A DNA stretch of 44,595 nucleotides from assembly GCA_947632415.1 (NCBI GenBank), contig CANRPB010000004.1, positions 1 to 44,595 on the forward strand, written 5' to 3'. The stretch is from an uncultured Bacilli bacterium (GTDB lineage Bacteria; Bacillota_I; Bacilli_A; RF39; UBA660). The translations under genes were made by a program, and so were the position numbers. Positions 1 to 44,595 of this stretch are shown in pieces; the first letter of the stretch is position 1; every line of letters begins with the position of its first letter. The notes below the pieces were generated by a model, which made no database searches, had not been told where the DNA came from, and saw nothing but the letters and a program-made list of their open reading frames with translations.

Positions 1-192
1 CGCACTATTGGATTAAGCAATTACTTTTATATAATTTTCATTTTAAAATTTTCATTTTAAATTTTCATTTTAAATTTAATCGAGTCCTTTTGTATAATTT
101 TCATTTTTAATCTAGTTCAATTTGCGGCGCGATGAACGGGACTCCTGAGGTATTTTGAGTTTAAAAAATGTGCGGCTCTTATAAAAAAAATA

Positions 193-221
193 TTGTCAGT
201 ATAAAATTTTTATTGTATAAT
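193..221 (+). promoter_or_regulatory. Promoter P1, TTGTCA-N17-TATAAT
   Basis: TTGTCA at 193-198, 17-nt spacer, TATAAT at 216-221; preceded by TGCGGCTCTTATAAAAAA, which is repeated upstream of P2. Confidence 0.65.
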
Positions 222-300
222 ATAATTGTCAAAAGGGAGAGATAAAAATATTAATCTTGCTTTGAGACAAAAAGTTTTATGCGGTTCTTTTAAAAAAGTG

Positions 301-329
301 TTGACAACAAAGACCGTTTATGATATAAT
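301..329 (+). promoter_or_regulatory. Promoter P2, perfect consensus TTGACA-N17-TATAAT
   Basis: TTGACA 301-306, TATAAT 324-329, directly upstream of CDS 382-723. Confidence 0.85.
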
Positions 330-381
330 AAATTTGCAAGAAAAAGGAAGTTAAAAAATTTTTTGAGAAAGGGATTTAAAC

Positions 382-723
382 ATGAGTGAGACTAAGTCTA
401 CCCGCAAGGAAATTTTTATGCGCATCAAGGATGGTATGGCTGATGATGCGGAAGTTGTAGAGATGTGTGATAAGTATATTGAGCAGCTTTCTAAGAAGCG
501 TGAGACTAAGGCACAAAAGGCCGCGGCTGAGTTCGCGGAAACTGTCGAGGATTACCTTGAGGCTATTGGAGTAGCAGCGACTAATCGTGACATTGCGGCT
601 GCCTTTGATGTTAGTGGCCAGAAGGTTACTGGTGCTCTTCGTAAGCTTATGACAGAAGGGGTTGTGCAGCGCATTCCAGGAGAGAAGAGTGTAGATGCTC
701 CTAGCTACAAATACGTAGCTTAG
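382..723 (+). CDS. Small winged-helix-like DNA-binding protein (paralog of the 1944-2291 and 5754-6095 products)
   Basis: 113 aa ORF behind a consensus promoter; K/ETK-rich linker then C-terminal helix-turn-helix/wing-like region (TNRDIAAAFDVSGQKVTGALRKLMTEGVVQRIPG). Confidence 0.75.
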   Translation: MSETKSTRKEIFMRIKDGMADDAEVVEMCDKYIEQLSKKRETKAQKAAAEFAETVEDYLEAIGVAATNRDIAAAFDVSGQKVTGALRKLMTEGVVQRIPGEKSVDAPSYKYVA

Positions 724-743
724 TAGTGGCTGCTTGAAGAAGT

Positions 744-767
744 GGGGCTGGCAATGGGGCCAGCCCC
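744..767. other. Perfect 8-bp stem-loop just upstream of the next CDS
   Basis: GGGGCTGG-CAATGGGG-CCAGCCCC, no U-tract. Confidence 0.6.
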
Positions 768-772
768 AATAG

Positions 773-1198
773 GTGTACTTAAAAATAGGAGCTGCTTTGA
801 AATATACTTTTAAGAATGAGTCTGGTAATGCGCGTACTGTTAATATACCAGAAGATTTTATTCAAAGAACTAAAAAATCATTAGGGTGTACGACTAAAGA
901 AGCTATTGATATTTATTTAAGTGATGAAGGATATATTACAAATGAAGTAGTCCAAGAGTTAACAGAAAAAGCTAAAGGGCAAGTACATAGAGAAGCTAGT
1001 GGGAAGAAGCGGACAGTTACTCGTAAGCCTGATTTAGTAAAGCAAGAACTTATTAAAGTATTGCGGACTTCTCTTGAAGATGCGAGAATGTCTATTGTAG
1101 ATGTTGAAGTTACAAATATTGAACGTATGATACGTTTTAAGATAGATGACGATATTTATGAGGTTACGTTAAGTAAGAAGCGTAAACCTAAGAATTAA
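773..1198 (+). CDS. Hypothetical protein, 141 aa (GTG start)
   Basis: Open frame following 382-723; start uncertain. Confidence 0.65.
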   Translation: MYLKIGAALKYTFKNESGNARTVNIPEDFIQRTKKSLGCTTKEAIDIYLSDEGYITNEVVQELTEKAKGQVHREASGKKRTVTRKPDLVKQELIKVLRTSLEDARMSIVDVEVTNIERMIRFKIDDDIYEVTLSKKRKPKN

Positions 1199-1267
1199 TT
1201 TACTTAGTTTATTTTTTGATCCCTTCCTTTCGTATAGGCTGGAGTGACGCCCAGTCATGATTCATGT

Positions 1268-1305
1268 AAAGGCACTGTGTATACAGTGCCTTTATTTTTT
1301 ATTTC
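1268..1305 (+). terminator. Intrinsic terminator
   Basis: AAAGGCACTGT-GTAT-ACAGTGCCTTT then ATTTTTTATTT. Confidence 0.85.
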
Positions 1306-1336
1306 TCTTTTTTTTAAAAAAAATATAGTCAGAATA

Positions 1337-1365
1337 ATTATATCATAAAAAAGAGCCGCTGTCAA
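1337..1365 (-). promoter_or_regulatory. Leftward perfect-consensus promoter TTGACA-N17-TATAAT
   Basis: Reverse complement reads TTGACAGCGGCTCTTTTTTATGATATAAT. Confidence 0.75.
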
Positions 1366-1740
1366 GTTAATAATTCTTTTGTGTATAATTTTGGGAAATT
1401 TACAAGTTTAAAGCGTATAGCCGTGGATCTACAGCTTTTTGGCGTATAGGCGACCTGCAGCAGCCACGATCGAAAACGGAGCGTGATTAATAATAAAAAG
1501 TTATACGTGGTTAACTTCCTGAATCTTGTGGAGAAAATATGTTTTTATTTATGTAGAATTTATGAAGTAAATATGAATGACGAGTTAAGCCATTTGTGAG
1601 TGTTTATAAGGCTTTTTAATCTTGTCAAGCGTTTTTTCTTTACTTTTAACTAAGAGAAAATGAAAACTAGTGCTTAAAACGCATTAGAATGGCTCAAACA
1701 GGCATAAAATAAGTAATTAAGTGCGTTAATTTTAGGAAAA

Positions 1741-1801
1741 TATGAATTTTTTATGAATTTGCGGCATTTTTCTTGACTTTTTTGCTAATATGTAGTAAAA
1801 T
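1741..1801 (+). promoter_or_regulatory. Direct-repeat box + promoter (TATGAA-N5-TATGAA; TTGACT-N17-TAAAAT)
   Basis: Box 1741-1757; -35 at 1773-1778; -10 at 1796-1801; no ORF downstream on + strand. Confidence 0.7.
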
Positions 1802-1911
1802 TTTCGCCAAATTGTGGAGATTTTGTGGATTTCTGAGAAAACTCTTGACAATATTAAATTTTCATGATATGGGATCTAAAGTTAGCCATAACTAACTTTA
1901 GACTAAAGAAA

Positions 1912-1938
1912 AGGGGAACGCCTTTTGAGCGTTCCCCT
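1912..1938. terminator. Intrinsic terminator hairpin between convergent transcripts
   Basis: AGGGGAACGC-CTTTTGA-GCGTTCCCCT; on the minus strand followed by TTTTC. Confidence 0.75.
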
Positions 1939-1943
1939 GATGA

Positions 1944-2291
1944 CTAGGCGGAGTAAATCGGCTTTCCCTTGTCATCGTAAGTTTTAGTAACGTCGCCATT
2001 CTTGATAGCGATACGCATAATCGCACCAGCTTTTTGAGTAGTAAGAATGCCCTTCACGTTCTCCATTAACCATGTGGTATTAACAGGATGGCCGGCATTT
2101 TTGATAGCAGTAACTGCGGCAGTTACAAGTTCTGCTCGTTCCTTGTCTTCCTTAGTTTCAGTCTTTTTAGTAGGCTTCTGATATTGCGCGATCATTGCCT
2201 TAAGCTTTGCAACAACCTGTTCGTTAAGGTCTCCATTAAGAGCGGCCTCAAGAGCTTCAACGCGGGTAATACCATTGTTCGTGTTAGCCAT
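1944..2291 (-). CDS. Small winged-helix-like protein (paralog of 5754-6095); start corrected to MANTNNG
   Basis: Start at 2291 preceded by GGAAGG; 115 aa; C-terminus GILTTQKAGAIMRIAIKNGDVTKTYDDKGKPIYSA aligns with GIMSTQKAGAIMRIAIAQGSITKHYDAKGKPYYKA. Confidence 0.85.
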   Translation of the reverse strand: MANTNNGITRVEALEAALNGDLNEQVVAKLKAMIAQYQKPTKKTETKEDKERAELVTAAVTAIKNAGHPVNTTWLMENVKGILTTQKAGAIMRIAIKNGDVTKTYDDKGKPIYSA

Positions 2292-2351
2292 AATAAAACT
2301 TCCTTCCGTTTCGTGGGAACTGACCTTTTCCGTTCCCTTCTGACAATTGTT

Positions 2352-2421
2352 ATTATACGCTTCTGATAGGTAATTGCAATATTTTAAAGCGAGAATTTTT
2401 TGTCTCCATATTTTCTTCACA
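2352..2421 (-). promoter_or_regulatory. Leftward promoter of the 1944-2291 gene with direct-repeat box
   Basis: Minus strand: TGTGAA-GAAAA-TATGGA, 25-nt gap, TTGCAA-N16-TATAAT. Confidence 0.65.
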
Positions 2422-2431
2422 TTTTAGGATT

Positions 2432-2493
2432 TATGGAGATTATGTGGAGATGCAGGTTTTACTCTTGATTTTTTTAGGCACCTGTAGTAAAAT
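2432..2493 (+). promoter_or_regulatory. Direct-repeat box + rightward orphan promoter
   Basis: TATGGA-GATTA-TGTGGA (2432-2448), 16-nt gap, TTGATT (2465)-N17-TAAAAT (2488-2493). Confidence 0.7.
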
Positions 2494-2544
2494 TTTCGCC
2501 AAATTGTGGAGATTTTATGAATTTTCTATTATAACTCTTGACAT

Positions 2545-2574
2545 AAAAAAAAGGCGCCTATTGCGCCTTTTAAA
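2545..2574. terminator. Bidirectional intrinsic terminator
   Basis: AAAAAAAGGCGC-CTATT-GCGCCTTTT. Confidence 0.8.
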
Positions 2575-2851
2575 GAATAAAATAACTTGTAACTAGTCCG
2601 CATGTTATCGCCCATAATGTAGCATTTTTTATTTTATCGGCTGTAGGTCTTTTTAAAATAAAATCGCGGATAAGCGCAATGGTATTAGCTACAAGCCAAA
2701 GGCCTTGACCAATAATAAAGGATGCGCCGACGGTTACTTGACCGATAATGGTTAGCATAAGAACGAATAACTGTATGTTTTCCCATACTTTCATTTTTTT
2801 ATTTGTTTTCGTATCAATCTCATGAAATTTAATATTTTTAATTTCTTCCAT
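2570..2851 (-). CDS. Small membrane protein, 93 aa (start corrected to MEEIKN)
   Basis: SD-like GAAAGGAAAAACACC before ATG; two hydrophobic segments. Confidence 0.7.
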   Translation of the reverse strand: MEEIKNIKFHEIDTKTNKKMKVWENIQLFVLMLTIIGQVTVGASFIIGQGLWLVANTIALIRDFILKRPTADKIKNATLWAITCGLVTSYFIL

Positions 2852-2892
2852 GGTGTTTTTCCTTTCTCTTTTCAATAATAGAATTATAGTAT

Positions 2893-2921
2893 AAAGGGAC
2901 ATGTATTAATGTCCCTTTTTT
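2893..2921 (-). terminator. Intrinsic terminator
   Basis: AAAGGGACAT...ATGTCCCTTT with flanking A/T runs. Confidence 0.75.
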
Positions 2922-2933
2922 GGTACAGTCTAA

Positions 2934-3647
2934 TTATTCTTTAAGCCATTTTTCATAATTATTTTTTACGATGCGCCACGCTTTACCACTAGGTCGTTTT
3001 TCAATTTTACGCCATTGTCCATGTGCATTTGAATAACAAGCTTTTAATATTTGCGCTTCGATTAAAGAGTCTTCAAGTGCTGTATGGCATTCCGCATAAT
3101 GCGGGTTTTTAGTAAGAAAAGCATAGGCAATTTCAGCGCTAGTTTTGGGGTTCCCTTTTTCCGTCATTAAATTGTTAGTTATTATAAACTTAAAATATCG
3201 TTTTGTATTCATAATTGTTTGCGCCGCAACGTGTTGAATACAATACCATTTTACGTCATAAGGCGCGAAAAATGGATGAAAGCCATTAGAACATTGTTCA
3301 ATAGTAGCATTGAGCGCATTACGATCAAAAGCCGCATTGTACGCCCATACTTCTTTAATTTTGTATTCTTCACAAGCCGCCTTGAAGTCTTGCCATATTT
3401 CAAGCATAGTTTTAACTTCAAGTTTTCCCTCTAGCATTTGTGCATGATAATCTGTAAGTTTATAAGCGTAATAGGCGCTTGACATATTACCAAAATCACC
3501 ACGCCACGTTTCTGCTACTAATGCACGATAGCTTTTTACAATATCAAACTTTTCATCAATAACGATGAATGCGAAGTCATATACTCGTAATGTTTTAGAC
3601 TGATTAACGTTTCCTAACGTTTCTGTGTCAAGTACGATTCTATACAT
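2934..3647 (-). CDS. DEDD-family 3'-5' exonuclease (RNase T / DnaQ-like)
   Basis: Corrected start MYRIVLDTETLG; DxE motif, YNAAFDRNAL, C-terminal HTALEDSLIEAQIL. Confidence 0.85.
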   Translation of the reverse strand: MYRIVLDTETLGNVNQSKTLRVYDFAFIVIDEKFDIVKSYRALVAETWRGDFGNMSSAYYAYKLTDYHAQMLEGKLEVKTMLEIWQDFKAACEEYKIKEVWAYNAAFDRNALNATIEQCSNGFHPFFAPYDVKWYCIQHVAAQTIMNTKRYFKFIITNNLMTEKGNPKTSAEIAYAFLTKNPHYAECHTALEDSLIEAQILKACYSNAHGQWRKIEKRPSGKAWRIVKNNYEKWLKE

Positions 3648-3823
3648 AAATAAATCCTTCCTTCTTGTTTTTCTTGACATGATAAGAATAAATGAATATG
3701 ACCTAAAAAGCAATAAAGAAATCTTGAATTAAATATGTAGATTAAGTAACAAGAAAGTAACAAAAATATGTCAAGGTCTTGATAAATAAATGGTCATTTT
3801 AATCGGTGAATGGTTTTAGGAAT

Positions 3824-3885
3824 TGTGCAGATTCTATGAATTTTTTAATAAATCTCTTGACTTTTTCTCTGAGTTGTGGTAAAAT
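3824..3885 (+). promoter_or_regulatory. Direct-repeat box + rightward orphan promoter
   Basis: TGTGCA-GATTC-TATGAA, 16-nt gap, TTGACT (3857)-N17-TAAAAT (3880). Confidence 0.7.
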
Positions 3886-3946
3886 TTTTTCGCCCGACTG
3901 CGGATTTATTATTTTTTTTTCTGTAAAAGAATTTTAAATAAAAAAT

Positions 3947-3975
3947 AAAGTCCATAAATGGACTTTATTTTTTAT
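3947..3975. terminator. Bidirectional intrinsic terminator
   Basis: AAAGTCCA-TAAA-TGGACTTTATTTTTT. Confidence 0.8.
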
Positions 3976-3989
3976 TATTATTTTTAAAA

Positions 3990-4109
3990 CTAATGTTTTA
4001 CAATAAAAACTTTTTTGTTATAATGCATTGTTGCTATTTGTATTGCCTCATCCCAACTATTTACGATTCTTGAAAGTTGTGGAGAGCCATAAACGATAAC
4101 CTGATACAT
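3990..4109 (-). CDS. 39-aa small protein (MYQVIVYGSPQLSRIVNSWDEAIQIATMHYNKKVFIVKH), absent from ORF track
   Basis: Good SD (GGAAGG) upstream, uninterrupted frame, terminator downstream. Confidence 0.6.
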   Translation of the reverse strand: MYQVIVYGSPQLSRIVNSWDEAIQIATMHYNKKVFIVKH

Positions 4110-4205
4110 ATTTTTTCCTTCCTAACAGAGTTTACTTTTTCCGTTGCGAGTGACCAGCTTTTTGCGTAGCCACTCGCTCGCTTTTGATGATATTATACTA
4201 TCATA

Positions 4206-4658
4206 CTAGGCTGCTTTTTGTAATACCTTTTCTAGTTTCTCCATAAGTTCTTCATAACTATTAAAGTTTACAGCCTTCCCTTTCCATGCATCACATACAT
4301 TTTTATTATCGTCAACTAAAATAGCGCTTTCTCGTAATTCTTTTTTAATGGTTAAATGTTTAGGCGTGCCATATTTAACGATATGAATTTCACTCGCAAT
4401 AGGAAAATTCTTTTTAATCCATGCTTTTTTACGTTGCCGCACGCGCCAATCATAAGTATAATTACCATTCATAGCACACCATGAAATAACACCTACTTTT
4501 ACGTCATAAGCCCGCAATAATTCCATTAATTTATTAAGGTTTCCGCATGGTAGTGCATCGTCGTAAGGTGTTACACTATGTTTATGTAGTAACACTTCCC
4601 AATTTTTAACTTCATATAAATTTGCAATGGTACCGTCCATATCAAAATAAACTCTCAT
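4206..4658 (-). CDS. HAD-superfamily phosphatase / 5'(3')-deoxyribonucleotidase-like
   Basis: MRVYFDMDGTIANLY (DxDGT), VGVISW, ILVDDNKNVC. Confidence 0.8.
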   Translation of the reverse strand: MRVYFDMDGTIANLYEVKNWEVLLHKHSVTPYDDALPCGNLNKLMELLRAYDVKVGVISWCAMNGNYTYDWRVRQRKKAWIKKNFPIASEIHIVKYGTPKHLTIKKELRESAILVDDNKNVCDAWKGKAVNFNSYEELMEKLEKVLQKAA

Positions 4659-4746
4659 TTTTTACCTTTCTCTTGGATGATATTATTTTATCATGTTTTG
4701 ATTTAAAAATGCGATATTTCATAATTTCTTCATAATTCATAATAGG

Positions 4747-4806
4747 TGTGTAAATTTCATGAATTTAAAAAAAGATATTGACATATTAATAGTAACCTGA
4801 TATTAT
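4747..4806 (+). promoter_or_regulatory. Direct-repeat box + rightward orphan promoter
   Basis: TGTGTA-AATTT-CATGAA, 14-nt gap, TTGACA (4778)-N17-TATTAT (4801). Confidence 0.7.
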
Positions 4807-4811
4807 ATGAT

Positions 4812-4880
4812 TGTCAGGTTGAGCAGGACAATATCTCAAGTCAACTACTGATTGCGGGATATTGTAGTGTAGTTTTAGGA
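4812..4880 (+). ncRNA. Candidate small RNA with 10-bp hairpin
   Basis: Downstream of the 4778 promoter; ACAATATCTC (4828-4837) pairs with GGGATATTGT (4856-4865); shares ATTGCGRGAYATTGTAGTGT with 5640-5659. Confidence 0.4.
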
Positions 4881-4881
4881 T

Positions 4882-4943
4882 TGTGAAGTTTTTATGAAAA
4901 TTATAAAAAAGTTATTGATTTTTTCTTTGATATGTGCGATAAT
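4882..4943 (+). promoter_or_regulatory. Direct-repeat box + rightward orphan promoter
   Basis: TGTGAA-GTTTT-TATGAA, 16-nt gap, TTGATT (4915)-N17-GATAAT (4938). Confidence 0.65.
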
Positions 4944-4985
4944 TTTCTCGCCATATTTGTTAACATTGGTTAACTTTTGGATAAA

Positions 4986-5016
4986 GTAAAAGCCCGCAAG
5001 CGGGCTTTACTCTTTT
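4986..5016. terminator. Bidirectional intrinsic terminator
   Basis: GTAAAAGCCCG-CAAG-CGGGCTTTACTCTTTTA. Confidence 0.8.
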
Positions 5017-5179
5017 AGTTTATCTCGATTATTTCATCAAGAAAACCGTTTCCACTGCATTCGTCAATAATACTATCCCAATTTTCTCGCACTTCTTCAA
5101 TGATTTCTTCTTCACTCATGTCGTCATAATCATCAGGTAGAGTTATGTCATATAAAATAGTGAAGCTTACGTCTCTCAT
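5015..5179 (-). CDS. Small acidic protein, 54 aa (paralog of 6472-6633); start corrected to MRDVSF
   Basis: SD AAAGGATT; aligns with MRTVSINVSYIIDLPNEYDKLESEELLFIVRSYWKNCID. Confidence 0.7.
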   Translation of the reverse strand: MRDVSFTILYDITLPDDYDDMSEEEIIEEVRENWDSIIDECSGNGFLDEIIEIN

Positions 5180-5304
5180 TTTTAATCCTTTCTCTTTTTT
5201 CTGACAAATATATAATACCATAAATTATTATAAAATGTCTAGATTATATTTTATTTCTTCATAAAATCTTTAAATTTGCTTGCGTAGGTTTAAATAAAAA
5301 TTTT

Positions 5305-5472
5305 TTAAGCATACGCTGCGAGAATTACACCAACACACATAATAGCGATATTCATACCATAAAAAGTAAGTTTATCAATATTATTAATAAAATATCTGGT
5401 CGTAGTAACATTAAAAATAGCAACACTTGCGATAATTACACCTAACATCCCTAAAGCAAACTTAATAAACAT
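5305..5472 (-). CDS. 55-aa membrane protein, absent from ORF track
   Basis: MFIKFALGMLGVIIASVAIFNVTTTRYFINNIDKLTFYGMNIAIMCVGVILAAYA*, SD GAAAAG upstream. Confidence 0.6.
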   Translation of the reverse strand: MFIKFALGMLGVIIASVAIFNVTTTRYFINNIDKLTFYGMNIAIMCVGVILAAYA

Positions 5473-5563
5473 TTCTTTTCCTCTCTCTTTTGGATAATAT
5501 TATCTTATCAAATAATGCGGCGCTTGTCAATAAGAAAATAAAAAAAATTTTTGAAAATAGTTA

Positions 5564-5592
5564 TTGCAGTAGTGCGGCAAGTGTGTTATACT
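5564..5592 (+). promoter_or_regulatory. Rightward orphan promoter TTGCAG-N17-TATACT
   Basis: -35 at 5564-5569, -10 at 5587-5592; no convincing ORF before terminator at 5702. Confidence 0.65.
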
Positions 5593-5599
5593 ATTTTTG

Positions 5600-5735
5600 T
5601 AAGAAAGAAAGAAATGGGTCGTGCCATTCCCCTTAGGGCATTGCGAGACATTGTAGTGTGTTTAATAATAGTAAATCTAAGCTAACATTTTACATAACAT
5701 AAAGCCCTAGCCTTGCGATAGGCTAGGGCTTATCT
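5600..5735 (+). ncRNA. Candidate small RNA (~130 nt) ending at a terminator
   Basis: Promoter-to-terminator interval without credible SD-led ORF; shares a ~20-nt element with 4851-4870. Confidence 0.4.
5702..5733. terminator. Intrinsic terminator
   Basis: AAGCCCTAGCC...GGCTAGGGCTT. Confidence 0.8.
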
Positions 5736-5753
5736 CACTGTTTAGGTGATAGA

Positions 5754-6095
5754 CTAAGCCTTGTAATAGGGCTTACCTTTTGCGTCGTAATGTTTAGTAA
5801 TACTACCTTGTGCAATAGCTATTCTCATAATTGCACCAGCCTTTTGAGTTGACATAATGCCTTTTACATTTTCACAAATCCACTTTGCATCACAGATTGC
5901 ATCAGGGTTAGCTTTAATAGTTTCAATAGCGGTAGCTACAAGAGTAGCGCGTTCTCGGTCCTCTTTGGTTTCAGTGCGCTTAGCAGGCTTTTTAAGTTGC
6001 TTAATCATACTATTCAACTTAGCTACAACTGCTTCATTGAGGTCACCATTAAGAGCGGCTTCGAGAGCTTCAACGCGCGTGATTTCATCTGCCAT
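5754..6095 (-). CDS. Small winged-helix-like protein (paralog)
   Basis: 113 aa, SD GAAAGGAAG; see 1944-2291. Confidence 0.85.
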   Translation of the reverse strand: MADEITRVEALEAALNGDLNEAVVAKLNSMIKQLKKPAKRTETKEDRERATLVATAIETIKANPDAICDAKWICENVKGIMSTQKAGAIMRIAIAQGSITKHYDAKGKPYYKA

Positions 6096-6148
6096 AATAA
6101 TACTTCCTTTCGTTTTTTGAAAACCCCTTTGGTTTTCCTGACATGATT

Positions 6149-6209
6149 ATATTATCATGCGGCGTACGCATTTGCAAGCATTATTTTCTTTCTTCATAAT
6201 TCCTCCACA
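6149..6209 (-). promoter_or_regulatory. Leftward promoter of 5754-6095 with direct-repeat box
   Basis: Minus strand: TGTGGA-GGAAT-TATGAA, 15-nt gap, TTGCAA-N17-TAATAT. Confidence 0.7.
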
Positions 6210-6253
6210 CTTTTGGGAAAAAGAAATTTTTTAAAAATTTTTTCATTTTCATA

Positions 6254-6282
6254 TTGACAACTCTGGTATTATGTGGTAAAAT
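6254..6282 (+). promoter_or_regulatory. Rightward orphan promoter TTGACA-N17-TAAAAT
   Basis: TTGACAACTCTGGTATTATGTGGTAAAAT followed by TTTTCGCCCGCAAGCGGGCG hairpin (coordinates approximate within a few nt). Confidence 0.65.
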
Positions 6283-6448
6283 TTTTCGCCCGCAAGCGGG
6301 CGGATTCCCAAAGAAAGGTTTCATTTCTATTTTACTATAGAGTTAATTAGGAAACAAGATAAAATTTTCATTTTAAAAAAAATTTTTTATTTTAAAATAT
6401 AAATAATGAGATTATTTTGTTTCAAGTTAAAATAAAATGAAGAAAATA

Positions 6449-6475
6449 AAAAGCTCGCTTTAAGCGAGCTTTTAT
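6449..6475. terminator. Bidirectional intrinsic terminator
   Basis: AAAAGCTCGCTTTAAGCGAGCTTTT. Confidence 0.8.
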
Positions 6476-6633
6476 AATTCTTCTACTTCTTCAAGATTAA
6501 TTTCGTAGCAGTAGTTATCAATACAGTTTTTCCAATATGATCGAACAATAAAAAGCAATTCTTCTGATTCTAACTTATCGTATTCATTAGGTAAATCAAT
6601 AATATAACTAACATTAATGCTAACGGTTCGCAT
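6472..6633 (-). CDS. Small acidic protein, 53 aa (paralog of 5015-5179), absent from ORF track
   Basis: MRTVSINVSYIIDLPNEYDKLESEELLFIVRSYWKNCIDNYCYEINLEEVEEL*. Confidence 0.65.
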   Translation of the reverse strand: MRTVSINVSYIIDLPNEYDKLESEELLFIVRSYWKNCIDNYCYEINLEEVEEL

Positions 6634-6634
6634 T

Positions 6635-6853
6635 TTATTCCTTTTCTAACCCAAAATGTTTAGCAGCAGATTTAATAATAGTGCATATCGTTTGCCAAAT
6701 AATAATTACAATTATAAAGGTGGCAATAAGTTGTAAATTATATTCTAGTGTAATTCCAAACCAGCTACTTACCCAAACAACAATTAATGGAATAGCTACT
6801 GTTGCATTAAAAAGAAAAATTATAACCATACTGATATTTTGAATGGTTTTCAT
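6635..6853 (-). CDS. Small two-TM membrane protein
   Basis: 72 aa, two hydrophobic stretches. Confidence 0.65.
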   Translation of the reverse strand: MKTIQNISMVIIFLFNATVAIPLIVVWVSSWFGITLEYNLQLIATFIIVIIIWQTICTIIKSAAKHFGLEKE

Positions 6854-6961
6854 TTTATTTTGCCTCTTTCTTTCCTTTTTGTTAGTAATTAAATAATATC
6901 ATAGTTATTTTATTTTGTCTAGTATTTTTTCATAAGATTTGCGTAAATAGAGAAAAGCTCA

Positions 6962-7585
6962 TTACAATAGGTTTTCCATAGATTGAATTCTATTTAATAT
7001 ATTATCATAATACTTAATTGCTATATCGTTTCTTTTTATTTCATCTTCATAACTTCTTTTAATTTTTTCATTCTTGCTTTTACATTCTGTTTGAAGTTCA
7101 GTAGCTGCGATACATAACACTTGCATAGCGTGAGGATTAACTATATACTTATTAACTTTTATTTCTTTATAAATATTATCATAAAGGTTGATAGTGCCAT
7201 CTCCTTTACCAGCTAAACCGATTAAACCTGCATTGTATAAAACTGTAATATCACTAATATTAAATTCCGTTTCTTCAGCAATAAAGGTTTTATCATATCC
7301 AAATTCATTAATAATAGAGGATAAAACCTGATAATAATCATGATTAAAATATTTTTTACCGCTAGTTATCTTTTCTTTAATATAATAAGCAGCTTCTATA
7401 GGATTAAAATCTTCTATGGGTACCATATCTGTTTGTATCTTTCCACAGTCATGGCTATGAAACACAGGGGAATGATCTTCAATTCTTTTATTTCCTTCTT
7501 CTATTTTATTCTTAGATTCTTTTAATAGTCTCCCACAATAAGGACAAAATTTAAATTCTTTATTATTTATATTATGGTTGCACAT
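6962..7585 (-). CDS. Zinc-ribbon N-terminal hypothetical protein, 207 aa
   Basis: FKFCPYCGRLL; SD GAAAGGGGA upstream. Confidence 0.7.
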   Translation of the reverse strand: MCNHNINNKEFKFCPYCGRLLKESKNKIEEGNKRIEDHSPVFHSHDCGKIQTDMVPIEDFNPIEAAYYIKEKITSGKKYFNHDYYQVLSSIINEFGYDKTFIAEETEFNISDITVLYNAGLIGLAGKGDGTINLYDNIYKEIKVNKYIVNPHAMQVLCIAATELQTECKSKNEKIKRSYEDEIKRNDIAIKYYDNILNRIQSMENLL

Positions 7586-7621
7586 TATCGTCCCCTTTCT
7601 TTTATATTATCGACAATAATT

Positions 7622-7682
7622 ATATTATCTTGATTCATGAATAAAAACAATATATATTTAGATTCTTCATAATTTCTACATA
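7622..7682 (-). promoter_or_regulatory. Leftward promoter with direct-repeat box
   Basis: Minus strand: TATGTA-GAAAT-TATGAA, 15-nt gap, TTGTTT-N17-TAATAT. Confidence 0.6.
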
Positions 7683-7878
7683 TCCCTGATTCATGGCATA
7701 AAATAATATAATAAGATATGTTTATACATATAGTTATATACTTTATTTAAAATTATATTAGCACATAATTACATAAACAGTTATTCATACGTACAACTGT
7801 TTGATATAATGATATGCAATATGATATAGTGTTAGCATATTATAAGATAAATAACAATAGTTAATCGGCAAATGGTAT

Positions 7879-7941
7879 TATGTAGAATATGTGGAGATCG
7901 GTTATGTCATATGGATTAAATACTGGCAAGTATGAGATACT
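7879..7941 (+). promoter_or_regulatory. Rightward promoter with direct-repeat box and weak -35
   Basis: TATGTA-GAATA-TGTGGA, 16-nt gap, TGGATT-N18-GATACT. Confidence 0.5.
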
Positions 7942-7979
7942 ATCACCATGAGGTCAGACATAAAAGAAAGAGGTTTATT

Positions 7980-8171
7980 ATGACTTCACAAGAAACTCAA
8001 GCATTGCAAGAATGTATCATTAATACCCTCGGAGCGGAGCGTTTTATTGATGAGCTTGAATCATACTTTTCTACACATGAATGGAAAGCAGCTATAGAAT
8101 GGATTGCGACGTGCTGGTGTTTTATTGAAGAACAATCTGATGATATATATGACTTTTACGAAACATGCTAG
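7980..8171 (+). CDS. Hypothetical acidic protein, 63 aa (start corrected to MTSQET)
   Basis: SD AAAGAGG then ATG at 7980. Confidence 0.65.
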   Translation: MTSQETQALQECIINTLGAERFIDELESYFSTHEWKAAIEWIATCWCFIEEQSDDIYDFYETC

Positions 8172-8216
8172 GATAATCTTATCAGGTAAAGTTAAACGAT
8201 AAGAGAGGAAAAAACA

Positions 8217-8597
8217 ATGAAACTTGCGAGTGCGAAAGTCAGCTACAAAAAAAACACTACTATTGAAGTTTTTATTTATGGTAATGCAAGTGATGATATA
8301 TACTTCGATATGGATATTAGTTTGAAAGATTATGACATTTTCAATATTCCAAATGTTATTCCGCAATTTGATACTAGTTTTGGTACGGTTGAGGAGTTAC
8401 TTGCGACTTGCGCGGCTATGCTTACTGGTGAAACTTTGCAAAAAGCTAATTTTCCATGGAATCGTGTGCCGTCTGATATGGTGCCGAACCGCGCGGCGTT
8501 TGATACACTCGCAAATCGTGCTTTTACGGCTCTTACGCAATTCATAGTTCATAGCGGTTTAAATGCTGATGCTCCTGCTTATGCATTATTTGCATAA
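8217..8597 (+). CDS. Hypothetical protein, 126 aa
   Basis: SD GAGAGGA, followed by terminator. Confidence 0.75.
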   Translation: MKLASAKVSYKKNTTIEVFIYGNASDDIYFDMDISLKDYDIFNIPNVIPQFDTSFGTVEELLATCAAMLTGETLQKANFPWNRVPSDMVPNRAAFDTLANRAFTALTQFIVHSGLNADAPAYALFA

Positions 8598-8608
8598 CAT
8601 GATAGTAA

Positions 8609-8636
8609 AATAGCCCGCCTATTATAGGCGGGCTAT
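8609..8636. terminator. Intrinsic terminator
   Basis: AATAGCCCGCCT...AGGCGGGCTATT. Confidence 0.75.
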
Positions 8637-8738
8637 TCCATCGCCGAAAAAAGTTAAACGGGGGTAACTTATGGGATGTTGTGGAGATTTTATGAAAAAA
8701 GTGTGTTGCCGCGACAATTCCACATTCAATCGCAATTT

Positions 8739-8942
8739 TTAAACCGTACACGACTCTTCTAGCCAGTCAAAACCATTTTTACTTTGACCATTTCCATTAA
8801 CATATCTAATTTCTTGTAATCTATATAATTTAAACTCGCGCGCTCCTTGTTTTAAACTATTATACCCTTTTTCAACTGCAGTACAATAATCATTGTAACA
8901 AAATTCTTCTATTTTCCCGTTAATTTCTAATGCATATTTCAT
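8739..8942 (-). CDS. Hypothetical protein, 67 aa (start corrected to MKYALEING)
   Basis: 4-nt ATGA overlap with the upstream gene. Confidence 0.65.
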   Translation of the reverse strand: MKYALEINGKIEEFCYNDYCTAVEKGYNSLKQGAREFKLYRLQEIRYVNGNGQSKNGFDWLEESCTV

Positions 8943-9241
8943 GCATTGCCTCCTGACAATACTCGCATAACAACTGCACCTTGCGGATCTAGCCAACCAG
9001 GAGCCCCTATACATAAAATAATTAAGACTATAATTGCAATAAAAATATTAATCATACAATAACATATATTGTCTGCAAAAGGTTTATCATTAATAGCTAT
9101 TGATATAGTCACAATAACAATATTTATAAAAAATGCTATCACACTAAATAAAAATATTTTCCCGCATAAACCCTGATAATTTAGAGCAATATCCCACATT
9201 TCATTAGGCGTTAATCCTATTTCAGATACTAACTCTACCAT
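8939..9241 (-). CDS. Membrane protein, 100 aa
   Basis: Two long hydrophobic segments; overlaps neighbours as in an operon. Confidence 0.65.
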   Translation of the reverse strand: MVELVSEIGLTPNEMWDIALNYQGLCGKIFLFSVIAFFINIVIVTISIAINDKPFADNICYCMINIFIAIIVLIILCIGAPGWLDPQGAVVMRVLSGGNA

Positions 9242-9444
9242 TCACCCTCATCTTCCAACATATCTGCCGCATCAAAAACTTCAACATGACAGCACCGCCC
9301 ACACATAATTGCAAAAGGAAGCTCTGCTCCCGCATAATCAAATTCCTTAATCGCATATAATGTTTCATTATCCTCATTCCCGCAATAAGGACATATACCT
9401 TTTACTCCTTTAAAATCAAAATGATTAAAATTAACAGCTTCCAT
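9235..9444 (-). CDS. Zinc-ribbon protein, 69 aa
   Basis: ICPYCGNED...IMCGRCCHVE. Confidence 0.7.
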   Translation of the reverse strand: MEAVNFNHFDFKGVKGICPYCGNEDNETLYAIKEFDYAGAELPFAIMCGRCCHVEVFDAADMLEDEGEW

Positions 9445-9459
9445 TTCTATCCCTTTCTT

Positions 9460-9597
9460 TACATATATAATTTTTTAATCCAACTATTTTCTTCTAAATC
9501 TGCTAAATTAATTTCTTAACATTCAGCGCATATTAAAATATATTCATCTATTGGATATATAATTTTTCCCGCATTTAGGACAAATTATTAAACATTT
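9460..9597 (-). pseudogene. Decayed zinc-ribbon gene (possible relative of 9235-9444)
   Basis: SD GGAGAAAA + ATG, then frame-disrupted ICPKCGKNYIS...PIDEYILICAEC with internal stops. Confidence 0.4.
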
Positions 9598-9619
9598 TTC
9601 TCCTTTATTTTATAAATAT

Positions 9620-9660
9620 ATTATACTCGAAATTTCTTATTCTGTCAATAAGAAATTTCG
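9620..9660 (-). promoter_or_regulatory. Leftward consensus promoter overlapped by a 14-bp perfect inverted repeat (putative operator)
   Basis: Minus strand TTGACA-N17-TATAAT (9648-9620); CGAAATTTCTTATT-CTGTC-AATAAGAAATTTCG at 9628-9660. Confidence 0.75.
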
Positions 9661-9734
9661 GGCATTACCGCATAATTTTTTCCTTATATTTTTTAAATAT
9701 TTTAACAAACTATAAAAAAATTTTTCTAAATCAC

Positions 9735-9764
9735 TTGACATTTAAGCCTCCAATATGATATAAT
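9735..9764 (+). promoter_or_regulatory. Rightward promoter of the virion-side operon, TTGACA-N18-TATAAT
   Basis: -35 9735-9740, -10 9759-9764; SD AAGGAGGA and ATG at 9784. Confidence 0.85.
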
Positions 9765-9783
9765 TATCTTGTAAGGAGGAAAA

Positions 9784-10854
9784 ATGCAATTAGATTATAC
9801 ATTAAAAACACCAGAAGAACGTATCAAATACGTAGAACAATTATTAAATAATTCTTCCGAAGATATAAATTCTCGTTATTTGTCTTATTTAAGTGATTAT
9901 ATACTATTTATTAATGATAAGAATCAAACTAAAAAAGAAAAAATATCAGAACATCCTATTTTAACTCGTAATAGAGAAGCTACAATAGATAAACGGCAAA
10001 TATCTTATGAAGAAATAGTATCTACTCTTAAAGATGGAGAAGATGGTATTTATGCGCTAATTACTAATGACAAAAATGTTATTCTTGATCCAAAAGAGAA
10101 GATAAGTGATAAAGACATAGAAGAAGTGCCAGGACTGCGGGAACAGCTAGATTTAATTCCTAAACTGACGCAGCAATTTGAACAAGCCACTGGCGCCCGC
10201 AAATATTCTCTAAAAAAACAAATAATCGAAACATGGCAACAAATATATATTTTGCGAGCGTCTTTTCGTAATTCAATATCAAGTAATAAAATGCCATCAC
10301 ATGTTAAAAGTCTTGCACATTTAAATATACCAGAAAACGTTTATATAGGAGAAGATACATTAGTACATAGTGATGCAATTTTAACGCTCCTTAATCCTAA
10401 TCATATATCGTTTCTCTTATGCTATTACCCGCAATTAAAGCAAGAATGTATAGAAGACTTAAATAGTGATATGCACTTTTTGTTAATGGACTTAGAACAA
10501 TTAGCAGAAGACGCACTACTATCAAATTATCCTATGCTTTATGACCTCTTGGTCTTTAAAATAGATGGTCTCTCTAATGAAGAAATAAGAAAACAAATAA
10601 ATGCGATATATGGCGAAGATCATAGCGAGCAGTATTATTCAACAGTATGGCGTAAACGCATTCCTAAATTAATGGCGGATGAAGCACAAAAACAATATTT
10701 AATTTGGTATTATACTAATATAGAAAAAGGCAAATGGAAAAAGTGCGGGGAGTGCGGGCAAATTAAATTAGCGCATAATATGTTTTTTGCTAAAAATTCC
10801 ACTAAAGATGGATTTTATTCTAAATGTAAAGAATGTAAAAACAAACGTAAATAA
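9784..10854 (+). CDS. Zinc-finger protein adjacent to the terminase genes
   Basis: 356 aa; C-terminal CGECGQ...FF...CKECKNK. Confidence 0.75.
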   Translation: MQLDYTLKTPEERIKYVEQLLNNSSEDINSRYLSYLSDYILFINDKNQTKKEKISEHPILTRNREATIDKRQISYEEIVSTLKDGEDGIYALITNDKNVILDPKEKISDKDIEEVPGLREQLDLIPKLTQQFEQATGARKYSLKKQIIETWQQIYILRASFRNSISSNKMPSHVKSLAHLNIPENVYIGEDTLVHSDAILTLLNPNHISFLLCYYPQLKQECIEDLNSDMHFLLMDLEQLAEDALLSNYPMLYDLLVFKIDGLSNEEIRKQINAIYGEDHSEQYYSTVWRKRIPKLMADEAQKQYLIWYYTNIEKGKWKKCGECGQIKLAHNMFFAKNSTKDGFYSKCKECKNKRK

Positions 10855-10879
10855 GCCGCTTATAAAGCGGCTTTTTTAT
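10853..10879 (+). terminator. Intrinsic terminator immediately upstream of the packaging genes
   Basis: AAGCCGCTT-ATA-AAGCGGCTT followed by TTTTT. Confidence 0.85.
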
Positions 10880-10894
10880 TAGGAGGTGATTTCA

Positions 10895-12100
10895 ATAGCA
10901 GAAAAATTAACTTGTGTAAAGTGCGGGCGTACTAAAGGAGAAAAAGAATTTTTTAAGATGCGGACAGGCAATCGTTGTGATATATGTAAATCCTGTTTAA
11001 CAGAACATATAGATAATAATAAACCTGAAACATTTAAATGGATACTTGAAAAATTTAATATTCCCTATATAGAAAAAATATGGTTTGATTATTGCAATCG
11101 TATTTTACAACAAAAAGGTCCTGCGGCATTCGGTCCAGCTTCTGTTATAGGTCAATATATACGCTCTATGAATATGGACCAATATAGAGAATATACTTAT
11201 GCGGACAGTGATAGACTTAATTTTGAAGCTAAAAAGAAAGAACAAGAAGCTGCGGCAAAACGTGAACAGATGTTTAATCCTGAAAAAGAAGCAGAATTAA
11301 AAGCTAAACTTGAATCAGGAGAAATATCACAAGCAGAATATAATACTCTTAGTTCAACAACTTATACAGCTCCCGCAGAAGAGGAACCCCGCATAAAAAA
11401 TTATTTTATGGAATATGAAATAAATGAAAATGATATAGCTGATAAATTAACAGATGAAGACCGTCTTTATTTAATATCTAAATGGGGTATTCATTATAGA
11501 CCTTCTGAATGGGTTACAATGGAAAAAATGTACAATAGATATGCGGAAGAATATGAATTAACTATTGACCGTGAAGAAACATTAAAGAAAATATGTAAGG
11601 TATCTCTTAAAGCAGATCAAGCTGTCGATGCGGGCGACACTATGACAGCTAAAAATTATATGAATATGCTGGATAGTTTGCGGAAGTCTGCTAAATTTAC
11701 TGAAGCGCAAAATAAAGAAGAGGAAGTGCGAGAGTATGATACGATTGGCGAGCTTGTTGCATTATGTGAACGAGAAGGCGGCATTATAGAGCAATTTCGT
11801 ATGGATTCAGATGAATATCCGCAAGATAAAATAGATTTAACTATTAAAGATTTACAAGCCTATAATCGTAATCTTGTAGTAAATGAACTTGGTTTAGGCG
11901 ATTTGATTGAATCTTATATTCAAAAGCTAGAAAGAGCGGAACAATCTGACCAAGATATGTTAGATGGTCTTATTACCACTGATGAGGAAGAAAAGGAGCA
12001 GCTACTTACCGATCAAGAAGCAGAAGACTTCCAGAAATTCTTAGAATCAGAATTAGAAGAAGAAGCTGAGCAACTCCTACATTCGATAGGAGAAGAATAA
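10895..12100 (+). CDS. Putative terminase small subunit (zinc ribbon N-terminus); probable ATA start
   Basis: SD AGGAGG at 10881-10886, 8 nt before ATA GCA GAA; position directly before large terminase; N-terminal CVKCGRTKGEKEFF...CDICKSC. Confidence 0.6.
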   Translation: MAEKLTCVKCGRTKGEKEFFKMRTGNRCDICKSCLTEHIDNNKPETFKWILEKFNIPYIEKIWFDYCNRILQQKGPAAFGPASVIGQYIRSMNMDQYREYTYADSDRLNFEAKKKEQEAAAKREQMFNPEKEAELKAKLESGEISQAEYNTLSSTTYTAPAEEEPRIKNYFMEYEINENDIADKLTDEDRLYLISKWGIHYRPSEWVTMEKMYNRYAEEYELTIDREETLKKICKVSLKADQAVDAGDTMTAKNYMNMLDSLRKSAKFTEAQNKEEEVREYDTIGELVALCEREGGIIEQFRMDSDEYPQDKIDLTIKDLQAYNRNLVVNELGLGDLIESYIQKLERAEQSDQDMLDGLITTDEEEKEQLLTDQEAEDFQKFLESELEEEAEQLLHSIGEE

Positions 12101-12438
12101 TGGCTTTAAATGATTTAGTACAAATGCGGGAAGCTAAAGTAAAAGATGCGGACTCCCGCAAAGGACAAATTATAGATCATCTAGATGATTTTAGACATCT
12201 TATCTCCTTTTGGAGAGTCTACCCAGATTTATTTATAGATTTTCTTTGTTCATTAAATCCGCATAATACTTTTCATTTTTTCTTTTATCAACGATTATTT
12301 TTGCGGGTCGCTATGCGGCACCAGTATGTATATGCGACATTTGTTAGAGCTTGGTCTAAATCTTTTATGTCCGTGCTTTGTTTAATGATTAAAGCAATAT
12401 TGTTTCCTGGTGCAAAATTATTCGTCGTATCAGGTGGT
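12100..12438 (+). CDS. terL: Terminase large subunit, exon 1
   Basis: ATPase N-terminus, Walker-A-like FVRAWSKSFMS, ...FVVSGG joins in frame with KEQSASILSDK of exon 2. Confidence 0.8.
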
Positions 12439-13337
12439 AAGTTTTATAACTAGGAGAGGAGTCAAGGTGGAATCTCAACTGACTTTTAGCCAAGATATTT
12501 TTGAAATCATAAATACTGAAGAAAAAGCATATTGGCTTGGTTTTTTAGAAGCTGATGGTTGTATACATAATGGTAATAATTATGATTATAGAATTGAATT
12601 AGGATTAAAAGAAGAAGATCTATATCATTTAGAAAAATTTAAAAACTTCATCGGAAAAGATAATAAAATATCTTACAGGAAACAGAGTAAATCCTATAGA
12701 TATAATTTTAGAAACAAAAAAGTTTGGAGCGATTTGATTGCATTAGGCTGCACTCCACAAAAAAGTTTGACGTTAGTATTCCCTTCTGTCGAACAAGTAT
12801 CAGATCAGTTTTTATTGCCTTTTTTAAGAGGATATTTTGATGGAGATGGATCGTTTTGGTATGAAAATAAATTTGGATTAAATATTTTAAGCAGTAAAGA
12901 CTTTTTGCAAGGATTAAAAGAAAGATACCAACTATTTTCTAATTTATCAATATATCCTATTCATTATGATAGACCTGATAAAGGTCAAAGACTTCAAACT
13001 AGTAATAAAATGATAGTTAATAAATTTTTATTTGATATATATAATAATGCAACCATATATCTAGATAGAAAGTTTCAAAAATATCAGAATTATCTTGCCA
13101 CCATATAATAGTAATATTATATTAGTAACCGCGGAATTAAGCGAGAAGGCTGAGATGCTAACTCGAACCGAAGGCTATATGAAATATAGTCAGGGGCAAC
13201 GCATAGTAGGTGAAAAGATATAATCCTACCATGAGGCCGCGGCTCCTTTTTTAAAAAGGATGAAAATATATGCTGAACTTGTACGAACAGGAAGTATAAG
13301 AACTAAAGGATAAAAAGCCTTTAGGATAACAATATTG
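12439..13337 (+). mobile_element. Group I-like intron carrying a LAGLIDADG ORF
   Basis: Interrupts terL; predicted 5' exon ends in U and intron ends in G; 3' segment contains GAAAAGATATAATCC and other structured core-like sequence. Confidence 0.7.
12467..13108 (+). CDS. LAGLIDADG homing endonuclease (GTG start)
   Basis: Two motifs AYWLGFLEADGCI and LPFLRGYFDGDGSF; SD GGAGAGGAG. Confidence 0.85.
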   Translation: MESQLTFSQDIFEIINTEEKAYWLGFLEADGCIHNGNNYDYRIELGLKEEDLYHLEKFKNFIGKDNKISYRKQSKSYRYNFRNKKVWSDLIALGCTPQKSLTLVFPSVEQVSDQFLLPFLRGYFDGDGSFWYENKFGLNILSSKDFLQGLKERYQLFSNLSIYPIHYDRPDKGQRLQTSNKMIVNKFLFDIYNNATIYLDRKFQKYQNYLATI

Positions 13338-14756
13338 AAAGAGCAGTCTGCATCAATTTTATCAGATAAAGTATCTGAACTTTGTAGGCTGATTCCAGCA
13401 TTAGAAAAAGAAATTATTTGGGATACAAGAGGTACTAAAGCCCGCACGTCTCAAACTAAAGATAGCGTTATTTATACTTTTAAAAATGGTTCTACCCTTC
13501 AGAATATCGCAGCAAGAGAAACCACTCGTGGTCGTCGTTTCCAAGGGGGACTAATGGAAGAATGCGTAGGTATAGATCAAGATATTCTAAATGAGGTTAT
13601 TATTCCTACTCTTAATGTTAGTCGTATGGTTAATGGAGAAGTAGATCCTTTGGAAAAATTAAATCAGAGTCAGATATTTATTACAACAGCGGGCTATAAA
13701 AATACATTTTCATATGAAAAGTTAATCCAATTTCTCTGTCAAATGACAGCTCGTCCAAACAATACAATGATTCTAGGCGGTACTTGGAGAGTGCCAATGG
13801 TAGAAGGATTACTCGCGAAAGACTTTGTTCGTCAGCTCAAAATGGATGGCACATATAATGAAGCTTCTTTTGAGCGGGAATATGAGAGTAAGTGGTCTGG
13901 TGATGTAGAAAGCGCGTTCTTTAACTCTGATCGTTTTGCAAAATTGCGACAACTTAATCTTGCAGAAGAAAAATATAATAATCGTATAAATAAAAAAGGT
14001 TATTATTTACTTGGTGTTGACGTTGGTCGCTTTGATTGTACAACTGAAATTGTAGTAATTAAAGTAACTCCAACAGCGACAGGAGCACCATTAAAACAAA
14101 TAGTCAATTTATATACTATTGAAGCTGAAAACTTTATTATGCAAGCTCGTAAAATAAAAACTATTTTTAATAATTTTAAATGCAAAGCTGCGGTTGTTGA
14201 CGGTAATGGTCTTGGCGCGGGTCTTATAGACCTATTGGTAATAGATGATACTGATAGTGATACAGGAGACTTTTTGCCAGGATTAGGCGTCATTAATGAT
14301 GAGAAAGACGCACAAGGACATTGGCGTTATAAGCCATTACAAACATCAGATACTATCCATGATGCGCTATATATTATGAAAGCTAATACACCTTTAAATT
14401 CTGAGATGTACGCATATTGTAAACAACAAATAACAGATGGAAAATTACGATTTTTAATAAATGAAAATATAGCACGTGATAAGTTAATGGCGCAAGCGCA
14501 AGGTCAAAAAATGTCTCCAGCAAAACGTGCAGAATATATAAGGCCTTATGTGGCTACGACAGTTTTGCGCGAACAAATGATGAACTTAGTTGAAGAAAAT
14601 GAAGGCGCGCATATTATTCTTAAACAAAGTTCTCGCAAAATTCGCAAGGATAAATTTTCTGCTTTAATTTATGGATTATATTATTGTAAACTCCAAGAGG
14701 ATAAAAGAAAGAAACGTAAAGGCTTAGATATAAGTAAATTAATGTTATATAATTAA
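13338..14756 (+). CDS. terL: Terminase large subunit, exon 2 (ATPase remainder + nuclease domain)
   Basis: GGLMEECVG, IFITTAGYKN, LLGVDVGRFD, AAVVDGNGLGAGLIDLL. Confidence 0.85.
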   Translation, partial: KEQSASILSDKVSELCRLIPALEKEIIWDTRGTKARTSQTKDSVIYTFKNGSTLQNIAARETTRGRRFQGGLMEECVGIDQDILNEVIIPTLNVSRMVNGEVDPLEKLNQSQIFITTAGYKNTFSYEKLIQFLCQMTARPNNTMILGGTWRVPMVEGLLAKDFVRQLKMDGTYNEASFEREYESKWSGDVESAFFNSDRFAKLRQLNLAEEKYNNRINKKGYYLLGVDVGRFDCTTEIVVIKVTPTATGAPLKQIVNLYTIEAENFIMQARKIKTIFNNFKCKAAVVDGNGLGAGLIDLLVIDDTDSDTGDFLPGLGVINDEKDAQGHWRYKPLQTSDTIHDALYIMKANTPLNSEMYAYCKQQITDGKLRFLINENIARDKLMAQAQGQKMSPAKRAEYIRPYVATTVLREQMMNLVEENEGAHIILKQSSRKIRKDKFSALIYGLYYCKLQEDKRKKRKGLDISKLMLYN

Positions 14757-14820
14757 AAAATTTTTGGGTAACGACAAATAATTTTAAACGTATATTTTTT
14801 AAATATATCAGGTGATAATT

Positions 14821-15180
14821 ATGCAACAAAGTAGTATGGAACGTCGTATTCATGATGTATTGACTGAAGCGGATGTTGATTTTATAGAAGAATATATATT
14901 TGATGATTTAGTAAGTTCAAGTGGAAGACATTTGCGTTTCGATTTTTGTGTATTTGATGATAATGGCAATATAGATTATTTAATTGAAGCTCAAGGTAAA
15001 CAACATTATCAGCCTGTTGGAAAATTTGGCGGGTCTCGTGGTTTATATAGACAAAATTATAATGATAATTTAAAACGTCAATATTGCTTAAAAAATAATC
15101 TAACTTTAATTACAATTCCCTACTTTGAAGCAGACAGGATTTCTTATCCATATATATTGCGGAAAGTAGGCTATTTATAA
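14821..15180 (+). CDS. Putative free-standing Vsr/PD-(D/E)XK-like endonuclease (possible homing endonuclease)
   Basis: LRFDFCVFDDNGNIDYLIEAQGKQHYQPVGKFGG...DNLKRQYCLKNNLTLITIPY. Confidence 0.65.
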   Translation: MQQSSMERRIHDVLTEADVDFIEEYIFDDLVSSSGRHLRFDFCVFDDNGNIDYLIEAQGKQHYQPVGKFGGSRGLYRQNYNDNLKRQYCLKNNLTLITIPYFEADRISYPYILRKVGYL

Positions 15181-15195
15181 ATAAAAGGAGGAGCG

Positions 15196-16740
15196 TTGGC
15201 ACGATATATGAGTGATGCTAATTATGATTTTAGTATCGCAACGAGCGCACAGCGCTCTAGGTATAAACTTAGTGATTATAGTACTATTAAAGTTGGTAAT
15301 CAGACTTTAAGAGGAGATATTTCAGTATACCCTGATTGGGATAAAAATTCTGGACGTCCTTTTAAATTAAAAGATGTGCGAGAAGTTATTAATAGGAATA
15401 ATCCTAAAGAATTACGGGCACTTTCTCGCACATTCTTTGTAACAAGTGGTATATATTCTCGTTTATGTAGATATATGGCATATTTATTTAAATACGATTA
15501 TTTTATTACGCCAATTATATATGATGAAACTATTTCTGAAAAGAAAATTATTGAAGGTTGGTTAAAAAGTGCGGCGCTCCTTGACAACAGTCATTTAAAG
15601 AAAACTTTTGGAGATATAGCTTTAAAGGTAATCAAAGAAGGCTGCTATTATGGATATAGATTGCCGCAAAAGAATGCAGGATTTTTACAAGAACTTCCTT
15701 CAGAATATTGCCGTTCTCGTTATATTATTAATGGGAAACCTGCGGTAGAATTTTGGTTAAAATATTTTGATGAGAAGTTTAGAGATTCAGCTTATCGTAT
15801 GAAAGTTTTAAAAATCTTCCCAGTGGAAATTCAGAAAGCTTACGTCTCTTGGAAAAAAGGCCGTCTTCCTGTTGATTTTCAAGGAGATAGTACAGGATGG
15901 TTTTTATTAGATCCTGAATTTGCTGTAAAATTTAGTTTAGGTAGCGGAGATATTCCATTATTTTCTGCGGTTATTCCTAATATTGTAGATTTAGAAGAGG
16001 CCAAAGACATAGATAAAGAGCGTATGAAACAACAATTACTACGTATTATTGTACAAGAGATGCCTGTAGACAAAAATGGTGATCCAATTTTTGAATTAGA
16101 TGATATACAACAATTACATGCTAATGCTGTTAATATGCTTGGTAAGGCTATTGGAGTTAATGTTTTAACTACTTTTGCAGATGTTTCCTCTATTGATATG
16201 TCTGATAAAGGTAATGTTTCTTCTGTCGATCAGCTAGACAAAGTAGAACGTAGTGTTTATAATGAAGCTGGCGTTAGTCAAATGCAATTTAATACTTCTA
16301 CTAATCTTGCTCTAGAAAAGTCTATTGGTAATGATGAAGCTACAATGAATGATTTATTATTACAATTTGAAGAATACGCGGAAAGTTTACTAAAGCCATT
16401 CAATAAGAATCCTAAGCGTTTAATGTATAGAGTTCAAATACTCCCAACGACTATTTATAATTATAAAGATTTATCTAAGATTTATAAAGAGCAAACACAA
16501 ATTGGTTTTTCAAAGTTATTACCACAAGTTGCTCTTGGACAATCTCAATTAGTTGTTATGAATACTGCATTATTTGAAAATAAATATATGCATTTAGATG
16601 AACTATTTATTCCTCCTAAAATGTCTTCAACAATGAGTGCGGGCGATACTAATGAGGATAGTGATAGTACTGGTGGTAGGCCAGAATTACCAGAAGATCA
16701 AAAATCAGACAAGACTATTCTTAATGAAGAATCGGGGTGA
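15196..16740 (+). CDS. Portal protein (TTG start)
   Basis: 514 aa after terminase; SD AGGAGG; portal-like content and position. Confidence 0.75.
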   Translation: MARYMSDANYDFSIATSAQRSRYKLSDYSTIKVGNQTLRGDISVYPDWDKNSGRPFKLKDVREVINRNNPKELRALSRTFFVTSGIYSRLCRYMAYLFKYDYFITPIIYDETISEKKIIEGWLKSAALLDNSHLKKTFGDIALKVIKEGCYYGYRLPQKNAGFLQELPSEYCRSRYIINGKPAVEFWLKYFDEKFRDSAYRMKVLKIFPVEIQKAYVSWKKGRLPVDFQGDSTGWFLLDPEFAVKFSLGSGDIPLFSAVIPNIVDLEEAKDIDKERMKQQLLRIIVQEMPVDKNGDPIFELDDIQQLHANAVNMLGKAIGVNVLTTFADVSSIDMSDKGNVSSVDQLDKVERSVYNEAGVSQMQFNTSTNLALEKSIGNDEATMNDLLLQFEEYAESLLKPFNKNPKRLMYRVQILPTTIYNYKDLSKIYKEQTQIGFSKLLPQVALGQSQLVVMNTALFENKYMHLDELFIPPKMSSTMSAGDTNEDSDSTGGRPELPEDQKSDKTILNEESG

Positions 16741-16743
16741 TAA

Positions 16744-18078
16744 ATGAATAATAGAATACAGTCTGTTGCAACGATTCAAGAACCAGAGTTTATTAATCTT
16801 CAACCTTTTAATCCTTTAATTTCTCATTGTGAGATTAAAGTATTATATTTAGGACATAATCGCAATGGTTCTTATATCACAAAAGATGTTGCACAAAAAA
16901 TGGCAAACACTCTTCCAGGATGTCCAATAGTCGGAGCTTATTTAGAAGAAAAAGAAGATTTTGGCGATCATGGAGAAGTAATTACTATTGAAGATGGAGA
17001 AATTCATTTTTCCGTTAAGACTAAACCTTATGGATTTGTTGCTCCCGATGCAAAAGTATGGTTTAAGAATTTTATAGATACTGATGAATTTGGTAATCGA
17101 GTTGAGAGAACTTATCTAATGACAACAGGTTATCTTTGGACTGGGCAGTTTGAAGAAGCTGAAGATGTCATTACAGAAGGCAAAGCCCAATCTATGGAAT
17201 TAGACTCAGAAACTTTGGATGGCCACTGGGCTGAAGATAATAATTTACATCGTGAATTTTTCATAATTAATGATGCGATTTTCACAAAGTTATGTATACT
17301 GGGAGATGATGTTGAACCTTGTTTTGAGGGAGCATCAGTTACAGCTCCAGAAGTAAGTAAAGACTTTACTTTGCGGAATACTGACTTTAAGAATACTTTA
17401 TTTGCAATGATGAATGAATTAAAGTATGCTCTACAAAATGGAGGAGGTTCAATGGATCCTGAAATTACAAATGAGGAAGTTGAATCTAAAGAAATTTTTA
17501 CTGCTGAAAAAGAAGTAGATTTTACTGCTGAGGAAACAGTTGAGACTGCTGAGGCTGAAACTGAAACAGAGTTTACTGAAGAAGAAATTGTAGAAGTAAT
17601 TGAAGTTCCTGATGAAGAAATTGAACGTATGTTCGGTTCTGTTTCTGATTTAGACGCAGCTGTAGAAAATTCTGATGAAGATTCAATCAGTACTAGTTCA
17701 TTGAATGAAGGTTCAGAAGCACAAGATGAGCTTAATAGTTTACGCGCAGAACTTGAAGAGCTTCGTGCTTTTAAACTTCAGATAGAAGATCAGCAAAAGG
17801 ACGCACTGATCGCTAAATATTTTATGCTTAGTGATGATGACAAGGCTGAAGTCATTGAGCACAAAGCGGAGTATAGTTTAGAAGAAATTGAATCTAAGCT
17901 TGCTCTTATCTATGTCAAGAAGAATGTTAATTTTGCCGTTGAAGAGACTTCTGAAAAAGAAATCTCTGAACCAGAATTTGACTTAGATAGTCCTACAATA
18001 ACATTCGCATTAGAAGATGAAACTGCGGGGATAGCTAATCCTGTTGTTCAGGCGCTCCGCAATACAGTACATGATTAA
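16744..18078 (+). CDS. Prohead protease fused to acidic coiled-coil scaffold
   Basis: N-terminal protease-like CPIVGAYLEEKEDFGDHG; acidic coiled-coil C-terminus; position between portal and MCP. Confidence 0.7.
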   Translation: MNNRIQSVATIQEPEFINLQPFNPLISHCEIKVLYLGHNRNGSYITKDVAQKMANTLPGCPIVGAYLEEKEDFGDHGEVITIEDGEIHFSVKTKPYGFVAPDAKVWFKNFIDTDEFGNRVERTYLMTTGYLWTGQFEEAEDVITEGKAQSMELDSETLDGHWAEDNNLHREFFIINDAIFTKLCILGDDVEPCFEGASVTAPEVSKDFTLRNTDFKNTLFAMMNELKYALQNGGGSMDPEITNEEVESKEIFTAEKEVDFTAEETVETAEAETETEFTEEEIVEVIEVPDEEIERMFGSVSDLDAAVENSDEDSISTSSLNEGSEAQDELNSLRAELEELRAFKLQIEDQQKDALIAKYFMLSDDDKAEVIEHKAEYSLEEIESKLALIYVKKNVNFAVEETSEKEISEPEFDLDSPTITFALEDETAGIANPVVQALRNTVHD

Positions 18079-18097
18079 TTGAAGGAGGTTTGACTAG

Positions 18098-18607
18098 ATG
18101 GCGACAGAGATTAAGCGCGAAGGCTACGGTCAGGTAGAACCTAACCACCTTGCGGCGCCTCGCAATGGTCAAGTTTATGCTCAACTTCCCGCTGACGAAT
18201 CAATTGATGTGCTAGAAAATGGTATGTTCGTCCACTATAATTATGCAGAAGGTAAATGCCAATTTACTGGTGATGGCCCTGTTATGATGGTTTACAATGA
18301 AGAGAAACTTTATGACGAGCGTCATCAAATGCACAAGGATTTTGCTCAAAAGAAAGCTGACGCTTATGATGGAGTAATTGTTCCTCGTGTATTTGCCCTT
18401 TCTGTTGGTGATATTTGGACTACTAATACCCTCAAAGATGCTACCTATAATGCCAAAGATAAACTTAAGATTGGTACTACAGGTCTTCTTGAGTCTGGCG
18501 AAGCTGGAGCGGGTGAGCCTGTAATTCAAGTCGTTAAGGAAACAACTCTTCCTGACGGCCAAAAAGCTCTTAAACTACAAGTAATTGGCATTGGTGCCAG
18601 CGCGTAA
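18098..18607 (+). CDS. Putative capsid decoration/stabilisation protein
   Basis: 169 aa between scaffold and MCP, strong SD. Confidence 0.6.
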   Translation: MATEIKREGYGQVEPNHLAAPRNGQVYAQLPADESIDVLENGMFVHYNYAEGKCQFTGDGPVMMVYNEEKLYDERHQMHKDFAQKKADAYDGVIVPRVFALSVGDIWTTNTLKDATYNAKDKLKIGTTGLLESGEAGAGEPVIQVVKETTLPDGQKALKLQVIGIGASA

Positions 18608-18628
18608 TCTGAGAAGGAGGATAGCTAA

Positions 18629-19666
18629 ATGGAATATAAAGATCTATTACAATTAGCCCGCATTGCGGTTAAAGCTGATGCTTCCAATCCTGTAGCATAC
18701 TCCTTCGGGGACGAGAAATTTTCTCTTGACCAAGTGAATGAGGCTCTTGCTACAGAGTTTAGTAAGCTTGCGGGCGATTATGCGTCTTATCGTGAAAATA
18801 AAAATGTCATTTTCCGCTTAATTGAAGAGACTATTAATGAGGTTCTTCCTCGTAAGGTTATGGATCAATATATGCAATTTGCGGACGTCCGCACAGTTGC
18901 GCAAGGGGAAAAAGCTATATTTAAAGTTCGTATTTCTGAGTTTGCGAAGAAACGTGCTAAGACTTTTGTCACTCGTGTTGGTCTAGCTGGTCGTTATGAA
19001 GTCTTTATGCTTGATGGTTACTCTCTTGAAGTACAAACTGCTGCTTTTGGTGGAGCTGCTCGTATTGGGTTTGAAGAGTTCTTAGACGGTCGTATCCAAT
19101 TCTCTGATCTTACTTCTGTACTATTGGAGGGTATGGATGAATTTATTTATAAAGAGATTGCTAAATCTCTTGCAGGCTTAGTTGAAGGTCTTCCTGAAAT
19201 TCAAACAGCTACATTTGCTGGTTTTGATGAAGATACTATGGATACCCTTCTTATGATTGCTGATTCTTATGGTCATTCAGCAATTTATTGTACTTTTGAA
19301 TTTGCAGCTAAGATGCTTCCTGAAGAAGGTTGGGCATCTGGTGAGATTAAGAATGAACGTTGGAATGTTGGTTATCTTGGTACTTATAAGGGACACCAAG
19401 TAATTATTCTCCCACAGTCTATGGAAGACGAAACTAATACAACTAAAGTTCTTGATCCTTCTTATGCATATATTATTCCTGTTGGCTCTGAAAAGCCAAT
19501 TAAATTAGTCTTTGAAGGCGCTGCATGCGTTCGTGAGGTTGAAGATAACGACGATTGGTCTCGTGACCTTCAAACTTATCATAAGTATGGTATTACCACA
19601 ATTAGTAACAATTGGATGTGCGTATATCAAAATACTAACCTCAAAAAGGCTGTAAAGGGGGAATAA
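18629..19666 (+). CDS. Major capsid protein, 0-frame product
   Basis: 345 aa; position, strong SD, HK97-fold-like composition. Confidence 0.8.
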   Translation: MEYKDLLQLARIAVKADASNPVAYSFGDEKFSLDQVNEALATEFSKLAGDYASYRENKNVIFRLIEETINEVLPRKVMDQYMQFADVRTVAQGEKAIFKVRISEFAKKRAKTFVTRVGLAGRYEVFMLDGYSLEVQTAAFGGAARIGFEEFLDGRIQFSDLTSVLLEGMDEFIYKEIAKSLAGLVEGLPEIQTATFAGFDEDTMDTLLMIADSYGHSAIYCTFEFAAKMLPEEGWASGEIKNERWNVGYLGTYKGHQVIILPQSMEDETNTTKVLDPSYAYIIPVGSEKPIKLVFEGAACVREVEDNDDWSRDLQTYHKYGITTISNNWMCVYQNTNLKKAVKGE

Positions 19667-20097
19667 CCCCCACTCCTAGCCTCCCCGTACAACAAGTAGA
19701 GGTTGGTAGTGGGGTTCAGATAGGTTCTTATGATGCTTCAACTGGTTTTGCGGGATCAGCTGAAACAGATGGAGATACAATAACTGTAACTGGTACTTTT
19801 ACTAAACAAGAAGATGCTAATGAACAGCTTAAATTCCCACAAAAAGAAGCAACTGGTTATTATTTACCCCTTACTTTAACGGGAACTAAAGGACAAGCAG
19901 TTAAGCGTATTTCTAATAATAAGATACTTGTCTTTGGAGAGACTAATGATACAGAAACCACTATGAACTTAGTTCTTTCAGTCGATCAGTCAAATCCCAC
20001 CATAGAATTTATGGTATATGAGAATAAACAAAAGGCGCTTGCGAATGAAGAAGGTATTAAGCTCACAATAAATTGTAGTGGTTGTTCATTTTCTTAA
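19657..20097 (+). CDS. C-terminal extension of MCP in the -1 frame (predicted ribosomal frameshift; fusion ~489 aa)
   Basis: G_GGG_GAA_TAA slip site at 19657-19666; -1 frame open to 20097 with no nearby start codon; encodes VQIGSYDASTGFAGS...YYLPLTLTGTKGQAVKR...FGETNDTETTMNLVLSVD, homologous to the 25363 ORF. Confidence 0.85.
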   Translation, partial: GGITPTPSLPVQQVEVGSGVQIGSYDASTGFAGSAETDGDTITVTGTFTKQEDANEQLKFPQKEATGYYLPLTLTGTKGQAVKRISNNKILVFGETNDTETTMNLVLSVDQSNPTIEFMVYENKQKALANEEGIKLTINCSGCSFS

Positions 20098-20107
20098 TAA
20101 ATTAGAT

Positions 20108-20154
20108 GAAAAGGAGTGATGGGAGGCGTTTTCTCCCTCCTCCTTTTCTTTTTT
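20108..20154 (+). terminator. Intrinsic terminator after the MCP extension
   Basis: GAAAAGGAG...GGGAGG...CCTC-CTCCTTTTCTTTTTT. Confidence 0.8.
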
Positions 20155-20174
20155 CGAGATACAAGGAGAGAAAT

Positions 20175-20762
20175 ATGTTAGCAGATAGCACATTAGTTCC
20201 TGTACGTAATTTAACTAATCATACTGTTGGTTATAAAGTACCTGAACTAAATGTCCGTAGAGTTTTCCAAGCATCGGAGGTTAAAAAGCTTCCAGTAGAG
20301 GAAATTCGTAAACTTAATTATATGCCAGGTGGCCGCAATCTTCTTCTTGGTTATCTTGCGGTAGATAATAAAGATATGCGAGCAGAGCTTGGAGTTGATG
20401 CTGATGCAGTCGAGTTTGACTGGACAGAAGCAGATGTAGATAAAGCATTAACTACAGAACCTATTGAAGTTCTTTTAGATGCTTTAGACTTTGGCCCTGA
20501 TGGTATTAAAGAAATGTTAATTAAGAGGGCTGTTGATCTTGAAATTGATGATGCGTCTAAGTGCGAAGCTATTTCTGAACGTACTGGCGCTGATGTAACT
20601 AATAAAATTAAAATGAAAAAGTTGGCTCGTGAAGCAGATAAAAAAAATAAAGATGAAGTAACTGAGGCTGCTAATGCAAAAGTAGCTCCTGCTCCTAAGA
20701 GACGTGTAGCTACTAAACCTACTACTACTGCTAAACCTGCTTCAACTGTTGTAAAGGAGTAA
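20175..20762 (+). CDS. Virion-associated hypothetical protein, 195 aa (start corrected to MLADST)
   Basis: SD AAGGAGAG; Lys/Ala/Pro-rich C-terminus. Confidence 0.65.
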   Translation: MLADSTLVPVRNLTNHTVGYKVPELNVRRVFQASEVKKLPVEEIRKLNYMPGGRNLLLGYLAVDNKDMRAELGVDADAVEFDWTEADVDKALTTEPIEVLLDALDFGPDGIKEMLIKRAVDLEIDDASKCEAISERTGADVTNKIKMKKLAREADKKNKDEVTEAANAKVAPAPKRRVATKPTTTAKPASTVVKE

Positions 20763-20781
20763 GTTAGGGGGATATATTAAA

Positions 20782-21276
20782 ATGGATGAAACTAATCCCC
20801 AAGAATTTACTAGCTTTAAAGAAGTATATGATATGTTTTTATCTGGTATTACTGATGATATGTTTTTAGAACTTACACCAGAAGATACCAAAGAATTATT
20901 ACAAGAGATTTTAATCGCAGCTATTCCTTATTTTGAATATCCTAGTCATGATTTATTTGATTATAATTTGCAGGAACAAAGATTTAATTGGAAACTTTCA
21001 AATGAAGAAATTATTATTTTGCGGCAATATATGATTGCTCAATGGATTGGCTACCAATTAGCAACTATTGATTTAATTAAACAGAAATATTCTGGAAGTG
21101 ATTTTAAATTTACTTCTCAAGCATCTCATATTAAACAACTCAAAGAGATGAAAAAAGAATATGAAACTCAAGGTTTTCATCTACAAAGGGTTTTTCGTAG
21201 ACGTCATCGCCGCAAAGATGGAACAATTGCTTCATTATTAAATCAGATTATGGAGCCTCCAAGAGATGATGACTAA
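20782..21276 (+). CDS. Putative head-tail connector/completion protein
   Basis: 164 aa, gene order. Confidence 0.55.
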   Translation: MDETNPQEFTSFKEVYDMFLSGITDDMFLELTPEDTKELLQEILIAAIPYFEYPSHDLFDYNLQEQRFNWKLSNEEIIILRQYMIAQWIGYQLATIDLIKQKYSGSDFKFTSQASHIKQLKEMKKEYETQGFHLQRVFRRRHRRKDGTIASLLNQIMEPPRDDD

Positions 21277-21571
21277 TTATGAAGTAGAAATTGATAATAA
21301 TGCAATTAAATTTAATCTAAATCGACTAGGTAATCAAATATATAAAACTTTATGTTTGCGGGAAGAGGGTAAAGATTGGCAAAAGCCTTTAGAAACTATA
21401 ATGGTTGAACTTTTAGGAATGGCTAATTTGTTTCCGCAACAAGAAAAATTATGTTCTTTAGCATGTAAAATACAAGGTCTTACAAATAAAGAAATTGATT
21501 TTATGTTATATAGACGAACAGTTTTTGAATGTTGTTCTCTTGTAAATAAAATAAAAGATGCTATTGATTAG
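21266..21571 (+). CDS. Hypothetical protein, 101 aa
   Basis: Overlaps upstream gene by 11 nt. Confidence 0.6.
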   Translation: MMTNYEVEIDNNAIKFNLNRLGNQIYKTLCLREEGKDWQKPLETIMVELLGMANLFPQQEKLCSLACKIQGLTNKEIDFMLYRRTVFECCSLVNKIKDAID

Positions 21572-21580
21572 GAGGCCATC

Positions 21581-22711
21581 ATGTCCGCAGAAACATTAAT
21601 AGCGAGACTTCAACATGATGGCGGGAATGCCTTAGGACGTATAAATAAACAAAAGTTACGTTCTTTACAAGCAGCTTTAAAAAATGATTATAATTCTCGT
21701 CTTATAAAAACTCCTAAAAAAGCAGCTTGGCCGGCATTAATAAATGCTAAAGATATTAAAAGTGATTATGACAAGAAATATATTTCAGTAGAATTTGATG
21801 CAGGCTTAGAGTCTGGAGATGTTTTTGAAATATTAGACGATCATACTCATTGGATGATTTATCTTCCTGTTTTAACGGAAACCGCTTATCTGCGATCAGA
21901 GATAGTAAGATGTAGATATAGTATTGAAATTGAAGACGAAAAATATTGGGTTTATTTTCAAGGACCGACAGAGACGGATTTGCGGTGGTATATTAAACAG
22001 GGAATTAATTTTAATGAATTAAATTTATCAGGAACCATTTATATTAAAAATACTCCTAAAACTAAAGAGTTTTTTAAACGATTTACACATATTAAATTAG
22101 ATGGACATATGTGGGAAGTACAAGTGACTGATTCTATTACTGTTCCTGGTATTATTGAGCTTGAAATACAAGAATATTATGATAATACTCCTGCAGAACT
22201 TCCTAGTATCCATAAAGATGAAGAAGATCCTCATATTTGTATTATTGGCACTGATATAGTAAAACAAAATACAATTATTGGGTATGAAATTGAACCTCGT
22301 TATTATGATCCAAAAGCAGAATGGAAAGTTAGTGGTAATAATAGAGTAAAAATTGATAGAATCATAGATAATGGGCGTATGTGTGAAGTACGAATTTATG
22401 ATGGAGCTATTCGTAATTTTTTCGTGCAATACGGAGATAATGAACCATTAGAGGTCATGATTGATATAGAAGAGCCGTATATTAAAGGTCCACAGTTAGT
22501 GTATCCTTATGATACGCATGAATACTGGACTGCTTGTAAAGATGATATATTAGTATTTTCTTCAGACAGCGATCTTGTTAAAGTTACTCAATTGACAGAT
22601 AATTCTTGTAAAGTAAAGATAAAAAGTAGTAAAAAAGGTGAATTTATTTTGCGGGCTACTGCAGAGGATGATACTGTTTATGAACTTCTTGTAACGATTG
22701 GCTCGTTCTAA
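21581..22711 (+). CDS. Putative head-closure protein with C-terminal Ig-like-looking domain
   Basis: 376 aa, SD AGGAGG; C-terminus VYPYDTHEYWTACKDDILVFSSDSDLVKVTQLTDNSCKVKIKSSKKGEFILRATAEDDTVY. Confidence 0.55.
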   Translation: MSAETLIARLQHDGGNALGRINKQKLRSLQAALKNDYNSRLIKTPKKAAWPALINAKDIKSDYDKKYISVEFDAGLESGDVFEILDDHTHWMIYLPVLTETAYLRSEIVRCRYSIEIEDEKYWVYFQGPTETDLRWYIKQGINFNELNLSGTIYIKNTPKTKEFFKRFTHIKLDGHMWEVQVTDSITVPGIIELEIQEYYDNTPAELPSIHKDEEDPHICIIGTDIVKQNTIIGYEIEPRYYDPKAEWKVSGNNRVKIDRIIDNGRMCEVRIYDGAIRNFFVQYGDNEPLEVMIDIEEPYIKGPQLVYPYDTHEYWTACKDDILVFSSDSDLVKVTQLTDNSCKVKIKSSKKGEFILRATAEDDTVYELLVTIGSF

Positions 22712-22720
22712 GGAGTTAAC

Positions 22721-23359
22721 GTGCATGTAGTTGGACATAAACTAGCTAAGAATTTTAAAAGTTCTTTTCTTTCTTGTGAAAAAGATCAAGAAGCTATATG
22801 GAAACGATTATTTGTTGAAAGTGAACCGTATAGTAATAAATTAAAAAGATTGTTAATTATAAATACTCCTAATTGTTTAGATGAACGAGAGCATCAGTGG
22901 GATCATTTAATTCAACAAGCTTCAGTTAAGAAGTTACATGATGATGGATATATTAAAGCTGTTCCTAAATTAGCATTTGGGGAACATGAAGAAGTGAAAT
23001 CTTATATTATGCTTGAGTTTGATGACTTTGTACCTACTTCTAATCCTGAATATCGAGATTGTATAGTAAGTTTTACTATTATATGTCAATTAGATTATTG
23101 GGAACTTGAAGATTATAAGCTACGCCCGCATCAAATAGCAGGTTATATTGATGGTATTCTTAATGAATGTCGTTTAACGGGTATAGGTACTTTGAAGTTT
23201 TTAGGTGCTTCTCAAATAGTTTTAAATGAATATTTGGGTGGATTAGTTCTTCGTTATGTTGCTACTCATGGGCATGATGATGAAGAAGCATTAAATCCAG
23301 ATGTTCCTGCTCCAGAAAAGCTTGGCAGTAGGGATTATGATGATATTGACCTAGGTTAG
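22721..23359 (+). CDS. Putative tail completion/terminator protein
   Basis: 212 aa (GTG start), gene order. Confidence 0.5.
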   Translation: MHVVGHKLAKNFKSSFLSCEKDQEAIWKRLFVESEPYSNKLKRLLIINTPNCLDEREHQWDHLIQQASVKKLHDDGYIKAVPKLAFGEHEEVKSYIMLEFDDFVPTSNPEYRDCIVSFTIICQLDYWELEDYKLRPHQIAGYIDGILNECRLTGIGTLKFLGASQIVLNEYLGGLVLRYVATHGHDDEEALNPDVPAPEKLGSRDYDDIDLG

Positions 23360-23367
23360 AGGTTAAT

Positions 23368-24126
23368 ATGGCGATAAAAGGAGATGCAGTTGGACTATAT
23401 CTTGTTTCTAAAGATATAATAGTCCCAGAGTGCAATATTGTATTAACTCAGCCAACAGTAAAAGAAGTATTGCAATTTGGAGAAACTAATTTTCTTCAAA
23501 TTATACAATATTTGAGTTATACAGAACGATCTTTTCAGATATTAAAACAAGAAAATACTGAATTACAATTATTAGATGAATTTCAGTTATTTTTATTAAT
23601 TTATCATAATGAACCTATTTTAAGATCTCAAATAGAAAGATTTTTTGAGTTAATTTTTCCTAAATATACTGTAATTTTTACAGATAATAGTATTGATTTT
23701 AAAGATATAGAAGATAATGGGGTTAAAGGCCGCATAAATCCTTTTAATTTTGAATCATTACAAAAACTTTGTTTAGATTTATTTCTTCCTATTGGACAAA
23801 AAGAACCGGAATATAATCCAGTTTCAAGTAAAGCCCAAGAAATTGCGGAGAAATTAAAAAAAGGCAGGGAAGAAAAAGCCCGTAGGGAGGGGAAGCAAGA
23901 AGATAGCTCCTCTCTCTATGGGACTGCTATGTCTATTATTGCTATTGGATGCGGGATACCTTTTCAAGTATTGTATGAGTGTACGATATTTCAATTAAAT
24001 GATTTATTTATGCGGTATACTGCTAAAATGGCTTGGGATCAGTATATTAAAATGGCTACGATTCCATTTTCTGATTCTTCTAAATTAGAAGCTCCTAATA
24101 TGTGGACTTCTAATATTTATGGTTAA
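23368..24126 (+). CDS. Putative tail assembly protein (chaperone-like)
   Basis: IIVPECNIVLTQPTVKEVLQFGE pattern; 252 aa. Confidence 0.45.
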   Translation: MAIKGDAVGLYLVSKDIIVPECNIVLTQPTVKEVLQFGETNFLQIIQYLSYTERSFQILKQENTELQLLDEFQLFLLIYHNEPILRSQIERFFELIFPKYTVIFTDNSIDFKDIEDNGVKGRINPFNFESLQKLCLDLFLPIGQKEPEYNPVSSKAQEIAEKLKKGREEKARREGKQEDSSSLYGTAMSIIAIGCGIPFQVLYECTIFQLNDLFMRYTAKMAWDQYIKMATIPFSDSSKLEAPNMWTSNIYG

Positions 24127-24200
24127 TAAACCACAGCCTTGTGTGGATTATTATAGAGGGTAAAATTAAATATTGCGCGATATTTGATATTACCAAAAAG

Positions 24201-24226
24201 GGAAAATTTGTACGTACAAGATTTCC
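24201..24226 (+). other. Near-perfect hairpin in the leader of the major tail protein gene
   Basis: GGAAAATTTGTAC/GTACAAGATTTCC. Confidence 0.6.
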
Positions 24227-24250
24227 GATTTGAAGAAAGGGGACTACAGC

Positions 24251-25324
24251 ATGAGATTCGGTGTTCGCGAGATCTGCGATGTAGTATTTAAACCTCTCAG
24301 CTCTGTTGATATTGGTAATCAACACTTTGATGCCGGTCAACCTGTACTCTACCTTGACACCGCAAAAACTTCTACTCTTGAAGGTGCTTCTACAACCGTC
24401 TATGCACAAGGCGGTAAAGGTAATCCTCGCTTAATCGGTTGGGACGGCGAGAAAACTATTACATTTACTGTAGAAGATGCCCTTATGAGTCCAATCAGTT
24501 TTGCAATGCTTTCTGGTGCTGGTGTTATCCAAGGTATGGGTGAACTTGATGCGGATGATGCAAGGAAAATTTATGTCCATACTTCTTATGACTTAACTGT
24601 TGAGAAGCAAGATGGTAAGTTTGTTGCTAAATTAACAGATGTTGAACGTAATGGTGCAACTCTTGTTGTCACTAAAGAAGCTCCTGTTTATCCTATTCTA
24701 TTAGATTCTGCGGGAGCACAAGCTGCTTATCTTTCTGCTATTACAGAAGACCAAATTACAGTTGAAGGTGAAGCACCTGAAAATCCTGTTAAAGTCAATA
24801 CTGAACGTGGAGAGATTGATGCCAGTGGGCGTACTATTGTATTTGAATTAGCTTCTGATGAACCTGGCGATCCTCGTCTTGATGAAGCGATTCAAGTAGG
24901 ACAGGCTGTACGTATTGACTGTTATACAGTTCATACTGAAGGTGCTACTGAAATTCAAATTGATGCTAGTACATTTGCTGGTTATTACTATATTGAAGCT
25001 TCTACCTTATTCCGTGATGAAGCTACTGGTGTAGATATGGCTGCTGAATTTGTCATTCCACGTGGTAAGATTCAATCTAACTTTACATTTACAATGGCTA
25101 ACAGCGGCGATCCTTCAACATTTACTTTCACAATTGATGCATTCCCTGCGTATACTAAATTTAACAAGAATAAAAAGGTTATGGCTATTCTTCAAGTTCT
25201 TGATGTTGAAGGTGACTCTCATAACTATCGTACAAAGGATATTATCGGTCACGAAAACCGCACTAGTGATGCTGATGTAGACGAATGGTATACGAAGTCA
25301 ATCTTCGTTGATTCGGGGGAATAG
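24251..25324 (+). CDS. Major tail protein, 0-frame product (start corrected to MRFGVRE)
   Basis: SD AAAGGGG; 357 aa; position and beta-rich composition. Confidence 0.7.
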   Translation: MRFGVREICDVVFKPLSSVDIGNQHFDAGQPVLYLDTAKTSTLEGASTTVYAQGGKGNPRLIGWDGEKTITFTVEDALMSPISFAMLSGAGVIQGMGELDADDARKIYVHTSYDLTVEKQDGKFVAKLTDVERNGATLVVTKEAPVYPILLDSAGAQAAYLSAITEDQITVEGEAPENPVKVNTERGEIDASGRTIVFELASDEPGDPRLDEAIQVGQAVRIDCYTVHTEGATEIQIDASTFAGYYYIEASTLFRDEATGVDMAAEFVIPRGKIQSNFTFTMANSGDPSTFTFTIDAFPAYTKFNKNKKVMAILQVLDVEGDSHNYRTKDIIGHENRTSDADVDEWYTKSIFVDSGE

Positions 25325-27402
25325 TTGCCGACCCTGTCGCTCCAGAATTAAAGAAAGCAACAGTGGCAACCGGCGTAAAGCTCGGGACCTATAATACGAG
25401 TGACGGTTTCTCTGGGACCGCCACTCTTTTAGAGAACGAGATTACTGTAACTGGTACACTATATAAACAACCTGATACAGTTAATGAAGTATTAGGTTTT
25501 CCATCTGAAATGGCAACTGGATATTATCTTCCTATACAATTAACAGGTATTAGAGGACAAGCTGTAAAGCGTATGCCTGATGGTAAAGCTAATGTATTTG
25601 GTAAGACAGGTGACAGAAATACTGTAATGAATATAATCTTTGCAGTTGATCCTGAGAATCCTAATATAAATCTTAAGATTTATAGTACGTTAGAAGATGC
25701 TGAAACTGATACAGATGGGTTAGAAGTTACTATTAATTGTGAGGAATGCGTTTTTCAAGCTCCAACAGCAGAGCCTTTTAGCAAGGAAGAATTAGGTTCT
25801 ATTGAAGCTGGTTCTCATACTTTAGAGGATTTAGTAGGAGAAAATTATGGATATGTTCTTGATGAACAAGCGCATACTATCACTGCTACTGGTGAGTTAA
25901 AGAAGATTGATGATTATCAGGATATGTTCCCTGGAGAGTCTGAAATAACTTCTTATTTCTTACCTGTTAAACTTCTAGGAAAAGATGGCACAACTGTAAA
26001 GAGTACTACTCTTCTTGGTACTGAAAAAACTTTGACATTTGGCCAAACTGGTGATGAAGAAGGGACTATGGTCTTAATCATGGCTATTGATCCTCAATCA
26101 CCTACAAGAGAATTAACTATTACTCCAGCTGCGGTTGGATATAGTTTGAATGCGGAAACTAATTATACAGTTGATGCATCAGCTTGTGATTTTGAAGGAT
26201 ATATACCACCTATAGTAAATGTTATTGCTCCAGTAGGTGATAAAATTTATTGCGGAAAACAAGCAAATAATATTCAACAAAATCTTGTTGTAGGGGATTC
26301 TGAAATTACTGGTCAATTATTCTATTTTGATAGTTTCCCAGAAGCATTCCCTGCCAATGAATCATTACAACATGGTAACTATCTAGTTCTTGACTTTAGT
26401 GCGGAGCCTGCGGATACTATTATTAAGGTAGAATTGCAGGGTGGAGACACTGTAATGAAAGAACCTGTTGTTGTAGATGATGGTTGGTGTATTTTCCATG
26501 TTACAAGTTCAGAACAAAAACTTCATGTAATTGGTGAATATAATCATCAGACTTATGATAAGGTTTATGATTTAACCCATTTAACATTAAATCGCCATAT
26601 TCCTAAGTTTACATCTATCGAAGTAAGAGATCCGCAAGGTGTTCCTTATCTTCATTATGTAAATGATCTTAGTGATTATGTAGAAGATGTAACTTGTACT
26701 GTAGATGGTCAGCACATTACACTTGACGGTGGCGTGTTAAAGCAGTTCTCAAAAGCTTATGGTGGTAAAAATGCTTATGCGGTGCCTTTCACAATGACTG
26801 GCGCGGCAGACAAGTATGTAACTTGGAAACAACTTGATGGTAAGTGGGAGAAAGAAGGAACTTTAATTGAAGATCCTTATCAACCTATTGTTCAAGTTGG
26901 TCCAGATAACTACACAGAACGTCGTTTTAAACTTTGGGATTCAGCGGAAGCTGTCACAGCTACTGAAGATACCAGTTACATGTATGTAATTGATGCTAGC
27001 AAATGCACTTTTATTCCTTATGATGATGCAGTATATCTTAAGTTAGCAAACGATACTATCTATGACCATAATGTAGAAAACTTTGGTAATTTTAATGTTC
27101 AGGCAACTACTATTACAGGTATAGCTAAATACTGTAAAGATGTAACTCCATTTACAGAACAATATCCTGAACGCAAAGATGGGTATTATCTACCATTAGA
27201 CATTTTTGGTGGCAAATGGGAAGGTAATCAGTTCCGTGTAAAATGGACTGATAATGATTGGTCTGAATGGATGTCATTAGACGATAAAGGTCTATTGTTA
27301 TGGCTAGGCAAAGATAATATTATATTAACTAATATTGAAACTAAAAATGCTACAGGAACAGTACAACAATATACTGTTAATATTGAAAAGGAATCTAATT
27401 AG
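25315..27402 (+). CDS. -1 frame extension of the major tail protein with about five tandem Ig-like-looking domains (predicted fusion ~1050 aa)
   Basis: G_GGG_GAA_TAG slip site at 25315-25324; -1 frame reads IVADPVAPELKKATVATGVKLGTYNTSDGF continuous with the 25363 ORF. Confidence 0.85.
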   Translation, partial: GGIVADPVAPELKKATVATGVKLGTYNTSDGFSGTATLLENEITVTGTLYKQPDTVNEVLGFPSEMATGYYLPIQLTGIRGQAVKRMPDGKANVFGKTGDRNTVMNIIFAVDPENPNINLKIYSTLEDAETDTDGLEVTINCEECVFQAPTAEPFSKEELGSIEAGSHTLEDLVGENYGYVLDEQAHTITATGELKKIDDYQDMFPGESEITSYFLPVKLLGKDGTTVKSTTLLGTEKTLTFGQTGDEEGTMVLIMAIDPQSPTRELTITPAAVGYSLNAETNYTVDASACDFEGYIPPIVNVIAPVGDKIYCGKQANNIQQNLVVGDSEITGQLFYFDSFPEAFPANESLQHGNYLVLDFSAEPADTIIKVELQGGDTVMKEPVVVDDGWCIFHVTSSEQKLHVIGEYNHQTYDKVYDLTHLTLNRHIPKFTSIEVRDPQGVPYLHYVNDLSDYVEDVTCTVDGQHITLDGGVLKQFSKAYGGKNAYAVPFTMTGAADKYVTWKQLDGKWEKEGTLIEDPYQPIVQVGPDNYTERRFKLWDSAEAVTATEDTSYMYVIDASKCTFIPYDDAVYLKLANDTIYDHNVENFGNFNVQATTITGIAKYCKDVTPFTEQYPERKDGYYLPLDIFGGKWEGNQFRVKWTDNDWSEWMSLDDKGLLLWLGKDNIILTNIETKNATGTVQQYTVNIEKESN

Positions 27403-27411
27403 TTAATGCGC

Positions 27412-27448
27412 GGGAGTGCGCGGGAGACCGCGTGCTCCCATTTTTTTT
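27412..27448 (+). terminator. Strong intrinsic terminator
   Basis: 12-bp stem GGGAGTGCGCGG-GAGA-CCGCGTGCTCCC + A + T8. Confidence 0.9.
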
Positions 27449-27469
27449 ATTTATGAAAGGAGGTGTGAC

Positions 27470-29023
27470 ATGACTATATTAATAGACAGTATTGGCGATT
27501 TTGGTAATAGAGTAGAAGAAAGATTAAGGACTCATAGTGGACTTGGTAATATTACTTATTTACATTATCATAGCAGTATTCCCCCATTTCCAGATGCTGG
27601 AGTATTTATAAATCAAGCTCAAATTATAACTAGTAGACAAAAAACATTGTTTGCACAGAGATTTAATGCCTCGCAAAAAAATTATGGAGCAGGGACACAA
27701 TATACTTTTAAACAGATTAAAGGATTAATAAACCGTATAGGAACTAGTACTAACATCGGTTCTCAAATTGTTCCAGATTTAGAAAACAATATTAAAGTAG
27801 AAACTGCTGCGGATATTAAGCTTAATGTAGGTGGCACAGAAATGAGTATTGCGGAAATTAGCAGTGCTTTACGCAATAAAGGAAAATTAGTCGGTTTAGA
27901 CACTCAAGCATTATCCAATAGAATAGAACAAGGTGTTGAAACTATTCTTCGTTCTTTAGAAGCAAATAGTCAATATGAATTAGCTGAAGCTGTTTTGGCG
28001 GGATATGCAGGAGGAGAAATCAGCTATCTTCCTCCAGAATATGGCACTATTGGAAAAGCAGTATTATCTACGGGGGAGTTAGCAAAAGCTAAGAGTGTAT
28101 TAGAAGCATATTCTGCAGAAATCAAAAGAGGTCTTAGTATTATGGCTGAACATTCTGTGGGAGGAGAATTGACAGTAGGCTATCAAGAAGGATTAGCAAA
28201 AGTTGTTAGTTCTTTTAATGCTATTGGCGGCTTATTAGGAGAAATGGCAGTTCTTTTAGCAGCAGGCGCGGGTACTATTAAAATTGAAGATGCATTACAA
28301 ACTTTAAACAAGAATTTAACTAATATAGTTGCTGCTAATGGAGGAAAAGTAATTCCGCATTGGACTGCACAAAATACAGATATAGAAGGTCATCAAGGAA
28401 AAGAAGATGTACGACTTGAGTGGCGAGGTCATAAAAATGGGGGACAATTAAATTTAGTATTTGGCGCAAGTGTAAAGGTTAGACATGGTAAAGCTTTTAA
28501 AGCAAATAAAGGAAGACCTGTTACAGGATTTGTTGCAGTTAATAGCACAATGTATTCATTATTGCAAGAATTAGAAAGGTATATAGGAGGTATTACTTTA
28601 CAAGCGCAAGCTGCTATTGCTTCTTTAGCTGAAAAGACAAATACTACTAATTGGTGGTATATGTTGCGGCTATTAGGTGTTTTAACACTTGTAGATGCTC
28701 TTGCTGGCCAAGGGGCTATAGGTAATGGAGGTTATGATTTCGCTTCCTTGCTTATTGTTAATAATAAAATTTATTCTGTTGCAAATATAATAGAAGAAGC
28801 ATTTAATGCTAATGATTTAATGGTTAAAAATATGCATCATGGTTTTACTGTTGATGCTCCTTCTCTTGGTGGGTTAAGAGATGATAATACAGCACAATCT
28901 CAATCAGAAAATAGTGTATTTAAAAAAGCGTATAAACGTAACGTATATGCTTATACTATTCTACAAAGAACAAAAATTAAAATTACTTTAAATTTAGGAT
29001 ATATGTTTAATGACGTGATATAA
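27470..29023 (+). CDS. Hypothetical virion/tail-region protein, 517 aa
   Basis: SD AAAGGAGG; start corrected to MTILIDS. Confidence 0.65.
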   Translation: MTILIDSIGDFGNRVEERLRTHSGLGNITYLHYHSSIPPFPDAGVFINQAQIITSRQKTLFAQRFNASQKNYGAGTQYTFKQIKGLINRIGTSTNIGSQIVPDLENNIKVETAADIKLNVGGTEMSIAEISSALRNKGKLVGLDTQALSNRIEQGVETILRSLEANSQYELAEAVLAGYAGGEISYLPPEYGTIGKAVLSTGELAKAKSVLEAYSAEIKRGLSIMAEHSVGGELTVGYQEGLAKVVSSFNAIGGLLGEMAVLLAAGAGTIKIEDALQTLNKNLTNIVAANGGKVIPHWTAQNTDIEGHQGKEDVRLEWRGHKNGGQLNLVFGASVKVRHGKAFKANKGRPVTGFVAVNSTMYSLLQELERYIGGITLQAQAAIASLAEKTNTTNWWYMLRLLGVLTLVDALAGQGAIGNGGYDFASLLIVNNKIYSVANIIEEAFNANDLMVKNMHHGFTVDAPSLGGLRDDNTAQSQSENSVFKKAYKRNVYAYTILQRTKIKITLNLGYMFNDVI

Positions 29024-29027
29024 AATT

Positions 29028-29056
29028 TGACATTAAAAATAAAATATGATAAACTA
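29028..29056 (+). promoter_or_regulatory. Internal promoter TTGACA-N17-TAAACT
   Basis: TTGACATTAAAAATAAAATATGATAAACT before CDS 29095 (coordinates within 1-2 nt). Confidence 0.7.
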
Positions 29057-29094
29057 AAATTAAATAAAAGAGATTAACAAGGAGGAATATATTT

Positions 29095-29667
29095 ATGGCC
29101 ATAAATATAGAACAAGAACAACAAAATATTTTTAATCCACAAATGATCTATAATGCGGTTAGCAATGCTATACAAGACGCATACGATGATGGCTTTATGA
29201 ACACGTACATTATGGAACACAGTTTATATAACCATTTATTTGTAGAATTAAAATATTTAGAAAATGAAGAAGAAAAATTTAATCAAATTCAAGAGATACA
29301 TGAAAATCCATTAATTTATTGGATGGATCATATTGAAGAAATTAAAGAATTTATAAATAATTATTCTAATGATTTAATAAATGTTGCTAGAATAGCAGAA
29401 ACATGGTATCAAGATTATACTACTTATGCTTATTCAATGCGGGGTATGCTTGATAATTTGAGTGAGATTATGACAGGTGTTACTCAACGTGCAGAAGACG
29501 AATTGGCTATTATGAACGAGAATGGTGATCTTGAAGAAGTTAAAAATATAGCTCGCAAATGGGGAATTGACAACTCTGGAGAATCTCTATTTGAATCTAC
29601 TATCAAATCTTCTACTAAAGAAATACCTATTAAAAAAATAGAACCTATACCTCTAGCTATGGCTTAA
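29095..29667 (+). CDS. Hypothetical protein, 190 aa, own promoter and terminator
   Basis: SD AAGGAGG; promoter at 29028, terminator at 29694. Confidence 0.75.
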   Translation: MAINIEQEQQNIFNPQMIYNAVSNAIQDAYDDGFMNTYIMEHSLYNHLFVELKYLENEEEKFNQIQEIHENPLIYWMDHIEEIKEFINNYSNDLINVARIAETWYQDYTTYAYSMRGMLDNLSEIMTGVTQRAEDELAIMNENGDLEEVKNIARKWGIDNSGESLFESTIKSSTKEIPIKKIEPIPLAMA

Positions 29668-29693
29668 ATATTTGGGCAATATTTAATACTTTT

Positions 29694-29735
29694 ATCCCTA
29701 CCATTTTTATATTATGGTAGGGATATTTTTTTTAT
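29694..29735 (+). terminator. Intrinsic terminator
   Basis: ATCCCTACCAT...ATGGTAGGGAT + T-tract. Confidence 0.9.
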
Positions 29736-29792
29736 GTTAATTATTTATTATAAATATATAAGTAGTTAGACTGCTTGAAGGAGGTATAAGGC

Positions 29793-32700
29793 GTGGCTAA
29801 GTATAGTACAACAGTCCAATACAACATTCAAACAAGATTGGATGCTAGTGGACTAACTCAGCTTCAAAGTCAATTGCGACAATGTGAAGTAGAGTTAACT
29901 AAATTGCGCTCACATGATATGATTTCTACAAATCAAGTAATAGATGCGCAAAAGAAAATAGCAACTATTCGTTCTGCTTTAGCTTCCGCTTATAATGGTT
30001 TAACTGGTACTTTAAATGTAAATAAATTTACTCAATCTCTTGCTGCAGCTGGTATAACAGCGAAACAAATGGGTGCTACTCTTAATGCGATGGGAGCATC
30101 TGGTCAAAATGCTTTTACTGGTATCATGGGAGCAATGGGAAAACTTGATACTAGATTAAAATCTACTACAAAGGCAGCTGATAAGATTTGGAACACTTTA
30201 GGTAATACTGTTCGATGGGGTATTATTGCTAGCGGTTTTCAAGAGGTAATGAACGCTGCTCATAATGCAATTCAGTATATGCAAGACCTTGATCGTTCTC
30301 TAACAGACATTATGCTAGTGTCTGATTATACTAAAGAGGATATGCGAGAATTTGCACAATATGCAAATGAGGCTGCCGCGGCTTTAGGTAATACGACTGT
30401 TGCTTATACAGATGCAGCTATGATTTACGCTCAACAAGGATATAATCTTGAAGACCAAAAGAAACTTGCTGATATGACATTAAAAGTAGCTAATGTTACT
30501 GGACAAGAAACATCAGAAGTTTCTGAACAAATGACTTCTATTATTAATGGTTATGGATTAGCAGTTGATGATCTTGGCGCATCTATGGACCAAATTGCTA
30601 AAATTGCTAATATATCTGCGGCAGATGTCGAAGAATTAGCTGTTGCTTCTTCTCGTGTTGCTGCTACTGCTTCTGCTCTTGGAGTAGATCAAGCACAATT
30701 ATATTCACAAATTGGTACTATTGTATCTGTTACTCGTGAAGCACCAGAAGTTGTTGGTAATGCGTTAAAAACTATTTATGCTCGTTTTGGTGATTTAAAG
30801 ATGGGTGAAACACTTGAAGATGGTGTTGATCTTGGATCATTCTCTGGCGCATTAGAAAAACTTGGTGTACAAGTTCTTGATACTAATGGTCAAATGCGGG
30901 ATATGGGTTCTATTATTGAAGATTTAATGCAAAAATGGAACACATTTGATCGTGCTACACAACAATCTGCGGCAGTTACTCTTGCTGGCAAGTTCCAATA
31001 TAACCGTTTGATGACTTTGATGAATAATCAAGATATGTATTATGATTATCTTGAACAAGCAGAAAATGAATCTCTTGGTACATTAGATGAAATGGAGTCA
31101 GAATATCTTGATTCTTTGGCTGGTAAAGGAGCTACTTTACAAGCAACATTAGAAGGGTTATTAACTAATCTTTTTAATCAAGATGATTTTGGTGTAGCCA
31201 TAGATTTTCTCACCAACTTAATTAATCTTGTTAATACTTTAGTTAGTAGCATTGGTGGGGGAATTCCATTGCTTACAGCTTTTGCTGGTATAATGACAAG
31301 AACTTTTTCTCAAAACATTGCTAGAAATATTGCTCAAATAGATATTTCTAATATGGCAAAAACTCAATCTGCACAATCTACTGAAGCCGCGAAACAATTT
31401 ATTATGTCTCAAAATGCTGGGTTAATGTCTGGTGAACAAGAAAGACTACAAAATTTTTTAGCATGGGGGTTAACTAATAATAAAGCATTTGATACTACAC
31501 AATTACAGCAATATAATCAAATAGTAGATAGTTTAACAGGATCTGTCAAAGGTTTAGCAACAGCAGAAGAACAATTACAAGTATCAACTCAAGCTACTAA
31601 CGCTATTTTACAAAAGAATAATATGGAATTATTGACCAAAAATAATTCTATTACACCTTTTAGGGTAGCTTCTGCAAATGGTTTAGATTGGGGAGCTGAA
31701 GCTGAACAAGTTAGTGTGGCATACGATAGATTAGAAAAACGTTTGACTAATATTCAATCTAAATTAGCGGCTGTCGGAGTCGCTGAAGGGGATACAACAG
31801 TTAAAACTAGAGAATTATTTAATGCTGTAAGTACATTGCCTGCTGCTTTTACTAATGCTAGTAATGGATGTAAAAATGTTGACCAAGTATTAAAACAAAA
31901 TGTTGTACAAACAATGAATCAGCTTAAAGAACAAGTTAGAAGTGGCGTTTTAGATATTGAAAGATTTTCTACAGAAATAGAAAAATTAATTACAAATACT
32001 CGTTTAGTTGGAGCTACTTTAAAATCAGGAAATTTCTTTACAGATTCACAAACTGCAGAAACTGCTTTTTTAAATGCTGGCTTACAGAGAGATATTTTAA
32101 ATGCGGCTGTTGCTGATGCTGAAGGCTATCAAACAGGTATTGATAAACAACAGACTGTAAAACAAATTCTTGACGTATCTGGAGCTGTAATGCAATTAGG
32201 ATTTGCATGGCAATCTTTTCAACATTTAGGTAGTTTGCTAGCAGATGATAGTTTGTCTGGTGCTGAAAAATTAATGCAGCTATTAACTAATATCGGTTTT
32301 ACTTTGCCAATGATAATTACAGGCTTTCAACAGTTAAATAAACTAAAATTAACCAGTATTACAGCTAATTTTTTCGGGGGGATTGCTGATAAATATGGTT
32401 TATTAGCAAATGGAATGTCACGTGTACAAGCTGGAGCAGAAGGTGTCGCTCAGGCTAATAGAGCTGCTGCAGCTGGAATGCGAATAGCATCAAATGCGGC
32501 AGGTGGATTAAGTAAAGCATTTAGTGTTTTAGGCGGTCCAATTGGTGTAGCAATGATTGCTCTTACAGCACTTACTACTGCATTAAGTTATTATCAAGAG
32601 CAACAACAACAAATATATGACGATCAAAAAGAACAAGCGACTAATGGACTTGAGAATTATAATGATATTAGTTCACAAATTGATAGTTTTCAAGAATTAT

Positions 32701-35700
32701 ATAAACAATATCAAGATACGGGACAAGTCTCTGATGAATTTAAGCAAAGTGCGGAAGCTGTCACTGAAGCATTAGATGATCAAAATGCAAAAGTAGCTTT
32801 AGCTATTGGAGATTACGAAGCTCTTGGAGAAGCAATCTCTAATGCAGATGCGAAACAAAGAAAAATGGCAGAGAGAGATCTTGAGACTTTCTTAAATAGT
32901 ACTAATAAGGAATCTCTTGAAGGTGGATTTTTAAATGGCTCTATTTATGCTGATTTAAGAACCGCTATAGGTAAATTAAATCCTGAAGAGTATATTGGAG
33001 AAACAGCCGTTCCTACTAAAGAAACACAAGAATTATGGGATCAAATTACACAAGCTGAACAAAATAATTCTCCCGCTGAAGCTATAGGAATAATTAATAA
33101 AACTCTTAAAGATTATAATACTGCTATTGATGACTTAGACAATCAAATAAAACAAGCTGAAGATAATGGCGACGATCAAGAGACGATTGACGCTTTAGAA
33201 GCCCAAAGAGATAATTATTATCATAAAATATCTATACTACAAGAAGCATTAAATATTGAAGATATAGCTGATTTTCAAGAGCAACAAGGACAATTAGCTA
33301 GTCTTAATGCTATGGATATTGCTAGTGAGATTACTGCTGCTAATGGAGATTATCAGAAAGTAGTAGATGCTTTCTTTAACAATGAAAATATTCGAGCATA
33401 TCTTGAAGCATTAGGCCCTTGGTCAGACCAGTTAGAATGGATGATTAATAACACCAGTGATGAAGCCGGAAAACTTGCTTTAATGTTAGAGCAAAAGAAA
33501 GAAGAGCAAGCTAATTTATTAAATCGTGATAGATTTGCTCAAGAAGAATTTAATAATCTAAGAGTCCAAACTCAAGAAGGTGGAGATTGGATGACCTTAG
33601 ATGAAGCTGGTATTTCTCCAGATGAATTTATGGATTCATTACAACAAGCATTTGATGATTTACCACCAGACCAACAATTAAATGTTAGAGCGAAATTAGA
33701 CGAAGGCGCTTCATTAGAGCAAATTTTACAAGCATTAACTGGAGTAGTAGATGAAGCCTCTCAAAGTGCGAAAGAAATTATCGCAGGTACTAGCTTTGAA
33801 AATTTAAAATTAGATTCAGACGTAGATGAAGAAGGTTTTAGAGCTCTTAGTGATTATCTTGGAGATGCGGGTAGTGAAGTTGAGGGGTATAGCGACAGAT
33901 TAAAAGAAAATGAAGAAGCTTTAAAAGATACAGCAGAAGCTCAAAAGAGATATGACTCTGCTCTTGAAGACTCTTTTGATAATTTAGAAGATTGGAAAGA
34001 TGCTTTAAATTCTGATGATATAGAAGATCATGCAGAAGCAATTAGTGAACTTCAAAATGTATATCAAGATTTATTAGATCTTGACCCAAATACAGAGTTA
34101 TCTCGTAGCTTCTTAGAAGATGCAGATAATCTTAATTTGTTAGAACAGGCTATTCAGGGTAGCGAAGAAGCTTATGCTGAATTACAGCGTAGAGCAGCAG
34201 AAGATATTTGGATCCAAGCTGGATTAGACCCTGCTTCATTTGATAATGTATGGAATCAAATGCAAGCGTTGCTTGATGCTAATTCATTTAATGAAATTCC
34301 TATTGGAGCAACGTTAGATGATATGCCTTTCTTACAAGGCTTAGCAGATATGTTGGCTCAAGCTGGATTAACAGCTAGTGAAATCCAAGGTGTATTAAGC
34401 TCTATGGGAGTTGATGCAGAAGTTGTCCCTGAACAAACAGAACAAGTTGATACTATGACTTATTCTGGTGTCCAGCCAGAACCTATAGAGACTGCGTGGA
34501 ATGCTACTTTACCTCTTCCTGATGGAAGTGGAACTACACAGATGAGTGGTACTTTTCCTGGTGTCAGATATACTCCAATACCTATTACAGAATCGCAAGA
34601 AAAAGCTTTTACTGGTTTTGGCATGAAAGTTACTACTGCCAATGGGCAAAGTTCTGGCGGCGGAGTAACAGTAAAGAATGCTACTAAAGTTAGTAATGGT
34701 GGTGGAGGGAATAAGTATCGTAATAGTAGTGTCCCACGTAAACAATCCTCTAGTGGCTCCGGTGGTGGAGGCGGGGGGAAAAAAGGTGGAGGCGGCGGTA
34801 GTGGTAGCACTTATGAGCCGAAGAAAAAAGACCCCGTCGAAAAAACTATTGATCGCTATGAAAGAATTAATACTCTTTTAGATGATACTGTTAAAGATTT
34901 TGAAAGAATTGGAGATGAACAAGATCGTCTAATTGGCTTTGAACAAGCTGATAATATGAATGAGCAAATTGATCTCCTCCATAAACAGATTGCTCTCCAT
35001 AAAGAAAAATTAAATATCCAAAAACAAGAAGCTGTAGAACTTCGTGATCAATTAGCCTCTCAATATGGTATTACATTTGATGAAGAAGGCTTTATCAATA
35101 ATTATGCGGCAACTCATCAAAGAATGATTGATGAACTAAATAGTTTAATAGATCAATATAACAATACAGCTACAGAAGAAGGCCAAGAAGCTTTAGATCA
35201 GCAAATTGAAGAAGCTGAAAAACGATTAGATAAATTTGAAGAAAAATATCAACGATATGATGAACTACTCGGATCAGATATTAATGATACTATTAAACAA
35301 TTAGAAGATTTAGAAGATCAAATTGAAGATATACGTATTGAAGCATTAAAAACTCAAACTGAAGCCGTAGAAAACTTTAAAGATCTCCAAGAGGCATGGA
35401 TAGAATTTGAAGGTGTATTTAGCGGATATGGTAAAGACGATCCTCAAAGAGATATGATAGAATCTACCTCTAAACTTGCAAACTATTTTGACGCGGGAAC
35501 TGTATCTGCTACTAAATTTTATGATACGCTTATAGATCGCACTAAAAAATTAATGAATGAAGAAAATACTTCCGCTGAAAAGAGAAAATGGTATCAGCAA
35601 CAACTCGATCTTATGGAGAAAGCTCGTAATGCGGCGCCTGGTTCAGTTGAAGCATATGGTACAGGATACTTTGACATGGAAATGTTAAATATGCAAATGA

Positions 35701-38048
35701 TGCTAGAACAATTAGATCAATACAACTCTACAGGCACTTCTAGTATATTTGGTGAAAATTCTGCTGATCTATATGAAATAGCAAGAGATGTTTTTAATTC
35801 AGCGGTTGATATGGTTAAAGATTTTGAAGATGAAATGGACAATCTTCATGATGCTATTCTCGATATGATTGATGAAATTGGTGATAGTATTGAAGACCGC
35901 CGTGAACAGTTTGAGAACATTACTGATGAACTCGAACATCAAAGAGAAATAGCTGAACTTTTGCGTGGTGACCGCAATTATGATGAAATTAATGAAGTTC
36001 TACAAGCACAACAACATAATTATCAAGTTTCTATTAGTTCAATGCAAGATCAACTTGATTTATTAAAAGATATGCAAGCTGGCTTGCAAGAAGGCTCTGA
36101 GGAATGGAAAAAAGTTCAAGAGATGATAGTTGACACTCAACAAGAGCTTAACGATCTTATTGAGGAATCTCTTGAAAATATGCAAGAACAATATGAAAAT
36201 GTCGTTTCTAAAATTGGCGATAATTGGGTAGATAGTGCTTTAGGTACTGATCTTGACTGGATGGAAGAACAGTGGGAACTTATTAACCGCAACGCGGATT
36301 ATTATTTAGATGATACAAATGCTGCATATGAGACTCAAAAATTACAAAGTAAATATCTTGACCTTTTGGATAATGCGGGAGACTTACATACGCAACAGTT
36401 AATTACTGAACAAATGGCACAACAACTTGGTTATCTCCGTGAAAAAGAAAAGATTTCTGAGTACGATGTCCAATATGCGGAAATGCAGATTGAACTTTTA
36501 CAAAAACGTATCGCATTAGAAGAGGCTGAACGCAATAAGCAACAACTTAAATTACGTCGTGATAGTCAAGGCAATTATAATTATGTATATACTGCTGACC
36601 AAGATAATATTAGAGATGCTCAAGATGATTTATTAGATGCTCAAAATAATGCATATAATTTATCTAAAGAGCAAATGCGGCAAACGCAAGAAGATTCACT
36701 TTCTGCATTACAAGACGCCCGCAAATTAATAGATGATATTTGGACAGATGCGAACTTATCATTAGATGAAAAGAAAGAACGTACACAAACTATTATTGAC
36801 AGTTTAAAAGAATATCTTGCAGGTACTAGTGAACAGTTATCAACATCAGAAAAGAATATTATCAATGATTTTATTGGTATGGTCGAGATGATGACTGATG
36901 AAAATGCAGAAAGACTTCAAGAGACATATGACCAAATTGTACAAGGCAATCTTGATGCTTTTGATGAAATTGATACTCGTTGGAGCGATTCATTAACTCA
37001 ATGGTTATTTAATCTTGAAGAGTTCAATGATAATACTGATATGATGTTTGAAAATCTTGTAGCTAATGCTGAAGATTATCAACAACAAATTGAAATATTA
37101 TCAGATCTTGCAAGACAGAATTTTAATGATATTACTGATGCAGTTCTTGAAGCTAGAGATGCTACAGATAGCCTTGCGCAATCTAATGCGGCATTTATCG
37201 ATCAATTACGTTCAGATGCGGGCGTTGTACTTGAATACAATAATGTTTTAGCAAGTTATACTGCTAAAATACAAGATGCGGAAAATGCAATGCGAGCTTA
37301 TCAACAAGAAGTCGAGCGAATGAAAGATCAAATTGCTCAAAAAGACTTAGAAATTGCAAACTTAAGTAGCCAAGTGAATGAAACTAATAATCCTTATGAT
37401 TTTAGTAGTTCTGGTAGCGGTAATGGGTCTGGCTCAGGTTCTGGCTCTAGTGGGGATAAATCTCTTAAAGTTGGTAATAAATTTGGGTATACTGGTTGGT
37501 ATTATTATGACAGTTGGGGCAAAAGTCCTGCGGGTCATATGTTTGCAGGCCAAGCTAATGCTATCACTATTGACAGATATTCTTCAACAGAATATGGCGG
37601 AACTGCTAATACAACTGGTAATTTTAAAGTCCATATTTCTGCTCCAGATAAAGGTTATAATGACCTTGGATGGGTTAAACCTGACCAATTATTTGATACT
37701 GGTGGTTACACTGGTGATTGGACAGAAAATAATCCGTTGACTAAAAATGGTCGATTAGCTTGGTTGCACTCTAAAGAGCTAGTTCTTAATGAAGAAGATA
37801 CTCAGAATATCCTTGCAGCTGTTACTGCTGTAAGAGATATGGCAACTAGTATGAAGACAGGAACATTAAGTAAATTAGCTTCTGCGCTTCTTGATGGAAG
37901 TACAGTTTTCCCAATGAGTAAAGAAACTATTGAACAAACTGTTTCAATTACTGCGGAATTTCCAAATGCTAGTTCTGCTGATGAAATTAAACAAGCATTA
38001 TTAAGTTTAAGTGACCAGTCTTTCCAATATGCTAATCGTACTAGATAA
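29793..38048 (+). CDS. Tail tape measure protein (2751 aa, GTG start)
   Basis: Largest ORF, coiled-coil, central hydrophobic segments, Gly-rich linker, C-terminal LAWLHSKELVLNEEDT. Confidence 0.9.
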   Translation: MAKYSTTVQYNIQTRLDASGLTQLQSQLRQCEVELTKLRSHDMISTNQVIDAQKKIATIRSALASAYNGLTGTLNVNKFTQSLAAAGITAKQMGATLNAMGASGQNAFTGIMGAMGKLDTRLKSTTKAADKIWNTLGNTVRWGIIASGFQEVMNAAHNAIQYMQDLDRSLTDIMLVSDYTKEDMREFAQYANEAAAALGNTTVAYTDAAMIYAQQGYNLEDQKKLADMTLKVANVTGQETSEVSEQMTSIINGYGLAVDDLGASMDQIAKIANISAADVEELAVASSRVAATASALGVDQAQLYSQIGTIVSVTREAPEVVGNALKTIYARFGDLKMGETLEDGVDLGSFSGALEKLGVQVLDTNGQMRDMGSIIEDLMQKWNTFDRATQQSAAVTLAGKFQYNRLMTLMNNQDMYYDYLEQAENESLGTLDEMESEYLDSLAGKGATLQATLEGLLTNLFNQDDFGVAIDFLTNLINLVNTLVSSIGGGIPLLTAFAGIMTRTFSQNIARNIAQIDISNMAKTQSAQSTEAAKQFIMSQNAGLMSGEQERLQNFLAWGLTNNKAFDTTQLQQYNQIVDSLTGSVKGLATAEEQLQVSTQATNAILQKNNMELLTKNNSITPFRVASANGLDWGAEAEQVSVAYDRLEKRLTNIQSKLAAVGVAEGDTTVKTRELFNAVSTLPAAFTNASNGCKNVDQVLKQNVVQTMNQLKEQVRSGVLDIERFSTEIEKLITNTRLVGATLKSGNFFTDSQTAETAFLNAGLQRDILNAAVADAEGYQTGIDKQQTVKQILDVSGAVMQLGFAWQSFQHLGSLLADDSLSGAEKLMQLLTNIGFTLPMIITGFQQLNKLKLTSITANFFGGIADKYGLLANGMSRVQAGAEGVAQANRAAAAGMRIASNAAGGLSKAFSVLGGPIGVAMIALTALTTALSYYQEQQQQIYDDQKEQATNGLENYNDISSQIDSFQELYKQYQDTGQVSDEFKQSAEAVTEALDDQNAKVALAIGDYEALGEAISNADAKQRKMAERDLETFLNSTNKESLEGGFLNGSIYADLRTAIGKLNPEEYIGETAVPTKETQELWDQITQAEQNNSPAEAIGIINKTLKDYNTAIDDLDNQIKQAEDNGDDQETIDALEAQRDNYYHKISILQEALNIEDIADFQEQQGQLASLNAMDIASEITAANGDYQKVVDAFFNNENIRAYLEALGPWSDQLEWMINNTSDEAGKLALMLEQKKEEQANLLNRDRFAQEEFNNLRVQTQEGGDWMTLDEAGISPDEFMDSLQQAFDDLPPDQQLNVRAKLDEGASLEQILQALTGVVDEASQSAKEIIAGTSFENLKLDSDVDEEGFRALSDYLGDAGSEVEGYSDRLKENEEALKDTAEAQKRYDSALEDSFDNLEDWKDALNSDDIEDHAEAISELQNVYQDLLDLDPNTELSRSFLEDADNLNLLEQAIQGSEEAYAELQRRAAEDIWIQAGLDPASFDNVWNQMQALLDANSFNEIPIGATLDDMPFLQGLADMLAQAGLTASEIQGVLSSMGVDAEVVPEQTEQVDTMTYSGVQPEPIETAWNATLPLPDGSGTTQMSGTFPGVRYTPIPITESQEKAFTGFGMKVTTANGQSSGGGVTVKNATKVSNGGGGNKYRNSSVPRKQSSSGSGGGGGGKKGGGGGSGSTYEPKKKDPVEKTIDRYERINTLLDDTVKDFERIGDEQDRLIGFEQADNMNEQIDLLHKQIALHKEKLNIQKQEAVELRDQLASQYGITFDEEGFINNYAATHQRMIDELNSLIDQYNNTATEEGQEALDQQIEEAEKRLDKFEEKYQRYDELLGSDINDTIKQLEDLEDQIEDIRIEALKTQTEAVENFKDLQEAWIEFEGVFSGYGKDDPQRDMIESTSKLANYFDAGTVSATKFYDTLIDRTKKLMNEENTSAEKRKWYQQQLDLMEKARNAAPGSVEAYGTGYFDMEMLNMQMMLEQLDQYNSTGTSSIFGENSADLYEIARDVFNSAVDMVKDFEDEMDNLHDAILDMIDEIGDSIEDRREQFENITDELEHQREIAELLRGDRNYDEINEVLQAQQHNYQVSISSMQDQLDLLKDMQAGLQEGSEEWKKVQEMIVDTQQELNDLIEESLENMQEQYENVVSKIGDNWVDSALGTDLDWMEEQWELINRNADYYLDDTNAAYETQKLQSKYLDLLDNAGDLHTQQLITEQMAQQLGYLREKEKISEYDVQYAEMQIELLQKRIALEEAERNKQQLKLRRDSQGNYNYVYTADQDNIRDAQDDLLDAQNNAYNLSKEQMRQTQEDSLSALQDARKLIDDIWTDANLSLDEKKERTQTIIDSLKEYLAGTSEQLSTSEKNIINDFIGMVEMMTDENAERLQETYDQIVQGNLDAFDEIDTRWSDSLTQWLFNLEEFNDNTDMMFENLVANAEDYQQQIEILSDLARQNFNDITDAVLEARDATDSLAQSNAAFIDQLRSDAGVVLEYNNVLASYTAKIQDAENAMRAYQQEVERMKDQIAQKDLEIANLSSQVNETNNPYDFSSSGSGNGSGSGSGSSGDKSLKVGNKFGYTGWYYYDSWGKSPAGHMFAGQANAITIDRYSSTEYGGTANTTGNFKVHISAPDKGYNDLGWVKPDQLFDTGGYTGDWTENNPLTKNGRLAWLHSKELVLNEEDTQNILAAVTAVRDMATSMKTGTLSKLASALLDGSTVFPMSKETIEQTVSITAEFPNASSADEIKQALLSLSDQSFQYANRTR

Positions 38049-38127
38049 GAAAAATTCGGGTAAAAATTTATAACTTTAATCTTATGGATTTTATATCTAT
38101 TAGAGTTGTGAGATTAAAGGATACTGT

Positions 38128-38172
38128 GGGAAGAGTGTAATATCCTTATGCTCTTCCCTTATTTTTTTTATT
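38128..38172 (+). terminator. Intrinsic terminator after the tape measure gene
   Basis: GGGAAGAG...CTCTTCCC + TTATTTTTTTTATTTT. Confidence 0.8.
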
Positions 38173-38187
38173 TTAAGGGGTGATAAT

Positions 38188-41100
38188 ATGTCTGACCGCT
38201 TACAAGAATCTATCTTTCAAGCGATAGATAATATTGCCCGCAATAGGATAGATAGATTAGCTACAGATAAAACAGTTACTGCTACTATTGTACAATGTAA
38301 TAATAGTTTAACTGGTGAACATACTGTTAATTATCAAGGTGGGAATTTTGTAGCATATTCGCAAGATGGAGTTACGTATTCCCGCAATACAAGCGTATAT
38401 GTTTTAGTACCAGAGGGAGATTTTTCTAAGAAAAAACTTATTGTAGGAAAAGCTACATTATTAGAAGATGATTCTAATATTTCTTTCGTTTCTTCTCTCT
38501 TGGAAAATTATAATCTTATAGGTCGTAACGTTATTACCCATAACGGGGAAGAATCATTTGGATTACATAGCTATTTAGTAGATGACTATTATTTAATTTA
38601 TGATTTTACTGATACTGAAAATAATAAAGTAACTATTGATATTGAAGAATTTCAAAACAATTTAAAAGAAGCGCAAGCAATTATGTTAGAAGCTAGTTTT
38701 CAAACTAGACTTCCAAGAGAACATAGAAATACTAAAACTGGTATGTATGCTCTTGAATTTGTTTTAGCTTTTAAAGATCGCTCAGTTCCTGACGAAAATG
38801 CATATAAGTATTATTCATACATTATTGATACCAATAATATGACGGGTAATCCTTATGCCTATTCTAAATGGTCAGATCAATATGCTATTTTTCCAATAGA
38901 CATAGAAAATTTTTCACATATTCAAACAATTTTGTTTTATTCGCATGGTTTTGTTGAAGAAGATGATTATATCAATGATACTATGTGGGGTGCAGATATA
39001 TGGTGTAATAATTTAGAAATTTATGGACTCAAGCCTATAGATTCTTCCAACGGAGATTATAGATTAAAAATTAGTTTGCCAGATGGCAATACTTTTAAAA
39101 CATCTGCCCCTAATACATCCTTATCTGTTCTAGCATCTGTTAAATATAAAGAAAATTATATTACAGACGGCACTATGTTTTATTGGTTTGTAGAAGACGC
39201 GCGTGTTACTACATCTAGTGAGTTTTATCAGATGTATGGCGGAGTAGGTTGGAAACGACTCAAGGATAAAGGCACTAAAGCTACGCTGGTATCTTTTGAA
39301 ACTGAAAATAGGGCTTATGAAAATAAATATCTTTGTGTAGCTGTTTATAAAGAGCAGGTTATATTAAAAGAATATTTTACTATTTATAATGATACACAAA
39401 AAAGAGATATAGGTATTATTTCTGACCTAGGTGTTAAATTTGGCTTTGATCGTGGGAAGCCTGTTCTTACTTGTCAAATAGATGGAAGATCAGAAAATTT
39501 TGATGCAGGTAATGTATTAAATCGACCAGATGGATATTTTACTTTTATTTGGAGTAAAATTAGTGAAGGTAATCAAGTTTATTCTTTTACTCGTACATAT
39601 GAACAAATTGAGCAAGAATATGATGATGGATTAGAGCGAGGAATAGGATACGCGGCACTCTCTAATTTAAAAATTGAAATGGAGATGACTCGCGGCTCTA
39701 AATTTCCAAAAGGCTTAAATGGTAATCAATTAATATATCCTATTAGGGCTGTTGATAATACTGCTACTTTTAGATGTAGTGTTTATTTGCGGGACTCCGA
39801 TGATGGGGAGAGTTATTTTATTGGTTCCGCAGATATTACATTGCAAAATGAAAATTCAGCAGAGCCCGCAGATTATTATATTATAATTGAAAATGGTGAC
39901 CAAGTATTTCAATATAGTGAATCTGGTGTATCTCCTACTAATGAAAGATATAAAGATCCGTTAAAAGTGCTTCCATTAACTGCGCATTTTTATGATCCAG
40001 CTGGTCTTGAAGTGAATGCTGGAACATATGGAATTAAATGGTTAGTTCCTCTTGAAGATACTATGATTAAAATTCCAACAGAATTAACTCGTAATCCTGC
40101 TAATGATAGAATTGAATGGTATACCGCAGCTCCTACATATCCAATGGATATTGTTCAAAATTATGACTACCAAGCATTAAATAATCAAGTTACTGCTATT
40201 GTATCTTATCAAGGAGAAGAATGGACGAAAGAAACCAATTTTCTTTTTGTTAAAGTTGGAGATAATGGAACTAATGGTACTGATATAGTAGCTAAAATTT
40301 CTCCTAATAGCAAAAGTAATATTCTTGATACAGATATGCTTACTATGGAAATAGCTTCTGATGGTATAGTTAAATGGAATACTGGCCAAGATATATTAGA
40401 ACCTGTTTTGCAATTTGATTTATATCAAAGAGATAAAAAGTTAGTTCTTAATTTTGTTACTTGGAGTTTAGCTGGTAAAACAAGTAAACAAATGTCGATA
40501 ACTGGCGATGTTAATGGCGCTACTTTATCATATGGTCCGAGTAGTTCAACAGCTCGAGATTTAAATCAGATAGTTAAAGCTCAAACTTCTTTAACAGATG
40601 AAAACGATAATACTGGTACATATTATGCTTATTTTCAAATTCCAATAGTGAAGTATAATAAAATATCAGATTATAAAGTTCATGTAGATACTGATTATAC
40701 GCTTAAACAAATTTTATATAATCAGGATGGCCGCAATCCTTTGTATAATAAAAATCAAGGATTTAAAATTAGGATTGAAGCATTTGAAGGCGTTGCTGGT
40801 AAAGTTGTATTTCTTGAAGCTATTGGAGGCGCAACAGATAGAAATACACGTGAGACTCAAGATACATGTGCTTTTAGGTTCATACCAGAAAAAAATTCAG
40901 AAGCTGCATTTAGTTCATCTGTATATACATTAGATGATTCTGGTGAACTAATGGTATATATTCTTCCTAATGATGTATATAGTGGTTTATGTACTAATAA
41001 TTTAGTTCATGGTGTCATTTATTCTTCACGAGAACAATTAGGACAAAATCCTGAATGTGAATTTTGGGTTCCTATCCATATGCAATTAAATGTATATGGA

Positions 41101-43152
41101 TTAGCTTCTCTTAATTCTTGGGATGGAAATCATATTGAGATTAATGAAGAAGATAACTATATATTAGCTCCACAAATTGGTGCTGGCGAGAAAAATGCTG
41201 ACAACACTTTTACTGGTGTTGTTATGGGCAAAGCTCAAACATATGATATGGAAGACCCAATTATTGGACTTTTGGGATATTCTCATGGTAAACAATCTAT
41301 TTACTTAGACGCTAATACCGGTAATGCAATTTTTGGCCTTACTGAAGATGATCCATTAGACAAGAATAATCCTTTAACGGAAGGCCGAATTGAATTAATA
41401 CCAGGTGGTATTTCTTCTATTGCGCAGTGGAAAATTGATAGCCGTTCATTGTATAATGTTGTTGACGGTAGTATTGGTAGAAAATATAGCGATGCTCCTA
41501 GCGGCGCAGAACGTAGTATCCCGCATGACAAACAAGGGATTCTTTTAAATGCAAAGCCTGCTTATCTTTCTATTAAAGGTCATCCTTTAATGGGCGATGA
41601 AATAGATATGGATAATGCTAATTTAATTTTAGACGAAGGCGATGCATTAGAACTGCAAATGGACTCTAATGATTTATCTTTGTTTACTATTTATAGACAT
41701 ACTTGTCATACGGATAATAATGAATGGCGCCGTATTCCATTAGTAGGCATTGATGGTGCGGGGCGTTTTTATGCTAATATGTTGCGGCAGCCTGTAGGGG
41801 AAGGAACTTCTACAAGCACAGTAGCTACTGCTTTAAATATCGGTTATATTGGTGCTTTTGGAGCAAATGCGGGCGATAGTCAATATGTTGGTAGTTCAAT
41901 AGATATTGGTACTAGAGCGTTATTTAAGATGTTTACTGATGTTGCGACTATGACTGTTAATAATAGTCCGATATATCTTAGTGGTAGTTCTAGTAGAACA
42001 AATGAATATATTAGGCCATTAAATATATATGGCAAAAATATTAATTTATATGCGGATGATTTTTCTAATACTACAAAGAGCTCATTAAATTATTTGTCTC
42101 TTTCTAGTACAGAAGCCAGTTTATTTAATCAAGGTTCTTATTTACAGTTAAAGAATGGCGATACATCATCACTTGTTACTGCAAGAGATTTTTCTGAAAT
42201 TGTTAAAAATGCTAAAACTGTAAATGTCACTGGAGCAGTTACTAAAACTCTTAATAGTACATTAACAGAAAGTGTTAAGAATACGGTTTCTAAAACTTGG
42301 GGCAGCGCAGCTAATATTACTATCACTAATAATCTTACATTATTAACTGGTACTAGTGGTGGTTTTCAAATTAAAACTACTAATGGTTCTAATATGATAA
42401 TTGGTACTCAAACTCAAAATTTAGGTTCTAGTTCTTCATGGGCAACTTTTAGTATTGCAGGAAAAAGTCAATTAGAAGCTACTAACGGTTGGGATATCGC
42501 TTGTACTACTGGTGGTATTGCTATTAGTTCTAGTGCAGCTAGTGCTGGTATTACATTAGATGCGAGTATGGGCGGTAGTACTACTTATTTGCATCTTAGT
42601 CCGCAATCCGGTGGAGGACAATGGGCTTTATCCACAAGAGCAGCAACTATTATGAGCCAAACATCTGGTAGCGTTTCAATGGTTCAAGCGACGCCAGGTA
42701 TTGGTACTCCTTGGATTACATTAACTGGCAGTTATCCTGGTACTAGTAATAGTGTTTCTGCTAGCAATGATATTAGAACAAGTGCTAATTTTTATGGCAA
42801 AGAAGCTTATTTGAGCAATTTAACTTGTTATAGCAATGGAGCAGTAGCAGGATGGATTAATACTCATGATAAATGGGCTGGTGAACAAGCTAGCAGAATT
42901 CAAGCATTAGAAGATAGAATGAGTGCAGTAGAGGGCAGAGCAAATGATGCTTATAATCTTGCTGCTACTAAAGCAAACGCTAATCATACTCACTCTGGAT
43001 ATGCGAGTAGCTCACATACTCATAGTTATACCAATACTGTTTATACTCTTCATCATGCGGGTATGTGGATGATTGATAATACTCAACTTGAGAAATATGG
43101 TGTTTCTATTAGTGCTTCTAATAATTCACAAACGACTAGTGGACCTAATTAA
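38188..43152 (+). CDS. Large distal tail / tail-associated protein with fiber-like C-terminus
   Basis: 1654 aa after TMP; Ser/Thr/Gly-rich C-terminal half; coiled-coil then HTHSGYASSSHTHSY. Confidence 0.75.
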   Translation: MSDRLQESIFQAIDNIARNRIDRLATDKTVTATIVQCNNSLTGEHTVNYQGGNFVAYSQDGVTYSRNTSVYVLVPEGDFSKKKLIVGKATLLEDDSNISFVSSLLENYNLIGRNVITHNGEESFGLHSYLVDDYYLIYDFTDTENNKVTIDIEEFQNNLKEAQAIMLEASFQTRLPREHRNTKTGMYALEFVLAFKDRSVPDENAYKYYSYIIDTNNMTGNPYAYSKWSDQYAIFPIDIENFSHIQTILFYSHGFVEEDDYINDTMWGADIWCNNLEIYGLKPIDSSNGDYRLKISLPDGNTFKTSAPNTSLSVLASVKYKENYITDGTMFYWFVEDARVTTSSEFYQMYGGVGWKRLKDKGTKATLVSFETENRAYENKYLCVAVYKEQVILKEYFTIYNDTQKRDIGIISDLGVKFGFDRGKPVLTCQIDGRSENFDAGNVLNRPDGYFTFIWSKISEGNQVYSFTRTYEQIEQEYDDGLERGIGYAALSNLKIEMEMTRGSKFPKGLNGNQLIYPIRAVDNTATFRCSVYLRDSDDGESYFIGSADITLQNENSAEPADYYIIIENGDQVFQYSESGVSPTNERYKDPLKVLPLTAHFYDPAGLEVNAGTYGIKWLVPLEDTMIKIPTELTRNPANDRIEWYTAAPTYPMDIVQNYDYQALNNQVTAIVSYQGEEWTKETNFLFVKVGDNGTNGTDIVAKISPNSKSNILDTDMLTMEIASDGIVKWNTGQDILEPVLQFDLYQRDKKLVLNFVTWSLAGKTSKQMSITGDVNGATLSYGPSSSTARDLNQIVKAQTSLTDENDNTGTYYAYFQIPIVKYNKISDYKVHVDTDYTLKQILYNQDGRNPLYNKNQGFKIRIEAFEGVAGKVVFLEAIGGATDRNTRETQDTCAFRFIPEKNSEAAFSSSVYTLDDSGELMVYILPNDVYSGLCTNNLVHGVIYSSREQLGQNPECEFWVPIHMQLNVYGLASLNSWDGNHIEINEEDNYILAPQIGAGEKNADNTFTGVVMGKAQTYDMEDPIIGLLGYSHGKQSIYLDANTGNAIFGLTEDDPLDKNNPLTEGRIELIPGGISSIAQWKIDSRSLYNVVDGSIGRKYSDAPSGAERSIPHDKQGILLNAKPAYLSIKGHPLMGDEIDMDNANLILDEGDALELQMDSNDLSLFTIYRHTCHTDNNEWRRIPLVGIDGAGRFYANMLRQPVGEGTSTSTVATALNIGYIGAFGANAGDSQYVGSSIDIGTRALFKMFTDVATMTVNNSPIYLSGSSSRTNEYIRPLNIYGKNINLYADDFSNTTKSSLNYLSLSSTEASLFNQGSYLQLKNGDTSSLVTARDFSEIVKNAKTVNVTGAVTKTLNSTLTESVKNTVSKTWGSAANITITNNLTLLTGTSGGFQIKTTNGSNMIIGTQTQNLGSSSSWATFSIAGKSQLEATNGWDIACTTGGIAISSSAASAGITLDASMGGSTTYLHLSPQSGGGQWALSTRAATIMSQTSGSVSMVQATPGIGTPWITLTGSYPGTSNSVSASNDIRTSANFYGKEAYLSNLTCYSNGAVAGWINTHDKWAGEQASRIQALEDRMSAVEGRANDAYNLAATKANANHTHSGYASSSHTHSYTNTVYTLHHAGMWMIDNTQLEKYGVSISASNNSQTTSGPN

Positions 43153-43181
43153 TAAAATTAAAAGAGATAAAAGGAGAAATA

Positions 43182-43421
43182 ATGGAAGAGTTACAGTTAA
43201 AGGTGCGGCTACGCGCAACTTTACAAAATTATATTTCACAATTAATGGGGGAAAACAATATTCCCCCATCAATTATGGAAGATGCTTTAGAGCATATTTT
43301 ACTAGATGTGCGTGAAGCTGTTTTTATCCAATATATTGAAGCTGAAATAAAAGGACAACAATCTGAATCAGAACATATTTATGAAGATATTTCAGATGAA
43401 AAAGAGATAGAAGAACAGTAG
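43182..43421 (+). CDS. Hypothetical protein, 79 aa
   Basis: SD AAAGGAG. Confidence 0.65.
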   Translation: MEELQLKVRLRATLQNYISQLMGENNIPPSIMEDALEHILLDVREAVFIQYIEAEIKGQQSESEHIYEDISDEKEIEEQ

Positions 43422-43436
43422 TAAAGGAGTTAGTTT

Positions 43437-43709
43437 ATGGCCGATGCTCAAAAAGTTTTAGCTAATCAAGTTTCTGATAAACGAGCAGATGGTTCTTTTA
43501 CTGACCCGCTTCCTTTTGGCGTTACTTTTGAAAATGTAATTGATACGCGAGAGGATGGAAGTAAAAGGACTCTCGCGCAGTTTTATGATAATTATATGGC
43601 TTTTATTAATCAAGCTCCATTTATTTATTATGGAGATACACAACCAGAAAATCCGCATATTAAATTATGGATAGATACTGCTCACGATAACCAATCTGAA
43701 TTAATTTAA
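43437..43709 (+). CDS. Hypothetical tail-region protein, 90 aa
   Basis: SD AAAGGAG; YYGDTQPENPHIKLWIDT. Confidence 0.65.
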   Translation: MADAQKVLANQVSDKRADGSFTDPLPFGVTFENVIDTREDGSKRTLAQFYDNYMAFINQAPFIYYGDTQPENPHIKLWIDTAHDNQSELI

Positions 43710-43759
43710 ATATAATACTAATATTTTTTGGTAAATAAAAAGAGTTAGGAGGAGATAAG

Positions 43760-44595
43760 TTGGCTGGTTATCTTATCAATTCATTATATGCTCCTATTGT
43801 ACCAACATTCCAACGAGCATTTCCAAATGATACTGACGCTGTAGTATATTTTACTTATTCTCCTCTAAATAATACAGATTTAATTAAAAAAATTCATTTA
43901 AGCTTAGTAGATCAAACAATAAATGAAAATGCTCTAGCAGACGCTACAGGGATTTTAATCTATGATGTTAATAATATTGTAGAAGAAGGTCAGTCTGAAA
44001 TTGGCTTTGATGCCGCGAGTAATATGTACTTTGTAATTATTCCTAAAAATGCTTTGCGGGATAGTACGTCTTGGCAAATAAATAGGTTTTACAAAGTACA
44101 ATTACGTCTTGACTGCACAGATGGAGGTACCTTTGGAGATGAAAAAAGTAAAACTGCATACCTCCAAGACAATATGATGAATTTTTCAGAATGGTCTACA
44201 GTATGTTTACTTAGACCTATATTACAACCACTTATAGAGCTAAGAGATTTTGATCCTGTTGGAGAAGATGTGCAAGCTTATACGAAAGGTATTCTTCCTA
44301 TAAGTGGGCAAGTATTTTTTGGGAATGGCAATTCTGCGGAAACTGAGATATTACAGTCTTATATCATAGATATTTACGAAAAAGACGGAAAAACTATTGT
44401 CTATACTACAGGTTCTATTTATACTGGTAATAATGTTGATCCCAATAATATTAACGTAAGAATTAATTTACAAGGATTAGATACATCTACTACTAAAAAT
44501 TTTAAATTACGTATTACTATTACAACAAAAAATCAATACATAATGAGTCAAGATTTTTATTTTGATATTGCGGATTTTGTTGAAATGACAGATTT
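43760..44595 (+). CDS. Tail-region protein, TTG start, truncated by window edge; absent from ORF track
   Basis: SD TTAGGAGGAG; MAGYLINSLYAPIVPTFQRAFPNDTDAVVYFTYSPLNNTDL... open to end of window. Confidence 0.8.
   Translation, partial: MAGYLINSLYAPIVPTFQRAFPNDTDAVVYFTYSPLNNTDLIKKIHLSLVDQTINENALADATGILIYDVNNIVEEGQSEIGFDAASNMYFVIIPKNALRDSTSWQINRFYKVQLRLDCTDGGTFGDEKSKTAYLQDNMMNFSEWSTVCLLRPILQPLIELRDFDPVGEDVQAYTKGILPISGQVFFGNGNSAETEILQSYIIDIYEKDGKTIVYTTGSIYTGNNVDPNNINVRINLQGLDTSTTKNFKLRITITTKNQYIMSQDFYFDIADFVEMTD

Follow-up and report, generated by a model that had tools for sequence, protein, structure and literature searches.

The window, that is, the whole 44,595-nt stretch of DNA analysed here, carries a major capsid protein (MCP) gene and, further downstream, a tail tube protein gene. 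Both end in G-GGG-GAA followed by a stop codon, and behind each of them lies a long reading frame that is open in the -1 frame (Table 1).

Table 1. Features of the window, and recoding signals at MCP and tube gene ends of relatives
Feature	Location	Strand	Description
MCP gene	18629..19666	+	345 aa by standard decoding; HK97-fold model and homology to PJN02 MCP, gene order shared
MCP slip site and stop, G-GGG-GAA-TAA	19657..19666	+	Read directly; AA upstream also gives A_AAG_GGG
Capsid extension, -1 frame	19660..20097	+	145 codons; linker, then beta-sandwich domain
Imperfect stem-loop, possible stimulator	19668..19714	+	Starts 7 nt past GGG; L031 stem at same position
Terminator-like hairpin 3' of capsid extension	20121..20137	+	Consensus scan; L031 has a counterpart at this position
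Tail tube protein gene	24251..25324	+	357 aa by standard decoding; PHROG 2729; profile match to PDB 8k98/9jgh
Second slip site and stop, G-GGG-GAA-TAG	25315..25324	+	Read directly; TCG GGG GAA TAA in L031, L032
Tail tube extension, -1 frame	25318..27402	+	694 codons; several repeats of the capsid-extension domain; contains the ORF from GTG 25363
Terminator-like hairpin 3' of tube extension, strong	27412..27439	+	12 pairs, 9 G-C, T-run
In-frame UAG at capsid end	L017:9454, L018:6527		431 codons after stop
In-frame UAG at capsid end	L036:11054, L039:2503		333 codons (L036) and 328 codons (L039) after stop
In-frame UGA at capsid end	L011:11039		319 codons after stop
AAACCCT	MCPs of L006/L007, L009; tube genes of L004, phAss-1		
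GGGAAAT	MCP of L059		
GGGAAAA	Tube gene of L042		
GGGGGA before stop	Window, L031, L032, L039, L018		

Both genes upstream of the extensions encode bona fide virion structural proteins. An AlphaFold model of the MCP (20 sequences, mean pLDDT 73.7) matched encapsulins and capsids of the HK97 fold, the best at E 9e-9, and homologues of the protein, among them the annotated MCP of Bacillus phage PJN02, occur in SPbeta-type large siphophages. The tail tube protein belongs to a PHROG described as virion structural protein, and its family profile matched PDB chains named tail tube protein with E 3e-4. Homologues of the window MCP and tube were recovered by tblastn in SPbeta-like, Sundance, PJN02, EF1 and phAss-1 records, where the annotated gene order is conserved; such homologous proteins in conserved order suggest that the window phage belongs to the SPbeta-type large siphophages. 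Elsewhere in the window (12100-14756), the large terminase gene is seemingly split by an insertion, possibly an intron, with an ORF at 12410-13108 that by eye resembles a LAGLIDADG-type endonuclease.

The last codons of the MCP gene read GTA (19652-54), AAG (19655-57), GGG (19658-60), GAA (19661-63) and TAA (19664-66), and the -1 frame behind it contains no stop from 19639 until TAA at 20095-20097. A slip into GGA at 19660 would add 145 codons to 344 aa, giving a 489-aa fused product; such an extended capsid protein had been proposed in the original prediction, and its coordinates, codon count and product length all proved correct when the sequence was re-read. The claim that the extension has no start codon holds up to about codon 101, where the earliest in-frame ATG, GTG or TTG lies inside the domain. 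Markov resampling of the region, repeated 20,000 times, never gave a frame open as long. The predicted fusion junction is KAVK-GGITPTPSLPVQQVEVG, with residues K-G-G-I-T-P-T spanning the slip.

The tail tube gene ends GAT TCG GGG GAA TAG. The ORF at 25363 had previously been taken as a gene of its own; its frame is open already from 25312, -1 relative to the tail tube gene, and runs back through the tube slip site, which makes it a second -1 extension and not a separate gene. The reported likeness between this ORF and the capsid extension is borne out: the capsid extension shares 46% identity over 145 aa with the first tube-extension domain (E ~1e-38) and about 31% with the second, later ones matching more weakly. 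Here the predicted fusion junction is SIFVDS-GGIVADPVAPELK, with residues V-D-S-G-G-I-V-A across the slip. The nine-base sequence GGGGGAATA has just two plus-strand occurrences in the window, at 19657 and 25315, the two gene ends, and its presence together with an open -1 frame at both the capsid and the tube gene makes the finding a pair. When ORFs of the window were scanned for a slippery heptamer behind which the -1 frame continues for 40 codons or more beyond the stop, capsid and tube were the only recognised structural genes listed, along with three short ORFs overlapping long open frames. Terminator-like hairpins are placed after both extensions and not after the plain genes, an arrangement that fits one transcription unit; positions 18500-28000 gave no Rfam match.

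AlphaFold modelled the capsid extension (7 sequences) as a beta-sandwich with pLDDT 82.6 and pTM 0.78. Its sequence had no match in Pfam, PHROG or PDB sequences, and as sole query against IMG/VR and phage records it found nothing. The best PDB match to the model had an E of 0.022, no TM value exceeded 0.42 and Ig domains appeared among the weak matches only; two BFVD matches fell below 0.001, neither with a functional name. The Ig-like label previously attached to the domain is therefore not established, there being no Pfam, PHROG or PDB-sequence match and no PDB structure with E below 0.02; judged from the model, an Ig-like fold is possible. A domain resembling the tube extension (~30% identity) was also observed in a hypothetical protein of Eggerthella phage LE2-3 (MW679026.1; L026 5953-6399); no other annotated phage in the collection had one.

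Relatives provide the comparative evidence. A rabbit-gut Bacilli MAG, L031, carries an MCP 92% identical to that of the window. The gene for it ends GTG AAG GGG GAC TAA, and the -1 extension behind it shares 79% identity with that of the window. Conservation in relatives had been put forward as a check on the capsid frameshift, which passes it: L031 keeps GGGGGA, stop and extension, with GGGGGA and the stop unchanged while neighbouring wobble bases differ. Because A_AAG_GGG of the window corresponds to G_AAG_GGG in L031, the heptamer is not essential and the common element is G_GGG_GA-N before the stop; AAAGGGG was rejected as the conserved heptamer. Read in the -1 frame, the capsid extensions of the window and L031 differ at 25, 15 and 84 first, second and third codon positions, with a pN/pS of 0.18, while the other two frames give dN/dS above 1.7. 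Purifying selection thus acts on this DNA in the -1 frame only.

The tube genes of L031 and L032 each have a -1 extension as well, 74% and 82% identical to the window's, respectively, and dN/dS between the window and L032 is 0.16 over 694 codons. The L032 MCP gene ends CGT GGA GAG TAA and has neither slip site nor extension, indicating that the two features come or go together.

The stem-loop downstream of the capsid stop had been suggested as a stimulator of the slip. Its presence and strength are confirmed: the 50 nt that follow the stop fold at -25.3 kcal/mol, with z from about -4.0 to -4.7 for 50-55 nt but only -0.7 over an 86-nt stretch. At the other slip sites, pairing mostly starts 4-8 nt past the site too, a position that by itself is weak evidence, with stems weaker than that of the window MCP. 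Unextended genes of the clade have even stronger post-stop hairpins, which undercuts the stimulator role and led us to reject stem strength as a clade-wide frameshift signal. For the capsid stem-loop itself, a stimulatory role appears plausible.

We surveyed 91 distinct MCP and tube gene ends of SPbeta-type siphophage relatives from viral, MAG and phage records, counting -1 ORFs of at least 70 codons as long and slippery sequences within four codons of the stop. A slippery sequence was present at 12 of the 14 ends with a long -1 ORF versus 1 of the 77 others (Fisher p ~4e-12, the ends not being phylogenetically independent), and +1 ORFs among the 91 ends showed no association with slippery sequences. 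The lone exception among the 77 is the L018 tube gene, ending TTG GGG GAA TAG, whose extension comprises 33 codons. The long -1 ORFs of L071 and L051, which lack a slip site, were set aside: in the former the open frame starts a single codon ahead of the stop and is probably the next gene, and in the latter the tube gene is interrupted by an inserted ORF.

The standard tandem heptamer X_XXY_YYZ, on which the tRNAs of both P and A site can re-pair in the -1 frame, is matched by AAACCCT, GGGAAAT and GGGAAAA in relatives and by the window MCP (A_AAG_GGG), but not by the window tube (T_TCG_GGG) or the L031 MCP (G_AAG_GGG). The third tube-extension domain has similar counterparts in the capsid extensions of L006 and L009 (E ~1e-7 and 1e-6, respectively), so that one domain family occurs on head and tail by way of different slip sites. 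Many relatives have no extension. Directly 3' of the unextended capsid genes of L004, L005, L014 and L016 lie ORFs that by eye are glycosyltransferase-like, perhaps another way to alter the capsid surface.

In L017/L018, L036, L039 and L011, an in-frame stop separates the capsid from a linker and a beta-helix-like domain (Table 1). No other in-frame TAG was found in 2700-4000 aligned residues of L017/L018, L036 and L039, and no other in-frame TGA in the aligned genes of L011; with the codon otherwise absent in frame, recoded codons were rejected as an account of these cases. The part beyond the stop is under purifying selection in L017/L018 (pS 0.126, pN 0.008). The simplest reading is that these capsids are candidates for programmed stop-codon readthrough in a tailed-phage capsid protein. 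A further route is seen in L012, where a Big_2 domain is fused in frame. In L008, L033, L012 and L013, the frame past the MCP TAG is open for 22-28 codons and has the conserved end ...PDSLFLDP-stop, possibly a short readthrough tail or the leftover of a lost domain.

Codon use varies among these phages. TGA stands at conserved tryptophans (code 4) in many relatives (L003-L009, L012-L016, L033-L037 and L039) and is not used in this way by L031, L032 or L017/L018. In-frame TAG aligns mostly with Glu in L044 (JAFXOY010000124.1), L038, L046, L053, L055, L056 and L062, with 34 E, 11 Q and 11 D of 115 in L044, and mostly with Gln in L054, L057 and L058. The L044 contig also carries a tRNA with a CUA anticodon and a long variable arm (L108:4329-4421, minus strand) that does not resemble tRNA-Gln or tRNA-Glu.

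For the open frames, the common motif, the homology of the extensions, the selection in the -1 frame, the conservation in relatives and the HK97-fold and tail-tube identities, the best explanation, and one that we hold to be very probable, is that -1 slippage at G-GGG-GAA-stop of the capsid and tube genes yields a minority of extended, decorating subunits. For the capsid gene this agrees with the frameshift of the original prediction. In the proposed mechanism, peptidyl-tRNA-Gly would sit on GGG and a fraction of ribosomes would move one base back to the overlapping GGG, read GGA in place of GAA, miss the stop and continue through the extension; at the window MCP, tandem slippage on A_AAG_GGG would be an alternative. 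The stop comes directly after the codon that follows GGG, and a stop located 3 nt past the slip site was reported to matter strongly in pea enation mosaic virus (PMC5009743). G_GGG_GAA is non-standard in that A-site tRNA-Glu re-pairs poorly on GGA, so slip efficiency could be low. The main products would be the plain capsid and tube proteins, with forms of 489 aa and 1050 aa in the minority. We infer that some of the subunits in the virion bear the added domain, which would put related beta-sandwich domains on the outside of head and tail, where they may bind host-surface or mucus glycans loosely. By analogy, low-affinity surface binding from head and tail is their likely role.

The same extensions might instead be genes in their own right that yield free decoration proteins, with translation beginning at a start of their own or resuming by reinitiation past the upstream stop. 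The GTG at 25363 in the tube extension, a GTG at the L059 capsid extension that overlaps the stop and has a possible ribosome site, and the deposition of the phAss-1 tube extension as its own CDS all point in this direction. However, the window capsid extension offers no start before codon 101, the tube extensions of L004, L018 and L039 have no start codon at all, the linker frames are open back through the slip site, and slippery sequences would have no reason to accompany the extensions; we regard separate genes as highly improbable.

A slip by the polymerase, adding one G to the run of five (or dropping two) before normal reading, would give the identical fused protein, and sequence cannot distinguish it from a slip by the ribosome. 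Yet five Gs make a short run, and AAACCCT, GGGAAAT and GGGAAAA at the gene ends of relatives suit tandem tRNA slippage instead, leaving transcriptional slippage very unlikely. One base missing from the G-run would look alike whether it arose as a sequencing error or marked a decayed in-frame fusion (pseudogene), but motif and break recur at two window genes and in the independently assembled L031, L032, L039 and L018, and purifying selection persists downstream of the break. Such an error or pseudogene is strongly disfavoured, to the point of being scarcely credible.

If ribosomal -1 slippage is correct, each of the two genes, which annotation would split, makes a virion protein in two forms, and the supposed separate gene is a 694-residue tail decoration. 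More broadly, it seems to us rather likely that in this gut and rumen siphophage clade the capsid and tube C-termini are docking points for exchangeable surface domains and that the expression route is exchangeable too, comprising single-glycine-tRNA -1 slippage at G-GGG-GA-N-stop, canonical -1 heptamers, UAG/UGA readthrough and plain fusion, with domain families moving between head and tail (the window family on both; the beta-helix on readthrough capsids and the phAss-1 tube). It has been suggested that recoding is merely an accident of how domains landed (PMC5009743). With a recoding route that varies, a position and outcome that persist, and close neighbours with and without extensions, the clade offers natural contrasts between selection for partial expression at a set ratio and such an accident of domain landing. 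GGGGGA before a stop is a candidate slip motif beyond the standard heptamer search.

It is already established that frameshifting can add domains to capsid and tail proteins, even to both in the same phage (PMC5009743). Frameshifting lengthens both the capsid and the tail-shaft protein of Listeria phages PSA, A118 and A500, with +1 at both genes in PSA and -1 at the coat and +1 at the tail in A118 and A500 (PMC5009743). PSA, the precedent originally cited for the window, is right in kind but uses +1; the -1 capsid cases are T3, A2, A118 and A500 (PMC5009743). As in these Listeria phages, the capsid and major tail genes of one phage would each have a longer C-terminal form through a frameshift at the gene end; unlike them, both window genes use a single -1 motif, GGGGGA before the stop, and the domain lies outside any searched sequence family. 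T3/T7 gene 10 and Lactobacillus phage A2 have a -1 frameshift near the capsid gene end, which in T3 and A2 adds an Ig-like domain (PMC5009743). The predicted minority capsid form with a C-terminal domain added by -1 frameshifting is of the same type, although slip site and domain differ and no same-system tail tube is reported for T3/T7 and A2 in PMC5009743.

In SPP1, gp17.1 and the frameshifted gp17.1* occur 3:1 in tails, and the added FN3 domain is dispensable (PMC6316719, PMC8718954); TpeX of the 936 phage Phi2R06A binds host cells (PMC6669499). The window tube would likewise carry a frameshift-added domain on a minority of its subunits. SPP1 differs in using +1 at CCCUAA and an FN3 domain, and TpeX is a BppA-like carbohydrate-binding module (PMC6316719, PMC6669499, PMC8718954), whereas the window tube extension spans 694 codons and consists of repeats of a domain also found on the capsid.

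Among named phages, the MCP closest to that of the window (48% identity) belongs to phAss-1 (L027, OQ749652.1). Like the window, its tube gene ends in a slippery sequence, A_AAC_CCT_TAA (AAAAACCCTTAA), followed by a 505-codon -1 extension (L027 8434-9948), which was deposited as a separate hypothetical protein, WIC39617.1, with its start at locus 8482; the word "frameshift" is absent from the phAss-1 paper (PMC10607447). Unlike in the window, this extension is beta-helix-like (Pfam Beta_helix), the capsid is unextended and TAG is Gln. Relative to the established systems, it is new that one -1 motif serves both genes, and new as well are this motif and a domain outside the searched families, the previously unnoticed examples, phAss-1 among them, and the variety of recoding routes within one clade.
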